DNA of 64,000 nt from Pedobacter jeongneungensis. GTDB lineage: Bacteria; Bacteroidota; Bacteroidia; Sphingobacteriales; Sphingobacteriaceae. The notes below the pieces were generated by a model. The model was not told where the DNA came from. It searched no databases and was given only the letters and a program-made list of their open reading frames with translations. Both the position numbers and the translations under genes were made by a program. The stretch is from NCBI RefSeq assembly GCF_000633455.1, contig NZ_AYMG01000026.1, forward strand, positions 1 through 64,000. The letters are read 5' to 3'. Within the stretch, counting starts at the first letter, position 1, and every line of letters starts with the position of its first letter. This document shows, one piece after another, positions 1 through 64,000 of this stretch.

Positions 1-32
1 AGCTATAGCAGGACGAGACAAATTGCTGATTT

Positions 33-97
33 GTACAAAACTGAACCATTTCCGTACAAAACTGAACCCTTCCATTAGGTACAAGTAGCTAGTTTTG
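33..97 (+). promoter_or_regulatory. PUL operator A plus -7 element (transcript 1)
   Basis: Two direct half-sites, GTACAAAACTGAACC at 33-47 and again at 54-68, repeat with a 21-bp period. After 21 intervening bases comes TAGTTTTG at 90-97, a good match to the Bacteroidota -7 consensus TAnnTTTG. The same arrangement occurs at three other transcript starts in this window. Inferred role: binding site for the AraC-type domain of the hybrid sensor at 21358-25443, with the second half-site replacing the -33 box. Confidence 0.8.
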
Positions 98-190
98 GAA
101 TCACCAAATATGACAGCTACAAATTATTATGAGATCGATAGGCGGGTCTTTCCGCGAACTTTTGGAAATTCTCCACTGAAGTTTGTATCG

Positions 191-2287
191 ATGCAAATCC
201 TTGAAAAGATTTACCGGGATTGGACATTAACCATTCAACCTTTTTTACTGCTTCTTACTTTGATTACAGTCGTTACGCCTTGCCTTGCGCAGGATGGATG
301 CTACAGCCGTTTGAATAAGGATACCCTTACCATTGGCAATCAATTTATAGAGCGTAAGTTTATCTGGAACAAGGGGAATATCGTTACTTACAGCCTCAGT
401 GATAAAATGGGGCAGAGGGTTTGGTTTAACCGGAACAAGAAACCTGATTTTTCTGTTCAGGCAGATGAGGTAGCTCGAAATGCAAACTATCAACTCTGTT
501 CAAGAAAGGCTGATCCAGTTAAAGTCGCTACTCAGGAAACCATCGTTTCTTTTTCTATAGGCAGCCTTGATGTAAAGCGAATCTATCGGATTACCGCTCA
601 AAGTCCTTCAATCGCTTGCGAAACCTATCTGAAAGGAAAGATGGAGGGCATGACAGGAACGCAATCAGTCAATGCCGCTGATCAAAAAAACATTGAATTT
701 GCTGAGGACATGAGGGTTAACGGTTCTGCCGCAGTTTTAGATCAATTAAAGCTCGACGGGTACCATTGGCAGGGTAAGGCCGTTGAATTTTTTGATGTAA
801 CCGATTGGAACAATAATCTTGTGCAGGAGAATAAGTTTATTCCCTATCGGAAAAGAACGCACAGAGGCAACCTGCTTTTTGTACACAATCAGGAAAAAGA
901 GAGCGGCTTTTTTTTCTTGAAGGAAGCGCCAAGTTCCAGTGTGCAGCTTGCCTATGGCGGTCAGGATTTTACGACTGAATTTGGACATTTTGCAGTAAAT
1001 GGATTGGGGCTAAGTGCCAGGGATATTCTTACAGATGACTGGCGCAAAGCCTACACGGTTGTATTGGGTGTTTATAGCGGACAGGAGATTGACCAGCTGC
1101 AAGCCTTACGCAGTTATCAGAAAACCATCCGTAAAAACGAGCCACAGCGAGACGAAATGGTGATGATGAATACCTGGGGGGATAGGAGCCAGGATGCTAA
1201 AGTTAATGAACGGTTTAGCCTTTTAGAATTGGAAGCTGCCGCAAAGCTGGGTATAACACATTTTCAAATTGATGATGGGTGGCAGCAGGGAAAAAGTCCA
1301 AATTCTGCCTTAGCCAAAGGATCTTTTAAAAACATTTGGGACAATCCAAATTATTGGAAACCCGATACTTCAAAATACCCAAATGGACTCGATCCAATCG
1401 TAAAGAAGGGCAAAGCGCTGGGCATTGAAATTTGCTTATGGTTTAACCCCAGTATTCAGCAAGACTATGCAGACTGGGAGAAAGACGCTTCGGCAATGGT
1501 AAAACTTTACCGGATGTACGGAATCAGGACATTTAAAATTGATGGACTCTCCATTCCCAACAAGCAATCGGAAATTAATTTGGGCAAAATGTTTAATAAG
1601 GTGCTGAGCGAAACAGAAAACCAAGCCGTTTTCAATCTCGATGCCACTGCAGGGCGTAGGGGTGGGTACCATCTTTTTACTGAATATGGCAACATTTTTC
1701 TTGAAAACCGTTACACCGACTGGCAAAACTATTATCCCTACTGGACACTACGTAACTTATGGCAACTCTCCAAATATGTACCACCAGAGAAGTTGCAGAT
1801 TGAATTTTTAAATAAATGGAGAAATGCCGACAAGTATGGCAATGATCCTTTTGCCCCTTCCAAGTATGCTTTTGATTATTTATTTGCCAGTACAATGGCT
1901 GCTCAGCCACTGGCCTGGTTTGAAGGAACAGGGCTACCTAAAGAAGCCCTAAAACTGGGAACACTCGTAGCAAAATACAAAAAGGTTCAGCACGATTTCC
2001 ATCAGGGAGTTATTCTACCAATTGGTGAGGAGCCTTCTGGCAGATCCTGGACAGGATTTCAATCCCTTCAAAAAGATAGGGGTTACTTGATTGTTTTCAG
2101 GGAAAATACTGCAGATGGTATAGGCATGCTGGAAACCTGGTTGCCCGAAAATGTCAAAATACAATTAAAGCCCCTGCTCGGTAAGGGAAAGTCGATGATC
2201 CAGGCAACAGGACGTAAAGGTTCTATAAAGGTAGAATTACCTGCAAAAAATGATTTCGTGATGTACAGCTACACCATTTTAAGATAA
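191..2287 (+). CDS. GH36-like alpha-galactosidase (clan GH-D), secreted
   Basis: Probable exo-alpha-galactosidase removing alpha-galactosyl decorations in the periplasm. The start at 191 gives a signal peptide (basic start, hydrophobic FLLLLTLITVV, then CLAQ). The frame is open further upstream, to a TTG at 95 inside the -7 element (impossible as a start) and an ATG at 110. The TIM-barrel shows FQIDDGWQ, a LWFNP strand and FKIDGL, whose Asp (residue 451 from this start) sits where GH36/GH27 enzymes carry the nucleophile. DATAGRRGGY and a Trp/Tyr-rich stretch follow. About 700 residues fits GH36. It is the first gene of the operator A transcript, 4 bp before the GH97 gene. Specificity within clan GH-D is inferred. 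Confidence 0.75.
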   Translation: MQILEKIYRDWTLTIQPFLLLLTLITVVTPCLAQDGCYSRLNKDTLTIGNQFIERKFIWNKGNIVTYSLSDKMGQRVWFNRNKKPDFSVQADEVARNANYQLCSRKADPVKVATQETIVSFSIGSLDVKRIYRITAQSPSIACETYLKGKMEGMTGTQSVNAADQKNIEFAEDMRVNGSAAVLDQLKLDGYHWQGKAVEFFDVTDWNNNLVQENKFIPYRKRTHRGNLLFVHNQEKESGFFFLKEAPSSSVQLAYGGQDFTTEFGHFAVNGLGLSARDILTDDWRKAYTVVLGVYSGQEIDQLQALRSYQKTIRKNEPQRDEMVMMNTWGDRSQDAKVNERFSLLELEAAAKLGITHFQIDDGWQQGKSPNSALAKGSFKNIWDNPNYWKPDTSKYPNGLDPIVKKGKALGIEICLWFNPSIQQDYADWEKDASAMVKLYRMYGIRTFKIDGLSIPNKQSEINLGKMFNKVLSETENQAVFNLDATAGRRGGYHLFTEYGNIFLENRYTDWQNYYPYWTLRNLWQLSKYVPPEKLQIEFLNKWRNADKYGNDPFAPSKYAFDYLFASTMAAQPLAWFEGTGLPKEALKLGTLVAKYKKVQHDFHQGVILPIGEEPSGRSWTGFQSLQKDRGYLIVFRENTADGIGMLETWLPENVKIQLKPLLGKGKSMIQATGRKGSIKVELPAKNDFVMYSYTILR

Positions 2288-2291
2288 CCCA

Positions 2292-4286
2292 ATGAAACAA
2301 AAAATATTACGCTTATTCCTTTTAACGTTCCTAAGCATCCCCGCAACCGCCCAAAAGAGGGTTAGTGTTAATTCTCCTGACAGGAGGTTGCAGGTGGATG
2401 TGATTATCGCTGATAGTATTCGTTTTCAGCTGGAGCACGATAAGGAAAGGGTACTGAATTCTGGTGCAATAGCCATGAAACTAGGCAACGGGAAAAATTT
2501 CGGTATCAAATCTCACTTCAAGCAAGCCAAAACCATTACGGTTAAACAAGATATTCCCGCTCATTTTTACAAAAGAAACAGCATAAGTGATGACTATTCA
2601 GAATTGACACTGGAATTCAAGGAAGATTTTAAACTGATTTTCCGACTTTACAATGAAGGAATGGCTTACCGTTTTATATCTACGGGTGAAAAGGATTTTA
2701 TCGTCAATGAAGAACTGGCCGCTTTCGGTTTCCCAAAAGATTACAAAGCCTACATCCCTTATGTGAAGACGAAGGAAACAACACTGGAAGGACAGTATTT
2801 CAATTCATTTGAAAATACCTATGCCTACAGCCAATTGAGTAAAATGAACAGCGGAAAACTTGCATTTTCACCGCTGGTAGTAGAATTGGAAAGGGGAAAG
2901 AAAGTATGTTTAGCAGAAGCTGATTTGCAAAGCTATCCAGGTATGTATCTTTTTAATCCTACTGGAGGTACTATCCTGAAGGCCAACTTTGCCACTTATC
3001 CAAAATCTACTACGCAAGGTGGGCATAACCAGCTGCAACAAATAGTGACCTCGCGCCAGCCATACCTCGCTAAAAGCAAGGCTGGAACTAAATTTCCCTG
3101 GCGTATTTCCATAATAACAACGAGCGATAAAGCCCTGGCTGATAATGATATGGTTTACAAGTTAGCCGAGCCCAGCCGGTTAAAGGATGTTTCCTGGATA
3201 AGACCAGGGAAAGTTGCCTGGGAATGGTGGAATAACTGGGGGCTGAGTAAGGTAGACTTTGTTTCGGGTGTTAATACTGAAACCTATAAGGCTTATATAG
3301 ACTTTGCGGCCAAAAATAAAATTGAATACGTTATTCTGGATGAGGGTTGGGCGGTAAACCTCAAGGCGAGCTTATTTGAGGTTGTACCAGAGATTAACCT
3401 GAAAGAACTGATTGCTTATGGGAAGACCAAAAATGTAGATATTATTCTCTGGGCTGGATACTATGCCTTTGAACGCGATTTAGAGAAGGTTTGCAAGCAT
3501 TATTCCCACCTGGGGATTAAAGGCTTTAAGATCGATTTCATGGATCGTGATGATCAGGATATGGTTGATTTTCATTATCGGACGGCAGAAACGGCGGCTA
3601 AATATAAGCTGCTGGTCGATTTTCACGGTACTTATAAACCCACCGGGCTAAACCGAACTTTTCCTAATGTAATCAACTATGAGGCGGTAAATGGTCTTGA
3701 GCAGATGAAATGGACCGGGTCTGAAATGGATATGGTTACCTACGATGTTACCATGCCCTTTATCAGAATGATAGCTGGTCCTGTTGATTATACCCAGGGA
3801 GCCATGCGCAATGCCACCAGGCGCAGCCACAGGGGAATAAATGATGAACCCATGAGTCAGGGAACGCGCTGCAGGCAGCTGGCAGAATATGTGGTTTTTG
3901 AATCGCCCTTAAACATGCTTTGTGATAGCCCTGATAATTATGCGAAGGAGCAGGAATGTACCGATTTTATCAGCGCTATACCTACGGTTTGGGATAACAC
4001 AATCGTGCTTAATGGCGAGATTGGACAATATATAACTACTGCCCGTAAAAAGGGCAACACCTGGTATTTGGGCGCTTTAACCAATTGGGAAGCGCGTAAA
4101 CTTGAGCTCGACCTCAGCTTTCTTGGCAGCGGAGATTATGCCGCAGAAATTTATCAGGATGGTATTAATGCCAATAAAATCGCTACCGACTACAAAAAGG
4201 AACGAATTGCTATCCCTGCCGATCGAAAATTATCCATTAACATGGCGCAAGGTGGTGGTTTCGCTATGAAAATCTTTAAAAAGTAA
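2292..4286 (+). CDS. GH97 retaining alpha-galactosidase, secreted
   Basis: GH97 enzyme of 664 residues, the usual family length, with a signal peptide ending SIPATAQ. It has an N-terminal beta-sandwich, a central TIM-barrel (EWWNNWG near residue 315, YVILDEGW) and a C-terminal all-beta domain. Family knowledge: GH97 contains inverting alpha-glucosidases (SusB) and retaining alpha-galactosidases (BT1871), the latter using Asp415 and Glu470. Here KIDFMDRDDQ places Asp at 415 and NYEAVNGLEQ places Glu at 470, so the retaining alpha-galactosidase type is favoured. It follows the GH36-like gene by 4 bp, so two alpha-galactosidases head this operon. Confidence 0.85.
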   Translation: MKQKILRLFLLTFLSIPATAQKRVSVNSPDRRLQVDVIIADSIRFQLEHDKERVLNSGAIAMKLGNGKNFGIKSHFKQAKTITVKQDIPAHFYKRNSISDDYSELTLEFKEDFKLIFRLYNEGMAYRFISTGEKDFIVNEELAAFGFPKDYKAYIPYVKTKETTLEGQYFNSFENTYAYSQLSKMNSGKLAFSPLVVELERGKKVCLAEADLQSYPGMYLFNPTGGTILKANFATYPKSTTQGGHNQLQQIVTSRQPYLAKSKAGTKFPWRISIITTSDKALADNDMVYKLAEPSRLKDVSWIRPGKVAWEWWNNWGLSKVDFVSGVNTETYKAYIDFAAKNKIEYVILDEGWAVNLKASLFEVVPEINLKELIAYGKTKNVDIILWAGYYAFERDLEKVCKHYSHLGIKGFKIDFMDRDDQDMVDFHYRTAETAAKYKLLVDFHGTYKPTGLNRTFPNVINYEAVNGLEQMKWTGSEMDMVTYDVTMPFIRMIAGPVDYTQGAMRNATRRSHRGINDEPMSQGTRCRQLAEYVVFESPLNMLCDSPDNYAKEQECTDFISAIPTVWDNTIVLNGEIGQYITTARKKGNTWYLGALTNWEARKLELDLSFLGSGDYAAEIYQDGINANKIATDYKKERIAIPADRKLSINMAQGGGFAMKIFKK

Positions 4287-4299
4287 ACACAATAATTTT

Positions 4300-6090
4300 A
4301 TGAAACTAACCAAAGCCATTTTTAATTTGCTACTGCTGATGTGTTGTTTGCTGTCTAATCTTTCGGCACAGGAAGTTTTGGTAAATGTATACGGTAGAAA
4401 AACACAATCCCTTAACGGGAAATGGGAAGTCATTATAGATCAGTATGATCAGGGTAGGAAAAATAGAATCTATCTCAATAAAAAACCTGCGGGAAAGACA
4501 GATTTTTATGAATATGCTTTTGATGGTGGCTTAAAACTGAATGTACCTTCAGACTGGAACAGCCAGCTATCCGAACTGAAATATTATGAAGGGACTGTTT
4601 GGTATGCCAAACATTTTGATGCCCCGAAAGAACATAATGAGCGTTCGTTTATTTACTTCGCTGCGGTAAGTTATCGTTGTAAGGTTTATCTTAATGGAAA
4701 GGAAATTGCCGGGCATGAAGGTGGTTTTACGCCCTTTCAGGTTGAAGTAACAGATCTGGTTAAGCAATCAGACAATTTTTTAACCCTGGAGGTAAACAAT
4801 ACCCGAACTGTGGATGCGATCCCGGCGAAATCTTTCGATTGGTGGAATTATGGAGGCATTACCCGTGATGTGATGCTGGTATCAACCCCAAAAATATTCA
4901 TTCAGGATTACTTTATTCGGCTGGATAAACAACGCAGTGATCAAATTAATGCGGAAGTTAAAATCGTTGATAACCAGAATAACATACCGGTAACCCTTGA
5001 AATCCCAGAATTGAATATCAAACAAAAACTGGTTACCGATCAACAGGGGATTGCCAAGCTGTCAATCACCAATGTAAAAAAAATACAGCGCTGGTCACCG
5101 GCATCTCCGAAACTTTATCAGGTGTTTATATCTACCGCGAATGATAGGGTAGAAGAAAGGATTGGCTTTAGAAACCTGGCCGTAAAAGGAACGCAGATTT
5201 ACCTCAATGACAAGCCGATCTTTCTAAAATCCATTAGTTTTCACGAGGAGATTCCACAGCGCAAAGGTAGAGCCTTCTCTGAGGCAGATGCCATGATGCT
5301 TTTATCTGAAGCGAAGGCGTTGGGATGCAATATGATTCGTTTGGCGCACTACCCACAAAATGAATATACGGTACGTGCAGCCGAAAGAATGGGTTTTCTG
5401 TTGTGGGAGGAGACTCCAATATGGCAAGGAATTGATTTTGAAAATCCGGAAACCAAAAAGAAAGCCGGAAATATGATCAGGGAGATGGTTATGCGTGATA
5501 AAAACCGCTGCGCCCTCTCTTTTTGGGGTATGGCCAATGAAACTCAACCTTCTGCCGCCAGGAATGAATTTCTGAAATATCTGATCAAATGCACAAAGGA
5601 TATCGATAGCACCCGTTTAATTACTGCTGCATTCGATCTGGTTCGGTTTGATCGGAACAAACAACGCTTTGTTATGGACGATCCTTTTATTAAAGAAATA
5701 GATGTGGTAGCCATAAATAAATATATGGGTTGGTACCATCCCTGGCCAGTTGCTCCAAACAAGGCCATTTGGGAGGTTGCCAGCGATAAGCCTTTAATTA
5801 TTTCAGAATTTGGTGCAGAGGCATTGTACGGTAAATCCGGAGATGCTGACATAGCGAGTTCATGGAGCGAAGACTACCAGGCCCAGCTTTATAAAGACAA
5901 CCTGGAAATGTTTAAAAATATTCCAAATCTCAATGGAATTTCACCCTGGGTATTGTTCGATTTTCGGTCGCCGTTCCGCTTTCACCCTACTTATCAGGAA
6001 GGCTGGAACAGAAAAGGACTGGTTTCTGATCAGGGATTTCGCAAAAAAGCCTGGTACATCGTAGCAGACTATTACAAAAACATCAAATAA
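4300..6090 (+). CDS. GH2 beta-glucuronidase, secreted
   Basis: A 596-residue GH2 enzyme with a signal peptide (MCCLLSNLSAQ), an N-terminal jelly roll (LNGKWEVI, VPSDWN, YEGTVWY), an immunoglobulin-like domain and a TIM barrel. The acid/base is Glu414 in GMANET and the nucleophile is Glu503 in SEFGAE. Near the C terminus is WNRKG (Asn570, Lys572), matching the N-x-K motif that binds the uronate carboxylate in GH2 beta-glucuronidases. That motif is the reason to prefer glucuronidase over galactosidase. The next gene is a glucuronyl hydrolase 4 bp downstream, consistent with uronic acid removal. Linkage and aglycone are unknown. Confidence 0.8.
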   Translation: MKLTKAIFNLLLLMCCLLSNLSAQEVLVNVYGRKTQSLNGKWEVIIDQYDQGRKNRIYLNKKPAGKTDFYEYAFDGGLKLNVPSDWNSQLSELKYYEGTVWYAKHFDAPKEHNERSFIYFAAVSYRCKVYLNGKEIAGHEGGFTPFQVEVTDLVKQSDNFLTLEVNNTRTVDAIPAKSFDWWNYGGITRDVMLVSTPKIFIQDYFIRLDKQRSDQINAEVKIVDNQNNIPVTLEIPELNIKQKLVTDQQGIAKLSITNVKKIQRWSPASPKLYQVFISTANDRVEERIGFRNLAVKGTQIYLNDKPIFLKSISFHEEIPQRKGRAFSEADAMMLLSEAKALGCNMIRLAHYPQNEYTVRAAERMGFLLWEETPIWQGIDFENPETKKKAGNMIREMVMRDKNRCALSFWGMANETQPSAARNEFLKYLIKCTKDIDSTRLITAAFDLVRFDRNKQRFVMDDPFIKEIDVVAINKYMGWYHPWPVAPNKAIWEVASDKPLIISEFGAEALYGKSGDADIASSWSEDYQAQLYKDNLEMFKNIPNLNGISPWVLFDFRSPFRFHPTYQEGWNRKGLVSDQGFRKKAWYIVADYYKNIK

Positions 6091-6094
6091 AATT

Positions 6095-7276
6095 ATGAGG
6101 AGATATTTTTTAGCCTTGTTGCTATCAGGGTTATTATGGTGCAACCTGGCAACTGCACAACCATTGAAAACAGTAGTTGCAAAGGCCCTGGCTTTTTCTG
6201 AACAGCAAAGTCTTTTAATGGCCAGGAAATATGAACAAGAAGCAGGTGTATTGCCCCGGTCATTCGAAGGGGGAAAAAACACGGTATCTGATTCACGGTG
6301 GTGGTGTAGCGGATTTTTTCCTGGCTCCCTCTGGTATCTTTATGAAAATAGCAAAAACCCAGAGCTGTTAACCTTCGCCAAACAATATACCGATAGGGTA
6401 GAGCGGGAAAAATACACTACCGATAATCACGATGTAGGTTTTATGCTGTATTGTAGTTTTGGCAATGGTTTGCGTTTAACCAAAGAAGCATCTTATAAGC
6501 AGGTTTTACTGACTGGAGCGCAATCGCTGGCTACCCGCTATGACCCTAAGGTGGGCCTCATCAGGTCATGGGATCATAATAAAACGATTTGGCAATATCC
6601 GGTCATTATCGATAATATTATGAATCTTGAGTTGCTGTTGTGGGCCAGTAAGCAATCAGGGAGCGAGCAGCTGAAAAAAATAGCACTTTCGCACGCCGAT
6701 AAAACCATGAAGCATCATTTTAGGCCTGATTTCAGTTCCTACCATGTAATTTCTTATGATTGCCAAACTGGTCTTCCGCATAAAAAACAAACCCATCAGG
6801 GCTATGCTGATGATTCTGCATGGAGCCGGGGCCAGGCCTGGGGCCTGTATGGTTACACTTATCTTTATCGGGAAACCAGGGAAAAACGCTATTTGGAGCA
6901 GGCCAAGCACATTGCCAGCTTTCTAATCCATCATCCCCAAATGCCTGAAAATTTTATTCCTTATTGGGATTATAATGCTCCACAGGAAGCTGGTACGCCA
7001 AGAGATGCTTCAGCTGCCTGCATTATGGCCTCAGCACTAATCGAACTGAGTGATTTTGTAAATGCCAGCACCAAAAGGAAATACATGGAGGTGGTAGAAA
7101 AGCAAATCAGGACGCTCGCTTCGGATGAATACACGGCAAAGCTGGGCGAAAACGGAAATTTTATCTTGAAGCACAGCACAGGAGCATTTCCATTTAAATC
7201 GGAAGTAGATGCACCGTTAACCTATGCCGACTACTATTATCTGGAAGCACTCAGCCGTTTGAAGAAAAGATTGTAA
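6095..7276 (+). CDS. GH88 unsaturated glucuronyl hydrolase, secreted
   Basis: Hydrates and releases the 4,5-unsaturated glucuronyl residue that polysaccharide lyases leave at the non-reducing end. The 393 residues begin with a signal peptide ending ATAQ. The alpha/alpha-six-barrel carries WWCSGFFPG near residue 70, NHDVGF with Asp113, and VIIDNIMNLELL with Asp173. The last two are the paired aspartates used by GH88 enzymes. GYADDSAWSRGQAWG is a further GH88 signature. The gene is 4 bp after the GH2 beta-glucuronidase. Its presence implies a lyase step, which the enzyme at 25564-26676 could supply. Confidence 0.87.
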   Translation: MRRYFLALLLSGLLWCNLATAQPLKTVVAKALAFSEQQSLLMARKYEQEAGVLPRSFEGGKNTVSDSRWWCSGFFPGSLWYLYENSKNPELLTFAKQYTDRVEREKYTTDNHDVGFMLYCSFGNGLRLTKEASYKQVLLTGAQSLATRYDPKVGLIRSWDHNKTIWQYPVIIDNIMNLELLLWASKQSGSEQLKKIALSHADKTMKHHFRPDFSSYHVISYDCQTGLPHKKQTHQGYADDSAWSRGQAWGLYGYTYLYRETREKRYLEQAKHIASFLIHHPQMPENFIPYWDYNAPQEAGTPRDASAACIMASALIELSDFVNASTKRKYMEVVEKQIRTLASDEYTAKLGENGNFILKHSTGAFPFKSEVDAPLTYADYYYLEALSRLKKRL

Positions 7277-7343
7277 CCAGATCATCAAAATGATGTTGGA
7301 TAGATTCCAGCTCAAATTCCATTGAAATACCCTATATCTTTCT

Positions 7344-10073
7344 ATGAATACTATAAAAACCTATTACAAACTATTATTAACTGCATTTACCCTTTTAAGC
7401 TTCTTTACTGCCAATTCTCAAACGCAGACGGTAGATTTAACTGGCAAATGGCGCTTTCAAACCGATGTGATGGACTTTCGCCGGGGATCGCTTTCTCCCA
7501 GATATAACCATGAGTTGCAGGGGGAGATACAGTTACCTGGAATAACGGATGATTATCAAATCGGTTACAAGGTGCCGTATAAATATATCGACAGGCTTAC
7601 GCGGAAATATGAGTATCTCGGGCCAGCCTGGTATCAGCGGGATATCGAGATTCCCCAGGCATGGAAAGGGAAGCAAATCTTTATTTATTTTGAGCGTACC
7701 AGCTGGTTAAGTTCCATTTATGTGGATACCAAAGAGGTGAGTAAAAGCGACTATGTAAGTGTTCCGCATAACCATAACCTTACTGCCTATCTTAAACCGG
7801 GTAAAACCCATCGCATAACCGTTTGTATCGATAACCGGTTTCAGTATAATACGCATAAATGGGACCATGCACATACAGAATTTACACAAATCAATTGGAA
7901 CGGGATCCTTGGTGAAATGAAAATGATCGCAGTTGATCCTGTTTACATTGAAGATTTACAAGTCTATCCAAATATTAGTGAACAATCCATTGATGTGAAG
8001 ATGGATCTGGCCAACCGGACAGGTAAACCCATTTCGGGCAGTATTAAATTTAACGTTGCCGGTAAGCATTACAACCTGGATAAGGTGATGAAGGTAAGCG
8101 GTAAAGACTCGCTGATTCATTTTGAAGGTAAAATTTCACTCGGTAAACAAATTAAACTCTGGGATGAGTTTCAGCCCAACCTTTACACGCTCAGCTGCAA
8201 ACTAAGCAGTGATGTTGAAGGGGCCAGGTTTGAGCACGAAAAAACGGCCACATTTGGCATGCGCGAAGTAAAACAAGGGAAAAATCATGTTTTGATCAAT
8301 AACAAACCTGTCCATTTGCGTGGAAACGTAGAAAATGCCGTTTTCCCCAGAACAGGCTATGCACCGGTAAAAGAGGACGAATGGGAGCGGATTATGCAGC
8401 TGATGAAACAATATGGATTGAATCATTTACGCTTTCACTCCTGGTGTCCGCCAGATGCAGCATTTAGAATGGCCGATAAATATGGTATTTATTTCCAGGT
8501 AGAAATGCCCATGTGGGGTAAAGATGCTGAGCCAGATGAAGCCCGGTACAATTTCTTTAGGAGAGAGATGACTGCTATATTAAAGGAGTATGGAAACCAT
8601 CCCTCATTTGTGCTGTATTGTAATGGAAATGAGATTACCGGTAATTTCGATTTTATTGAAGAATTGACGGCTAAAGGCCGGCTGAAAGATAACAGACATC
8701 TTTTTTGCGGCTCCACTGCCCGAACACGCGTAAAATCAGATCAGTTCTACGTATCTCAACAAACCAATAAAGGACCTGTTAAAGTTTATGAAGGGTTGCC
8801 TTACACCAACTGGGATGTGAGCCAGCAATCGGATGTAGACGTTCCGGTAATCTCTCACGAATCGGGACAGCGTGCGGTTTATCCAAATTTCGAGGAAATA
8901 AAAAAATATGCCAATAGTCCCGTGGAGGCCAGGAATTTTGAGGTTTTCCGTGACTTGCTAGAAAAAAACGGGATGCTGGACCAGGCCAATGACTTTTTCA
9001 AGGCATCAGGTGCCTTAACCGTGGTTGAGTATAAATCGGTAGTAGAAGCGCTGTTGCGTTCGGCGAAATCAGCGGGATTTCAGCTTTTGTCTATTAATGA
9101 CTTTCCCGGACAGGGGTATGCTTCTGTGGGTATTTTAGATCCTTTTTGGGATTCGAAGGGCTTGATCAGTCCTGAAAAGTGGCGGGAATTCTGCGGGCCA
9201 ACTGTCGCATTATTGCGTTATGCCAAAAGCGCTTATTTCAATGACGAGGTTTTTCAGGGAGATGCTGAACTGTATAACTTTAGCCCTTTGGGATTAAAAA
9301 ATGCAAAGATAAAATGGCTGCTTAAGGATGAATCTGGAAAAATTATCAAACAGGGGAGTTTGAAAACCCAAACACTGGGTACTGATGGCGTTTTTCCTAT
9401 GGGCAAATTCACCTTCGACTTAAAAGACATTAAAAAAGCAGAAAAGTTAACCGTCTCTGTAGTGGTTAATGATACCATTAAAAACAATTGGAACATCTGG
9501 GTTTATCCCCGAAACGAAAATCTTTTGACCACAACTGCTGATGTGCTTTACACGACAGTTTTTGATGATCAGGCGAAACAAAAACTTGCCGCAGGAGGAA
9601 AGGTTGTTTTAATACCATTCCCTGAACAAGTGCAGGGCCGCAAGTCTATCTTTCACAATCACTTTTGGAACCCCATCATGTTCGCCTGGCCACCAATGAC
9701 CATTGGTTGTCTCATCCATAACGAAGAGCCGGTTTTTGCAGATTTTATCACCGCTAACCATACTGACTGGCAATGGTGGGACATTTTAAACAATGCCAAG
9801 GTAATTGAAATGAAAGATGCACCGCAGGCATTGCGGCCTTTCCTTCAGGTAATAGATGCCAACGACAAGAACGAAAAACTGGGCATAGGTTTCGAAGCCC
9901 GGATTGGGAAAGGTAAGCTTCTGGTATTGGCGGTAGATACTAAAAAAGATATGGATAAGCGTCCGGCAACCCGGCAGCTGCTAAAAAGCATTGATACTTA
10001 TGTGAAGGGCGATCAATTTAATCCTAAAGTAACAGTAGATGAGCAGTTTATTCAGTCGTTTATGGTTAAGTAA
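7344..10073 (+). CDS. GH2 family glycosidase, large, secreted
   Basis: A 909-residue GH2 protein with a signal peptide ending FFTANSQ. It has a jelly-roll sugar-binding domain (LTGKWRF, AWYQRDIEIP), an immunoglobulin-like domain, and a TIM barrel with acid/base Glu430 in CNGNEI and nucleophile Glu506 in ISHESGQ. The active-site core (RFHSWCPPDAAF, EMPMWGKD) is typical of Bacteroidota GH2 proteins of mixed specificity. After about residue 700 there is an extra domain of roughly 200 residues (VLIPFPEQ, GKGKLLVLAVDT) resembling an amidotransferase-like fold of unknown role. It lacks the N-x-K glucuronidase motif of the upstream GH2, so a beta-galactosidase or beta-glucosidase role is more likely. 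Substrate unassigned. Confidence 0.75.
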   Translation: MNTIKTYYKLLLTAFTLLSFFTANSQTQTVDLTGKWRFQTDVMDFRRGSLSPRYNHELQGEIQLPGITDDYQIGYKVPYKYIDRLTRKYEYLGPAWYQRDIEIPQAWKGKQIFIYFERTSWLSSIYVDTKEVSKSDYVSVPHNHNLTAYLKPGKTHRITVCIDNRFQYNTHKWDHAHTEFTQINWNGILGEMKMIAVDPVYIEDLQVYPNISEQSIDVKMDLANRTGKPISGSIKFNVAGKHYNLDKVMKVSGKDSLIHFEGKISLGKQIKLWDEFQPNLYTLSCKLSSDVEGARFEHEKTATFGMREVKQGKNHVLINNKPVHLRGNVENAVFPRTGYAPVKEDEWERIMQLMKQYGLNHLRFHSWCPPDAAFRMADKYGIYFQVEMPMWGKDAEPDEARYNFFRREMTAILKEYGNHPSFVLYCNGNEITGNFDFIEELTAKGRLKDNRHLFCGSTARTRVKSDQFYVSQQTNKGPVKVYEGLPYTNWDVSQQSDVDVPVISHESGQRAVYPNFEEIKKYANSPVEARNFEVFRDLLEKNGMLDQANDFFKASGALTVVEYKSVVEALLRSAKSAGFQLLSINDFPGQGYASVGILDPFWDSKGLISPEKWREFCGPTVALLRYAKSAYFNDEVFQGDAELYNFSPLGLKNAKIKWLLKDESGKIIKQGSLKTQTLGTDGVFPMGKFTFDLKDIKKAEKLTVSVVVNDTIKNNWNIWVYPRNENLLTTTADVLYTTVFDDQAKQKLAAGGKVVLIPFPEQVQGRKSIFHNHFWNPIMFAWPPMTIGCLIHNEEPVFADFITANHTDWQWWDILNNAKVIEMKDAPQALRPFLQVIDANDKNEKLGIGFEARIGKGKLLVLAVDTKKDMDKRPATRQLLKSIDTYVKGDQFNPKVTVDEQFIQSFMVK

Positions 10074-10087
10074 TTTGAGAATAAGCC

Positions 10088-10858
10088 ATGAAAAAAATAA
10101 CTTACATCATTCTGTTTCTTGCATTTCTTTCCAGCAATGGCTTTGCACAGGAGATCCAATTTGATAAGCAGGCCAGTGTAGATCAGGGATATTTAAAACC
10201 TCAGGAATCTGCGAACCTGTTGCCCATGAATGAGTTGGATGTAGAAACTGGCTATGCTTTATACCAGGCAGAGATCAATCTATCAGTGGAAAATCCTCTG
10301 CTCAGGTTAGAAAATGTTCGCGATTATGCAGTAGTCTTTCTCGACGATAAATTACAGGGAACCCTTGCCGATCAACACAAACAGCTTGCCTTGAAGGCTG
10401 GACTGGGCAAGCATAAACTCCAGATTTTTGTAGAAAATATTGGCCGCATCACCTATGGCCCAGAGATCTTAGATAATTCGAGAGGATTGTTCGGAAGCAT
10501 CACCCTGGGGCAGGATGAAATTGAGGATTGGATGATTACGCCAATAAGAATTAAAAATCTTGAGGTTTCTAAACTCCTATTTGAGCAGAAAAAGGTATCG
10601 GCCTTACCCTGTTTCTTTAAAGCTGAATTTAACATATCACAGCCATCGGCATATTACCTTGACATTTCTGGCTGGGGCATGGGAGAGATATGGATGAATG
10701 GAACCTATGTTGGTGCTTATTGGGAAGAGGAAAAGCAACAATCTATTCAGATTCCTTCAGAAGTGCTTAAGACCGGAAAAAATGAGATTGTTGTATTCGA
10801 ATTAAAAAATCTGGAGCAGAAAAACATGAAGCTCAGTAAGCAAGCCGTATTTCGTTAA
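10088..10858 (+). CDS. Stand-alone GH35 C-terminal beta-sandwich protein, no catalytic barrel
   Basis: 256 residues with a signal peptide ending SNGFAQ. The mature protein matches only the two beta-sandwich domains normally found after the TIM barrel of GH35 beta-galactosidases. The first half has GYALYQAEI, VRDYAVVFLDDKLQGTL and GPEILDNSRGLFGSITLG. The second has the closing jelly roll with LDISGWGMGEIWMNG and VGAYW. No GH35 barrel and no catalytic glutamates are present, and the gene has its own start and signal peptide, so it is not simply a 5'-truncated remnant. It sits 14 bp after a GH2 gene and 11 bp before GH3. Possible roles are a secreted glycan-binding protein or a partner subunit for a neighbouring GH2. 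Function unknown. Confidence 0.65.
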   Translation: MKKITYIILFLAFLSSNGFAQEIQFDKQASVDQGYLKPQESANLLPMNELDVETGYALYQAEINLSVENPLLRLENVRDYAVVFLDDKLQGTLADQHKQLALKAGLGKHKLQIFVENIGRITYGPEILDNSRGLFGSITLGQDEIEDWMITPIRIKNLEVSKLLFEQKKVSALPCFFKAEFNISQPSAYYLDISGWGMGEIWMNGTYVGAYWEEEKQQSIQIPSEVLKTGKNEIVVFELKNLEQKNMKLSKQAVFR

Positions 10859-10869
10859 CATATAAACAA

Positions 10870-13077
10870 ATGACCAGACAGATAACCCTTTTGGTTTCTT
10901 TGATACTGATAAGCAATGTTGTATCAGCGCAAACTAAAAAAACAAAATTTTTATATCAGGATGCCCGCCAGCCAGTAGAGCTGCGGATAAATGACCTGCT
11001 GGAGAAGATGACTTTAGAAGAAAAGGTGATGCAGTTGAATCAGTACACTTTAGGCAGGAACGATAATGCCAATAACATGGCCGATCCGATAAATGATATC
11101 CCTGCTGAAATTGGTTCACTGATCTACTTTAGCAGCAATCCGGAACTGCGCAACCGGGTACAGCGGAAAGCCATGGAGCAAAGCCGCTTAGGGATTCCCA
11201 TCCTCTTTGGTTATGATGTAATCCATGGTTTCAAAACCATTTATCCGATATCGCTGGCACAGGCCTGTGCCTGGAACCCGAATTTGGTACAACAGGCTAC
11301 AGCTGTAGCCGCTCAGGAGGCGAGAATGTCGGGGGTAGACTGGACCTTTTCTCCTATGATAGACGTTGCCCGTGATGGGCGCTGGGGCCGTGTGGCAGAA
11401 GGATATGGTGAAGATCCCTACACGAATGGCATATTTGCTGTGGCATCTGTAAAGGGCTACCAGGGAAAGGATCTATCCAGTCCGGTCAACGTGGCCGCCT
11501 GCCTGAAACATTATGTGGGCTACGGAGCATCTGAAGCTGGCCGGGATTATGTGTATACCGAAATTTCTGATCAAACGCTTTGGGATACTTATCTTCCTCC
11601 ATATGAGGCAGCTGTAAAAGCCGGAGCTGCAACTTTAATGAGTTCCTTCAATGACATCAGCGGTACGCCCGGCACTGCAAATACTTACCTGCTGAGAACA
11701 GTATTAAAAGAGGGCTGGAAGCACGATGGTTTTGTCGTTTCCGATTGGGGGGCTATAGAACAGCTTCGCAGTCAAGGGGTTGCTAAAGATAAGAAAGAAG
11801 CTGCCTGGAAAGCCTTTACTGCCGGTGTAGAAATGGATATGATGAATCAAAGTTATGACAAACATCTCGCAGCATTGGTAAAAGAGGGTAAGGTTGGGCA
11901 GCAGATTCTCGATGATGCTGTAAAAAGAGTTCTGCGTATCAAATTTCGTTTGGGCCTTTTTGAAAAACCTTATACCCCTGAAATTGCAGAAAAGGAACGT
12001 TTCTTATTGCCTAAAAGCCGGGCTATAGCAGCACGCCTGGCAGAGGAATCTATCGTATTGCTTAAGAACGAACAAAATGCCTTACCCTTAGCGGGCTTTA
12101 AAAAGATTGCCGTGATTGGTCCGATGTCTAATAGCAAATGGCATTTGTTGGGTTCCTGGAGGGCACACGGAAATGCCGAAGATGCCAGTACAATTTATGA
12201 TGATATAAAACAGGAATTTGGAAATAAAATAGCGGTAAGCCAGGCGCAGGGTTGCGATTTTGATGGCAGGGATCAATCAGGTTTTGTTGAAGCAAACCGC
12301 CAGGCCCGGGAGGCAGATGCAATCGTAATCTGTTTGGGAGAGAAAGCCACCTGGAGCGGCGAAAATGCATCCAGATCTTCTATTTCTTTACCGGCCATCC
12401 AGGAGGAGTTACTTGCAGCATTGAAAAAAAGCGGTAAGCCAATTATTTTACTGATTTCCAGTGGGCGCCCTTTAGATTTAAGCAGGATAGAACCCATGTG
12501 CGATGCCATCCTCAGTATGTGGCAACCGGGAACAACAGGAGGAAAGGCAATTGCTGCGGTATTATCCGGCAAAATTAATCCCTCTGGTAAGCTGGCAATG
12601 ACTTTCCCTTATTCCAGTGGTCAGATTCCAATTTATTACAATCACCGTCAAAGTGCCCGTCCAAACCAGGGGAAGTACCAGGACATTCCCAGTAAGCCTT
12701 TGTATGATTTTGGCCATGGACTCAGTTACACCACCTTCGAATACGCCGAATTGAAAGCCTCTTCCTCAAGCATTAAAGTCAGTGAAACTTTAACGGTAGA
12801 GGTTGCAGTGAAGAACACTGGAAATCGCGATGGGATGGAAATCGTTCACTGGTACATTTCCGACCCGGTGAGTAGCATTTCACGTCCGGTCAAAGAATTG
12901 AAATTTTTCCAGAAACAATTCATCAGGAAGGGTGAAACAAAAGTCTTCAGTTTCCAGATTGATCCTAAAAGAGATCTGGGCTTTGTGAATGCCAAGGGGG
13001 AGAAATTCGTCGAAGCAGGCGACTATTACCTTATCGTTAAAGACAAGAAGATGAAACTTGAGCTGCTGAAGGAATAA
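10870..13077 (+). CDS. GH3 beta-glucosidase, BglX-like
   Basis: 735 residues, a typical length for periplasmic BglX-like GH3 exo-beta-glucosidases, with a signal peptide ending NVVSAQ. The N-terminal TIM barrel contains MTLEEKV, FGYDVIHG, the KH motif in CLKHYVGYG, and nucleophile Asp292 in VVSDWG. An alpha/beta sandwich (ESIVLLKNE, IAVIGP) and a fibronectin III-like domain (FGHGLSYTTFEY onward) follow. Substrates are beta-gluco-oligosaccharides in most relatives. It is the last gene of transcript 1. The next operator starts 75 bp downstream. Confidence 0.88.
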   Translation: MTRQITLLVSLILISNVVSAQTKKTKFLYQDARQPVELRINDLLEKMTLEEKVMQLNQYTLGRNDNANNMADPINDIPAEIGSLIYFSSNPELRNRVQRKAMEQSRLGIPILFGYDVIHGFKTIYPISLAQACAWNPNLVQQATAVAAQEARMSGVDWTFSPMIDVARDGRWGRVAEGYGEDPYTNGIFAVASVKGYQGKDLSSPVNVAACLKHYVGYGASEAGRDYVYTEISDQTLWDTYLPPYEAAVKAGAATLMSSFNDISGTPGTANTYLLRTVLKEGWKHDGFVVSDWGAIEQLRSQGVAKDKKEAAWKAFTAGVEMDMMNQSYDKHLAALVKEGKVGQQILDDAVKRVLRIKFRLGLFEKPYTPEIAEKERFLLPKSRAIAARLAEESIVLLKNEQNALPLAGFKKIAVIGPMSNSKWHLLGSWRAHGNAEDASTIYDDIKQEFGNKIAVSQAQGCDFDGRDQSGFVEANRQAREADAIVICLGEKATWSGENASRSSISLPAIQEELLAALKKSGKPIILLISSGRPLDLSRIEPMCDAILSMWQPGTTGGKAIAAVLSGKINPSGKLAMTFPYSSGQIPIYYNHRQSARPNQGKYQDIPSKPLYDFGHGLSYTTFEYAELKASSSSIKVSETLTVEVAVKNTGNRDGMEIVHWYISDPVSSISRPVKELKFFQKQFIRKGETKVFSFQIDPKRDLGFVNAKGEKFVEAGDYYLIVKDKKMKLELLKE

Positions 13078-13151
13078 TTTTTCCTCAGCGGCTTAACCAG
13101 GAGCAGTATGATGTGCCATTGAACAATAAAAATGCTTTTCTGGCCTCCATT

Positions 13152-13216
13152 GTACAAAACTAAACCATTTCCGTACAAAAACGAACCCTTTGCACGAAGG
13201 TTTAGAACTAGTTTTG
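13152..13216 (+). promoter_or_regulatory. PUL operator B plus -7 element (transcript 2)
   Basis: Half-sites GTACAAAACTAAACC (13152-13166) and GTACAAAAACGAACC (13173-13187) lie 21 bp apart in direct repeat. TAGTTTTG follows at 13209-13216 after 21 bases, identical in layout to operator A. A leader of about 300 nt separates it from the SusC start. The bases CTAACCATATAT just before the SusC start are shared with the SusC of transcript 3. Confidence 0.8.
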
Positions 13217-13241
13217 TGCTAACCAGATATAAAAACCAAAT

Positions 13242-13439
13242 ATGATGAGCACAGGACAGATCATTAATTTTACCTTAGCTAACGTTTCGGTAAACACTAA
13301 GCTGAGGGCTGCCAGCATACCCGAAAAATCGCCAATACGATTTACGGTAAAACCCAATTTTCATGCAGTCCTATTTCCTCTTTTAAAAACCAGCCATACG
13401 AAAGGCTTCCAGTTTAACAGCAAGCCATCAGGCCCCTGA
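13242..13439 (+). other. Possible leader ORF, 65 codons, upstream of SusC
   Basis: An ATG 25 bases after the -7 element opens a 65-codon frame ending 80 bp before SusC. It contains LANVSVNTKLRAAS, loosely similar to IANAENTTSELRAS in the leader ORF of transcript 3 at 29849. It has no signal peptide and no recognised domain. It may be a regulatory leader peptide or simply an untranslated leader. The shared position is seen; a function is inferred. Confidence 0.3.
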
Positions 13440-13519
13440 ACTTCATTAACCTGCTGTTAAGTTTTTCTTACAGCACTCAGGAAATAGATAATTCAAATAC
13501 TAACCATATATAACTCTAA

Positions 13520-16510
13520 ATGATTAAAAAAATACAAATCAAGCTTAAGGGCCACATCATAACGCTGGTGCTGTTGTTACTACTAAACGTTAGTTATGCG
13601 CAAGACCTGAAAAAAGTTACCGGTAAAGTTACCGATGAGAAAGGAGATGTACTTGTTGGGGTTTCCGTTAGGGTTAAAGATAGCAATACAGGCACTTCAA
13701 CTGATAAAGATGGAAATTATACCTTGCAGGCTGCTCCAGCTGCCATTTTGGTGTTTTCTTATGTAGGCTTTAGTAACCAGGAAGCGAGCGTAAGCGCCAC
13801 AGGTGTAGTCAACGTAAAAATGGCTGGAGATAAACAACTGGATGAGGTGATCGTAGTGGGATATGGTACCGCCAAGAAAAAAGACCTTACCGGTGGACTG
13901 GCGGTGGTAGGAAAAGAGCAGATTAACATGGTTTCTACACCAAATCTGATGGATCGTTTGGTTGGACAGGTAGCGGGTTTTAATATCACTACAGGTAATG
14001 CCGCACCAGGTCAGGACCAGACATTACTTATCCGTGGCGAAAATTCACTATCCGCCAGCAACAATCCATTAATAATTTTAGATGGAATTCCATACAGCGG
14101 CTCGCTTGTAGACCTTGACCCGAATAACATCGAAAACCTCACCATTTTAAAGGATGCCTCAGCGGTAGCTATCTATGGTTCCCGTGGTTCAAATGGGGTA
14201 ATCCTTATTCAATCCAAAAGAGGGATGCTGGGTAAAGCACAGGTTGGCTATAAAGGCCAGTTGGGTTTTGCAGAACCCATGCAGCGAATTGATGTAATGG
14301 GACCAAACGAATACATCAGGTTTAAGCAGGATATCGGCCGGTTGAGACTGAGCTATACAGGCGAACAGCTCGATCCAATTGCCGGAAACATCATAAGCGT
14401 TACTGAACGTGAAAATTACAAAAACGGAATCACCAACAACTGGCAGGATTATATCTTTCAGCGTGGGATCACCATGGACCATCAGTTAAGTGTTTCTGGT
14501 GGTACGCAAAATACCAAATACATGGCTGCAGCCTCCTCCCTCAGTCAGGAAGGAGTAGTTTATAATTCGAAACTTTCCAGACTAAACGTTACGGCCAATA
14601 TTGATCAGACCTTTAATAATTGGTTAACTATGGGCATTGGGACACAGTTTGCGCAAAGAAATGATGGAGGCATTACCCCAAATATCGAACACGCAATTAA
14701 ACAAAGTCCATATGGAAAGTATAAAGATGCCGCAGGTTATTATGTTCCGGAGCCAATGGAATATTCGCTGATTGTAAATCCGATGCGTAATGTTAATGCC
14801 GATCAGGATCGGATTAACCGCAGTTTTTTCCTTACCGGTTATGCTGATATCAAACTGCCGGTGAAAGGCTTAACAGTAAGATCAAACTTTGGGTATAACT
14901 ACCGTAACGGATTTACAGGAACCTATTATGGCCGCGATACTTTCGATGGAAGGGAGCAGGCAGGATTAGTGGGTGGGAAGGCAAGCGTTAGCAGTAATCA
15001 GTATAACGATTATACCTGGGAGAATATCCTTAAATACGACCGTACTTTCGGCGACCACCGTATCGATGCTACTGGTTTATTTAGTATGAACCAGACCAGA
15101 AGCGTAAGCACCACCCAGAATGGGGAAGGCTTTGTTACCGATGACACGGGATACTTCATCATGGGGAATGCGAGCCGTAACATTACCAATGTTTCCGGTA
15201 TTTCAGAAACAGCCATGTTATCTTACATGGGCCGCCTTAATTACGCCTATAAAGGCAAATACCTTGCTACGTTTACTGGCCGTACAGATGGCGCTTCCGT
15301 ATTCGCGGTAAATAGAAAATATGCTTTTTTCCCTTCAGCAGCTTTAGCATGGAATATTGGTGAAGAAAATTTTGTGAAAGATAATTTAAAGTGGATTGAT
15401 CTGATAAAATTTAGGGTTTCTTACGGAGCCAATGGTAACCAGGCGATTACTGCTTACAGGACCTTAGATCGGCTGAATTCAAGCGTTAAATATACCTGGG
15501 GAGATGGAAGTACTGCGGTTAATACCGCTTATCTGGCAGGAGACGGTATCGGAAACCCCAATTTGAAATGGGAAACTACTTATACAACTAATGTCGGTCT
15601 TGATTTTCAGTTGTTTAAAAATCGCCTGAGTGGAACCATCGATGCCTATCTCTCCAATACCAAAGATTTATTGATGATCCGTACGGTGCCTATCATGAAC
15701 GGTTACAGCCGCATCTGGGATAATATCGGCCAAACCCAGAACAAGGGCTTTGAGGTTACGCTCAATTCGCTTAACATCGATTCGGAAAACTTCAAATGGA
15801 ATTCAACAGCCGTTTTCTCATTAGATCGTGATAAGATTGTGGAACTTAGAGGTGATGGCCTGGATGATATCGGTAACAACTGGTTCATTGGCAAGCCCCT
15901 GAGAGTTTTCTATGATTACAATATGATCGGAATCTGGCAAAAGGGAGAAAACTATAGCCCTCAGCTGGGTGCAGGCGCCGGAGCTGCAAAACTTGAGGAT
16001 GTGGATGGCAACGGAAAAATAGAACTTGCCGACAGGAAAGTAATCGGTTCAAAAATGCCAAGATATACGGCTTCATTTAGCAACCGCTTCAGCTATAAAA
16101 ATTTCTACATGTCTGCCCTGCTTACCGGAGTATTTGGGGTATGGCGTGATGATCACATGGCCAACATAGGCGCCTGGACATTTGGCATCACCAACTATGT
16201 TCATCAAGCCAATTACTGGACGCCTGAAAATCCTGATGCAACCATTGTTTCTCCAGGTTATACCAATAGCCTCGGGCACGGTTACTATAAGAAAGTTAAC
16301 TATGTACAGGTGAAAAATATCACACTTGGTTACCGGGTAACACCGCAACTGGCTAAAAAAGTTGGAGTAAGTGGAATTGATGTGAACGTTAGTGTTAACA
16401 ACCTGGATACGTTCTCCAACATCAGGCAGGTACTCAATTATGACAATACCTGGATGGCCTCTTACCCCACAGCCCGCTCTTATATGTTCGGGTTAAATGT
16501 AAACTTCTAA
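13520..16510 (+). CDS. SusC-like TonB-dependent outer membrane transporter
   Basis: Imports oligosaccharides across the outer membrane together with the SusD lipoprotein that follows. 996 residues with a signal peptide ending NVSYAQ. A carboxypeptidase-regulatory-like N-terminal extension covers about residues 32-105 (VTGKVTDEKGD, VFSYVGF). A TonB-box-like DEVIVVGYG follows at about 108-117, then the plug (LLIRGENSL, ILDGIPY, ILKDASAVAIYGSRG) and a 22-strand-type barrel ending in a terminal Phe (GLNVNF). First gene of transcript 2, 13 bp before SusD. Confidence 0.93.
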   Translation: MIKKIQIKLKGHIITLVLLLLLNVSYAQDLKKVTGKVTDEKGDVLVGVSVRVKDSNTGTSTDKDGNYTLQAAPAAILVFSYVGFSNQEASVSATGVVNVKMAGDKQLDEVIVVGYGTAKKKDLTGGLAVVGKEQINMVSTPNLMDRLVGQVAGFNITTGNAAPGQDQTLLIRGENSLSASNNPLIILDGIPYSGSLVDLDPNNIENLTILKDASAVAIYGSRGSNGVILIQSKRGMLGKAQVGYKGQLGFAEPMQRIDVMGPNEYIRFKQDIGRLRLSYTGEQLDPIAGNIISVTERENYKNGITNNWQDYIFQRGITMDHQLSVSGGTQNTKYMAAASSLSQEGVVYNSKLSRLNVTANIDQTFNNWLTMGIGTQFAQRNDGGITPNIEHAIKQSPYGKYKDAAGYYVPEPMEYSLIVNPMRNVNADQDRINRSFFLTGYADIKLPVKGLTVRSNFGYNYRNGFTGTYYGRDTFDGREQAGLVGGKASVSSNQYNDYTWENILKYDRTFGDHRIDATGLFSMNQTRSVSTTQNGEGFVTDDTGYFIMGNASRNITNVSGISETAMLSYMGRLNYAYKGKYLATFTGRTDGASVFAVNRKYAFFPSAALAWNIGEENFVKDNLKWIDLIKFRVSYGANGNQAITAYRTLDRLNSSVKYTWGDGSTAVNTAYLAGDGIGNPNLKWETTYTTNVGLDFQLFKNRLSGTIDAYLSNTKDLLMIRTVPIMNGYSRIWDNIGQTQNKGFEVTLNSLNIDSENFKWNSTAVFSLDRDKIVELRGDGLDDIGNNWFIGKPLRVFYDYNMIGIWQKGENYSPQLGAGAGAAKLEDVDGNGKIELADRKVIGSKMPRYTASFSNRFSYKNFYMSALLTGVFGVWRDDHMANIGAWTFGITNYVHQANYWTPENPDATIVSPGYTNSLGHGYYKKVNYVQVKNITLGYRVTPQLAKKVGVSGIDVNVSVNNLDTFSNIRQVLNYDNTWMASYPTARSYMFGLNVNF

Positions 16511-16523
16511 CCAACTACACAAC

Positions 16524-18170
16524 ATGAAAATTATTATAAAAACCAGCCTGGCACTCATGATGCTACTCTCCGTATGTGGGTGTAAAAAGTTTCTTGTAGA
16601 AGAATTGAAATCAGAACTGGCACCAACCAATACTTACACCAGTACCTATGGATTTGAAGTCGGAAGTGCCGGGTTGTATGCGCTAACCCGCTCTGAATAT
16701 AATACTTATGGTGAAGGTGGTGCTTTCATTCACAACGGAGCCTGTCCGTACGAAGCTTTACAGGCGGGGACAGATATCGCCGATGTGATTAATAGTGATG
16801 CATCGTTATTGCCATTTGCCAATCTTACACTTGCCTCTTCAGATCGTTTTGTAGGAACATACTGGAACTGGGCTTACAGCCTGATTTCCTCTGCCAACCT
16901 TATGCTGGTTTATGCTGAAAAAAATACCAACTGGGATAGCCCATCTGATAAAGCCCGTTTTCAGGCTGATGCCCGTTTCTTCCGTGCCTATGCATACCGG
17001 TATCTGGTATACCTTTATGGTGATGTGCCCTACGTAGAAACCATTTTATACGATTTTAAACTCAATTTTACCCGTACACCAAAAGCTGAAGTGCTGGGTC
17101 ATATTATTGACGACCTGAAATTTGCAACAGAAAATCTTCCGGCAAATCCAGATCAGGTGAAAGATGGAAAGCTGACCAAGTGGGCTGCTTATCATTTGCT
17201 AAGTGAAATGTACCTGCTGAACAAGGATTATGAACCTGCCGCGCAGGCCGCCCTTGCAGTGATTAATAGCGGTTATTATAGCCTGATGAAAACCCGTTTC
17301 GGAGCCAGTAAAGACAAGGCTGGCGATGTATTTAGCGATTTGTTTGTGGAAAATAACCAGAACAGAACCAAAAATGCCAATAAAGAAAGCATCTGGGTAT
17401 TACAGTTTGAATTTAATACAGTAGGTGGTGGAACCAATTCTGACGATTGGACACGCAGGGCATGGATTCCAAACTATTCTTCCATTACCGGATTTGTGTT
17501 GGCTGACACGCTGGGTGGGCGTGGATTGGCGCAGTTAACACCAATGAAATGGTGGGTAGGAACCACTGGTACCAATGCAACAGGAAACGTACCCGGTATT
17601 TTTGAAACTGCAGATATTCGTAATTCAAACTATAACATCAAACGCAACTGGTACTATAACAATCCCGGAGAAACTTCCTTATATGGGAAAAAGGCCAACA
17701 TCACCGAACAAACCTGGTTCTCTACCAAAACTTTGTTTCCGGCCATCACAAAATTTTTCTACGGGCGTGCAGAAAACCTCAGTTTAACAGGTAGTTATAA
17801 AGACCGTATGAAATTCCGTCTTGCGGAAACGTATTTATTACTGGCAGAAGCCTACCTGGGGCAAGGCAATCCATCAAAAGCTGCCGAAGCAGTAAATGAG
17901 GTGCGTAAGCGTGCCGGTGCTTCCCAGATCAATGCCAGTCAGATGACGATGGATTTCCTCCTGGATGAGCGTATTCGTGAACTGGTGGGAGAGGAAACCC
18001 GTAGGTTCACGCTAATCCGTACAGGTAAACTGGTTGACCGGGTGAAACTTTATAATGCCGCAATCAAAGATAAAATCATGGACTTTCATAACCTCTGGCC
18101 CATTCCACAGGGAATCATTGATGCCAACCGGGAAGCACCATTTCCGCAAAACCCTGGTTACGGTAAATAA
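16524..18170 (+). CDS. SusD-like surface glycan-binding lipoprotein
   Basis: Caps the SusC channel and binds glycan at the cell surface. 548 residues with a lipoprotein signal ending SVCGC, Cys20 being the probable lipidated residue. The SusD/RagB helical TPR scaffold is visible (RFQADARFFRAYAYRYLVYLYGDVPY, cut here as separate motifs ARFFRAYAYR and LYGDVPY; AETYLLLAEAYL; EVRKRAG; LDERIRELVGE). It ends in the typical LWPIPQ and NPGYG. It pairs with SusC 13 bp upstream, and the SusE-like gene follows. Confidence 0.93.
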   Translation: MKIIIKTSLALMMLLSVCGCKKFLVEELKSELAPTNTYTSTYGFEVGSAGLYALTRSEYNTYGEGGAFIHNGACPYEALQAGTDIADVINSDASLLPFANLTLASSDRFVGTYWNWAYSLISSANLMLVYAEKNTNWDSPSDKARFQADARFFRAYAYRYLVYLYGDVPYVETILYDFKLNFTRTPKAEVLGHIIDDLKFATENLPANPDQVKDGKLTKWAAYHLLSEMYLLNKDYEPAAQAALAVINSGYYSLMKTRFGASKDKAGDVFSDLFVENNQNRTKNANKESIWVLQFEFNTVGGGTNSDDWTRRAWIPNYSSITGFVLADTLGGRGLAQLTPMKWWVGTTGTNATGNVPGIFETADIRNSNYNIKRNWYYNNPGETSLYGKKANITEQTWFSTKTLFPAITKFFYGRAENLSLTGSYKDRMKFRLAETYLLLAEAYLGQGNPSKAAEAVNEVRKRAGASQINASQMTMDFLLDERIRELVGEETRRFTLIRTGKLVDRVKLYNAAIKDKIMDFHNLWPIPQGIIDANREAPFPQNPGYGK

Positions 18171-18235
18171 TGATGACCCTGCAACTACCTTGAAAATAGC
18201 CTATACCATTAATTACACTCCATATTCATTTAAGG

Positions 18236-19459
18236 ATGAAAAGAAATAAATATCTATATAAAGTAATGCCTTTGGTATTACTGATGATTGGCATGGTTGC
18301 CTGCAAAAAGGGCATCAATGATATTGAGAAAGTTCAGGAGCAACTGGCCATTATGCCTTCATCAGAAAGCATTTTGCTCGACGAGAACAACCTGTCTAAA
18401 AACATTATCACATTTAACTGGAAACCAGCCCGGCCGCAGTCGGATGATCACTTGGTATCTTATATCACTAAGCTGGATGTGGTCGGGAATAATTTCGGCT
18501 CTTCTACAGCGATTATGAAATATGAGGATGACGAGACTTTCAGCAGGAGCTTTACTTCCGAACAATTGCAGAATTGGGCCAGCCAGAAATGGGGAATCCC
18601 GAACAATAAGGTATTTACTTTAGAGTTCAGGGTAGTTGCCCAATGGGAAGGGGGCCGAACTTTCGAGGCTCCGGAAGTACGTACGGTACAAATTAAAGTA
18701 ACACCAATTAAGGCAGTCGTTTTTGATGCGGATAAGATTTTTTTATCAGGAAGTGCTGTGCCTGGGATAAACAAAATTGAAATGACAAAAACACTCGAAA
18801 ACCTGAATCAGTACGCTTACGTATTGAACCTTCAGCCTGGTGAATTACAGATTCCGGTTGACTATAAAGGTGCAACCAACTATATCGCTTCTGCCGATGC
18901 AAGTACAGCCTTGCAAGATGGCAGTGCGGTGGCTATAAAAACCAGGGAAACGGCGTTTTCATGGAAGATAGAAACTGCCGGACAATATCGGGTAGTGGTA
19001 AACATGCAAAAGGCAACCGCCACCATTTATTCGCCCCTGAAGGCCCTAAGCCCAAAAGTGGTAAACTGGACTGGCGATGGATCGGTAGCTCAAACCACAA
19101 CCGTTACCGATTTATGGATGCACGGTGCGATCAACAGTTTCGGTACGCCAATAAAAATGGACTGCCGGGTAAGTTTAGCCGATCCGCAAATCCTGGTTTA
19201 TACGGGAGCAAGAGTTGGGAAAACTAAATTCATTGTTTATGGTGGTACAGATAATAATAAAAACCTGGCCTATGCCTTTAGTGCCCCACTTTCGGCTACT
19301 AATACTGCTCAAGACCTTACGTTGGTACAGGGCGCAGTTGCTACGCTATCCGGAGGCTCAACAAGTGCACAGCGAAATTCATACTACACCATCCCCTCAG
19401 GCACCAATGTGCTGATACTCGACCTGCGTAATATGACTATTCTCGCTGAAAAAAGATAG
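18236..19459 (+). CDS. SusE-like surface glycan-binding lipoprotein
   Basis: 407 residues with a lipoprotein signal (MIGMVAC, Cys23). The N-terminal part resembles the SusE family immunoglobulin-like domain (NIITFNWKPA, SYITKLDVVG, VFTLEFRVVAQW). The later part (VFLSGSAVPG-type motif at about 170, AGQYRVVVNMQKATATIY) resembles the tandem starch-binding repeats of SusE/SusF proteins. Expected role: an accessory surface glycan-binding protein helping the adjacent SusC/SusD pair. The glycan bound is not predictable from sequence. It follows SusD by 65 bp and precedes the DUF4832 protein. Confidence 0.75.
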   Translation: MKRNKYLYKVMPLVLLMIGMVACKKGINDIEKVQEQLAIMPSSESILLDENNLSKNIITFNWKPARPQSDDHLVSYITKLDVVGNNFGSSTAIMKYEDDETFSRSFTSEQLQNWASQKWGIPNNKVFTLEFRVVAQWEGGRTFEAPEVRTVQIKVTPIKAVVFDADKIFLSGSAVPGINKIEMTKTLENLNQYAYVLNLQPGELQIPVDYKGATNYIASADASTALQDGSAVAIKTRETAFSWKIETAGQYRVVVNMQKATATIYSPLKALSPKVVNWTGDGSVAQTTTVTDLWMHGAINSFGTPIKMDCRVSLADPQILVYTGARVGKTKFIVYGGTDNNKNLAYAFSAPLSATNTAQDLTLVQGAVATLSGGSTSAQRNSYYTIPSGTNVLILDLRNMTILAEKR

Positions 19460-19511
19460 ATCTCCATTAAATCAATGAATCATTTATCAATCAGATTAAG
19501 ATTTTAAAAAG

Positions 19512-21074
19512 ATGAAAACATTAAATTATAAATCAATCCTATCGCAAATTGCAATGACCCTGATGTGCATCATGATGTTGGCATGCAAAAAAGACGAACC
19601 AGAAGAAATTACCAAAGCCGAAGGTACATTGGTTAAACCTAATTATAACAGAAGTACCATGTTCAGAAACCCGTTAAACGGCTGGGTGATGTATGGTTCA
19701 GGTTCTGGTTCAGCCAGCTATTGGGACACCGAGTACTATGTGCCGGATCTTGGGAAAAAAGTAAAAGCCATAGATTATGCCTCCGCTTGCTACATCCGTA
19801 CGAGTTGGGCTACATTTAACCCGGCCAACGGCGTTTATGCCTGGAGAGATCCAAACACAACCATTTATAAAATGATCAAAGCAGCAAACGATAAAGGTTT
19901 GCCCATTGCTTTCCGTTTTGTGGCCGATGGGCAGGATCAGGGCCTGAACACACCGCAATTTGTGATTGATGCAGGTGCCAAATATTACCTGGCAGATAGT
20001 AAATTTCCAGATCGCAAATCTCCATATCCACAAGACCCGGTTTTTCAGCAATACTATGCCAAATTTATTCAGGCGCTGGCCGAAGATTTCAATGATCCGA
20101 AGCGTACATCGTTTATTGATGGTTATGGACTTGGGAAATGGGGAGAGGGGCACGGTGTGATATATGAAGATCCCAATACTGCTACGGTGGCCAATACCGA
20201 AAAATATAAAACAGAAGTAATGGACTGGATTACAACTTTATATGCCAGGTATTTTACCAAGGTACCTTTGATTATGACTTATCATCGTTTAATTGCAGAT
20301 CCGGCCAGTGGTGGTTCGGTTAATGCCAACAGCACCCGTTTACTGGAAATGGCGATCAACAAGGGATATAGTCTTCGTCAGGATGCATTCGGAATGACAG
20401 ATTATTATCAAACCTGGGAAAAGAATTTTGCAAAAACCTGGAATTTTAAACGTCCGGTGATTATGGAGGGTGGATGGATTACCAGCGGCACACACCGTTA
20501 CTGGATCGATCCGAGTGGTAAATACAGGGAGGGGCATCCGGAAGACGTACGCCAGGGCGAGTTTGATTCATCAGCCGAAGCCTGCGTGAACATGATGGAT
20601 TTCCGAATTGGCGATATCGAATCCTGGTTCTCAAAGGCTTTCAACCTCACTCAGCGTTTCATCTCTGAAGGTGGATATCGCTTGTACCCGGATCAGGTAT
20701 ATCTGCCCGAAAAGATAAACAGCGGGAGCGAAACTACCATTACACACCGTTGGAGAAATATGGGCTGGGGCTACTTTCCAAACAATATTCCGCAGTGGAA
20801 TTTCAAATACAAAGTGGCTTTTGCACTCCTTGATGGCAGTAATAACGTGAAGAAAGTTTTTCTTGATGCCAATGCTGAGCCTTCAACCTGGCTGAAAAAC
20901 AACCCTGCCAGATATGAATTGAAGGCAACAGTAGGGGTTCCTGCCGGAAGTTATACATGGGCGGTAGCCATTGTTGATACCACAAAAGAAAATCAACCAG
21001 GGATAAAACTTGCTGTAAATGGCGATCTAACCCCTACAGGATGGCTGAAACTCATGGATGTAGCTGTTCAATAA
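19512..21074 (+). CDS. DUF4832/DUF4874-type surface lipoprotein, putative glycosidase
   Basis: 520 residues with a lipoprotein signal ending MMLAC (Cys25) followed by KKDEPEE, which matches the Lys-plus-acidic export signal that places Bacteroidota lipoproteins on the cell surface. The body looks like a TIM barrel (YASACYIRTSWATFNP, GLPIAFRFVADG, DAFGMTDYY) followed by a C-terminal beta-sandwich (THRWRNMGWGYFPNN, GSYTWAVAIVD). Glu212 in GKWGEGHG and Glu319 in IMEGGW are placed like a retaining-enzyme pair and are both kept in the paralogue at 41792. I know of no biochemical assignment for this architecture. Last gene of transcript 2. Endo-acting surface hydrolase is an inference. Confidence 0.6.
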   Translation: MKTLNYKSILSQIAMTLMCIMMLACKKDEPEEITKAEGTLVKPNYNRSTMFRNPLNGWVMYGSGSGSASYWDTEYYVPDLGKKVKAIDYASACYIRTSWATFNPANGVYAWRDPNTTIYKMIKAANDKGLPIAFRFVADGQDQGLNTPQFVIDAGAKYYLADSKFPDRKSPYPQDPVFQQYYAKFIQALAEDFNDPKRTSFIDGYGLGKWGEGHGVIYEDPNTATVANTEKYKTEVMDWITTLYARYFTKVPLIMTYHRLIADPASGGSVNANSTRLLEMAINKGYSLRQDAFGMTDYYQTWEKNFAKTWNFKRPVIMEGGWITSGTHRYWIDPSGKYREGHPEDVRQGEFDSSAEACVNMMDFRIGDIESWFSKAFNLTQRFISEGGYRLYPDQVYLPEKINSGSETTITHRWRNMGWGYFPNNIPQWNFKYKVAFALLDGSNNVKKVFLDANAEPSTWLKNNPARYELKATVGVPAGSYTWAVAIVDTTKENQPGIKLAVNGDLTPTGWLKLMDVAVQ

Positions 21075-21116
21075 CCGCAGTTTAAAGGAGGATGTATCAT
21101 AAAGATCGGGACAAGT

Positions 21117-21159
21117 TGTCGAAGACCCTGTTTTAAATGTCTGAAAAGGCATTTCGACA
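21117..21159. repeat. REP-like inverted repeat between PUL transcript 2 and the sensor gene
   Basis: TGTCGAA at 21117-21123 is the reverse complement of TTCGACA at 21153-21159, and the right arm continues as GGCTCAAGGTGACA. Sequences of the form TTCGACAGGCTCA..TGACA are familiar as scattered intergenic repeats in Bacteroidota genomes. It may also serve as the 3' end of transcript 2, although no T-tract follows. The rest of the 283-bp gap up to the sensor gene is AT-rich, with no operator of the GTACAAAA type. Confidence 0.45.
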
Positions 21160-21357
21160 GGCTCAAGGTGACAAATCCAGAATGAATTACAAATTATGAT
21201 ACGGCTTCTTAACCGTTGGCGATTATAGTGCGGATCTTAGCTGAATCCAATAAGCTATTGAGATAAAATAAAATAGAAATCGAAATAAATTTATAGATAA
21301 AAAATTTTAATGGTAATTTCAAATTCAAGACTTTACCTGCTTCTGCTTTTTGACCTT

Positions 21358-24300
21358 ATGGATATCCGGAAAATCTCTTATTTGCTATTTTGTTGCTGTG
21401 CATTTCTGCTTAAAAGTGCGGCTGCAATTGATATTTCCAGGTATCGGTTTCATGTGATGCCCGAAACATCGTATTACGGAGGTATTCAGAGCATCACCAA
21501 AGATAGTTTGGGGAGAATCTGGTATACTGGGCCGGATGCTGTTTTTATGTATGATGGAAACAGTTTTTATCAGTTGAATGAATTGGCCTCAAAGAGCAAT
21601 CCCAAGGTAAAATGGGCTTACGGTTCTCTGGTAACCGATAAGAAGGGGGGATTGTTTTTGGCCACCAATCACGGTTTGTTAAAGTTTAACTATGAGCAGT
21701 TTAATTTTGATTTGATTCTCCCGGGAAAAATCCGTTCCATCTGTCTCCATAACGACGGTAATGTTTACATGCTCTCTGGCGACAGCCTGTTTATATACGA
21801 TCGGGAAAAAAGGGTTTCTAAAAAAATCAAGCTTCCTACCAGCAAGTATTTCAATAGTGTGATCAGCCTGAAGGGAAATATTTATCTCTCTCAGGAAAAT
21901 TTACTGTACAAGTTCAATACCAGAACAGCACGCTTTGCAGTTTTTGCCAATCTGGGACAAACCTCCTTTGTGGTGAACGATGCAGTGGCCTATCAGGGCG
22001 ATTACTATTTTCTTACCCAACGGGGAGGTATTTTCGTAACCGATGCGAAAGGTGTAGTTAAGAAAAATATTTCAATAGCTGCTGCGGGTAACCAAACCAC
22101 TATGGCCAAAAAAATCTTTATTGACCAGGTGGGTATGATGTGGGTAGCCACACAGTCAGGACTGCTGCTTTATGATCCGCAAACCCAAATCAGCAAGCTG
22201 CTTAAAATGAATCTGAACGATGCCTTTTCGCTGCCAAATAACTCTATCTGGACCATTTACGGTGACCCAGATCAGGGCGCCTGGATTGGCACTTATGGCG
22301 GAAAGATTGCTTATTGTTCACTTTATGATGCTTATGTTCGTTATTTTACACCCAGCCTTGGCGGACTTAACCACCCGGTGGTAAGTGGTTTTCAGGAAGA
22401 TGATCTGGGCAATGTTTGGATTGCTACAGAGGGCGGTGGGCTCAACTATTGGAACCGGAAGGATGATACTTTTCGCCATTTTACCAAGTCAGAAGCCAAC
22501 TCCATCAATTCTAACATGGTTAAGCGCCTAAAATTTGATCCCGAGCGAAAAAACTTATTTATTTCTTCTTTCAACGGAGGAATTTCTGCATATGAAATGG
22601 CTACAAAGCGTTTCAGTAACCTCAACATCCTTTTTCCCGGAAATAAACAGCCTTTAACCGTGTATGATTTTGTTCGCGATGCCGAAGGTACCTGGTGGAT
22701 GACGGATCCCGATAAAAACTTTTTCCACCGGAAGAAAAGCCAGGCCGATGCAGAGACTGAGATTGTTAAACTTATCGGGGAAAATGGCCAGGCTTTAGAT
22801 GTAGAAATCGAGGCGATTTCGCTCGATCAGCAACAAAATCTTCGTCTGGTTAGCCATCAGGGCCTGTATATTGCAGATCCCAAAACGCTTAAAGTAATGC
22901 GTCATTACGTGATCAAGAATGGCCCTTATTCGGTAAATCACCTTTGCAGCTATTATGAAGCATCAAACGGCGACCTTTGGCTCGGTACTTCAGGAAGGGG
23001 TGTCAATATTTTAAAGAAGGACGGGCGCTACCTTAATTTTAACAGTACCAATGGTTTTCCTCCTAAAATCGTTTTTGGTATTCTTGAAGATGATGTTTCA
23101 GGAAATATTTGGTTCAGCACCAATGAAGGGCTGTACTTTTTCGGTCAGAAAGCTCAAAAGTTTGAAAAAGCCAGGTTTTATAACGCAAACAGTTGTGGCT
23201 CCTTTTATTTAAGGTCGGCCTACAAAACCAAAAATGGAGAGATGTTATTTGGAGGTACAAACGGCTTTTTGCTTTTTGATCCGCAATACCTCAATAAAAA
23301 CTTACAAAAGCCAAGGGTGTTTTTTACCAGCTTGTTAATCAACAATCAACAGGTAAACAATGTCTCCAAAGATTCTCCATTAACCAAAGATATTTCTACG
23401 CTAAGCAATCACAAGGAGGGAAGGATTTCACTTTCCAGTAATCAGTCAAATATTGAAATCCGTTTTTCGTCAAACAGCTATTTATCCGCAGATAAAAATC
23501 AGTTTTCGTATCGCATGGTTGGCTTAAGTGATAAGTGGCTTAAAATGAATACCAGTCAACATGCTGTTCAGTTTTTCAATTTGCCGAGCGGAGATTACAT
23601 CTTTGAGATCAAGGCCTCTAATAATGACGGGCTCTGGGGTAACGAGATTTCGAGACTTTACTTTCATGTAAATCCACCGTTTTTCTTGTCCTGGTGGGCC
23701 TATTCCATCTATACTTTAATTGGTCTGGGACTCTTGTTTTTCATCATGCGTTATTATACCAATAAGAAGGTTTTCAAGGAACGATTGGCTTTAGAAGCGC
23801 TGAAAGAACAGAATATGCGGGATTTAAACCAAGCAAGGACAGATTTTTTTACTAATATTTCCCATGATCTGAAAACCCCACTCACCCTGGTACTCGAACC
23901 ACTGAAGCAGCTAAAAGAAACTGTTCAGAAAAATGACCATGCAACAGGCTATATGCAATTAATTGAGAAGAATGTTGCCCGCATACACCGTACAATCAGT
24001 CAATTGCTGCGTTTTAGGGAGATTGAAAGTCAGAAGGTAACCTTAAATCCTCAGGTTGGCGATTTTATCAGTTTTGTACATGATGTTTTTGGCCTTTTTG
24101 AGCTCTATGCGAACAAAAAGGAAATAGAAACCAATATGACCGCCCATGAAGACCATTTATATGTGGCCTTTGATTATGATATTATTGAAAAGATTTTAAC
24201 CAATCTTTTCTCCAATGCCTTAAAATATACCTCAAACAAGGGCTATGTGGGCGTAAGGATTTATCAATCTACGGCCGAAGAACAGTTACGGTTAGGTGTT

Positions 24301-25443
24301 GCGCCAAATCACCAGGAATGTGAATATATCTCTGTAGAGGTATTAAACACCAGTATCGGGTTTTCCGAAGAGCAGATTGCATCGTTATTTACATCCTTTA
24401 ACCGATTATCCTCTTATCGCCCCACATTTGAAGAAAGCTCGGGACTTGGCCTTGCCATTGTGAAGGAACTCGTAGATGCCATTGAAGGAGAAATCTGGAT
24501 GGTGAATAAAACCAATAAGGTTTCTTTTACCATGATGCTGCCGCTTAAAAAAGAAGCCGGCTCCGGAGATATGCAGTCGAACGTATACGATTATACCATC
24601 TCAGAAATTGATGATATCCTTTTAGAAGCCGAGGAACCCGATCATTCACTAAAGAATGTGAGGAAATCTACCAGCATTTTATTAATTGATGATGATCCAA
24701 ACCTGCGAAACTATCTGGAACGCCGACTATCGGAAAAGTATAATGTATACTTAGCCAGCGATGGTATGGAGGGCATTATTAAAGCTGAAAAAATCTATCC
24801 TCAATTGATTATTACCGATCTGGTGATGCCTAATACCAATGGATTTGAGGTATGCAGTCATTTGCGGCAGAACTTTAAAACCAGCCACATTCCCATCGTA
24901 ATGATTTCGGGTATGGGCGATGTACACCAGAATAAAACCAAGGCGCTGGAACATGGGGCAACAGTTTTTATCGATAAACCTTTTGAAGTAGAATACCTTA
25001 TTCAGCAGATTGATACCATCTTGAAGAATCAGCAAGAGATGAGGGAAATGTACAGCAAGCGGCTGGTAGTCGATCCTTCTAATGTGACCATTACTTCTAT
25101 GGATGAGGAATTGCTGATTAAGGCCATGAAGTTTATTGAGCAGAACATGGCCAATCCGAATTATTCAGTAGACGATTTTGTGTCTGATATGAACACTGGA
25201 AGAACAATTCTCTACCAAAAGATTAATGATATTGTGGGCATGTCTATCAAAGAATTTATTTTAAACATCAGACTTAAAAGAAGTGCCTATTTGCTGGAAC
25301 ATGCAGATTTAACAGTGGCCGAAGTGGCTTATCAAACCGGGTTTAATAACGCCAAATATTTTAGTGTTTGCTTCAAAAAACAATTTGAAACCAGCCCGTC
25401 TGAATATAAAAAGCGCTATAGTTCAGAGAATAATGCCGTTTAA
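21358..25443 (+). CDS. Hybrid two-component system sensor/AraC regulator (HTCS)
   Basis: One-protein signalling system of 1361 residues from this start, chosen because it gives a clean signal peptide (MDIRKISYLLFCCCAF to KSAAA). An in-frame ATG at 21310 would add 16 residues. Order: two periplasmic seven-bladed propellers (ITKDSLGRIWYTG-type repeats), a Y_Y_Y domain near 700-770, one membrane span (about 775-795), histidine kinase HisKA with His836 in ISHDLKTP, an ATPase domain (SSGLGLAIVKEL), a receiver with acidic Asp1111-1113 and phospho-acceptor Asp1154 in ITDLVMP, and an AraC-type DNA-binding domain to the end. Expected to bind an oligosaccharide signal and activate the four GTACAAAA operators. 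It lacks such an operator itself. Confidence 0.95.
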   Translation: MDIRKISYLLFCCCAFLLKSAAAIDISRYRFHVMPETSYYGGIQSITKDSLGRIWYTGPDAVFMYDGNSFYQLNELASKSNPKVKWAYGSLVTDKKGGLFLATNHGLLKFNYEQFNFDLILPGKIRSICLHNDGNVYMLSGDSLFIYDREKRVSKKIKLPTSKYFNSVISLKGNIYLSQENLLYKFNTRTARFAVFANLGQTSFVVNDAVAYQGDYYFLTQRGGIFVTDAKGVVKKNISIAAAGNQTTMAKKIFIDQVGMMWVATQSGLLLYDPQTQISKLLKMNLNDAFSLPNNSIWTIYGDPDQGAWIGTYGGKIAYCSLYDAYVRYFTPSLGGLNHPVVSGFQEDDLGNVWIATEGGGLNYWNRKDDTFRHFTKSEANSINSNMVKRLKFDPERKNLFISSFNGGISAYEMATKRFSNLNILFPGNKQPLTVYDFVRDAEGTWWMTDPDKNFFHRKKSQADAETEIVKLIGENGQALDVEIEAISLDQQQNLRLVSHQGLYIADPKTLKVMRHYVIKNGPYSVNHLCSYYEASNGDLWLGTSGRGVNILKKDGRYLNFNSTNGFPPKIVFGILEDDVSGNIWFSTNEGLYFFGQKAQKFEKARFYNANSCGSFYLRSAYKTKNGEMLFGGTNGFLLFDPQYLNKNLQKPRVFFTSLLINNQQVNNVSKDSPLTKDISTLSNHKEGRISLSSNQSNIEIRFSSNSYLSADKNQFSYRMVGLSDKWLKMNTSQHAVQFFNLPSGDYIFEIKASNNDGLWGNEISRLYFHVNPPFFLSWWAYSIYTLIGLGLLFFIMRYYTNKKVFKERLALEALKEQNMRDLNQARTDFFTNISHDLKTPLTLVLEPLKQLKETVQKNDHATGYMQLIEKNVARIHRTISQLLRFREIESQKVTLNPQVGDFISFVHDVFGLFELYANKKEIETNMTAHEDHLYVAFDYDIIEKILTNLFSNALKYTSNKGYVGVRIYQSTAEEQLRLGVAPNHQECEYISVEVLNTSIGFSEEQIASLFTSFNRLSSYRPTFEESSGLGLAIVKELVDAIEGEIWMVNKTNKVSFTMMLPLKKEAGSGDMQSNVYDYTISEIDDILLEAEEPDHSLKNVRKSTSILLIDDDPNLRNYLERRLSEKYNVYLASDGMEGIIKAEKIYPQLIITDLVMPNTNGFEVCSHLRQNFKTSHIPIVMISGMGDVHQNKTKALEHGATVFIDKPFEVEYLIQQIDTILKNQQEMREMYSKRLVVDPSNVTITSMDEELLIKAMKFIEQNMANPNYSVDDFVSDMNTGRTILYQKINDIVGMSIKEFILNIRLKRSAYLLEHADLTVAEVAYQTGFNNAKYFSVCFKKQFETSPSEYKKRYSSENNAV

Positions 25444-25514
25444 TAAACTCATACCGGGTATGCACCCTGCCAATAGCGGTTACTAAGCCGGTTTTAGTAT
25501 AAATCTATCTATAA

Positions 25515-25542
25515 AGGGGCCTATTGCATCATTGAAGCCCCT
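25515..25542 (+). other. Hairpin between HTCS and the lyase operon
   Basis: AGGGGC at 25515-25520 pairs with GCCCCT at 25537-25542 across a 16-base loop. No T-tract follows, so it is a weak terminator candidate. It may instead be an attenuation or processing site, since the lyase operon begins 22 bp downstream and lacks its own GTACAAAA operator. Confidence 0.35.
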
Positions 25543-25563
25543 ATCATTAACCAAATAAAACCC

Positions 25564-26676
25564 ATGAATCGTTTAAAAATTTTTCTTTTTATTTTATTGG
25601 CAACCGGCCTCTTGTGTGCCCTGCCAGGTCAGCAAGTCTTTGCCCAACATCAACTCAAGGGGATGCATCCGCAACAACAGATTGATTTTGTTAAAAAACA
25701 GCTCAAAGCCAAAAAAGAGCCTTATTTATCAGCCTATAAGGCCTTGTTAATCCAGGCAGATTCAGCCCTGCTGGTGACCCAACATGCGGTAGAAGACTTC
25801 AGTATTCCGGGATTTTATGCAGATAAGGAAACACATCGCCGAACTTCCCGGGCACTCCAGGTTGATGGGTTTTCGGCTTATAGTTGTGCCTTAGCTTATC
25901 AGTTGAGTGGGAAAACCAAATATGCAGATAAAGCTGTTTATTTCCTGAATGCCTGGGCGTCTGTTAATAAAAAGTATTCTCAACTGGATGGTTCACTGGT
26001 GATGTCCTATTCTGGTACCACCTTAATGATCAGCGCAGATTTGCTTAAGGGTTATAAAAGATGGCAGCCCAAGGATGTTACGCAGTTTAAATGGTGGACT
26101 AAAAATGTATTTCGTGCTGCTGCAAACAGCATCCGGTATCGGAACAACAACTCGGGCGATTGGTCTCGTTTGGCCTCTATCCTGGCCGACACCTATCTGG
26201 AAGACCAGGAAGATATGCAACAAAACATCACTTTGATTAAAAAGGATCTTTTCGATAAGATTGCAGCAGATGGCCACCTGGTTGAAGAAGTAAAGCGCCA
26301 GGGAAAAGGCATTTGGTATACTTACTTCTCTTTAGCACCACTTACAGCATCCAGCTGGATAATTTATAATCAGACGGGAGAAAACCTTTTTGAGGCCTCG
26401 CGAGATGGGGCATCATTTAAAAAGGCGCTCGATTATTTGTTGTACTACAATCAACACCCTGAAGAGTGGAAATTTTTCAAAAATCCGGATACAGGCTCCG
26501 TTCATACCATAACAGGCTTCTGGCCGGCCAACCTGCTGGAGGCGATGAATGGAATTTACCCTTCACAACAATTTGATGATTTTCTGGCACCATATCGGCC
26601 AATTATGTATACCACACACGATTACGCCTGGACATTCCCAACCCTTATGCCTTTACGTTTAAATGGATATCAATAA
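25564..26676 (+). CDS. Alginate-lyase-superfamily polysaccharide lyase, secreted
   Basis: 370 residues with a signal peptide ending QQVFAQ. The alpha/alpha-toroid resembles Pfam Alginate_lyase proteins (PL5/PL38-like): ALQVDGFSAYSCALAY, YADKAVYFLNAWA, RYRNNNSGDWS (residues 192-201), HTITGFWPANLLEAM, YDYAWTFP-like ending. PL5 enzymes use an Asn-Asn-His motif. Here the aligned stretch reads NNNS (194-197), so the catalytic arrangement differs. PL38 members include glucuronan and alginate lyases, which would suit the GH88, GH105 and beta-glucuronidase genes in this locus. Exact PL family and substrate are inferred. First gene of a four-gene cluster. Confidence 0.65.
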   Translation: MNRLKIFLFILLATGLLCALPGQQVFAQHQLKGMHPQQQIDFVKKQLKAKKEPYLSAYKALLIQADSALLVTQHAVEDFSIPGFYADKETHRRTSRALQVDGFSAYSCALAYQLSGKTKYADKAVYFLNAWASVNKKYSQLDGSLVMSYSGTTLMISADLLKGYKRWQPKDVTQFKWWTKNVFRAAANSIRYRNNNSGDWSRLASILADTYLEDQEDMQQNITLIKKDLFDKIAADGHLVEEVKRQGKGIWYTYFSLAPLTASSWIIYNQTGENLFEASRDGASFKKALDYLLYYNQHPEEWKFFKNPDTGSVHTITGFWPANLLEAMNGIYPSQQFDDFLAPYRPIMYTTHDYAWTFPTLMPLRLNGYQ

Positions 26677-26686
26677 ATTATTCGCC

Positions 26687-27550
26687 ATGAAAAAACATTT
26701 ACGCCAAACTTTATTGTTGAGCTGTGCCATATGCATCGGTTTATCGGCAGGAGCCCAGCAAAAGAAATATCCTAAGCCTCCTGCACTCCTTGCCAATGGT
26801 TACAAATTGGTGTGGGCCGAAGAATTTAACAGCAATGGTGCACCCAATCCGGCTAACTGGACTTACGAGCTCGGATTTGAGCGCAATGAAGAATATCAAT
26901 GGTATCAACGGGAAAATGCATGGTATGAAAAGGGAAAACTAATCCTCGAGGCAAAAAGAGAAAAAAAGGCAAACCCTAATTTTAAGGAGGGAAGTAGCGA
27001 CTGGAAAAAGAAGAGGAGAGAAGCCGATTATACTTCTGCCAGCATCAAAACACAGGGCTTGCACAGCTGGCTTTACGGCAGGTTTGTAATGCGTGGCAAA
27101 ATTGATATCCGCGATGGCATTTGGCCAGCCTGGTGGACATTGGGAACTAAAGGATCCTGGCCAGCAACTGGTGAAATCGATATCATGGAATACTACCGGA
27201 AAAAGCTGCTCGCCAATATCGCCTTTATGGGGGCAGATCGAAAAGATGCCTGGTTTAGCACGGAGAAAAATATAGATTCCCTGGGTGGTCAGGCCTGGGC
27301 AGATCAATTTCACATTTGGCGAATGGATTGGGACGAAAACAGCATTGCGCTTTACGTAGATAACCAGCTTTTAAACAAGGTGTCATTAAACCAACTGGTT
27401 AACCAGAATGGTACCAATATTAATCCTTTTAAACAACCGCATTATATGTTACTCGACCTGGCAATAGGGGGTAAACAAGGGGGCGATCCCTCCAAAACTA
27501 CATTTCCAGCCAGGTTCGAAGTAGATTATGTAAGGGTTTATCAAAAATAA
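26687..27550 (+). CDS. GH16 endo-beta-glycanase, secreted
   Basis: Endo-acting retaining glycosidase of the GH16 jelly-roll family. The start at 26687 (MKKHLRQTLLLSC, cleaved after LSAGAQ) is preferred. An in-frame ATG at 26663 would add 8 residues and overlap the upstream stop. The catalytic strand GEIDIMEY carries Glu163, Asp165 and Glu168, the beta-bulge form seen in laminarinases and galactanases. Other GH16 marks are LVWAEEFN, YTSASIKTQG, GRFVMRGKI and WPAWWTLG. The family covers beta-1,3-glucans, mixed-linkage glucans and beta-galactans, so specificity is open. It lies 10 bp after the lyase gene. Confidence 0.88.
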   Translation: MKKHLRQTLLLSCAICIGLSAGAQQKKYPKPPALLANGYKLVWAEEFNSNGAPNPANWTYELGFERNEEYQWYQRENAWYEKGKLILEAKREKKANPNFKEGSSDWKKKRREADYTSASIKTQGLHSWLYGRFVMRGKIDIRDGIWPAWWTLGTKGSWPATGEIDIMEYYRKKLLANIAFMGADRKDAWFSTEKNIDSLGGQAWADQFHIWRMDWDENSIALYVDNQLLNKVSLNQLVNQNGTNINPFKQPHYMLLDLAIGGKQGGDPSKTTFPARFEVDYVRVYQK

Positions 27551-27561
27551 TCAATTAAGAA

Positions 27562-28713
27562 ATGAAAGATATGAATTTAAAACGCCTGCTTTTGATTTTA
27601 ATATTTAGTGGTTGTAGCGTACTTAGTGCCTTTTCCAGCCAGTCACCCGTAAAAAGGGATTCTATTTTGGAAAGTGCAAACATTTTTAAAACGATGCAGC
27701 GGGTGGCCGACTGGCAATTGAATACCTGGAAAAATAAAGGTTTTAATCATCGGAAAGCAGATTGGACCAATGGTGCTTGCTACACCGGTATTTTTGCGTT
27801 CGGTAACCTGAAGGGCAATGAACATTACCTGAAAACGCTGGTGGATATTGGCGATGAGCTAGGCTGGAATACCGGGCATTTGCGCTTTCATGCAGATGAC
27901 TATTGCGTAGGGCAAACTTATGCGCAACTCTACAGTAAATTCAAAAAGAAAAGAATGATTGCTCCTTTTATTTTGCAGGCCGATAGTATTATAAGTCAGC
28001 CACATGACGAACCGCTAAACTGGAAAAATAATATCCAAAAAAGAGAGTGGGCCTGGTGCGATGCGCTTTTCATGGGGCCTCCTTCACTGGCTTATCTGAG
28101 CACTGCTACTAAAGAAGAAAAGTATCTGAACACAGCAGTTAAGCTATGGTGGAAAACCACAGAATTTTTATACGACCCTACTGAAAAGCTGTTTTTTAGA
28201 GATGAGAGTTTCTTTACTAAAAGAGAGAAAAACGGACAGAAAATATTCTGGTCGAGAGGCAATGGATGGGTTTTGGCTGGCCTGGTAAGGGTGTTGGAGA
28301 ATATGCCGAAAAACCATCCCGATAGAAGTAAATCAATTCAGCTTTATAAGGATATGGTATCCAGGGTTGCCGGATTACAACAGGCAGATGGCAGCTGGCA
28401 TGCTTCATTACTGGATCCTGCGAGTTTCCCGGTTAAGGAGATGAGCGGTACCGGCTTTTTTTGTTATGCCATTGCCTGGGGCTTAAATCATGGAGTTTTA
28501 GAAAAGCAGCAATATCTTCCTATAGTAGAAAAATCATGGAAAGCCCTGGTATCTGCGGTTCATGAAGATGGTATGCTGGGTTACGTACAGCCAATAGGCG
28601 CAAGTCCGGATGCGGTAAATGCCAGTAGTACCGAGGTTTATGGCGTGGGCGCATTTTTGCTGGCAGGAACGCAATTGTTCGAATATCTGAGGAAGCCAAA
28701 ACAGGTAAATTAA
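27562..28713 (+). CDS. GH105 unsaturated uronyl hydrolase, secreted
   Basis: 383 residues with a signal peptide (start at 27562, or at Met4, 27571; cleavage near AFSSQ). The alpha/alpha-six-barrel shows GH105 (YteR/YesR-type) marks: TWKNKGFNHRKADWTNG, HADDYCVGQ, WCDALFMGPP with catalytic Asp167, WSRGNGWVLAGL and GTGFFCYAIAWG. It removes 4,5-unsaturated uronic acid from lyase products, typically unsaturated galacturonyl-rhamnose or related glucuronyl disaccharides. Together with the GH88 at 6095-7276 the locus has two different unsaturated-uronate hydrolases, suggesting two distinct lyase product ends. It lies 11 bp after the GH16 gene. Confidence 0.87.
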   Translation: MKDMNLKRLLLILIFSGCSVLSAFSSQSPVKRDSILESANIFKTMQRVADWQLNTWKNKGFNHRKADWTNGACYTGIFAFGNLKGNEHYLKTLVDIGDELGWNTGHLRFHADDYCVGQTYAQLYSKFKKKRMIAPFILQADSIISQPHDEPLNWKNNIQKREWAWCDALFMGPPSLAYLSTATKEEKYLNTAVKLWWKTTEFLYDPTEKLFFRDESFFTKREKNGQKIFWSRGNGWVLAGLVRVLENMPKNHPDRSKSIQLYKDMVSRVAGLQQADGSWHASLLDPASFPVKEMSGTGFFCYAIAWGLNHGVLEKQQYLPIVEKSWKALVSAVHEDGMLGYVQPIGASPDAVNASSTEVYGVGAFLLAGTQLFEYLRKPKQVN

Positions 28714-28723
28714 AATTATTAAT

Positions 28724-29668
28724 ATGAAGATTAATATGAAACTACGGTTTACGGTTTTAATGAAATTCAGCATTCATTTTCTTCTGCTGGTTTGCCTGGC
28801 TGGAGATGTTTTTGCCCAAACCCAGCGAGATACATTACGCTTATTTATTATAGGAAACAGCTTTTCGCAAAACGCATCCACTTTTTTACCTCAACTGGCA
28901 AAAGAAAGAGGAAAAATACTCGTTATAGGGCACGCTGAACTTGGAGGGCATTCTCTTGAACAGCATTGGAGCTATGTAGAAAAAGCAGAAGCCAATCCTG
29001 ATGATCCCAAGGGAAAACCTTACGGTGGCAAATCGTTAAAAATGTTGTTGGGACAAGGGAACTGGGATATCGTTACCATACAGCAATATTCTTTCCTTTC
29101 AGCAGATTCTTCAAGCTACTATCCTTATGCCAGTAAACTCATTGCCTACCTGAAGGCACTGCAACCTCAGGCCCGTATTTTCATCCATCAAACCTGGGCC
29201 TACCGTGCCGATGCCAAAAAGTTTGGTCGTATAACCGAAGGTGAACTCGCGAAGAACCAGCAGAAAATGTGGCAGAAATCCCGTGAGGCTTATCATCTCC
29301 TGGCAAAACGCATCAATGCCCCAATTTTACCTGTCGGTGATGCTTTCGAAGTCGTGGCCAACGATAAGATATATGGCTTCAAACCCGATCTTACATTTAA
29401 TTATCATCAGCCCACAGCTCCAAATCTACCAGATCAGACCCATTCCATCAATATTGGGTACTTCTGGAATAAAAACGAGCTGGTGTTCGATCCTAACCAT
29501 GCCAACGATGCAGGGAAGTACTTAGGTGGATTAGTCTGGTATAGCATCTTGTTTAATGATTCCATTAAAAAGATCAGATTTAAGCCAGAAAAGGTATCGG
29601 AAGAATTTGCCCGGTATCTTCGTAAGGTGGCAGCCAATACCGTAAATCATAAAGAAGCGGTAAAATAA
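28724..29668 (+). CDS. SGNH-fold hydrolase, DUF4886-like, probable carbohydrate esterase
   Basis: 314 residues with a hydrophobic signal near the start (FLLLVCLAGDVFAQ; in-frame Met5 and Met13 are alternative starts). The SGNH signature begins LFIIGNSFSQNA with Ser46 as the candidate nucleophile. The closing catalytic pair is in FDPNHANDAG, Asp256 and His259. The family is usually annotated DUF4886. Relatives in PULs are thought to be deacetylases, but none here is assigned. Last gene of the lyase-GH16-GH105 cluster, 10 bp after GH105. Operator C starts 88 bp after its stop. Confidence 0.7.
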   Translation: MKINMKLRFTVLMKFSIHFLLLVCLAGDVFAQTQRDTLRLFIIGNSFSQNASTFLPQLAKERGKILVIGHAELGGHSLEQHWSYVEKAEANPDDPKGKPYGGKSLKMLLGQGNWDIVTIQQYSFLSADSSSYYPYASKLIAYLKALQPQARIFIHQTWAYRADAKKFGRITEGELAKNQQKMWQKSREAYHLLAKRINAPILPVGDAFEVVANDKIYGFKPDLTFNYHQPTAPNLPDQTHSINIGYFWNKNELVFDPNHANDAGKYLGGLVWYSILFNDSIKKIRFKPEKVSEEFARYLRKVAANTVNHKEAVK

Positions 29669-29755
29669 TTGCGAGTGCTAAACCGAATTCATTTAGGCTA
29701 GTTTCAGTTGCAAATTTTAAGCTTTGGGGAAATAAATTGCGGATATCCTCAATCT

Positions 29756-29819
29756 GTACAAAAACAAACCATTTCCGTACAAAAGTGAACCCTCTGAAGG
29801 AGATATGCATATAGATTTG
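29756..29819 (+). promoter_or_regulatory. PUL operator C plus -7 element (transcript 3)
   Basis: Half-sites GTACAAAAACAAACC (29756-29770) and GTACAAAAGTGAACC (29777-29791) lie 21 bp apart in direct repeat. TAGATTTG follows at 29812-29819 after 20 bases. The leader to the SusC start is about 340 nt and ends in CTAACCATATAT, as before the SusC of transcript 2. Confidence 0.8.
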
Positions 29820-29848
29820 TGTTAACCAAATAATAAACCTAACTAAGT

Positions 29849-29971
29849 ATGAAAACCCAATTCCCAACCATCCTGGCTATTGCCAATGCGGAAAACACAA
29901 CATCTGAATTACGAGCCAGTACATTGAAAAGGCCCTGCTGTTTAATCGGCATTCCCCGGCACCAGGTTTAG
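29849..29971 (+). other. Possible leader ORF, 40 codons, upstream of SusC
   Basis: An ATG 29 bases after the -7 element opens a 40-codon frame with IANAENTTSELRAS. It has the same placement and a loosely similar core to the leader ORF at 13242. It ends 191 bp before SusC. No domain is recognised; leader-peptide function is speculative. Confidence 0.3.
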
Positions 29972-30162
29972 CTTACAAGCCTAAATCAAACTTAATAAAA
30001 ACGCTATCGTAATGCTTTCCTATTTCCTTTCCTAAATATAGCTGATAAAACCTGAACCCTTTTAGGGGATTTATGAGGACGCGTGTATGGTATCCTAAAG
30101 ATGCATTATGCGCGAAAAGCGAAAGTATTAAAAACCTATAATTCTAACCATATATCAAATAA

Positions 30163-33100
30163 ATGATAAAGAAATTAAACCTCAGGCCCAAACGCTGGTT
30201 TTTTGTGGTTGTTGCATTTTGGTGTCAAGCACAGGCACTTTCCGCCAAGCCAATAAATATAACCACCAGCGCCGTTACTACGAGCGCTATGTTGCCGTAT
30301 CAGGAAATAACCGGTACCGTAAAGGATGAAAAGAGCCAACCCATTCCGGGCGCAACGATCAGAATAAAGGGAACCACTAGCGGTGTTCAAACCGATCTGG
30401 ATGGGAAATATAAGATAAACGTTAATCGTGGTCAGGTGCTTGTTTTTTCGACCATTGGCTTCGAAAGCAAAGAAGTAACCGTAGGTGCTGCCAGCGTAAT
30501 CAGTGTAAGTTTGACCGCTACAAGCAGCTCGCTCAGTGAAGTGGTGGTAAACGGTTATTCTACACAAAGAAGATCAGCTGTTACTGCTGCCATTAGTACC
30601 GTTTCTGGTCAGGATTTATTAAAGGCACCAGTTACCAATGTCAATAATGCTTTGGCCGGTCGAGTTCCCGGCTTAGTGGTGCAGCAAACCTCCGGTCGTC
30701 CGGGGATTAACGGTGCAGCTTTGTATATCCGCGGACAGGTCTCACCCTCAGCTACAGCCCTTATCATTGTTGATGGTGTTGAACGGACTTCCTTCGGTGA
30801 TATCGATCCCAATGAAATTGAAAGTATTAACGTCCTTAAAGATGCTTCATCTACAGCATTATATGGTTTGAAAGGTGCAAACGGTGTGTTTGTAGTCACT
30901 ACCAAAAGAGGGGTAGAGGGGCCGGCCAGGGTAACGCTTTCCGGTAATCTGGGCATTATCAGTTCAACCTCCCGTCCTGAAATTCTGGGGGCGTATGAGA
31001 GTGCCATGCTGTTAAGCGAAGGCCAGTCAAACGTCGGTGAGTCGCGAACCTTTACCGATCAGGATTTAGCCATTTTTAAGGCTGGAAATGGCAATCCACT
31101 GCTTTACCCAAATGTGATGTGGTATGATGAACTGGTTAAAGATCATTGGATGCAAAATCAGCAAAACTTAACCATTTCAGGCGGAACTGAAAAAGTAAAA
31201 TACTTTACTTCTTTTAGCCACATGCGAGAAGAAGGAAACTTTAAGGAGTTTAAAACCCCATTAGATTATTCGACTTCTCCAAGCTATAGCCGTTACAACT
31301 TCAGGGCCAGGGTAAGCATAGACCTAACCAAGACCACTAATTTTGAAGTCAATCTTGCAGGCAGGAACGAACACCGTTACAGCCCTGCCGGAATGAGTGA
31401 ATACAACGATCCAGCCGGAGTAGTAAGTAACGGTATTGAAGGACTTGTTGGCCGCGCCTTAAAAATGCCTTCATGGGCAGCACCGTTTTTTAAGGAATAT
31501 ATCAATTCTGACGATCCCAAAATTATTGCTCTGGATGGAAATTACAACCACATTGTAAACTATGGGCTGGGAGGGGTAAATGCTTTCAATCCTTACGCTT
31601 TGCTAACCTATGGTGGATATGCCTTTACCGATAACAATATCGCCGAATCGATTTTCACAGTAAGGCAAAAACTTGATTTTTTAACCCAGGGCTTGAGCTT
31701 TAAGGCTCAGTTTGGTTATGATGCCACACAATTATCCGGAAAGTTGCAGCGTGGAAGTATTGGCTACCTCGAGCTGGACAGAAACACTTTGGCACTAACG
31801 CCGGTGGGTGGTACGTATAATGATTTTTTTGGAGCACCTGCCTATTCAAGAAGTGGTTTTACCAAAACGAATCTCCAGTTATTTTTAACCTACGGCAGGT
31901 CTTTCGGCAAGCATAACCTGAGTGCTAATCTAATCGGTCAGCGCGAACTTCAGGGATCGGCTGCGGCTGCCGCTCCTTATGCCAACCAGGGAATTATTTC
32001 GGAGGCCACTTATAACTACGGAAATAAATACTTTTTAACAGCCAGTGCCACTTATAATGGTTCGGAAAACTATGCCAAAGGTTATCGTTACGGATTTTTC
32101 CCGGCAGCAACGTTAGGTTATAACCTGGCCAACGAGGAATGGATGAAAAAACTGACCTGGATCAGCATGCTTAAAATTCGCGGTTCTATTGGACGTGTAG
32201 GGATTCCCAGTCCAGGTACAAGCCGTTTCTATTATCAGAATAGATTTGGGGCCGGTTCAAGCGTAGTGTTTGGAAATCCGAACAGTAACTTCAGCGCACC
32301 AACTTATACCCAATTACAATATGGCAATCCATTTATCACCTTTGAGGTTTCCTTAAAAAGAAATCTCGGCCTTGATTTGTCCCTATTCAAGGATAAGCTG
32401 AATATTACAGCAGACCTTTTTGATGATGAGCGTTCGGATATTTTGACTACCCGTTCAGCAACGAGTTTTGCTACTTATGGCGCTACTGTACCGAGTACCA
32501 ATTATGGTATTAATTATAACCATGGGTATGAACTTTCAGTAACCTACCGGGATAAGATTAAAGATTTTACCTATTCCTTTACAGGCAACCTGAGTTATGC
32601 CAGAAATGAACGCAGAGTACTGGACGAAGCGCCCGGTCTTGCAGAGAACCTGCGGGTAACTGGCAGGCCGATTGGTACCTATTTCGGCTACCATGTTTTG
32701 GGTTTTTATGCAGATCAAAAGGATATAGACAGTAGTCCGCTGAATAAAATTACTGCCTATTCTTCCATACCCGGCGACTTTAAATATCAGGATGTTAACG
32801 GCGATGGAATCATCAATAACCAGGATGTAATGGCCATTGGACATTCAAATATTCCAGAGTACAATGCAAGCTTAAACATGCAGTTTGGTTACAAGGGTTT
32901 TCAATTGTCGGCACTGTTTAATGCGGTAACGAATGTAAGCTCTAATGTGGTGTTTCAAAGTGGCGGTCTTAACCAGTATTATGCACCGATGTTGAATAGA
33001 TGGACCCCTGGCAATACCAATGCTAGCTGGCCGGTAATTCGTCCGGGCTTGAATGCAAACCCTAATGAAAGTCTCAACGACTTTATATTACAAGATGCTT

Positions 33101-33333
33101 CCTATATCAAATTACGAAATGTGCAGCTCAGTTACAGTTTGCCTAAAAAATGGATAACCAGACTTCGGTTAAATAGTCTTACGGTATTTGTTAGTGGTCA
33201 GAACTTAAAAACCTGGACGAATTTCTATGGCATAGACCCTGAAAATAGTTTGTCGGGAAATGCCTATGCCTCCTCTATTGCCACTATTCCCACCACTAAG
33301 GTTTTCAATTTTGGCCTCAATTTATCACTCTAA
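30163..33333 (+). CDS. SusC-like TonB-dependent transporter, first of tandem pair
   Basis: 1056 residues. A signal region (WFFVVVAFWCQAQALSA) leads into a carboxypeptidase-regulatory-like extension at about 47-120 (ITGTVKDEKSQPIPGA, VFSTIGFESKEV). A TonB-box-like SEVVVNGYS follows near 126-134, then the plug (LYIRGQVS, LIIVDGVER, VLKDASSTALYGLKG) and the barrel (NYAKGYRYGFFPAATLGYN) ending in FGLNLSL. First protein gene of transcript 3, 15 bp before its SusD partner. It imports oligosaccharide in concert with that lipoprotein and TonB. Confidence 0.93.
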   Translation: MIKKLNLRPKRWFFVVVAFWCQAQALSAKPINITTSAVTTSAMLPYQEITGTVKDEKSQPIPGATIRIKGTTSGVQTDLDGKYKINVNRGQVLVFSTIGFESKEVTVGAASVISVSLTATSSSLSEVVVNGYSTQRRSAVTAAISTVSGQDLLKAPVTNVNNALAGRVPGLVVQQTSGRPGINGAALYIRGQVSPSATALIIVDGVERTSFGDIDPNEIESINVLKDASSTALYGLKGANGVFVVTTKRGVEGPARVTLSGNLGIISSTSRPEILGAYESAMLLSEGQSNVGESRTFTDQDLAIFKAGNGNPLLYPNVMWYDELVKDHWMQNQQNLTISGGTEKVKYFTSFSHMREEGNFKEFKTPLDYSTSPSYSRYNFRARVSIDLTKTTNFEVNLAGRNEHRYSPAGMSEYNDPAGVVSNGIEGLVGRALKMPSWAAPFFKEYINSDDPKIIALDGNYNHIVNYGLGGVNAFNPYALLTYGGYAFTDNNIAESIFTVRQKLDFLTQGLSFKAQFGYDATQLSGKLQRGSIGYLELDRNTLALTPVGGTYNDFFGAPAYSRSGFTKTNLQLFLTYGRSFGKHNLSANLIGQRELQGSAAAAAPYANQGIISEATYNYGNKYFLTASATYNGSENYAKGYRYGFFPAATLGYNLANEEWMKKLTWISMLKIRGSIGRVGIPSPGTSRFYYQNRFGAGSSVVFGNPNSNFSAPTYTQLQYGNPFITFEVSLKRNLGLDLSLFKDKLNITADLFDDERSDILTTRSATSFATYGATVPSTNYGINYNHGYELSVTYRDKIKDFTYSFTGNLSYARNERRVLDEAPGLAENLRVTGRPIGTYFGYHVLGFYADQKDIDSSPLNKITAYSSIPGDFKYQDVNGDGIINNQDVMAIGHSNIPEYNASLNMQFGYKGFQLSALFNAVTNVSSNVVFQSGGLNQYYAPMLNRWTPGNTNASWPVIRPGLNANPNESLNDFILQDASYIKLRNVQLSYSLPKKWITRLRLNSLTVFVSGQNLKTWTNFYGIDPENSLSGNAYASSIATIPTTKVFNFGLNLSL

Positions 33334-33348
33334 TTAAAGGTTATCATC

Positions 33349-35022
33349 ATGAAAAAGTTCATATATCTTTTATTTTTCGTTTTTCTCTCCACTGGTTATT
33401 CTTGCAAAAAGGATTTTTTACAGCGTGATGTGGGTATTCAGAGCGACCTTGAAGAAGTTTTTAAAGACCCACTGCTGGCCTCACGTTTTGGGGATTTCAC
33501 CTATACCTTTTCTATTTCAGATTATGGTCGCCTGAGCGGGTACAAGGGAATGACCTCACAATTTACAGATGAATCCATTGCCAATAATGGTCAGATAGAA
33601 GTGGCGGCAATGAACAGCGGACAATTTTTAGATCCCGGAGCCTCAGATGTAGCAGGTATTTACACCCAGATGTACCGTGGAATCAGAAATGCGAACCTGA
33701 TGCTGGCAAACATGGATAAAACGCCATGGACAGCGCTTTATAACGCCAATTATATCAAGGGTGAACAGCTTTATCTGCGTGCATACTTTTACTTTGAGCT
33801 TTTAAGACGCTTTGGAGGGGTAGTAATATTAACCCAACCACAGGATTTTACCGAGGCTTCTACAGATTTTCCCCGCAGTAGTTATGCAGAAACATTTGCG
33901 CTGATTTTAAGTGATCTGGAACAGGCCATCACGCTGTTGCCATTAACCAATGCTGATTGGCCCAATCCGGCAGCACAATCTAACAGGGCTACGGGGGCTG
34001 CAGTGATGGCGCTTAAGGCCAGGGTACTATTATTTGATGCCAGCCCCTTAAATAATCCCAGCAACGATTTAGCGAAATGGAAGAAGGCCGCAGACGCATC
34101 AAAATCAATTATAGACTTAAATAAATTTTCACTGGAGCCCAATTATGCCAACGTATTAACCGTGGCCAACTCTAATGAATATATCCGCATCTGGCCACGC
34201 GGCGGAAGAGGATTTATTGGTACCTACCTCAGCGATTTTTTGATTCCTACAAGTTTTGGTGGGGCACAATCTAATCTTTCGCCTGTTCAAAACCATGTTG
34301 ATCTCTATGAAATGGCAAATGGTAAACCCATCACCGATGCCAGTTCGGGATACAATCCGCAAAATCCTTATCTCAACAGAGACCCACGCTTTTATGTTAA
34401 CATTCTTTATAACAATACTACCTGGCAGGGGAGGGCGCTACAAACCTGGCAATCAGAACCCAATGCCCAGGGTATTATAACCTATGGAACTGATATCAGT
34501 ACCGCTACTTCCATAACCAAAACCAGCTATTACCTGAAAAGGCTTTGGCCGGAAGCTTCACGTTCGGGCTCAACAGCATCAGCGTTGCTTAATTATGTTT
34601 TCTACAGGTATGCCGAAGTACTGATCAATTATGCGGAGGCTTTAAATGAAGAAGCAGGGCCGACTGCTGAAGTTTATAATGCAGTGAATGCCATTCGCTT
34701 GCGGGCTAAAATGCCGGCTTTACCAGCAGGGCTCAGTCAATCCGAAATGCGGGAGCGCATTAGAAACGAACGCGCCATAGAGTTCGCTTTCGAAGACATG
34801 CGCTGGTGGGATATTCTTCGCTGGAAAAAAGGTGCGGAAATCGTGGCTCAGCCAATGAAGGCGATGAAAGTGATTAAAAATACCAACGGATCTTTCAGCT
34901 ATAATGTGGTAGAACTACCCGCATTTAAAAAGGTATTTAATGATAACATGTATTTATACCCCATTCCCCGAGCAGAAATGAATAAAACCAGCGGTGTATT
35001 GAAACAGAATCCGGGCTGGTAG
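33349..35022 (+). CDS. SusD-like lipoprotein
   Basis: 557 residues with a lipoprotein signal ending STGYSC (Cys19). SusD/RagB features: MYRGIRNANLMLANMD, QLYLRAYFYFELLRRFGG (18 residues), YAEVLINYAEALNE, RNERAIEFAFEDMRWWDILRW in separate parts (NERAIEFAFE and RWWDILRW), and an ending LYPIPRAEM to NPGW. It follows SusC by 15 bp and precedes a second SusC by 33 bp, giving a C-D-C-D order. Confidence 0.93.
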   Translation: MKKFIYLLFFVFLSTGYSCKKDFLQRDVGIQSDLEEVFKDPLLASRFGDFTYTFSISDYGRLSGYKGMTSQFTDESIANNGQIEVAAMNSGQFLDPGASDVAGIYTQMYRGIRNANLMLANMDKTPWTALYNANYIKGEQLYLRAYFYFELLRRFGGVVILTQPQDFTEASTDFPRSSYAETFALILSDLEQAITLLPLTNADWPNPAAQSNRATGAAVMALKARVLLFDASPLNNPSNDLAKWKKAADASKSIIDLNKFSLEPNYANVLTVANSNEYIRIWPRGGRGFIGTYLSDFLIPTSFGGAQSNLSPVQNHVDLYEMANGKPITDASSGYNPQNPYLNRDPRFYVNILYNNTTWQGRALQTWQSEPNAQGIITYGTDISTATSITKTSYYLKRLWPEASRSGSTASALLNYVFYRYAEVLINYAEALNEEAGPTAEVYNAVNAIRLRAKMPALPAGLSQSEMRERIRNERAIEFAFEDMRWWDILRWKKGAEIVAQPMKAMKVIKNTNGSFSYNVVELPAFKKVFNDNMYLYPIPRAEMNKTSGVLKQNPGW

Positions 35023-35055
35023 TTATTCAGTTGTACATAATTTAAAAGATAAGAA

Positions 35056-37878
35056 ATGACAAGATATATTAAATGTTCAGGCATTATTTTGGGCATCATA
35101 TGCTATCTGTATACCTGCACAGCCTTAGCACAAAATACTAATCAGCAGGAGTCTGTTACGGGCGAAAATGGTAACCTGACAGATTCAACAGATAAATTAA
35201 TAGAAATTCCCTTTGGTACACGGAGCAGAGAAGAACTGAATTATGCCCAGAGCTCGCTTCGCTACAACCAGCTCAGTAAGGTGCCCATCAGCAACCTGTC
35301 TGGTTTACTTGCCGGGAGGTTGAGCGGCTTTTTGTTCAGGTGGACAGGTAATCAGCCAGGTGGCGGAAACGTATCCTATCAAATCCGTGGAAGATCGTCT
35401 TATGCGCAAGGCTCTTCACCAGCTTTTCTGGTAGATGGAATTGAACGCGATTTCGAAGATATGGATATTAGCGAAATTGAAAGTGTTACGGTATTAAAAG
35501 ATGCTGCTGGCTTAAACTGGTACGGCCTAAATGGAGGCAATGGCGCAATTCTGGTAACAACAAAAAGAGGTAAAGTAGGGCAGAACCTAATTTCTTTTGA
35601 TGCTCAGGGTGGTTTTCAATCTGCCAGTAACCTCATTAAGCCCTTAAACTCCTTTGATTTTGCCACCCTGTATAATCGCGGGTTAACCAACGCCGGGCAG
35701 GCACCAGCTTATAATGATGCGGCTTTAGAAGGTTATAAAAATCATACCGATCCCTACCTCTATCCAGACAACAACTACTTAGATCGCTTTCTTAACAAAA
35801 GGGCATCTACCCAACGGTACGCGCTTACCTTTAGTGGCGGGAACAATAGGGTACGTTATTTCAGCTCGGTGAGTTACTTTAATCAGCAAGGTCTTTTTAA
35901 AGAAACCGAAACCCCTAATTACGATTCAAATTATGGTTATAAACGTTATAACTTCCGTATCAATTTAGACTATGATGTTACTAAAACACTTACCTTAACG
36001 CTTTTGGCAGGGCTAAGAAGTGAAGTGCGCAATGATGTTGGAGATGGCACCAGCACTGTTTTTAGCAACTTGTATAATTTACCGCCCAATGCCTTTCCTA
36101 TTTTAAATGCAGATGGATCTTACGGTGGAACCTCGCTCTTTCAAAATAATCCCCTCGGTCAGCTACAGGCTACAGGATTTTCCAGGACTACAACTAATAT
36201 TTTACTGGCCAGCATCATGGCCGATCAAAAACTGGATTTTATAACCAAAGGCCTTTCAGCTAACTTATTCTTTTCTTATGATGGCTACGGTAATTATGGC
36301 GATGGGTTATCTGAAAATTATGCAGTTTTTAATCAGACAGTCACTCCTGTACAAACTTATCGTACACCAGCCGTTATTGCTTACCGAACTGCAGCCTTTC
36401 AAACCAATACCAAAAATAATGAGCTCTGGTTTGGCTTAGATTACAACAGAACCATTGCCACAGATCATCAGATAAAGGCCAATGTACGTGCCCAACAATA
36501 TGTAAGTGCAGCGGTAGACCGATTGGATTACCGTTCCCGTATGCTCGTGGGGAGAGCAGATTACAGTTTCAAGCAGCGCTATATGCTGGGGTTCACAGGG
36601 AGCTATTCCGGGGCTGAGAATTATGCACCGGGAAGACGTTTTGGCTTTTTTCCGGCAGTATCGGCCGGGTGGCTAATCTCCAAAGAAGATTTTCTGAAGG
36701 ATGTTTCAGTGATTAGCTACCTTAAATTACGAGGGTCTTATGGTCGTTCGGGTAATATTGGCCCAACTTACGATGCCAATGGTAATGTGGTTAGGTTGCC
36801 ATACCGTACGCTGTTTACCAGAGATGCAGGACCATTCCTGGGCTCTACTTTTTCTACATCAACCACGGCAAGGTTGGTAAGTCCTGCGGGTAACCCCTTA
36901 ACCACCTGGGAAAAAATTGACCGCTTGAATCTGGGTACAGACGTAGACTTTTTTAAAGGAGCGTTTTCTTTGTCTTTTGATTATTTTGATGAAAAAAGAA
37001 CTGATATACTTGGACCAGCCAACTTACCCGGTATCGTTGGAATCGCCATTGCGCAGGTGAATTCGGGCAAGGTAAGCAGCAAGGGATTTGATGCCAGTGA
37101 AACCTTCAATAAAAAAATTGGTGAAGTGCTGATCAGTGCGAACGCCAACTTTACGTATGCTAAAAATGTAATTTTGGAAAGAACTGAAAACGTATTGCCC
37201 AATCAATCTACAATAGGCCGATATGTGAATGGTGGAAATTATTACATTGCCGAAGGTATTTTTCAGAGCCAGGCAGAAATTAATGCCAGTCCAAGACAAA
37301 CCCTTTCAAGCCTCGTTGTACCCGGCGATCTTAAATACAAGGATATTAACAATGACAATGTAATAGATGCAAACGATGCCGTTTCAAGCGACTATACAGA
37401 TATTCCGAAAATATTTTATGGATTTGGCTTTAATATTAAATATAAACAGTTTGATTTCGGCGCACAGTTTCAGGGTGTAGAGGGCAGAACAGTAGATCTT
37501 TCTGATATCATGTACGCCGGTCCAAATGGACTAAATCAGCTAAGCTTAGACACCTGGACTCCAGCCACAGCGGCTACGGCCAAATATCCTCGTGTTGGAA
37601 TTTCAGATAATGGAAATAATACTGCCAACTCTACCTTTTGGCTGTATTCGGGAGATTTTTTAAAACTCAGATCTGCCGAGATCGGCTATAGTACGCCACG
37701 AAGCCTGAATCAACGCTTACGCTTTAAGGGAGCAAGGATTTTTGTAAGTGGTAACAATATCTTTTCGGTTTCCAAACTCGATGACCTGGATATTGATCCT
37801 GAAACACCCAATGCAGGTCGTTTTTCCTCTTACCCTTACGTGAAAACCTTTGCAGTAGGCATAAATGTTAAATTTTAA
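35056..37878 (+). CDS. SusC-like transporter lacking the N-terminal extension domain
   Basis: 940 residues with a signal peptide ending TALAQ. Unlike the other two SusC proteins here, there is no carboxypeptidase-regulatory-like domain. After about 30 polar residues (TNQQESVTGENGNLTD) comes IEIPFGTRSREELNYAQ in the TonB-box position, then the plug (VSYQIRGRSSY, AFLVDGIERDF, VLKDAAGLNWYGLNGG) and barrel (NYAPGRRFGFFPAVSAGW) ending in GINVKF. A shortened periplasmic entry may change TonB contact or pairing. It is paired with the SusD 6 bp downstream. It may work beside or in a mixed complex with the preceding SusC/SusD pair; this is inference. Confidence 0.9.
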   Translation: MTRYIKCSGIILGIICYLYTCTALAQNTNQQESVTGENGNLTDSTDKLIEIPFGTRSREELNYAQSSLRYNQLSKVPISNLSGLLAGRLSGFLFRWTGNQPGGGNVSYQIRGRSSYAQGSSPAFLVDGIERDFEDMDISEIESVTVLKDAAGLNWYGLNGGNGAILVTTKRGKVGQNLISFDAQGGFQSASNLIKPLNSFDFATLYNRGLTNAGQAPAYNDAALEGYKNHTDPYLYPDNNYLDRFLNKRASTQRYALTFSGGNNRVRYFSSVSYFNQQGLFKETETPNYDSNYGYKRYNFRINLDYDVTKTLTLTLLAGLRSEVRNDVGDGTSTVFSNLYNLPPNAFPILNADGSYGGTSLFQNNPLGQLQATGFSRTTTNILLASIMADQKLDFITKGLSANLFFSYDGYGNYGDGLSENYAVFNQTVTPVQTYRTPAVIAYRTAAFQTNTKNNELWFGLDYNRTIATDHQIKANVRAQQYVSAAVDRLDYRSRMLVGRADYSFKQRYMLGFTGSYSGAENYAPGRRFGFFPAVSAGWLISKEDFLKDVSVISYLKLRGSYGRSGNIGPTYDANGNVVRLPYRTLFTRDAGPFLGSTFSTSTTARLVSPAGNPLTTWEKIDRLNLGTDVDFFKGAFSLSFDYFDEKRTDILGPANLPGIVGIAIAQVNSGKVSSKGFDASETFNKKIGEVLISANANFTYAKNVILERTENVLPNQSTIGRYVNGGNYYIAEGIFQSQAEINASPRQTLSSLVVPGDLKYKDINNDNVIDANDAVSSDYTDIPKIFYGFGFNIKYKQFDFGAQFQGVEGRTVDLSDIMYAGPNGLNQLSLDTWTPATAATAKYPRVGISDNGNNTANSTFWLYSGDFLKLRSAEIGYSTPRSLNQRLRFKGARIFVSGNNIFSVSKLDDLDIDPETPNAGRFSSYPYVKTFAVGINVKF

Positions 37879-37884
37879 TTCATA

Positions 37885-39546
37885 ATGAAGATGAAAAAGA
37901 AAATATATGGCATGCACATCGTTTTGGCCGTTTTGCTGATGAGCTTTGCCGCTTGCAAGGATGAATTCTTTGAGCCATCCTACAGTGAAGGCCCCGTGAA
38001 TGAAGAAGCGATCTGGAATACCGACAGGCGAGTGCGGGAATATTTAAATAACGGTTATAATTATATGCTGCCCAGGTACAATGTTGATGGCTCAGGGGCG
38101 TTAATGGCCAGCGGAAGTGATGAAGCGGTAAATTCAAATCTAAACAGCAACGTAAATATTTTTAATAATGGCAATTGGAGCAGTTTAAGGACCTTTGATG
38201 AGCAGTATACCAATCTTTATAACGGCTTATGGGTGGTTAATACCTTTCTCGAACGATCGCCCACGGCGGTGATCTTTCCGGCAAGCGATCTTCGCGGATT
38301 AAGAGGAGAAGCCTTTTTCCTGAGGGGTTTATTTCATTACGAATTGTTTAAAAGATATGGTGGAATTGTCCTTGCCACCCGGTCCTTTTCACCGGTAGAA
38401 GACCTCAATATCCCCCGCAATTCTGTTGATGATGTGGTCAAACAAATTGTTAAAGATTGCGACTCGGCAATCAATCAGATTCCTGCGGCTTCTACCAAGG
38501 ATTGGGATGCCGCCAATTATGGGCGTGCTACAAAAGCTGCGGGAATGGCGCTAAAAGCTAAAACCCTGCTGGTTTATGCAAGTCCGCAATATAACCCCGG
38601 CAACGATCTGCAACGCTGGCAAATTGCAGCAAATGCAGCAAAGGATTTGATCGATTTAAACAAACATAGTTTATTAAGTGCGGCCTTGTTTCCGAACCTG
38701 TGGGACTATACCACTGCTGCAACCTCTTACAACAACGAGGTCATATTTGCTACACCGGCAAGCAATACCAATGCAATTGAGGCAAATAATGCGCCCATTA
38801 GCTTCACTGGCGGATTGGGCAGAACAAACCCTACACAGAATTTGGTCGATGCTTTTGAAATGACCAATGGCAAACCCATTACCGACCCTACATCAGGCTA
38901 TGATCCGCAAAACCCCTATGCAAATAGAGATTCACGTTTAAACCAGTTTATAGTTTACAATGGGGCAAATTTTAAAACAGGAAGCCTAACCCGGGCAGTG
39001 GAAACTTATGAAGGCGGACGTGACAATGTTCCTTCCAATGTAAACAGTACCAAATCCGGTTATTACCTTCGGAAGTTTTTAAGTGGTAACGCCACTTACA
39101 ACATCACGGGTACCACAAGCGTAAGAAGGCCCTGGGTATTGTTTCGTTATGCAGAAATTTTACTCATCTATGCAGAAGCCCTGAACGAATTTGGAGGTCC
39201 GAATTCAGAGGTTTATACGGCAATAAATGCTGTACGTAACCGTGCAGGTATGCCTGCGCTGGCCGGATTAACACAATCGCAAATGCGTGATCGGATTAAA
39301 AATGAACGCCGGGTAGAATTGTGTTTCGAAGAACAACGGTTTTTCGATGTGCGGCGTTGGAAAGATGGGGAGAGCAATTTTAATGGATCGGTTAGAGGAA
39401 TGAAAATTACTAAGGTCGGTACGGCGCTCACTTATAGCCCATTTGTAATTGAAAACAGAATCTTCAGCAGCAAGAACTATTGGTATCCTTTTCAGCAAAC
39501 TGAAATCAATAAGGCAAATAAACTCATTCAAAATCCTGGTTATTGA
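37885..39546 (+). CDS. SusD-like lipoprotein, second of tandem
   Basis: 553 residues with a lipoprotein signal ending MSFAAC (Cys24), followed by KDE, an acidic surface-export type signal. SusD features: LYNGLWVVNTFLER, LRGEAFFLRGLFHYELFKRYGG in parts (GEAFFLRGLFHYE and LFKRYGG), FRYAEILLIYAEALNE, KNERRVELCFEEQRFFDVRRW in parts (ERRVELCFEE, FFDVRRW) and a final NPGY. It starts 6 bp after its SusC. The frame of the next gene overlaps its stop codon. Confidence 0.92.
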   Translation: MKMKKKIYGMHIVLAVLLMSFAACKDEFFEPSYSEGPVNEEAIWNTDRRVREYLNNGYNYMLPRYNVDGSGALMASGSDEAVNSNLNSNVNIFNNGNWSSLRTFDEQYTNLYNGLWVVNTFLERSPTAVIFPASDLRGLRGEAFFLRGLFHYELFKRYGGIVLATRSFSPVEDLNIPRNSVDDVVKQIVKDCDSAINQIPAASTKDWDAANYGRATKAAGMALKAKTLLVYASPQYNPGNDLQRWQIAANAAKDLIDLNKHSLLSAALFPNLWDYTTAATSYNNEVIFATPASNTNAIEANNAPISFTGGLGRTNPTQNLVDAFEMTNGKPITDPTSGYDPQNPYANRDSRLNQFIVYNGANFKTGSLTRAVETYEGGRDNVPSNVNSTKSGYYLRKFLSGNATYNITGTTSVRRPWVLFRYAEILLIYAEALNEFGGPNSEVYTAINAVRNRAGMPALAGLTQSQMRDRIKNERRVELCFEEQRFFDVRRWKDGESNFNGSVRGMKITKVGTALTYSPFVIENRIFSSKNYWYPFQQTEINKANKLIQNPGY

Positions 39547-39605
39547 TAATGATGATAAGATTAGAATCCTTCGCTCCTAAAGGCAGATTGCTTATCAGCT
39601 ATTGG

Positions 39606-40820
39606 ATGAAAAAAGCAGTAATCTGCTTGATTGGGCTAAATTTTCTTTCAGCAGGCTTATATGCGCAGAAAACAGATAAGTTTATGGGAGAAATCGTTAA
39701 TTATGATGAAAGTACCGTTCCAACCTATACCTTACCTAGTATACTTCTTACTGCAAAGGGAGAAAAGGTAAAAAATACCGCTACATGGGAAAAGAAACGT
39801 AGACCAGAGCTTTTAGCCCTGTTTGAAGAACATGTTTATGGAAAAACACCTGGCAGTTTCGACAGTTTAAAGTTTGTTGTCACCAATGAAAAAGCTGATG
39901 CCATGGCAGGAAAAGCACATTTGAAAGAAATAAAAATTACGGCCTGGAACGGTGGCCATTCGGTATCCTTTCCGGTAGTACTCTTTATTCCCAACAAGCG
40001 CAAAACACCTGCTCCGGTATTCTTACTGATTAACAACCGCAGTAGCAAAAATACAGATCCGGCAAGAATAGAAAAGAGCACTTTTTGGCCTGCAGAAATG
40101 GTCATCGACAGTGGTTACGCCATTGCTGCCTTTCATCATTCGGATGTGGCTCCCGACCGTAAGGACAGCTATCAAAATGGCGTATTAAAACAACTGTTTC
40201 CTGCAGAACTGGAAAAAGACAATGGTATGAAGGCCATTGGCGTTTGGGCCTGGGCCGCCAGCAGGGTGATGGATTACTTTAAAACAGATATAGAAATTGA
40301 TTTTAATCATGTTGCCCTGGTGGGGCATTCACGAGGTGGTAAAACAGCTCTGTGGGCCGCAGCTCAGGATCAACGGTTTGCTATGGTATTCAGCAGTTGC
40401 TCCGGAAGTACAGGTGCATCACTTGCCAGGCGTAAATATGGCGAAACCATAAGCCTGATCAATAAACAATTTGGTTACTGGTTTAACAACAATTACAAAA
40501 AATATAGTAACGATGTAAACAGCCTCCCCGTAGATCAGCACATGCTCATTGGTTTGATTGCTCCACGACCTGTTTATACCACTAACGCTACTGAAGATCG
40601 ATGGGCAGATCCCTATGGCTCATTTCTTTCATTGGTACATGCCAAGCCTGTTTATGATCTCTATCGAAAGAAAGTTAGTCTGCCGAAGGAGATGCCAGCA
40701 GTAAACAGTCCAATTATTAACTCGGCTATGGCTTACCACTTAAGGGAAGGGAAACATGACCTCAATGTTTATGATTGGACAAATTTTATACGCTTTGCCA
40801 ATCTCTATTGTATACCATGA
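39606..40820 (+). CDS. CE15 glucuronoyl methylesterase, secreted
   Basis: Hydrolyses methyl or aryl esters of (4-O-methyl)glucuronic acid. The start at 39606 gives a signal peptide (MKKAVICLIGLNFLSAG to YAQ). The frame is open from 39543, overlapping the SusD stop by 4 bp. The alpha/beta-hydrolase core shows GHSRGGKTALW with nucleophile Ser242, SSCSGSTGAS after it, and catalytic His384 in REGKHDLNVYDW, all in the positions expected for bacterial CE15. It is the last gene of transcript 3, and a good intrinsic terminator follows at 40903. Its presence supports an esterified glucuronic acid in the substrate. Confidence 0.85.
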   Translation: MKKAVICLIGLNFLSAGLYAQKTDKFMGEIVNYDESTVPTYTLPSILLTAKGEKVKNTATWEKKRRPELLALFEEHVYGKTPGSFDSLKFVVTNEKADAMAGKAHLKEIKITAWNGGHSVSFPVVLFIPNKRKTPAPVFLLINNRSSKNTDPARIEKSTFWPAEMVIDSGYAIAAFHHSDVAPDRKDSYQNGVLKQLFPAELEKDNGMKAIGVWAWAASRVMDYFKTDIEIDFNHVALVGHSRGGKTALWAAAQDQRFAMVFSSCSGSTGASLARRKYGETISLINKQFGYWFNNNYKKYSNDVNSLPVDQHMLIGLIAPRPVYTTNATEDRWADPYGSFLSLVHAKPVYDLYRKKVSLPKEMPAVNSPIINSAMAYHLREGKHDLNVYDWTNFIRFANLYCIP

Positions 40821-40902
40821 GGTTTGGCGGGGTGCTGTTGTAAGGTCTTTATTTGTAGTGTTTTATATTGTTTGATCTAAAGAAAGTTGGTTAGTTTTAG
40901 TT

Positions 40903-40937
40903 AACGGAGGTATGCTGTAAAGCATCTCCGTTTTTTG
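40903..40937 (+). terminator. Intrinsic terminator of transcript 3
   Basis: AACGGAG-G-TATGCT pairs with AGCAT-C-TCCGTT around a GTAA loop, with one internal mismatch, followed by six or more T residues. It lies 83 bp after the CE15 stop. Confidence 0.8.
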
Positions 40938-40999
40938 TTTTTCTTAACCATACGCACTGTTATATGGTGAAACATGACATGTGGTTTTTGTTAATTTAG

Positions 41000-41312
41000 C
41001 TCTGCGTCCATTGCGTTAAAACTCTGCCTGCTTTGCAGTTAAGTAAACATTAAGAAGTTAGGGGAGTTAAGGTTTGGCTGTGGATCCAACTCTGTGTCCA
41101 CTGTGCCTTCACTCAGCGTCCACTGAGGTAAAACTTTGCGTGCTTTGCGGTTAGATAAACATAAGAAGTTAAGGGGAGTTGAGGTTTTTGGGGCGAATCG
41201 AAATGTGTTTAGCGTTAAAACGAATCCCGAGACTTTATGGATCCAACACTGTGTGCACCATGCCTTCACTCTGCGCCCTCTGTGGTAAAACTTTGCATGC
41301 TTTGCAGTTATT
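41000..41312. repeat. Three degenerate copies of a CTCTGCGTCC..TTTGCGGTT intergenic repeat
   Basis: Copies at about 41000-41075, 41089-41190 and 41245-41312 share the order (T/C)TCTGxGTCCxCTG.GG.TAAAACT.TGC.TGCTTTGC(A/G)GTTA. The first two continue into TAAACAT.AAGAAGTTA.GGGAGTT.AGG. Short ORFs over them are low-complexity read-through. This word family (CTCTGCGTCCTCTGTGG, TTTGCGG) is seen as intergenic repeats in many bacteria; its function is unknown. It separates the terminator of transcript 3 from operator D. Confidence 0.65.
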
Positions 41313-41355
41313 TCTTACGATTATAACCACTTATATCCCAATGTTTCACCACTTT

Positions 41356-41419
41356 GTACAAAATTGAACCATTTTCGGACAAAAACGAACCCTCCCGAAC
41401 GCCTATCTGTGTATTTTTA
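41356..41419 (+). promoter_or_regulatory. PUL operator D plus -7-like element (transcript 4)
   Basis: Half-sites GTACAAAATTGAACC (41356-41370) and GGACAAAAACGAACC (41377-41391) lie 21 bp apart in direct repeat. The -7 position, after 20 bases, reads TATTTTTA (41412-41419), a weaker match to TAnnTTTG. A tiny ATG frame of 8 codons starts at 41441, the position where the other operators have leader ORFs. About 320 nt of leader then precede the coding start, with no other feature recognised. Confidence 0.7.
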
Positions 41420-41791
41420 TCTCAACCAAATTATATTCTTATGAGCCATTATCTTAAATTCCATTAAATGGAGCGCAAGGTGAAATGGAAGGAACTTACA
41501 CGTAGATAAAATCCATGCGCGGTGGATTAAAAACGTGCACAGCGCTTTTCATATCCGAAGTAGACAGTTTACTTGGGCACCTACTTTTTAACCCGTCATT
41601 CTGATTCGAAATAAAGATTTGTCGACGATCTTTCCGCTAATCTGTAATGTCTCTTTATGTCATTCCCTTATTCAGGTAGCCAATGATGCGCATTCAATTT
41701 AGCGAAAAGGCAAGCTATTGCCTTGAGTTTTCAAAATCAGTGCCGCATCAATCTAACGAACTTTTAAATCTAAAATTTAATGTTTATGACC

Positions 41792-43780
41792 ATGAAAAAA
41801 CTAATTTTCGAGCGAACCGGAAGGGCCGCGTTGTTGGCCTTTCTATGTTTGCAATCACTTTCCTGCTCCAAAAAGGTAGAAGAAGATCTTTCCGAAACCT
41901 TCAGTACCGGGCCCAGAAAAATGGCTGTTGTTGGTGCCGCCAATAATGTAGTGATCACGCCTGTGTACAACAGTACCGTGGTATTGCGAAACCCGCTAAA
42001 CGGGTGGGTAATGTATGGGAAGCGTGATGCTACCGATACCTTTTGGGATAGTCAGTTTTTTGTTCCCGAATTGGGTGCAAACGTGAAGGCAATTGATTAC
42101 GCTTCTGCCTGTTACATTCGCACCAGTTGGAGATCGCTTAATCCCAGTCCTGGCGTTTATGCCTGGAGAGACCTTAACTCTCAGATAGGTAAATTAATCA
42201 ATGGCGTTAAAACAAGAGGTTTGCCCATCGCATTGCGAATTGTGGTAGATGGACGTGACCAGGGAGAAAATACCCCAGCCTTCGTGTTCACTGCTGGTGC
42301 TCAGTATTGGTTGTCAAACCCTGCAGTACCGGCACAGAAAACTCCCTTTCCCCAGGATCCGATTTTTAGACAATATTATACCACTTTCATTGAAGAACTC
42401 GCCAAGGATTTTAATGATCCTGTTCGTACCTCTTTTATCGATGCATATGGTTTAGGCAAATGGGGAGAAGCACATAATACCGTATATGCAGCCCCTGGGG
42501 TATTAACGGCAGCACAAACAGAATCAGTAAAGGAAGAGGTATTGGACTGGATCATGGCACTATACAACAGGACTTTTACCAAAGTACCGCTAGTGATCAA
42601 CTATCACAGACTCATCGGACATCCAACGAGCTGGGGTGCAGCAAACGTAAATAGTAATGCTTTGCTGGTAAAAGCAATCAATCAGGGATATAGTTTAAGG
42701 CATGACGCCTTTGGTATGACCGATTACTATCAAAGCTGGGAGAAGAACTTTGCGGCAACCTGGAAACATAAACGCCCGATTATTATGGAAGGAGGGTGGA
42801 TTGTGAGCGGTACACACCGATACTGGATTGACTCGAGTGGCCAATATCGGGAAGGGCATCCTGAAGATGTTAGAAAAGGTGAATTTGACAGATCGGCAGA
42901 AGCTGCGGTAAATATGATGGACTTCAGGGTGGGCGAAACCGCTTCCTGGTTTCAAACCAGCTTTCCTCTGGTACAACGCTTCAATGCGGAAGGAGGCTAC
43001 CGGCTGTATCCCGATGAAGTTTCGTTGCCAAATGCGATTGCCAACGGGGCTACGGCTACACTGATCCATCGCTGGAGAAACATGGGTTGGGGCTACTGCC
43101 CTAATAACATTCCTCAGTGGAATTATAAGTATAAAGTGGCCTTTGCCATTCTGGATACTGCCGGTGTAGTCAAAAAACTTTGTATAGATGAAAATGGTGA
43201 GCCATCTAAGTGGCTGAAAGATAATCCCATTACTTATAACTTTACAACTCCGGCAATCAATCTGCCAGCTGGTAGTTATAAATGGGGGGTAGCCATTATT
43301 GATAAAACAAATGCAAACAAACCTGGGATTGCGCTTGCCGTAACCGGCAACTTTAAAAATGGCTGGCTGGAACTTGGTAGCTTGCAGATACAGGCTGAGC
43401 CACCCATTGGTCAGACCGTAAAATTAAAAGGTCCCAATAACCTGTTTGTTTCCGGCGAAAATGGGGAAGTACCAATGAGATGTAATCGCGCAAGTGCTTC
43501 TGACTGGGAAACTTTTACCATTATTGATGCCGGTGGTGGGAAAATCGCCTTGCGAAGTATGAACAAATATGTATCCTCAGAAAATGGCGCTACTACAGGG
43601 ATAACCTGCAACCGGACAACAATCAGCGATTGGGAAAAATTCGATTGGGTGGTAAACGCTAACGGGAAAATTTCCCTTAAAGGAAATAATGGCAAATACA
43701 TTTCTTCTGAAGATGGACAATCGGTAATGAAATGCAACAGGGCTACAATTGCTGGGTGGGAGGCTTTTGCTTTAGAGTAA
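41792..43780 (+). CDS. DUF4832-type lipoprotein with C-terminal fascin-like beta-trefoil
   Basis: Paralogue of the lipoprotein at 19512, alone behind operator D. Start at 41792 (MKKLIFERTG); in-frame ATGs at 41780 and 41786 are alternatives. The lipobox is LCLQSLSC, followed by SKKVEED, a probable surface-export signal. The barrel keeps the same landmarks (YASACYIRTSWRSLNP, GKWGEAHN, DAFGMTDYY, IIMEGGWI). The candidate catalytic glutamates are 226 and 333 from this start. The last 120 residues are new: three repeats of about 40 residues, each with a form of LKG.N..YVSSENG....CNR....WE.F, as in fascin-like beta-trefoils that bind glycans or act as spacers. The paralogue ends where the trefoil begins. 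Function inferred: surface glycan hydrolase or binder. Confidence 0.6.
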   Translation: MKKLIFERTGRAALLAFLCLQSLSCSKKVEEDLSETFSTGPRKMAVVGAANNVVITPVYNSTVVLRNPLNGWVMYGKRDATDTFWDSQFFVPELGANVKAIDYASACYIRTSWRSLNPSPGVYAWRDLNSQIGKLINGVKTRGLPIALRIVVDGRDQGENTPAFVFTAGAQYWLSNPAVPAQKTPFPQDPIFRQYYTTFIEELAKDFNDPVRTSFIDAYGLGKWGEAHNTVYAAPGVLTAAQTESVKEEVLDWIMALYNRTFTKVPLVINYHRLIGHPTSWGAANVNSNALLVKAINQGYSLRHDAFGMTDYYQSWEKNFAATWKHKRPIIMEGGWIVSGTHRYWIDSSGQYREGHPEDVRKGEFDRSAEAAVNMMDFRVGETASWFQTSFPLVQRFNAEGGYRLYPDEVSLPNAIANGATATLIHRWRNMGWGYCPNNIPQWNYKYKVAFAILDTAGVVKKLCIDENGEPSKWLKDNPITYNFTTPAINLPAGSYKWGVAIIDKTNANKPGIALAVTGNFKNGWLELGSLQIQAEPPIGQTVKLKGPNNLFVSGENGEVPMRCNRASASDWETFTIIDAGGGKIALRSMNKYVSSENGATTGITCNRTTISDWEKFDWVVNANGKISLKGNNGKYISSEDGQSVMKCNRATIAGWEAFALE

Positions 43781-43853
43781 TCTTTTTAACTTTTAGCTAG
43801 ATCATTATAAATCAGTTTAATTGGTTTGTAATGAGTCAAATATGAAATGGACT

Positions 43854-43877
43854 GGGTTGCTCTTTTTAGAGTAACCC
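43854..43877. terminator. Possible terminator hairpin after transcript 4
   Basis: GGGTTGCTC and GAGTAACCC flank the loop TTTTTA, with one mismatch, 74 bp after the stop of the DUF4832-trefoil gene. No clear T-tract follows, so termination is uncertain. Confidence 0.4.
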
Positions 43878-44164
43878 CCTCTTCAAAAATGGATATAATA
43901 TATTCGCAACGTTTCACCGATAATAGCTTAGCCTAACCCGTTTCTCTTAAATACGCTGCCCGGCTCAAAAAGTTGTGATCGGTTCGTTGACAACACTTTC
44001 TTTTTTTATTTTTCCCGTCATAGCGCCGTAGGCTAAAAGAAAGCAGATCTATGCTATGGATAAAAGATAATTTCTCGATGAATTTTATTAAATTCGTGCT
44101 TTTACCGCTGTTTAGTTTAATGATCAATAAATAAACCTAGGGCTTTTGTAAGCTTATATCAAGA

Positions 44165-44305
44165 TCAATTAGCTGCCTTTCTTAGCCATACCTCCAGCGA
44201 GCGGCCGATCAGGTTTTCGGACCGGGCACCAGGGTGGAAATAGACCGATGAATGGGGGACGGTCGGCATGGTGGGAAAACCCAACCTGATCCAAAACAAA
44301 ATCTG
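44165..44305 (-). pseudogene. C-terminal fragment of an unidentified protein
   Basis: On the minus strand a frame without a start codon begins after a stop and reads LGFPTMPTVPHSSVYFHPGA and then LIGRSLEVWLRKAAN before its stop. The amino-acid texture is that of a real protein tail and not of noise, but no complete gene exists. With the alpha/beta-hydrolase remnant just upstream it marks a decayed stretch. Family not recognised. Confidence 0.35.
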
Positions 44306-44435
44306 TTATCGATGTATTACAGTTATGTTTGAACTCTCCGGTGCTGAAAAAAGGCTACTGATCGATGCAAGTCTGGGCCATCGTATAGGATATCGGTATG
44401 CAGCTATTCTCAATAGGCTGGTTCCATATCTTTGG

Positions 44436-44675
44436 CTAAACTGGGGATTTCGGCAATGGCACACCTTCCGGATTGCTTTCATTCTGGATCATAATTGGCG
44501 CTACCGCACTAATCAATACTGCTTTTGCAACCCGGCCTTTGCCATGTTTCGCAACATAACGGACTACTTCACTACCACCGGTTGAGTGGCCAATGTGAAT
44601 GGCATCTTTCAAATTGAGCGCCGCTGTGAGTTCTGCAATGTCGGCTACATAATTATCCATATCATTGCCATTTGC
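44436..44675 (-). pseudogene. Alpha/beta hydrolase (non-haem chloroperoxidase-like) remnant
   Basis: The minus strand encodes GNDMDNYVADIAELTAAL, then HIGHSTGGSEVVRYVAKHG and VAKAVLISAVAPIM, the nucleophile-elbow region of chloroperoxidase-type alpha/beta hydrolases (Ser in GHSTGG). Both the N-terminal quarter and the part after about residue 65 of the fragment are missing. The frame degenerates to PLPKSPV and a stop, whereas full proteins run to about 270 residues. This is a dead internal fragment. Confidence 0.6.
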
Positions 44676-44776
44676 ACTTTGGAAACAATGGTCAATTGAT
44701 TGGTTTGTCGTGTTTTATTTTGTATTTAGCTGCATTTTCTAACCTCAGGCGCCAATAATCAGTTTTGTACTTAAGC

Positions 44777-47275
44777 TTACTTTCTGAGGTATGCGGAAAG
44801 AAATGGTGCTGTCTTGCTTTCTTTGCAGTTTATGAGGCCTTCAACGCTACCGCTATATACGATACTGCCACCTTTCTCACCTGCTCCCGGGCCGATATCA
44901 ATGACCCAGTCGCTTTGTGCAATGACCTGCATGTCATGTTCAACCACAACAACAGTATTACCTGCATCAGCTAATCTGTTGAGCTGGACCAGTAACCGTT
45001 CTACATCCGAGGGATGGAGCCCCGTAGTGGGCTCGTCCAGGATATAAAGTGAAGATCCTTTCTGGCTTTTCTGAAGTTCGGTAGCCAGTTTAATCCGCTG
45101 CGCCTCACCACCGGAGAGTTCTGTTGCCGCCTGTCCGAGCCTGAGGTAGCCAAGACCGACCTCCCTTACGATATCAAGTGCGCGGTAGACAGCAGGATCC
45201 TCATCAAAAAAATGGCATGCCTGATCGACCGTCATTTCCAGTATCTGGGCGATGTTTTTATCCTTATAGGTGACCTCAAGGGTTGCGGGATTGTACCGTG
45301 ATCCACTGCAGGTTGGGCAGGGAGTATATACGCTCGGTAGAAATAAGAGCTCAACCATCACAAAACCTTCACCAACGCAGTGCAGGCATCTTCCCTTTGC
45401 TACGTTGAAAGAAAAACGGCCTGCGTCGTATCTGCGTTTCCTGGCGAGCGCGGTATCTGCAAAACGCTTTCGCACCTGATCGAACAGCCCTGTATAGGTT
45501 GCCAGGTTCGATCTTGGCGTGCGGCCTATTGGCCGTTGGTCCACCACAACCAGCCGGGTAATCTGAGACAATCCGCCTGATATCGTCCCCTTAACCGGTG
45601 CAATGGCCGTCGATTCCGGTCCTTCAACAGCTTCGACGCCTGTATCTATTTTCTGGCCTAATCCATTTGCAACCAGTTCAACAAGAACCTGACTGACCAG
45701 ACTGCTTTTTCCGGATCCGGATATCCCGGTGACACAGGTGAGCATGCCGATCGGGAAATCAATAGCCACATTTTTTAGGTTATGACGGTATACCCCTGAA
45801 ACGCTCAGTTGGCCTGTGGCCTTTCTGGGTGTATTGATGGCGGGAGCTTTATCATTAAATAAAAATGAGGCGGTAGTCGATTGGCTTATACCTTTCAGGC
45901 CATGTGGGGTACCGCTATACAGAATATGGCCTCCGTTCTCCCCGGCGCCCGGCCCGACATCGACGATCCAGTCTGCATGTTTGATGACCTCGATCTCATG
46001 CTCAACGACAAAAATACTGTTTCCCGCATTTTTAAGTTTGTCCAGGATACCCAACAGTGCCATTGTATCTGAAGGATGGAGCCCGGCTGAGGGTTCGTCC
46101 AGAACATAGATTACGCCAAAGAGATTGGAATGGACCTGGGTAGCCAGTCTTAATCGTTGGAGTTCTCCGGGAGATAAGGTTGGCGTGGTTCGTTCCAGGC
46201 TCAGGTAACCCAGCCCGAGCTCCAGCATCACTTCTATACGGGAAAGAATGTCCGCGCAGATCCGCTGCGTGACGATCTCTTTCTCGGACTGCTGTCCTTT
46301 TTGAACAGACGCATATTTTTGGAAAATGACCGAAAGTTCGGATAGCGACAATCCAGAAAGTACCGCAATATCCTTTCCATCGAAGGTGACAGAAAGCGAT
46401 TCTTTTCTAAGCCTCTTACCCAGGCACAGTGGGCAGGGAGCACTGATCATGTATTGGCTTACCCTTTTTTTCATCAGTTCAGACTGGCTCGAAGAAAACG
46501 TCTTAAGTACATAGGGCTTCGCACCGATAAAAGTCCCCATATAATCCGGAGTCTTCTTATTTTTTATGGCTTTCGCAGTCTCTTCTGGAGATAATCCAGG
46601 ATAAACAGGAACAGTTGGGGTTTCCATTGTGAAGAGTATCCATTCACGTTCTTTTGCCGGAAGATCTCTCCACGGGATATCGACATTATATCCCATCGAT
46701 ACCAGGATATCCCGCTGGTTCTGCCCCTGCCAGGCGAGGGGCCAGGAGGCAACCGCACGTTCACGAATGGTAAGGCTGGGATCTGGGACCATGGTTTTTT
46801 CGGTTACCTCAAATACACTGCCCAATCCGTGACACTCAGGACATGCGCCTTGCGGGGTATTGGCCGAGAACCCCTCAGCATAAATGATAGACTGCCCTTT
46901 TGGATAATCACCGGCCCTGGAATATAACATACGCAGAAGGTTGGAAAGGGTGGTCACACTTCCGACTGAAGAGCGGGTACTTGCTCCTCCGCGCTGCTGC
47001 TGAAGTGCAACAGCTGGTGGAAGCCCGTCAATTGAGTCTACCTCCGGTACGCTCATCTGATTGAACAACCTTCGGGCATAAGGGGATACCGATTCGAGAT
47101 ACCTGCGCTGGGCCTCAGCGTATAGTGTTCCAAAGGCGAGTGAAGATTTACCTGATCCTGACACTCCGGTAAAGACCACAAGCTGATCTCTTGGAATGTC
47201 AAGACTGATATTCTTGAGGTTATGCTCCCTTGCGCCGCGGATGATGATCATATTCTCTTTTGCTTTTTCTACCAT
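44777..47275 (-). CDS. UvrA2-like excinuclease ATPase lacking the UvrB-binding domain
   Basis: 832 residues against about 940 for canonical UvrA. Two ABC ATPase modules are present: Walker A GVSGSGKSSLAFG near residue 37 and GISGSGKSSL in the second half, with signatures LSPGELQRLRL and LSGGEAQRIKL. Zinc-binding motifs remain (CPECHGLG, CPLCLGKRL, CLHCVGEGF with CPTCSGSRY). After MLYSRAGDYPKGQS the sequence passes almost directly to GFSANTPQGACPEC, so the UvrB-binding insertion and its zinc module are absent. Family knowledge: such UvrA2/DrrC forms act in tolerance of DNA-binding drugs or DNA damage, not in standard excision repair. Met9 (47251) is an alternative start. Stand-alone gene. Confidence 0.85.
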   Translation of the reverse strand: MVEKAKENMIIIRGAREHNLKNISLDIPRDQLVVFTGVSGSGKSSLAFGTLYAEAQRRYLESVSPYARRLFNQMSVPEVDSIDGLPPAVALQQQRGGASTRSSVGSVTTLSNLLRMLYSRAGDYPKGQSIIYAEGFSANTPQGACPECHGLGSVFEVTEKTMVPDPSLTIRERAVASWPLAWQGQNQRDILVSMGYNVDIPWRDLPAKEREWILFTMETPTVPVYPGLSPEETAKAIKNKKTPDYMGTFIGAKPYVLKTFSSSQSELMKKRVSQYMISAPCPLCLGKRLRKESLSVTFDGKDIAVLSGLSLSELSVIFQKYASVQKGQQSEKEIVTQRICADILSRIEVMLELGLGYLSLERTTPTLSPGELQRLRLATQVHSNLFGVIYVLDEPSAGLHPSDTMALLGILDKLKNAGNSIFVVEHEIEVIKHADWIVDVGPGAGENGGHILYSGTPHGLKGISQSTTASFLFNDKAPAINTPRKATGQLSVSGVYRHNLKNVAIDFPIGMLTCVTGISGSGKSSLVSQVLVELVANGLGQKIDTGVEAVEGPESTAIAPVKGTISGGLSQITRLVVVDQRPIGRTPRSNLATYTGLFDQVRKRFADTALARKRRYDAGRFSFNVAKGRCLHCVGEGFVMVELLFLPSVYTPCPTCSGSRYNPATLEVTYKDKNIAQILEMTVDQACHFFDEDPAVYRALDIVREVGLGYLRLGQAATELSGGEAQRIKLATELQKSQKGSSLYILDEPTTGLHPSDVERLLVQLNRLADAGNTVVVVEHDMQVIAQSDWVIDIGPGAGEKGGSIVYSGSVEGLINCKESKTAPFLSAYLRK

Positions 47276-47668
47276 ATTTCACTTACTCTATGCTATGCAA
47301 CACCCGAGTGGTTAACCAGGTTTTGCTAAAATGGATTTTGTGAGTGGACACCACTTTTCCTCTTTTGCAGGGTTACAGGATCATGCAGATCTCATCCCAA
47401 TCGCCTGCCTAAGGGCAGAAGAAGCTTGGTGGGGCGCCACATGAACCCATCAAGGACACCGAAATGCAGACCCAGCGGAGCATGAAAGCATGGTGCAGCA
47501 AAAATAATCGATTTCCTGTTAATTCCAGCAATTCCTGTATAGTGTATTATTGCGATTGAAGGGCCTAAGATGAAAATAGTAATATATAAATTTCCTAAAT
47601 AATGTAGATGCTGTTTTTCAAACAATCTATTCGCTTGATGGTTTATTAAACAATTTCTTTGATATCCC
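47276..47668. other. 393-bp intergenic gap, no supported gene
   Basis: Between divergently arranged UvrA2 (minus) and the 47669 gene (plus). It should hold promoters for both. A 92-codon minus-strand frame overlaps it but has no convincing homology. No repeat or terminator recognised. Confidence 0.5.
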
Positions 47669-48148
47669 ATGAATAAATTTCTATCCGATCAGCCTGTGCA
47701 GGTACTGTCTTTGAGCAGTGAATACTATATTGCCGTATCAAAGCTTAAAGTTCAAGAAAGCACATCCCCTTTGTGGGACAGGCTGAGGCGAATTTTAAAA
47801 GCATTCACCTTTAAGGCCAAACGGACAGGGCTCTTAAAGAGCCGCAAAAGCCCCAAGGTAGCTAAGCGTGAATTCAGGCCGGAGTGTGGCATGCAAGCGC
47901 CTGAATATTGCTTTGATTATGATTCACTAAAGATAAAAATTATAGCCCGCTGGCCAGAGGCAGTACAAGATGTTATTATGGAAAGTGAAAAAGTTTATCT
48001 GGTGATATGCAAGCCAGGGATCTGCTTTTTTACCTTTAGGAGGGTGTTTCCGCAATTTGTTCCGCGAATAATTCAACAGGAAAACGATCTGGAATTTAAA
48101 GTTTACAATGCCAGTTTTAACAGTGATTTTATCGTCCGCCTATTCTAA
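47669..48148 (+). CDS. Uncharacterised protein, 159 residues
   Basis: I do not recognise a family. The protein has no signal peptide or membrane span. The first third is basic (LRRILKAFTFKAKRTG, KSRKSPKVAKREF). The rest looks like a compact mixed alpha/beta domain (YCFDYDSLKIKIIARW, VYLVICKPGICFFTFRRVF) ending IVRLF. Codon use looks like the neighbours and the frame is long and clean for its surroundings, so it is probably a real gene. It is transcribed away from UvrA2 and converges on the Crp/Fnr gene. Confidence 0.5.
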   Translation: MNKFLSDQPVQVLSLSSEYYIAVSKLKVQESTSPLWDRLRRILKAFTFKAKRTGLLKSRKSPKVAKREFRPECGMQAPEYCFDYDSLKIKIIARWPEAVQDVIMESEKVYLVICKPGICFFTFRRVFPQFVPRIIQQENDLEFKVYNASFNSDFIVRLF

Positions 48149-48234
48149 AGGTCTTTTTCCACCAGAAGTAGATCTCAGGAGCATGTGCAAACATGTGATC
48201 AGGCAGGGTAATTCCGCTTGAATTGCGGTACATA

Positions 48235-48837
48235 TCAGGCCCTGTTGATCTTTGCTTTCAAGCGACTAAGCGTCTCTTCCCTAATGCCCAGGAAACCTGC
48301 AAGATGTTTTGAGGGGATGCGTCGGTAAAGATGGGGGTAGGTTTCGATCAAACGTTGGATGCGCTTTTCCGCAGTCGGAATCCGGATGAGAAAATTACGC
48401 TCATCAGCTTCATGGTAGTGGTACCACAGCAGGTTTCTTGCCAGATGGTGCATCTGCGGAAAAGTGAAAAGTTCCATGATCAGTTCGTGTGGGATGATCA
48501 CCGCATGTGTGGTTTCCAATGCCTGTATAAACTGCTGGCCGTGCAGGTTGTACTGTTTGTCAAAAAGCGTCAAACCAACAATATTGCCCTCTGTAGCCAG
48601 CCAGGTTGTAATCTCTTCACCGGCATCCCTGACAAAACCCCGTACAGCACCCTTGACAATAAAATAGAGGCTTGGTTTAAGGTCAAGCGGGCTTGAAATA
48701 TGTTTATTCTTCCGGAAAGTGATGTCTAAACATTCACGTTCTACTACCAGTTTCATGTCATTCGGGATCCGGTTGAAGGATTCGAAATATCTGATAAGCA
48801 GTTTTGTACCATTAAGGTTAGACGTTAATGAGGGCAT
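48235..48837 (-). CDS. Crp/Fnr-family transcriptional regulator
   Basis: 200 residues. The N-terminal cyclic-nucleotide-binding-like beta roll spans about 25-120 (LYFIVKGAVRGFV, TTWLATEGNIVGL). A long helix follows, then a C-terminal helix-turn-helix (KHLAGFLGIREETLSRLKAKI across two short blocks). The Arg and Glu that bind cAMP in CRP are not evident, as is usual for the many Bacteroidota Crp/Fnr paralogues, so the ligand is unknown. Target genes are not indicated. The nearest neighbours are an unknown gene and a dehydrogenase. Confidence 0.8.
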   Translation of the reverse strand: MPSLTSNLNGTKLLIRYFESFNRIPNDMKLVVERECLDITFRKNKHISSPLDLKPSLYFIVKGAVRGFVRDAGEEITTWLATEGNIVGLTLFDKQYNLHGQQFIQALETTHAVIIPHELIMELFTFPQMHHLARNLLWYHYHEADERNFLIRIPTAEKRIQRLIETYPHLYRRIPSKHLAGFLGIREETLSRLKAKINRA

Positions 48838-49436
48838 AGTTCGTAGGATAGACCTGCAAAAATACTACAAAGCACTTGCCTATCCCGCCTATCGATGGGC
48901 TGAATAAGTCGCTTTGTTCTTGACCTTTATCAAGAAATGTGATCTACGAGAGCGAATAAGTAATTCATGCTGCACTCCTCCGGACAAAAATTAGTCATTG
49001 ATTCTCATTTTGGGTGCTTTTCCGGATTGAACAGGTGTGTGGGCGGGATGAATTGCTGGGCGGAAATTTTCCCTGCCCGAATACATCCTAGCAGGGTGAG
49101 AATAGGATAAATAGATATTTTTCATGGTTTAAAGATTGATGTTATGATAAGCCCATATAGCGAAAGATTGTTTTCTGAACTTGCAATGTGATTCCGGTTC
49201 TATCCTGGTACGAAGACTACAGGGCCTATCCTCCCGGTGGGACAAGGGTGGGTAAGAGGGAACAATCCTGCTCCGGCGGATGTTTGGTTCACGCTTTTTG
49301 TTTTTCCATAGAACAATTGCCGGATTTATAATGTTGGATTTAGGGAAAGCCTTTAGCTTTTAAAGGTCCGCCCACAATCCATGGCCAGGATATATGGGCA
49401 GTATGTTTAAGGCCGAAATAAACAACATAAAAAGAA
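48838..49436. other. 599-bp gap, no gene or repeat recognised
   Basis: Contains the promoter region of the Crp/Fnr gene on the left and of the dehydrogenase on the right. No frame of useful length, no tRNA-like sequence and no obvious hairpin-plus-T terminator was seen. Confidence 0.5.
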
Positions 49437-50336
49437 ATGACTGAAAATAAAAAACAGCCTTTACAGGATCCGAGAACTAAATATCCACAGCCGCCATTTA
49501 GCAAACAGCCACAGCCGGTACCGGGACTTGCATCAAAAATGGACCCGGTTCCGGATCACGGGGAGGAGAGTTATAAAGGATCAGAAAGACTTTTAGGCCG
49601 CAAAGCGCTCATTACCGGCGGGGATTCAGGGATTGGCCGGGCTGCGGCTATTGCCTATGCGAGGGAAGGAGCAGATGTGGTGATCGGTTACCTGCCCCAG
49701 GAGCAGTCCGATGCCGATGAGGTATTGGCGCTCATAGAAAAGGCAGGCAGAAAGGGATTCGGGATACCTGGCGATATTACCTCAGAGGCATTCTGTGTGT
49801 CCCTGGTTGCAGGGGCAGTGGAAAAATTAGGCGGGATCGATATCCTGGTCAATAATGCAGGGCATCAGCAGGCGGTCGATTCATTACTGGATATCAGTTC
49901 GCAGGATTTTGACACGACCATAAAAACCAATATTTATGCGCCATTCTGGATTACCAAAGCAGCTCTGCCACATCTTGAGCCGGGTTCAGTGATTATTTCA
50001 ACCAGTTCTGTACAGGCGTATGATCCTTCGGAAAACCTTTTTGATTACGCACAGACCAAGGCGGCCAATGTGGCTTTTGTGAAATCACTAGCCAAGCAAT
50101 TGGGGCCGAAAGGGATAAGGGTTAACGGGGTGGCACCCGGACCGGTATGGACGCCGCTGCAGACCAGTGGAGGACAGCCGCAGGATGCCATTGTAGAATT
50201 CGGGAAGGTAACGCCATTGGGGCGGCCGGGACAGCCAGCCGAGCTTGCTTCCATTTATGTACAGCTGGCAGATAATTCAGGCAGCTTTGCAACCGGGCAG
50301 ATTTACGGTTCAGCCGGAGGGAACGGACATCCCTGA
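49437..50336 (+). CDS. SDR-family oxidoreductase, YghA/general-stress type
   Basis: 299 residues. A polar Pro/Gln-rich head of about 50 residues (QPLQDPRTKYPQPPF, DPVPDHGEESY) precedes the Rossmann domain, as in YghA/GSP39-like dehydrogenases. NAD(P)-binding GGDSGIGRA is near residue 61, then NNAGHQQ. The catalytic Ser lies in STSSVQAY and Tyr-Lys in YAQTKAAN. It ends with TGQIYGSAGG. Substrate unknown; relatives are stress-induced. The nearest gene downstream, an ECF sigma factor, is on the opposite strand. Confidence 0.87.
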   Translation: MTENKKQPLQDPRTKYPQPPFSKQPQPVPGLASKMDPVPDHGEESYKGSERLLGRKALITGGDSGIGRAAAIAYAREGADVVIGYLPQEQSDADEVLALIEKAGRKGFGIPGDITSEAFCVSLVAGAVEKLGGIDILVNNAGHQQAVDSLLDISSQDFDTTIKTNIYAPFWITKAALPHLEPGSVIISTSSVQAYDPSENLFDYAQTKAANVAFVKSLAKQLGPKGIRVNGVAPGPVWTPLQTSGGQPQDAIVEFGKVTPLGRPGQPAELASIYVQLADNSGSFATGQIYGSAGGNGHP

Positions 50337-50472
50337 TCTATCATCTGTCCCGAAATAGAGCGGGTTGTAGGAGTTCATATCTTCAGCTCTTCTTTCGGCT
50401 ATATCGATTGCTTTTAGGCGCCCGTGAGGGTGTAATAGCGATTTTTCCATATTGTAGCCAGGCAAAACCTGT

Positions 50473-51012
50473 TTATTCCCCTATATCATCCTGATAGGTT
50501 TTTAGGTATTTTTTAAGCAGGAGCCTGGCCTGGTGGATGCGGGTTTTAACCGTGCCAAGCGGAATATCGAGCTCTGCGGATATTTCCTCGTATTTATAAC
50601 CTTCGAAATAGCGTTGAAAAGGATAACTGTACACCTCAGGGACACTGGCCAATGCCCTGCGGATGTCCTCCATCATAAAGGTGGCGCCTGATGAGTTCCG
50701 GCTAGCGCTTTTTATCAGGCTGGGGCTGGTGATCTCTTGTTCCTGCACGATCAGCGTCTGTTTTTTCTGGTCCTTGCGGTAATTGTTGATAAAGGTATTA
50801 CGCATGATCACATACAACCATCCTTTTATATTGGTACCCCTTTCAAAATTTGCGCAGAAACGTATCCCTTTAAGCAGGGTGTCCTGTACAAGGTCCTTTG
50901 CTTCATCCTCATCCCGGGTGAATTTCATCGCATGTGAACGGAGCGCGGATGCATGCTTGTCTGCAATCAGGCTGAATTCATTTTGATCCATAGTTTCTCG
51001 CTTAGTTGCCAT
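50473..51012 (-). CDS. ECF-type RNA polymerase sigma-70 factor
   Basis: 179 residues (Met9 at 50988 is an alternative start). Region 2 is clear (MKFTRDEDEAKDLVQDTLLK, FERGTNIKGWLYVIMRN) and region 4 carries the helix-turn-helix (YEEISAELDIPLGTVKTRIH). A linker containing NSSGATFMMEDIRRALASVP sits between them. No anti-sigma gene is adjacent, so the control of its activity is not shown. The group resembles small stress-type ECF factors that pair with general-stress genes such as the dehydrogenase next to it; that link is inference. Confidence 0.87.
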   Translation of the reverse strand: MATKRETMDQNEFSLIADKHASALRSHAMKFTRDEDEAKDLVQDTLLKGIRFCANFERGTNIKGWLYVIMRNTFINNYRKDQKKQTLIVQEQEITSPSLIKSASRNSSGATFMMEDIRRALASVPEVYSYPFQRYFEGYKYEEISAELDIPLGTVKTRIHQARLLLKKYLKTYQDDIGE

Positions 51013-51603
51013 TATCGACGGTCTTTTAACAACAAGGATGACTTTTGGTTTGCAGATAGTTCACAATTGGGAAAAGATGAGTATTTACACCATCATTGCC
51101 AGGCAGTTTTTTCGCTATGCGGTGGCCGGGAGTTATCAATATGGTTTGAAATGCCTGAAACAACCGTCGGTCTCTCTAAATGAAAACGGGAACCTATCAA
51201 AAGACAGGTTCCCGTTTAATCTAAATTAACGCTCTCAAATTAATAAGCGTATTTTTATAGTTTTTATTGTGCTTACTAAAAAAAATATTCACTATTATGC
51301 CCGTTTGAAAAGCTTAAACATCGCCGCAGTAGTGCAGGCTCCTGTCAGGTAAGAGCCAATGGTCAGTGTTGTTACCTTTGCATTTACTTATGGCGGGATA
51401 TTGGGACAGTTGGAAGGAGCCTAAAACTGGGATTGTGTTCCGTCCTGCACCATCATCACGCAGCCGGCCAATAAATGTGAGGGAATTGCCGGCAGCAGAG
51501 CGGTTAAAGGTAGCCAACCAGTAGATGATACTTTATTGAAAGGCCCTCAGATGGACCCGAGATCAACAATGCGCGAAATAAAGATGAGCATAATAACAGG
51601 CCT
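51013..51603. other. 591-bp gap with one strong hairpin, no supported gene
   Basis: A perfect inverted repeat, AACGGGAACCT and AGGTTCCCGTT (about 51185-51217), lies near the middle-left. It may terminate transcripts or mark a small element. A minus-strand frame at 51314-51517 is cysteine- and glycine-containing but unrecognised and is not called. Confidence 0.5.
51183..51219. terminator. Hairpin, possible bidirectional terminator
   Basis: AACGGGAACCT(ATCAAAAGAC)AGGTTCCCGTT forms an 11-bp perfect stem. Flanks are A-rich on the left (TGAAA) and short T-rich on the right (TTAAT), so termination on either strand is possible but unproven. Confidence 0.5.
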
Positions 51604-52132
51604 TCAGGACCTGACCTTAGCTTTTTTGACTTTGTTTTCGCGGCCTCGTTTTGGGGCTGCTTCTATGGGATTTGGTGTCTGAGAAGTGCTGTTCGGTTTC
51701 TTTTTTTGCTTAAGTTTAGCGCCGTTTTTTTCCACCTGTTTGCTCAGGCGTTTCTCAAGACCTTGGAGCCTGGACTTCCATTTTGTGAGTGTGTCGTCGG
51801 CCTGACCGGGCTGTCCATCGGTATCGAGCAGGCCAAGGATGCTGGCAAGGGGCCTCGGCAACCTTTTGATGAGTACTGATCCAGTTTTGCTGAAGGGTTT
51901 TCAGATGTGCCTGCTGTGAACTGATCAGATCCTTCAATAGCTTCATTTCAGCTTTAATGTCCTTGCCCTTGCGAAGCAGGATGAGCAGTCGGGATGCGGA
52001 ATGGAGGTGAACCGGATTTTTGGCAAGGATGGACCTGTAGGTTTTGATGGCCTGCACGTAGTCCCCTTCGGCTTCAAGGGCTTTCGCCGTTTCCATTCTT
52101 TCCGCCTCAATGATTTTTGCTTTTTTGGACAT
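51604..52132 (-). pseudogene. TPR-like protein gene broken by a frameshift
   Basis: The first frame (from 52132) starts MSKKAKIIEAERMETAKALE and continues with a TPR-like pair (YVQAIKTYRSILAKNPVHLHSASRLLILL). It then turns to low-grade sequence after about residue 92. The next frame (ending 51604) takes over with LASILGLLDTDG, WKSRLQGLEKRL and a very basic tail (KLKQKKKP, KRGRENKVKKAK). The switch lies near 51850-51880 and needs a single-base indel. Joined, this would be one protein of about 175 residues with a helical repeat and a basic tail. It may be a true pseudogene or a sequencing error. The TesA-like gene is 14 bp upstream. Confidence 0.5.
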
Positions 52133-52146
52133 GTTTACGCTGTGGT

Positions 52147-52728
52147 TTATGTTGTCTGATCAGTTTCCCGTTCCCTGATGATCCGGTGTAATTCAGGCCA
52201 GATATTTTCTGCAGCGATCTGGTAACCTTTTTTCAATGGATGTACGCCATCTGGCATATTCAATTCTCGATGGCCGCTAACGTTTTTAAGAAAGGAGGGG
52301 ACCAGTGCAATCCCATTTTTTTTTGCCAGCTGCGAGAAGATGATCCCATATCCGGTGCTGTGTGCCTCATTGGCCCAAACGGGAAGTTCGATACCAAGCA
52401 GCAATATGGAAGCAGAAGGACAGGCGGACTTTACCTTGTTGATTATGGCCTGAAGATTGGCCGTGACCAGGGCAGGGTTGATTCCGCGCAGGAAATCGTT
52501 GGCGCCCAGCTCCAGGATAAAAATAGCCATGTCTTCTTTCAATACCCGGTCCAGCCTGGATAACGCCGAAGTGGTGGTATCACCGCTAACGCCAGCATTG
52601 ATCGTGCCGTAATTTAAACCCTTTTTTTTTAGCTTTTCGCCGATCAGTGCGGGAATGGATTCCCTGGATGGATCGCTTAAGCCGTAGCCTGCAAACAGGC
52701 TGTCACCAAAGAAAATAACCTTAAGCAT
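52147..52728 (-). CDS. TesA-like SGNH/GDSL esterase
   Basis: 193 residues. Block I is FFGDSLFAGYGL with nucleophile Ser10. The oxyanion Gly and Asn lie in NAGVSGDTT and ELGANDFLRG, and the closing Asp and His are in MPDGVHPLKKGY. This is the arrangement of the TesA arylesterase/lysophospholipase group. Unlike Escherichia coli TesA there is no signal peptide; the protein begins five residues before the catalytic block, so it is probably cytoplasmic. It lies 3 bp downstream of the dehydrogenase gene, so the two are likely co-transcribed. Confidence 0.87.
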   Translation of the reverse strand: MLKVIFFGDSLFAGYGLSDPSRESIPALIGEKLKKKGLNYGTINAGVSGDTTTSALSRLDRVLKEDMAIFILELGANDFLRGINPALVTANLQAIINKVKSACPSASILLLGIELPVWANEAHSTGYGIIFSQLAKKNGIALVPSFLKNVSGHRELNMPDGVHPLKKGYQIAAENIWPELHRIIRERETDQTT

Positions 52729-52731
52729 CGT

Positions 52732-53709
52732 TTAGGAATTCTTTTTTATTAGCAATGCGGAAAGCAGTATTACAGCCCCCAACGCTATGTATTTGCGGTG
52801 TGCTTTAGGTTTTCCGGGTATTCCCCATCCCCCATGAACCGCGTTGCCGTATTCCACGGTGCAGAAAATGTTTCCATTGGTAGGGGGAATAGCTTTGGCA
52901 TGCTTCAGGTAGGTCCGGATAATGCTACCTGCTATAGCGGTGGTCAGGGTAGGGAATAATGCACTGGAAAGGCGCATAAGTGAGGCGAAACTTCCCACCA
53001 TTTTCTCAGGCCTTGGATTTAAGGAGAGTTTGAGTATTTCGATTGCCAGACGGTCTGGGTCATAAACCAAGGGCCCCGGTTTGAGTACTTTTCCCGTATA
53101 GTTTGCAGCATGCTGCATACCGGGTGTATCCAGAAAACCTGGAAAGGCGTCACACACATGTATATTTGGGTAGGACCGTAACTCCGATTTTAATGAGGCA
53201 GAAAAACCGCGCAGTCCAAATTTTGCGGCCGAATAACCTGCTCCGAAGGGAACCGGAAGAAAACCGCCTATGGATATATTGTTGATCAGGATACCATATC
53301 CCTGCTTTTTAAAATAGGGCAGAACAGCGTGGGCACCATGCATATAGCCCAGAAGGTTGGTCCTGATAACCTGTTCGCTCACTTCCAAGGGGGTCTGGTC
53401 GAAGTTTCCGATAGCAAAAACCCCTGCATTGTTGACCCAAATGTCGATTTCTCCTCCATCTGCGGCCGCGGACGCGAGGTTTAGGACCTGATGGTAATGT
53501 GAGGTGTCGCATGCGATGCATTTCACTTCAGCACCAAACATTGTACACTCTGAAGCAAGTTCCTCCAGTGCAGCGATATTCCGGGAGGCAATAACTAGGT
53601 GGTCACCGTGTCTCGCAAAAGCAAGTGCAATGGCCCTTCCAGCACCACTGGATGCGCCGGTTATGACTATTGTCCTGATTTTTCTTTTTATATGCTGGTC
53701 ATTTTCCAT
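52732..53709 (-). CDS. SDR-family oxidoreductase with C-terminal membrane anchor
   Basis: 325 residues from Met at 53709, chosen because the preceding 25 in-frame codons (from 53784) have no domain. The Rossmann fold has TGASSGAGRAIALAFARHG, NNAGVFAIG, and active-site Tyr-Lys in YSAAKFGLRG. After about residue 250 the family match fades, and the C terminus ends in a membrane span (YIALGAVILLSALLI) followed by KKNS. The anchor suggests a substrate in or near the membrane such as a lipid or sterol-like compound; that is inference. It lies 3 bp upstream of the TesA-like gene. Confidence 0.82.
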   Translation of the reverse strand: MENDQHIKRKIRTIVITGASSGAGRAIALAFARHGDHLVIASRNIAALEELASECTMFGAEVKCIACDTSHYHQVLNLASAAADGGEIDIWVNNAGVFAIGNFDQTPLEVSEQVIRTNLLGYMHGAHAVLPYFKKQGYGILINNISIGGFLPVPFGAGYSAAKFGLRGFSASLKSELRSYPNIHVCDAFPGFLDTPGMQHAANYTGKVLKPGPLVYDPDRLAIEILKLSLNPRPEKMVGSFASLMRLSSALFPTLTTAIAGSIIRTYLKHAKAIPPTNGNIFCTVEYGNAVHGGWGIPGKPKAHRKYIALGAVILLSALLIKKNS

Positions 53710-54000
53710 ATTGATATAACCCGCTTGCAAAGCTGAATGTTTGCTTTCTGGCAGTAATTGGACAAACTTTTTCCCTATATACACTGTTCTCCATCTTACA
53801 GGCCATATGGTAAGGAAGGTGCCGGCGGGAAGGCTGTGGCGTAATAAGTGCGCCAGCTATAAAAGATCAGGATGATGAATAATTGTATGGTTGTATGTTT
53901 TCTGACGGGTGCGGATTTTCTGCATGTAATGTTAAACCTGACCATGGAGAAGATGACCAGAAAGATACTTGTCGTGAGATAACTGCAAATGATGCAGTAG

Positions 54001-54528
54001 ATGGCTATGAATATGAAAAAGATTTTATCCGCCAAAGGTATCCGCAGGGTTAGGCGCCCTTCTTATCTGGGATTCGATATCGAAGGTTATCCCTGGAAAA
54101 AGGAAATCAATTACCGTGAACATCCGCAGATGTACCGTGTTGGAAAAGGGGAACAGGGCGTATTGATTTGTGAACCCTACAAATCGATAATCGGCCCATT
54201 GTGGCGTTTTAAGGATCCACAGATTGCCAGGGAAAGCGCAGAGACAATTTTCAATCGCTTTATGGAATTTATTGACGATGGAGATTTCGTAGGGGCTGAC
54301 CTGGCCCGGAAGTACCTTCAGATGGGGTATACCCGTTCGAGACGTTATGCTAATTATAAGGGTGGCCGCAAATATGATAAAGAAGATGGTTATGCCCTTT
54401 TAAAGCGTGGTACCGGTGAGAAACAAAAGGCAGAGGCTGCCCTGATATTCTATGGTTACTGGAAAAAGGCGGAAGGGAATGACTGGTACCGTGATGAAAA
54501 GATGCGCTGGAAGAAGGAATATGGCTGA
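54001..54528 (+). CDS. DUF4385-family protein
   Basis: 175 residues. It shows the conserved block of this uncharacterised family: YREHPQMYRVGKGEQGVL, EPYKSIIGPLWRFKDP, FVGADLARKYLQMGYTRSRR and ANYKGGRKYD. A basic head (MKKILSAKGIRRVRRP) precedes it; Met5 is a possible start. No signal peptide or membrane span. Function unknown; the many conserved Arg and Lys suggest nucleic acid or phosphate contact, which is speculation. A small gene follows 34 bp later and may be co-transcribed. Confidence 0.75.
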   Translation: MAMNMKKILSAKGIRRVRRPSYLGFDIEGYPWKKEINYREHPQMYRVGKGEQGVLICEPYKSIIGPLWRFKDPQIARESAETIFNRFMEFIDDGDFVGADLARKYLQMGYTRSRRYANYKGGRKYDKEDGYALLKRGTGEKQKAEAALIFYGYWKKAEGNDWYRDEKMRWKKEYG

Positions 54529-54562
54529 TTTTCAGCATAGTATAAGATGCATATAGAAATAA

Positions 54563-54862
54563 ATGATAGTTATGAATATAAATCGGGATGGTGGTGCCCT
54601 TGACGGTGCCAATAGAAGCAAATTCGAAGAGGGTCTGGTGGAAACGCGTTGGACGGATGTCGGAGAGCCATATTATGTAATTCGGGATGGCCTTGATCTC
54701 GAAGAATATGCGGAAATGGCCAAAGCGGTGCTCGAGTCGGAAAGAGATATTGCACATGACTTTACAGGTAAGGTGATCAGTGAGTCGGGAGATCGGGAGG
54801 TCCTGTTTGAATACAGATCGGGTTGGTTTTTGGAGGGGCTCGCTGAAGGGGAGATTGAATAA
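54563..54862 (+). CDS. Small uncharacterised acidic protein
   Basis: 99 residues, with Met4 (54572) an equal start candidate. It is acidic and without cysteine, with strand-like pieces VETRWTDVGEPYYVIRD and REVLFEYRSGWFLEG. I do not recognise a family. It follows the DUF4385 gene by 34 bp on the same strand, and the hairpin at 54931 lies downstream. Confidence 0.45.
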   Translation: MIVMNINRDGGALDGANRSKFEEGLVETRWTDVGEPYYVIRDGLDLEEYAEMAKAVLESERDIAHDFTGKVISESGDREVLFEYRSGWFLEGLAEGEIE

Positions 54863-54930
54863 AGAATTATGACCAGAATTATTGATTGTTACCATTAGCT
54901 AATGGATCGGATTGAAACGATTAAAGAAAA

Positions 54931-54951
54931 GCAACCGCTAATAGCGGTTGC
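54931..54951 (-). terminator. Intrinsic terminator for minus-strand transcription
   Basis: GCAACCGCTAATAGCGGTTGC is a near-perfect 9-bp stem hairpin. On the minus strand it is followed by a T-rich run (complement of TTAAAGAAAA), so it fits termination of a transcript coming from the right, namely the small gene at 55060-55269. Confidence 0.7.
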
Positions 54952-55059
54952 CTAACTTAACATTGCTTAATGTTGTTACGAAGCTGTGGATTTAAAAACA
55001 GCTTTTTGTATCGCGAATTTTTTTACGGAAACCTGGTTACTGCCCGGTAGCTGGTTGAA

Positions 55060-55269
55060 CTATGCATTCATTACCCAGATATTGTCCCCATTCCGTGTTG
55101 CCGTTGATGGATAGGCAGAACGGTATGTGGATAGGGTAGGTTTTTCATATTCCGGTTTCTCTTGTTCAACAGTTTCTTTTGAAGAATAGTTTTGGAAAAC
55201 CGTGGTAATGGGAAACATTTCAGGAATCATGGCTTTGCAGGTTACAGGACTATGGATGATCCGTTTCAT
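55060..55269 (-). CDS. Small uncharacterised protein, 69 residues
   Basis: Minus-strand frame starting MKRIIHSPVTCKAMIPEM (14 further in-frame codons upstream to 55311). It has a polar middle (SKETVEQEKPEYEKP) and ends in NGDNIWVMNA. No known family. Support is limited to the clean frame and the minus-strand terminator 109 bp downstream at 54931. It is divergent from the helicase gene. Confidence 0.4.
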   Translation of the reverse strand: MKRIIHSPVTCKAMIPEMFPITTVFQNYSSKETVEQEKPEYEKPTLSTYRSAYPSTATRNGDNIWVMNA

Positions 55270-55343
55270 GATGTATATGAATAAAGATTTTGTGATCCCT
55301 CCTCGTCTCAAAACTTTCAGCCCGCTTCCGTGGTTGTAACACC

Positions 55344-56873
55344 ATGCAGATTTTATCCCCTTCGGCTGCGCATGGTCCAGCGAGAAAATTATATCCCTAT
55401 CAGCAGCATGCTATTGAAACCCTTTTTGAAAAAATGCAAAGTAGGACCGAAAGTCCGCGTTTGCTCTATCAGTTGCCTACCGGTGGTGGTAAGACGGTGA
55501 TCTTTTCCGAAATTGCTGACCGTTTTATCAAAAAATACGGGAAGAAAGTTATCGTTCTGACCCATCGGCAGGAGTTGTGCAAACAGACCTCGCTGGCGCT
55601 GAAAAATACGGGTGTTGTTAATAAAGTCGTGAACAGTACAGTCAAAAGGATAACTAAAAAAGATTACTATAACTGTTATGTGGCAATGGTAGAAACCCTT
55701 AAGCACAGGATCGACGACGGCCTTATCGATACTGAAGGGGTAGGCCTTGTGATCGTGGATGAAGCCCATCACAATTCCTTCCACAAACTGCTTAAGAAAT
55801 TTCCGGGAGCCGGAGTAATCGGCGTAACAGCAACCCCATTTTCAGCAGATATATCCAGGCCCATGAAAAACTTCTATGGTGAACTGGTGCTTGGGGAGCC
55901 GATAAGTTCGTTGATCGAAAACGGTTTTTTGGCAAAGCCAAGGAGTTTTGGCTATGAGGTAGAACTCAATACCCTCAACAGGGGCATTCATGGTGATTTT
56001 ACGGTAAGCAGTTCCGATGAACTTTATTCATCCAAAGCCATGCTGGATCTCTTGGTACATGCTTACAGGGAACATTCCCTGGGGAAAAAGACATTGATTT
56101 TCAATAATGGGATATTTACCTCCCGAAAGGTTTTGCAGGTTTTCCAGGAGGCAGGTTATCCGGTCCGCCATCTGGACAACCAGACAGAGGGCGAGGAGCG
56201 GGTTGAGATATTGAGATGGTTTAAAAAAACAAAAGGCGCTATACTTACATCAGTTTCCATTTTGACGACAGGTTTTGATGAACCTTCGGTACAGTCGGTG
56301 ATATTGAACCGTGCAACAACCTCCCTTACACTTTACCACCAGATGATTGGCAGGGGAGCGAGACGTCTGCCCGGCAAAAGAACATTCAACATCATCGACC
56401 TGGGCAATAATGCAGAAAGGTTCGGAGAATGGGATGCGCCAATCGACTGGCAACATGTATTTGAAAACCCAGAAATCTATCACCAGATACTGGCGAAGGT
56501 CAGTGATGATATCCATCAGATGCCTGCAGAAATGAGGAACAGTTTTCCCAATAGCGCGGGTATATCCTTTGATGTGTTGGCGGCTTATCAAACGGCTATA
56601 GAGAAAGGAGAAAAAGCAAGGACAGTACTCCGCAGTTCCATTAGGCAACACGCACTCATGTGTGCAGACAATGCGGAAACGGTAAGCATGGCGCTGGAAT
56701 TATCCAAAACGCTTGATAAAGAGATCGACTGGAGGATAAAACAATACGGTAAATGCCTGGGTACGGTAACCAAAAATTATATGAAGTGGCTGGGCAGCGA
56801 CTATCGGAGCCGTTTGCAGGGCCTGATCGAAAAAATAATGTCAAGGCGGGCCGTAATGCGTGCAGCGGTTTAA
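55344..56873 (+). CDS. DEAD/DEAH-box SF2 helicase
   Basis: 509 residues with a complete two-domain helicase core. Q-like region LYPYQQHAIETL, Walker A TGGGKT (46-51), motif Ia LTHRQEL, Walker B DEAHH from Asp139, motif III GVTATP, motif IV-V region (LIFNNGIFTSRKVL, ILTTGFDEPSV) and motif VI YHQMIGRGARR near 330-340. A C-terminal region of about 130 residues has no clear domain. It resembles the helicase part of type I/III restriction-type and RadD-like ATPases. No nuclease or methylase gene is adjacent, so it is not a complete restriction system here. DUF3891 gene 85 bp downstream. Confidence 0.87.
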   Translation: MQILSPSAAHGPARKLYPYQQHAIETLFEKMQSRTESPRLLYQLPTGGGKTVIFSEIADRFIKKYGKKVIVLTHRQELCKQTSLALKNTGVVNKVVNSTVKRITKKDYYNCYVAMVETLKHRIDDGLIDTEGVGLVIVDEAHHNSFHKLLKKFPGAGVIGVTATPFSADISRPMKNFYGELVLGEPISSLIENGFLAKPRSFGYEVELNTLNRGIHGDFTVSSSDELYSSKAMLDLLVHAYREHSLGKKTLIFNNGIFTSRKVLQVFQEAGYPVRHLDNQTEGEERVEILRWFKKTKGAILTSVSILTTGFDEPSVQSVILNRATTSLTLYHQMIGRGARRLPGKRTFNIIDLGNNAERFGEWDAPIDWQHVFENPEIYHQILAKVSDDIHQMPAEMRNSFPNSAGISFDVLAAYQTAIEKGEKARTVLRSSIRQHALMCADNAETVSMALELSKTLDKEIDWRIKQYGKCLGTVTKNYMKWLGSDYRSRLQGLIEKIMSRRAVMRAAV

Positions 56874-56958
56874 TATATAAAGCAAGAGTCAACCCAAAAA
56901 AATACAAATTAGCCTTGCCGTACAAAAGGCAGGCTGGAATTTAGCAGAAGTAAAAATC

Positions 56959-57672
56959 ATGATTGTTAACTATTGTAACAGCGGATGGGAAATTATAACC
57001 CAACGGGCTCACGGGCTCCTGGCCGGGCAGATATGTGCAAGATGGAAAATTTCTGACCAGCCCAGCCGATGGGTGGAAACTCTTATTGCAACCACCGAGC
57101 ATGATGATGTTTTTAATGAATTCAGCCGTGGTCCGCTGTTGTGTGGTAATGGTGGTCCTTTGGATTTTAAAATGACCTCATTTGATATCACCGCCTGCAG
57201 GGAGATGATGGACAAGGCCCTAAGTAAGAGCCGTTTTATTGCACTGCTTTTTGCGAGGCATATCTCCTTTACCCATGGAAGTGAAGGTGCGGCAAAGCGT
57301 TATCTCGCAGGACTTAAAAAGCTGGAAGGGCAGTGGATCAAAGAGGCACGGAGCAGCATAGCTGAAGTAGACCGCGCTTACTCCCTGCTTGAATTCTGTG
57401 ATGCCTTTTCGTTGCTCATCTGTCAGGACCAGATTCCCCCCGAGGAACGTCGCCTGGAAATCAGCCAGGGCCCTAGCGGCAATTCTTTCCAGTTTTTTCA
57501 GCAAGGGCAGCGGCTTGTTGTTGAGCCCTGGCCATTTGAGCCTGACAGGTTTGAGGTGGACTATGAGCGGCTGAGCTTAAAGGAAATCAGTTTCGAAAAT
57601 GATAAGGTCTTTAGGAAGGCCCTGCGGAAAGCAGCGGTTGAACACCGGACGGTTATAATCTGCAGGGAATAA
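56959..57672 (+). CDS. DUF3891-family protein
   Basis: 237 residues. It shows the features I associate with DUF3891: WEIITQRAHGLLAGQI at the start, IATTEHDDVFNEF with a His-Asp pair, a helical middle (FIALLFARHISFTHG), EFCDAFSLLICQDQIPP and a beta-rich C-terminal half (VEPWPFEPDRFEV). The His/Asp pattern suggests an HD-like metal site, but this is only a resemblance. No signal peptide. Function unknown. Same strand as the helicase, 85 bp away. Confidence 0.7.
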   Translation: MIVNYCNSGWEIITQRAHGLLAGQICARWKISDQPSRWVETLIATTEHDDVFNEFSRGPLLCGNGGPLDFKMTSFDITACREMMDKALSKSRFIALLFARHISFTHGSEGAAKRYLAGLKKLEGQWIKEARSSIAEVDRAYSLLEFCDAFSLLICQDQIPPEERRLEISQGPSGNSFQFFQQGQRLVVEPWPFEPDRFEVDYERLSLKEISFENDKVFRKALRKAAVEHRTVIICRE

Positions 57673-58080
57673 TCTAGTTATTTTAACCTATTGGTTTTCA
57701 ATTTCTTAAATAATCGTCGAAATTACTGCGCGCCCGATTACTCACCACTATCTTGATGCAGATTAACTTTGTATCTTACAATTCAAAGGTACAATTTGAG
57801 TTAAAACTAACCAAATCAAACTACTAAATTATGAGGTAGTGTGATTTTTGGACTTCTGAAAGAACTAAATGACATCCGTTCGACTGCAATATAGATTTTG
57901 TGGTTGCCCATCCGAAGTAGAATAACAACGGCATAAATTTTTTTCTGTGAAATAAACGGTCGGTTAACTGTACGCCATTGGAAAACAACTGGGAAGATTT
58001 TTTTTCGCATTATTCCGTACATTTTCGTGTTACACTAAATTAAATTATGTTATATTTATAGAAACGAGTAAAGTGTAATT
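57673..58080. other. 408-bp AT-rich gap before the recombinase remnant
   Basis: No supported gene. The base composition becomes clearly more AT-rich than the preceding 10 kb and stays so to about 59.3 kb, a sign that the mobile-element region starts here. No inverted repeat of the resolvase res-site type could be confirmed by eye. Confidence 0.45.
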
Positions 58081-58692
58081 ATGCTAATTGGATATGCAAG
58101 GGTAAGCAAGTTTGAACAAAATTTAGATTTAAAAACTGATGCTTTTAAAAACATTGGAATAGAAAAAAATTTTGTTGACCAGGTTAGCGGTGTAGAATCT
58201 GAAATAGCACACCTTAACGAGCTATTAAGTTTTATAAGAAAGGGAGATACTTTAACAGTATGGAGATTAGACAGGCTTGATGGAACTTAAGTAAAGTTAA
58301 TTGAATTCGTTACGCAACTTATAGAATCAGGAATACACTTTAGATCTCTTACAGAAAATATCGATACTTCTACGGCCATGGGTAAATTGATCTTTCACAT
58401 TTTTTGCGCCTTAGCCGAACATGAAAGAAATGTATTAATAGAAAGGACTAATGCAGGATTGAAGTCTGCCAGAGCTAGGGGCAAAAATGGAGGTAGGCCA
58501 GAGGGTATGACGGATAAGTACAAAGAGATTGCCCCATTGATAAAAGCTTCTTACGAAAGTAAAAATGGATCAGTAGAGAGTATTATGAAAGCTTTTAATT
58601 TTGGGAGTAAAACCACATTTTATAAAATAATCAATTTTGAATTAGGGCAGCAAAGGTTTATGCTTTCTTTGGACTATTTCTTTTTATCTTAG
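58081..58692 (+). pseudogene. Serine recombinase (resolvase/invertase) with internal stop
   Basis: The N-terminal catalytic domain has GYARVS with nucleophile Ser9, then FVDQVSGV and VWRLDRL. At 58288-58290 a TAA stop interrupts the frame just after DRLDGT, where relatives read DRLGRSLKH. The same frame then resumes with VKLIEFVTQLIESGI, HIFCALAEHERNVLIERT, a GGRPEG linker and a helix-turn-helix (VESIMKAFNFGSKTTFYKII). A single point event or local rearrangement at the stop would restore it, but the changed residues beside the stop suggest true decay. The tail after IINFE is foreign and overlaps the frame at 58641. Confidence 0.85.
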
Positions 58693-58817
58693 GGGGGACT
58701 GCTTGGTACTGTAAAATTCAAAAACAGCAAGATCGGTTGCAATCAATCCAACTTGAAATAGCTCAAATCGAATTGTCAAAAATCAAATCTTCAAATCCAG
58801 AACTAGAGGAGTCTTAG
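58641..58817 (+). pseudogene. 5'-truncated small membrane protein with coiled coil
   Basis: A frame different from the recombinase, without ATG, opens right after a stop. It reads AAKVYAFFGLFLFILGG (membrane span) and then WYCKIQKQQDRLQSIQLEIA with heptad-like spacing, ending ELEES. The texture is that of a real anchored coiled-coil protein whose start was lost where the recombinase tail was joined. Family unknown. Confidence 0.4.
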
Positions 58818-58905
58818 ACAATTCGAAGTGCAAACAAGCCTAGCTGTAATCCACCGTGTAGCAATACCGTGAAACATAAATGCAAAATCTCTATGAACGA
58901 TTAAT

Positions 58906-59172
58906 ATGGATGACAAATTAAACAACGAGGAATTAATAACATTAGTAAAGAGGTCTTACGGTGAAAGTGACATTAAATTCGCCGGCCATAGTGATGAAAT
59001 TGTAAATGCACAAAAGGCTTTGATTTTAGCAATGAAACTTGATTTAGAATTAGATCAATATTTGGATTACCATAAAAAATTTCTTTTTTATGGTAAAAAG
59101 GTATCAGCAGAACACATTAATAAACAGATTGAACGGGTTAAAGATCTTTCTTACTATTTTAAATTCGATTGA
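58906..59172 (+). CDS. Small uncharacterised helical protein
   Basis: 88 residues, charged and largely helical (NNEELITLVKRSYGESD, EIVNAQKALILAMKLDLELD, VSAEHINKQIERVKDLSYYF). It has no signal peptide and no recognised domain. It lies between the recombinase remnant and the RHS remnant in AT-rich sequence. It could be an orphan immunity protein or element cargo; nothing proves this. Confidence 0.4.
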   Translation: MDDKLNNEELITLVKRSYGESDIKFAGHSDEIVNAQKALILAMKLDLELDQYLDYHKKFLFYGKKVSAEHINKQIERVKDLSYYFKFD

Positions 59173-59298
59173 TCAGTTTAAATTAGCTAAAAAGAAACAT
59201 TAACCCGGCACCGTTTGCCAACAGCTTTTGATCAGATCCACATGTAACCAGATGAACATTAAAGTCCGGGACAAATAAATTCTTAAAGAACGATCAAA

Positions 59299-59394
59299 AT
59301 GAAGTGCTCAATTATTGTATTTTTCTGTTCATTATTTGCAACAAGTTGCTTTTCTCAAGATCAATGGAAATATATCGGCACAGACCTATACTAA
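59299..59394 (+). pseudogene. Signal-peptide stub fused out of frame to RHS sequence
   Basis: MKCSIIVFFCSLFATSCFSQ is a perfect secretion signal, but its frame runs only 31 codons. From about 59365 the DNA belongs to an RHS gene in another frame. This is the 5' end of a lost secreted-protein gene joined to an RHS 3' fragment. Confidence 0.6.
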
Positions 59395-60817
59395 TGGAGG
59401 TGCACAAAATACTTTCAGCTATAACTATGACAAGCTGAATAGGTTAACACTTTCCAGTGCAGGAAACAATCTTGGTGAAAGTATCAGTTATGATGTAATG
59501 GGAAACATTAAGAGTCTTTCCAGGGATGGTTATGGAGCCAATGACTATCACATTGATCAATATAAAGGGAACCAGCTGAAGAATATCAGTGGTTTTACCA
59601 ATGGTAGTTACGTATATGATGAAAACGGAAATCTGGTGAGCGATGGGCCAGCCGGGACGATCATCGGTTACAATTACCTGAACCTTCCGGTACAGGTAAA
59701 CGGGAACCAGAATATTACCTTTACCTACGATGCTTCTGGTAAAAAACTGACAAAGACTAATGCAGGCGTAGTTACGGCCAATTATCTTGACGGTATTGTC
59801 TATAAACCTAACGGTGTAATTGATTTCATTCAGACCGAGGAAGGGATCGCAAGGAATAGCAACGGTAGTTATAGCTATGAGTATAATCTTGAGGATCGTT
59901 TGGATAATGTGCGTACAAGCTTTCATCGAAATCCTGCATCAGGACTTTTGGAGCCTATCCAGAGAGACGATTATTATGCGTTTGGGCTAAGGAAAGTTGC
60001 GAGTGGAGGAACAAACAAGTATGTTTACGGTGGTAAGGAACTGCAAGAAGAGTTAGGGCAATATGATTATGGTGCAAGATTCTATAACCCTGTCATCGGC
60101 AGATGGAATGTTGTCGATCCGCTAGCAGATATGTCACAAGGAACCTCACCTTATGCGTTTTGCGCAAACAATCCTATTTTGTTTAATGATAAGCTGGGCT
60201 TAGACACTGCGAAAGCTCGAAATCTGGGAACCGTTAACATTACCGCACATAGCATAGCCCGCGGTTATGAAAGGCTTATGATGTGGACGCATGGATTTGG
60301 CAGGATTATAGTTGGCAAAACTTTGGATCACTTCAATGTGGCGAGTAATTCTTCAAACTTTTTTATGTTATTAGCGAATTCTGGAATGCAGAGAGGTAAA
60401 ACAAATTTGACCGGTGGTCTCTTAGAAAAGTTGAAGAAAGATCCAGGGATGGCCAGGTTTAAGAAAAAATTGATAGAAAAAATGAAACTTAATCCTGGTC
60501 TGAAAAAAATTAAATTTTCTGACCTTGTAGAGTTTGGTGGGAAGTGGGAGGATGGCAATAAAATGAATGTAACCACAAACGCTTTGACGTGGACAATTCG
60601 TCATTCGTGGTTAGACGCTGATGCGATAATTAAGCCTGATGGAACTGTTGTAGTTCAATTTAGCACATCCGACACCTTAGATTTGACACCACAGGAATCT
60701 AGGTCGTTTAGCTATAATGTCGCCAGCTTCGTAACTGGCACAGTATACCATGGATTCGCGGGAGGAGGCATGGATATGAAAGTAGAAGCCAATTGGACCG
60801 AAACTATTAAACCATAA
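59315..60817 (+). CDS. RHS-repeat C-terminal cassette with unknown effector domain (5' truncated)
   Basis: A 500-codon frame whose first 16 or so codons are read-through of the neighbouring signal sequence. Genuine RHS/YD sequence starts at NGNISAQTYTNGG, far inside a normal RHS protein of 1500 or more residues. YD repeats (YNYDKLNRL, YVYDENGNLVSDG, FTYDASGKKL) lead to the hyperconserved core at about 235-295 (YDYGARFYNPVIGRWNVVDP, then GTSPYAFCANNPI). After KLGLD the last 205 residues are a variable tip typical of polymorphic toxins, with no domain I recognise. Without a proper start the cassette is probably silent unless recombined into a full RHS gene. A likely immunity gene follows 3 bp later. 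Confidence 0.75.
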   Translation: MYFSVHYLQQVAFLKINGNISAQTYTNGGAQNTFSYNYDKLNRLTLSSAGNNLGESISYDVMGNIKSLSRDGYGANDYHIDQYKGNQLKNISGFTNGSYVYDENGNLVSDGPAGTIIGYNYLNLPVQVNGNQNITFTYDASGKKLTKTNAGVVTANYLDGIVYKPNGVIDFIQTEEGIARNSNGSYSYEYNLEDRLDNVRTSFHRNPASGLLEPIQRDDYYAFGLRKVASGGTNKYVYGGKELQEELGQYDYGARFYNPVIGRWNVVDPLADMSQGTSPYAFCANNPILFNDKLGLDTAKARNLGTVNITAHSIARGYERLMMWTHGFGRIIVGKTLDHFNVASNSSNFFMLLANSGMQRGKTNLTGGLLEKLKKDPGMARFKKKLIEKMKLNPGLKKIKFSDLVEFGGKWEDGNKMNVTTNALTWTIRHSWLDADAIIKPDGTVVVQFSTSDTLDLTPQESRSFSYNVASFVTGTVYHGFAGGGMDMKVEANWTETIKP

Positions 60818-60820
60818 AAA

Positions 60821-61315
60821 ATGAAGCAGTGTATCTTTTTAATAATTACGATTTTGTCGATGGCCGGTTGTGGCAGTAATTCAAAAAATGGGAAACAATC
60901 AGATGAATTTTATACAGACAAAGGAGGCATGGATTGGGGGCGGGTTCCAATTATTAAGCCATATGAAATAGTTTCGCTTAGGGAGGGGAATTGGGGCGCT
61001 AGATCTGTTGATACCTCTGACGTTGCATTAAGTATGCCAGGTGTCAGGTCAGTAAATGTTGTAGATTCTTTTATTTTCATTTCTGGAGAAAAAACGATTT
61101 TGAACGGTCAAGAGGTTGAGGCAGCCTGGTTTGTGATCAATTCTAAGAACCACAATGTGCTGGGCTTTAAAGATCATAAGGACTACCTTAACCATTTATA
61201 TTTCATTGGGATTGACAATGAACCGAAATTACTTGATGTGCGAGAAGTTTCTCAATATTTCCTCAAACATGATACGGTTGATTGGAAAGGCATTTCAATA
61301 TCTTCTAAACAATAA
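60821..61315 (+). CDS. Probable immunity lipoprotein for the RHS tip
   Basis: 164 residues with a lipoprotein signal ending SMAGC (Cys17) and a short charged spacer. The globular part (VRSVNVVDSFIFISGEK, VEAAWFVINSKNHNVLGF, YFIGIDNEPKLLDVREV) is not a family I know. The position 3 bp after an RHS C-terminal toxin cassette, the small size and the unrelatedness to other genes fit an immunity protein. The lipoprotein signal would place it in the envelope, implying that the effector acts in the periplasm. That is inference. Confidence 0.55.
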   Translation: MKQCIFLIITILSMAGCGSNSKNGKQSDEFYTDKGGMDWGRVPIIKPYEIVSLREGNWGARSVDTSDVALSMPGVRSVNVVDSFIFISGEKTILNGQEVEAAWFVINSKNHNVLGFKDHKDYLNHLYFIGIDNEPKLLDVREVSQYFLKHDTVDWKGISISSKQ

Positions 61316-61546
61316 CTTAGATTGACCTATCAACAGATCACCGAAGATTAAGAAATGGAGGGCGATAGTATATTTTTTAAAAATTGACGACCTATAGAAA
61401 TGATGGATTTTGCTTTTTCAGAGAAGTTATTTATTATCTTTAACTTAGCCAATTACAGTCAAATAGTTGCAAAATAATGGTGAGCATATAGTGAGCTGGT
61501 TAGTGTGTTCTAATTTAAAATATTCATTATCAAAGAAATAAATGTT
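61316..61546. other. Gap before the attachment site, nothing recognised
   Basis: AT-rich, no ORF of note. It contains no 5' half of a tRNA, so the tRNA-like bases at 61547-61570 are an isolated 3' end. Confidence 0.5.
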
Positions 61547-61570
61547 CGGTTCGAGTCCCGTCCATTCCCA
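61547..61570 (+). other. tRNA 3'-end-like attachment (att) core
   Basis: CGGTTCGAGTCCCG followed by TCCATTCCCA has the TTCGAGT T-loop and a plausible 3' acceptor strand, but no upstream tRNA body. Such isolated 3' ends are left when an element integrates into a tRNA gene. A tyrosine integrase gene lies 79 bp to the right. The tRNA identity is not certain. Confidence 0.65.
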
Positions 61571-61589
61571 ACTAGAAATTCAAAAATAT

Positions 61590-61619
61590 TAAAAGCCCCA
61601 AAAATATTTGGGGCTTTTA
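61590..61619. terminator. Bidirectional intrinsic terminator
   Basis: AAAAGCCCC and GGGGCTTTT flank AAAAATATTT, giving a perfect stem with A-tract on one side and T-tract on the other. It lies 30 bp beyond the end of the minus-strand integrase and 20 bp beyond the att core, and would insulate both. Confidence 0.85.
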
Positions 61620-61648
61620 ACTTTGCTGTGAAAGTTAAATTACGTGGT

Positions 61649-62865
61649 TTAAATATGACCGAACTGCTGTTTAAGCTTGCTCATATCCCGGCTTACTTTA
61701 ATGTCAAGGACTTTTGCATAGTGCTGAGTAGTTTTTAAGGCAGTATGTCCTAGGATTTTGCTTACCGTCTCAATTGGAACCCCATTAGAAAGTGTTATTG
61801 TAGTTGCAAATGTGTGCCTTGCCAGGTGAAATGTCAAATGTTTAGCGATACCACAAACATCTGCTATTTCTTTTAAGTAAGCGTTCATCTTCTGATTGCT
61901 TAACACTGGTAATGAGAGGCCTTTGTTTTCGCATTCAGGGTTGTCTTTATAGCGGTTCAATATTTCAATGGCGCTTGGTAAAATTGGTATATGCGATGAT
62001 GTATCAGTTTTTTGTCTCTTTGTAAATATCCACTTTTCACCATCTATCCCTATAACGATTTCTGTCCGTTTTAGTTTTTTAACATTAGCATAAGCTAGTC
62101 CTGTAAAGCAACAAAAAATGAAAATATCTCTAACTTGTTGTAACCTTCCTATTGCAAACTCTTTGGCTATAATCTTATCTATTTCCTCTTGGGTTAGGTA
62201 GCTGCGTTCTTTGGCTTTTGCTGTTGATTTATAACCGATAAAGGGAGCGTGTTTTAGCCAGCCATTTGCCATACAGTCGTTGATGATCTTTTAAAGGTGT
62301 TTAATATATTTTGCGGCAGAAAAATCTCTACACTTACAATCTGCCCGTAAATAATGTTCAAAATTGTTAATGAAGGCATAATTCAATTCACTGATCTGAA
62401 TATCATCTTGGGTATACTTTTTTCGAAGGAAATCTGTTAAGTGTTTTTCAGATGTAATGTAGCCTTTTAGTGTATGGCTTCAAAACCATTCCCGATTAAT
62501 TCCTTTATCCTCGAGTTATGTTCCGCAAATAAACCCGTTAAATATCTGCTTTTTTGTGATTTGCCTGTGAACTGTCCTTGCAAACTCGCTGCTGTAACCT
62601 GTAGGCCCGTGTCGAGTAAAGCCTGATGGGCCATTCTCATCTTGCTTTGCAAACTATCCAGATAGCTATTGTGGGTTCTGACATCTTCCTTTGTGCCAAT
62701 TGCACGCCCGGCTGAACTATTCCATTTTCCGGGTTCGCAATCTCGACCTATAGATATTTCTGCCCGTTTACCATCTACGGTAATGCGCATATAAATGGCC
62801 CTTGGGCCTCCTTTGTAGACTTTTTGCTTTCTTAGATAAAAAAGCAGATGGAAATTACCTTTCAT
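61649..62865 (-). pseudogene. Tyrosine integrase broken by a frameshift and a stop
   Basis: Read from 62865, the N-terminal arm-binding domain is present (FHLLFYLRKQKVYKGG, ISIGRDCEPGKWNS). It stops after GNGFEAIH near 62468. One base out of frame the core-binding domain resumes (GYITSEKHLTDFLRKKY, INNFEHYLRAD) up to KYIKHL, where a TAA at 62293-62291 interrupts it. The same frame then gives the catalytic domain (CFTGLAYANV, LTFHLARHTFATT, LGHTALKTTQHYAKV with nucleophile Tyr). This is the Bacteroidota integrative-element type, about 400 residues when whole. Two independent lesions make sequencing error less likely. The element is probably immobile without help. Confidence 0.87.
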
Positions 62866-63471
62866 AATTACTTACTTGGAGTGAAACAAAAGTAAGACAA
62901 CAGCTTTCCAGTATCAAGATGTTTAATGATTTAACATGTTGGTGTTCAAGTGATTGAAGTAAATTCGGTGCGTAGTTTTTTTATTCTAGATACACACCGA
63001 ATTACACACTTTTTATTGCGATTTGATGCATATTTTAGGTTTTTGATATCAGTAAAAAACCCTTCAAATGTTTGATTTTCAGTGTTTTGATATTATTTTA
63101 CATTGATTTTTGTAGCCCGTAGGGAAATAATCCCGGTTTCTCCCTGCGGTTAAGGTGCCTGAGAATAAATGCATGGTTCCAAAACTTTCGCCGCCCGCGT
63201 ATGGTTATCAGCATGATGAAAAAATGGAATCCGTTTGAGTGGCTTGTGGTCTGCCTTATATTCATCATGTTTATTAGCAGGACGTGGGTTGCCTTGCAGC
63301 GCAGTAACAGCTCGACAGCATTACCTCCGCAATATCCTGTCGTTGCCATCTGCCGCTAAGGTTAAAAACTGTTATTGTAAAACAGCGTATTATTTAGTAT
63401 ACCATTTGCGTTAATCTCAGTCGTCTTTACCCAATATTTATTCCACCAAAACAATAATATAACCAATAACA
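62866..63471. other. 606-bp gap holding one possible small membrane protein
   Basis: AT-rich upstream region of the integrase, then a more GC-rich part from about 63110. The only coding candidate is the 52-codon frame at 63201. No repeat or second att copy was seen. Confidence 0.45.
63201..63359 (+). CDS. Possible small membrane protein, 52 residues
   Basis: The frame gives MKKWNPFEWLVVCLIFIMF (from Met6; ATGs also at codons 1 and 5), a clear single membrane span with positive residues before it, then RTWVALQRSNSS and a Pro-containing tail ending VVAICR. A longer frame on the opposite strand overlaps it but looks less protein-like. No family known. It is 112 bp upstream of the acetyltransferase. 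Confidence 0.35.
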   Translation: MVISMMKKWNPFEWLVVCLIFIMFISRTWVALQRSNSSTALPPQYPVVAICR

Positions 63472-63924
63472 ATGATAGTAACAGAAAAACTACCTGCTTA
63501 CGAATATCAGATAAATCAGGATTTAGCCGGCATCGACTGGCAACGGGTGCATGAATTATTCCAGAAAATCAGTTGGAAACACCGTCTGGCAGAAGAAATA
63601 GAAACAGCCTTTGGCATGAGTACTACCACGCTTTTTGTCTATCACGGAGATGTTATAATTGCTTTTGGCAGGGTAGTAGGCGACGGAAGGTATTATGCGA
63701 TGCTGGCCGACGTTGTGGTGGATCCAGCTTACCAAGGCCAGGGTCTGGGAAAATATCTGGTAAGCACATTAAACGCTCAATTGAAGAATTACCATTTTGT
63801 TAACCTGAGTGCTGCTCCTGGTGCCGACCGCTTTTACAAGAACCTTGGTTGGAAGAAGCAGACCACGGCCTTTATATGGCCACAGGGACCTAAGCAGCTC
63901 AGGCAGCATTGTGAAAAAGATTAA
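63472..63924 (+). CDS. GNAT-family N-acetyltransferase
   Basis: 150 residues of the acetyl-CoA-dependent GNAT fold. Motif A is DVVVDPAYQGQGLGKYL (residues about 83-99), with the pyrophosphate-binding Q-x-x-G-x-G reading QGQGLG. It is preceded by IAFGRVVGDG and followed by NLSAAPGADRFYKNLGW. It acylates an amine on an unknown small molecule or protein. No linked partner gene is visible. The remaining 76 bases of the window hold no feature. Confidence 0.87.
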   Translation: MIVTEKLPAYEYQINQDLAGIDWQRVHELFQKISWKHRLAEEIETAFGMSTTTLFVYHGDVIIAFGRVVGDGRYYAMLADVVVDPAYQGQGLGKYLVSTLNAQLKNYHFVNLSAAPGADRFYKNLGWKKQTTAFIWPQGPKQLRQHCEKD

Positions 63925-64000
63925 GGGACAAAATGCCTCATCTCAAAGCCTGAAATAACAGGCATCTACTTAAACCATACCTTTCACTTGTTCCGGTAGT

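Follow-up and report, generated by a model that had tools for sequence, protein, structure and literature searches.

The locus at positions 59299 to 61315 of the window, by which we mean the whole 64,000-nucleotide stretch of Pedobacter jeongneungensis DNA that was analysed, is very probably an orphan cassette of the Rhs-CT/RhsI type, in which a toxin tip cut from a secreted RHS protein is accompanied by an immunity lipoprotein. The overall arrangement is already known, and the tip and its lipoprotein partner belong to a candidate toxin-tip family without a profile in the libraries searched. The RHS core, the pairing of tip and lipoprotein, a copy of the tip on a long RHS frame, further copies in a cassette array and the scar of a tRNA gene behind the pair were all observed by comparison with other sequences. 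The locus is not a chance feature, since it holds an open frame of 484 codons, matches RHS profiles and has relatives in other genomes.

On the plus strand, the locus opens with a signal-peptide-like stub ORF of 31 codons and a stop (59299-59394), which starts with the ATG at 59299, reads MKCSIIVFFCSLFATSCFSQDQWKYIGTDLY and terminates at 59392-59394; here and below, signal peptides and lipoboxes were assigned by eye. The RHS frame differs from that of the stub (the mechanical ORF runs from a TTG, 59315-60817, and encodes 500 residues), and its likeness to the RHS proteins of relatives begins at the residues NGNI. This onset, together with the sequence CAATGGAAATAT, which recurs unchanged in the full-length RHS gene of locus L025, places the join of stub and RHS part at 59362-59373 on the plus strand, in agreement with the earlier note, which had put an out-of-frame junction between a signal-peptide stub and a tip-bearing RHS fragment near 59365. 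The truncated RHS part (59363-60202, plus strand) comprises the last YD repeats and the core and ends with KLGL. It matches PF05593 (E 1.2e-5) and, over residues 204-280, TIGR03696 Rhs_assc_core (E 1.6e-18), and it is 53% identical to the L025 RHS protein over 288 columns, the likeness ending at the KLGL boundary. This boundary reads DKLGL in the window, versus DPxGL in the enterobacterial Rhs proteins described in PMC3150448. The candidate toxin domain follows as a variable tip (60203-60814, plus strand, with its stop codon at 60815-60817) that has relatives and no profile match; the tip had been recognised as variable beforehand, but given 205 residues, and it has 204. Its residues 157-167, DTLDLTPQESR, are encoded at 60671-60703 (plus strand). 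The candidate immunity gene, encoding a lipoprotein of 164 residues (60821-61315, plus strand), lies 3 bp past the tip stop, where the earlier note had placed it. The frames of tip and lipoprotein are both intact, and the pair is followed on the same strand by a terminator-like hairpin of 14-15 pairs (61589-61620).

Several observations concern the DNA upstream of the stub. An ORF of 88 aa at 58906-59172 has no profile match, and a resolvase is split into two ORFs at 58081-58692, with an unsplit relative of 187 aa on contig C37 of the same assembly (DNA stretch 84% identical). Just 5' of the stub, a non-coding stretch of about 105 nt (59189-59294, plus strand) recurs with 74% identity at C32:19568-19676 (L048), there just 5' of a gene for an unrelated small, probably membrane, protein; a 25-nt core of this stretch has two matches in the genome at up to three mismatches. 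No Rfam family was assigned to the stretch, whose window copy has no unusual fold, and the four Rfam matches over 57500-64000 were all below threshold.

Relatives of the tip were counted at E 0.001 in overlapping genome samples, each count including the genome of the window itself. A single protein as query detected them in 2 of 301 family genomes and an alignment as query in 6 of 399; the figures are 5 of 400 for the order, 4 of 345 for the class (two marginal hits among them) and 3 of 395 for the phylum (one marginal hit among them). The marginal hits in G693 (E 8.8e-5), G946 (E 7.2e-4) and G885 (E 9.3e-4) were treated as chance and left out of our counts of relatives, because tblastn at 1e-4 detected neither tip nor lipoprotein in those loci. 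The relatives kept are those of G276 (38% identity), G349, G400, G711 and G1060, with decayed copies in G322 and G299, and a search of named genome contigs with the tip returned one locus, in Pedobacter miscanthi RS10 (L004). These overlapping samples yielded five other full-length or nearly full-length tips, all in Bacteroidota; among the Bacteroidota genomes sampled, the tip family is thus rare and patchily distributed. The nearly full-length copy of G349 has a frame broken near its start, so that its row in alignments A3 and A5 opens with 30 or so residues read in a frame not continuous with its core. Neither the plasmids searched with the tip nor the viral contigs searched with the tip and with the lipoprotein held a relative.

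The surroundings of these relatives link the tip to long RHS frames and to other orphan cassettes. The G400 copy is the C-terminal part of an 800-codon RHS frame that the contig end cuts off; the lipoprotein comes next, and after it another orphan tip, unlike the first. G349 (L025, L011) encodes a full RHS protein of 1787 aa that has a DUF6443 domain and, judged by eye, a signal peptide. Behind its gene lies a long array of orphan cassettes, in which three copies or remnants of the window's tip occur. One cassette of this array is Ntox44 (PF15607, E 4.6e-13), and the other cassettes tested gave no credible toxin profile. Both full-length RHS proteins that were checked carry a DUF6443 domain and a signal peptide (by eye); no mention of DUF6443 was found in the literature searched. 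Elsewhere, an RHS core and tip run into the contig start (G276), the tip is borne by an ORF of 396 aa (G1060) or by an ORF in which no RHS core precedes it (G711), or only a short tip remnant is left (G299).

The pairing of tip and lipoprotein was assessed by tblastn of six tips and eight lipoproteins against 16 fetched regions, the window included, which yielded 11 tip places and 9 lipoprotein places. All nine fetched lipoprotein loci lie directly behind a tip or tip remnant, and each of the six full-length or nearly full-length tips has a lipoprotein of the same family directly behind it; only two of the 11 tip places, both remnants (L011 76-324 and L041), have none. As most of the fetched regions had been picked by their tip match, a search with the lipoprotein alone is the cleaner test: it found four places, spread over 3 of the 145 genomes searched in the genus, and all four are tip or remnant loci. 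On these two results, the idea that the lipoprotein stands beside the tip by accident was rejected. The eight aligned lipoproteins share an invariant Cys17, D28, F30, Y31, P43, K46 and P47, and the most divergent relative is only 22% identical to the lipoprotein of the window; that the pairing is retained at such divergence is the strongest evidence for a specific putative toxin/immunity pair. In G711, two tandem lipoprotein paralogues stand behind one tip (L039, 6221-7603) and a 20-residue tip remnant precedes the second, which is the trace of a cassette duplication. We consider the reading of tip and lipoprotein as a predicted toxin/immunity pair to be well supported by comparison, and so is the earlier proposal of an orphan RHS tip with the lipoprotein as its immunity candidate, given the six tips followed by this lipoprotein family and two relatives of the tip, one at the end of a long RHS frame and one inside a cassette array.

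The assembly from which the window comes (G000) has just one other RHS core, on contig C20, with 28-39% protein identity to the core of the window, according to the alignment used. A route by core recombination therefore has no evident partner in this genome, for which the notion put forward earlier, that the tip could be swapped into a full RHS gene through a shared core, is not supported. A full-length parent with the same core was not found elsewhere in the assembly, which is 99.98% complete in 66 contigs and in which a collapsed copy is possible. With its in-frame start and its export signal gone, and the one signal peptide in the vicinity lying in a different frame, the tip is probably neither exported nor deployed here. 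The open frame of 484 codons could reflect translation from an internal start, or merely a recent truncation. The lipoprotein has a start and an export signal (by eye) of its own and may still serve as immunity.

The region behind the pair points to a mobile origin. A 21-bp segment at 61548-61568 (plus strand) is the 3' end of a tRNA-Asp(gtc) whose remainder is absent, that is, an attachment-site scar. The window is 87% identical in DNA to G322 (probably P. miscanthi) over 60556-61572, and this likeness ends at the tRNA end. Each of the two genomes has three exact copies of the 21 bp, of which two belong to intact tRNA-Asp(gtc) genes and the third is the scar behind the pair. About 250 bp past an intact tRNA-Asp of G322 (C27:32495), a tyrosine recombinase (PF00589) is encoded, and 31.9 kb further along comes the scar, in the same orientation; this stretch is an integrated tRNA-Asp island whose last cargo is a decayed pair, the tip and the lipoprotein being both broken there. 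In the window, a tyrosine recombinase split into two ORFs (61649-62272 and 62467-62865; 61649-62865 overall, minus strand; PF00589 and PF17293) faces the scar from the other side and has the Arm-DNA-bind_5 and Phage_integrase domains in common with the recombinase at the G322 tRNA-Asp. In the window, the cassette probably arrived in the same way, as the terminal cargo of a tRNA-Asp island. We infer this origin, since the intact tRNA-Asp genes lie on another contig, C1, and no left island end was found in this genome.

No library identified the tip. The window's tip had no match in Pfam or NCBIfam (E up to 10) or in PADLOC (E up to 1), and matched PHROGs solely at E 0.088 or worse. Matches to poly-ubiquitin among PDB sequences are sums of sub-threshold repeat matches and were read as spurious, as were those to gp120 and other entries with a five-row profile (E 0.2 or worse); NF047437 matched one of the six tips at E 0.0062, far below the family cut-off. 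None of these five collections gave the tip a credible match, which, for the libraries tested, supports the first impression that it resembles no known toxin domain. The lipoprotein had no profile match in the libraries searched. Two single-sequence fold models of the tip are poor (mean pLDDT 34.4 and 47.8). Foldseek with these models gave nothing at E 0.001, and colicin M is absent among the best 50 matches listed by Foldseek and likewise among the best 50 listed by VIA-align, whose top match, to collar proteins of phages or pyocins (Z 4.2), was read as not meaningful. None of the titles and abstract beginnings listed in the literature searched concerned this tip, and a prior description may exist elsewhere. 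The label of toxin therefore denotes a candidate, drawn from architecture and neighbours, with no toxin profile match.

The nature of the partner, a lipoprotein, argues for a target of the tip in the envelope. Across the six tips, the invariant polar residues are K78, D80, R133, D157, D160, Y171 and N172, with R167 present in five of the six; alignment A5 has no invariant Cys, His, Ser or Glu. Our best single guess at the chemistry, offered tentatively, has the tip attack a cell-wall precursor by Asp-dependent chemistry in the manner of colicin M. In a sharper form, which we also regard as doubtful, the tip would attack lipid II like colicin M, perhaps as a distant relative, and cut the undecaprenol link on the periplasmic side, a location that a lipoprotein partner would suit and a chemistry with which the lack of other invariant catalytic candidates (Cys, His, Ser, Glu) is consistent. 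D157, D160 and R167 are spaced like the D, D and R of the motif DXYDX5HR that ColM toxins require and that also occurs in degenerate forms (PMC5821083), and D157 stands 47 residues from the C-terminus, where D226 of colicin M stands 45. Two other ColM-like effector domains have been published as precedents (PMC11148199; PMC12419801, section 29). However, the exact motif is absent from the tips, in which the Tyr is changed to the Leu/Phe/Ile side, the His to Ser or Gly, and the Arg is missing in L034; in the six-row ColM set A8, D, Y, D and R are invariant and the His is not (Lys in L051 and L053). The profile comparisons are mixed as well. With hhalign, A5 against A7 brought the motifs into register at P 0.0074, but three other row sets gave P 0.024, 0.037 and 0.095; after shuffling of the ColM columns, 1 of 200 trials still attained the score for A5 and 21 of 200 for A3, and the reversed ColM alignment outscored the forward one (22.4 versus 20.7 and 28.5 versus 16.7 for A5 and A3). 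Column permutation produced the D/D/R pattern 56 times in 200,000, for a pattern chosen post hoc. HMMER with filters off gave, on the scale of one sequence, E 0.003-0.064 for the ColM profile on the six tips and 0.0005-0.17 in the reverse direction; of the tip alignments compared for register, three whole and a fourth in part, those of L006 and L011 were in register, but the window's best stretch was not. No ColM-type family was returned by hmmscan of the six tips against Pfam, and PF14859 was found at E up to 10 neither in the six tip genomes nor in 14 control genomes, which thus gave no positive control. Because of these mixed hhalign values and controls, the post hoc nature of the permutation, the missing Tyr and His and the lack of a ColM-type profile match, the tip was not filed under colicin M, and the fold models are too poor to help.

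The same lipoprotein partner and absence of profile matches would also suit an envelope toxin of an unrelated kind, for instance one that forms pores, modifies lipids with an enzyme domain of another fold, or binds the membrane or an outer membrane protein; to this reading we assign slightly less than an even chance. Membrane or lipoprotein immunity accompanies many unrelated tips that act on the envelope (PMC12419801, section 30), and the low-confidence tip model, a helical pair followed by long strands, would be compatible with this; the invariant K78, D80, R133, D157, D160, Y171 and N172, however, resemble an active site more than a pore. Furthermore, the locus could be a decaying fragment in which toxin and immunity both lack a present function. 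Its truncated and out-of-frame 5' end, the split resolvase and integrase next to it, the broken P. miscanthi copy and the short G299 remnant all suit decay, which we nevertheless judge rather unlikely given the intact frames of tip and lipoprotein and the terminator-like hairpin behind them. The preferred reading is that of an orphan cassette with a candidate envelope toxin and its immunity lipoprotein.

This reading is best appreciated against the orphan rhs-CT/rhsI modules of enterobacteria, which, as described in PMC3150448 and PMC3967940, usually lack translation initiation signals and have no export signals; in one Salmonella case, such a module was deployed following recombination with the main gene. 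The window resembles them in its displaced 3' rhs fragment with part of the core, in the absence of an in-frame start and export signal, in the small putative immunity gene directly next to the tip and in the occurrence of the same tip on a long rhs frame of another genome. Indeed, the core-tip boundary, the absence of the N-terminal shell, in-frame start and export signal, and a tip-specific downstream gene are all found here. The window differs from these modules in phylum, tip, lipoprotein partner and the tRNA-Asp scar behind the pair, and no full-length rhs gene of similar core accompanies it in the locus, which would be a usual though not strictly defining trait; the G349 array, on the other hand, matches the enterobacterial modules. 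Many unrelated toxin tips that act on the envelope have membrane or lipoprotein immunity partners (PMC12419801, sections 29 and 30). Among these, the membrane-anchored BamE-like immunity proteins share with the window a fast-diverging membrane or lipoprotein partner beside a toxin tip, whereas the window lipoprotein, compared by sequence profile alone, has no BamE profile match in Pfam. TANFOR polymorphic toxins, as presented in PMC7073777, come from the same phylum and likewise have C-terminal toxin domains and downstream immunity genes, but differ in their shell (TANFOR versus RHS/DUF6443). Colicin M-type toxins are alike in D/D/R spacing and distance to the C-terminus (PF14859 members; PMC5821083) and in membrane-associated immunity, and the DUF3289 T6SS effectors (PMC11148199) and the ColM-fold polymorphic toxin domain of PMC12419801, the latter likened to our tip by description and not by sequence, are likewise carried by toxins deployed by contact or at the surface. 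The window tip differs from colicin M-type toxins in having no Pfam-family match and neither the Tyr nor the His of DXYDX5HR.

Toxicity, immunity, compartment, silence, delivery and island origin are inferred in our best explanation of the locus. In relatives, the full-length RHS shell would carry the tip to a neighbouring cell, whose periplasm or membrane would be the site of its action, and the lipoprotein in the envelope of the producer would block it. In the window genome, the tip would be silent and the lipoprotein, if made, could protect against neighbours firing the same tip. A bolder proposal, which we consider quite improbable as a whole, would be a new family of Bacteroidota RHS tips that destroys lipid II by colicin M-like Asp chemistry in a diverged active site lacking the Tyr and His of the motif, is guarded by a lipoprotein family of its own and spreads via tRNA-Asp islands rather than by core recombination alone.

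Contact-delivered domains that attack lipid II have already been published, namely TelC (PMC5555719) and the colicin M homologue DUF3289 (PMC11148199), and should the colicin M-like reading be true, RHS proteins would join their carriers. The locus adds to the RHS weapons of Bacteroidota a candidate toxin-tip family that has no profile and a conserved lipoprotein partner, in a pair that is small, intact and directly testable. The tRNA-Asp scar behind it suggests that spare tips travel as island cargo too.
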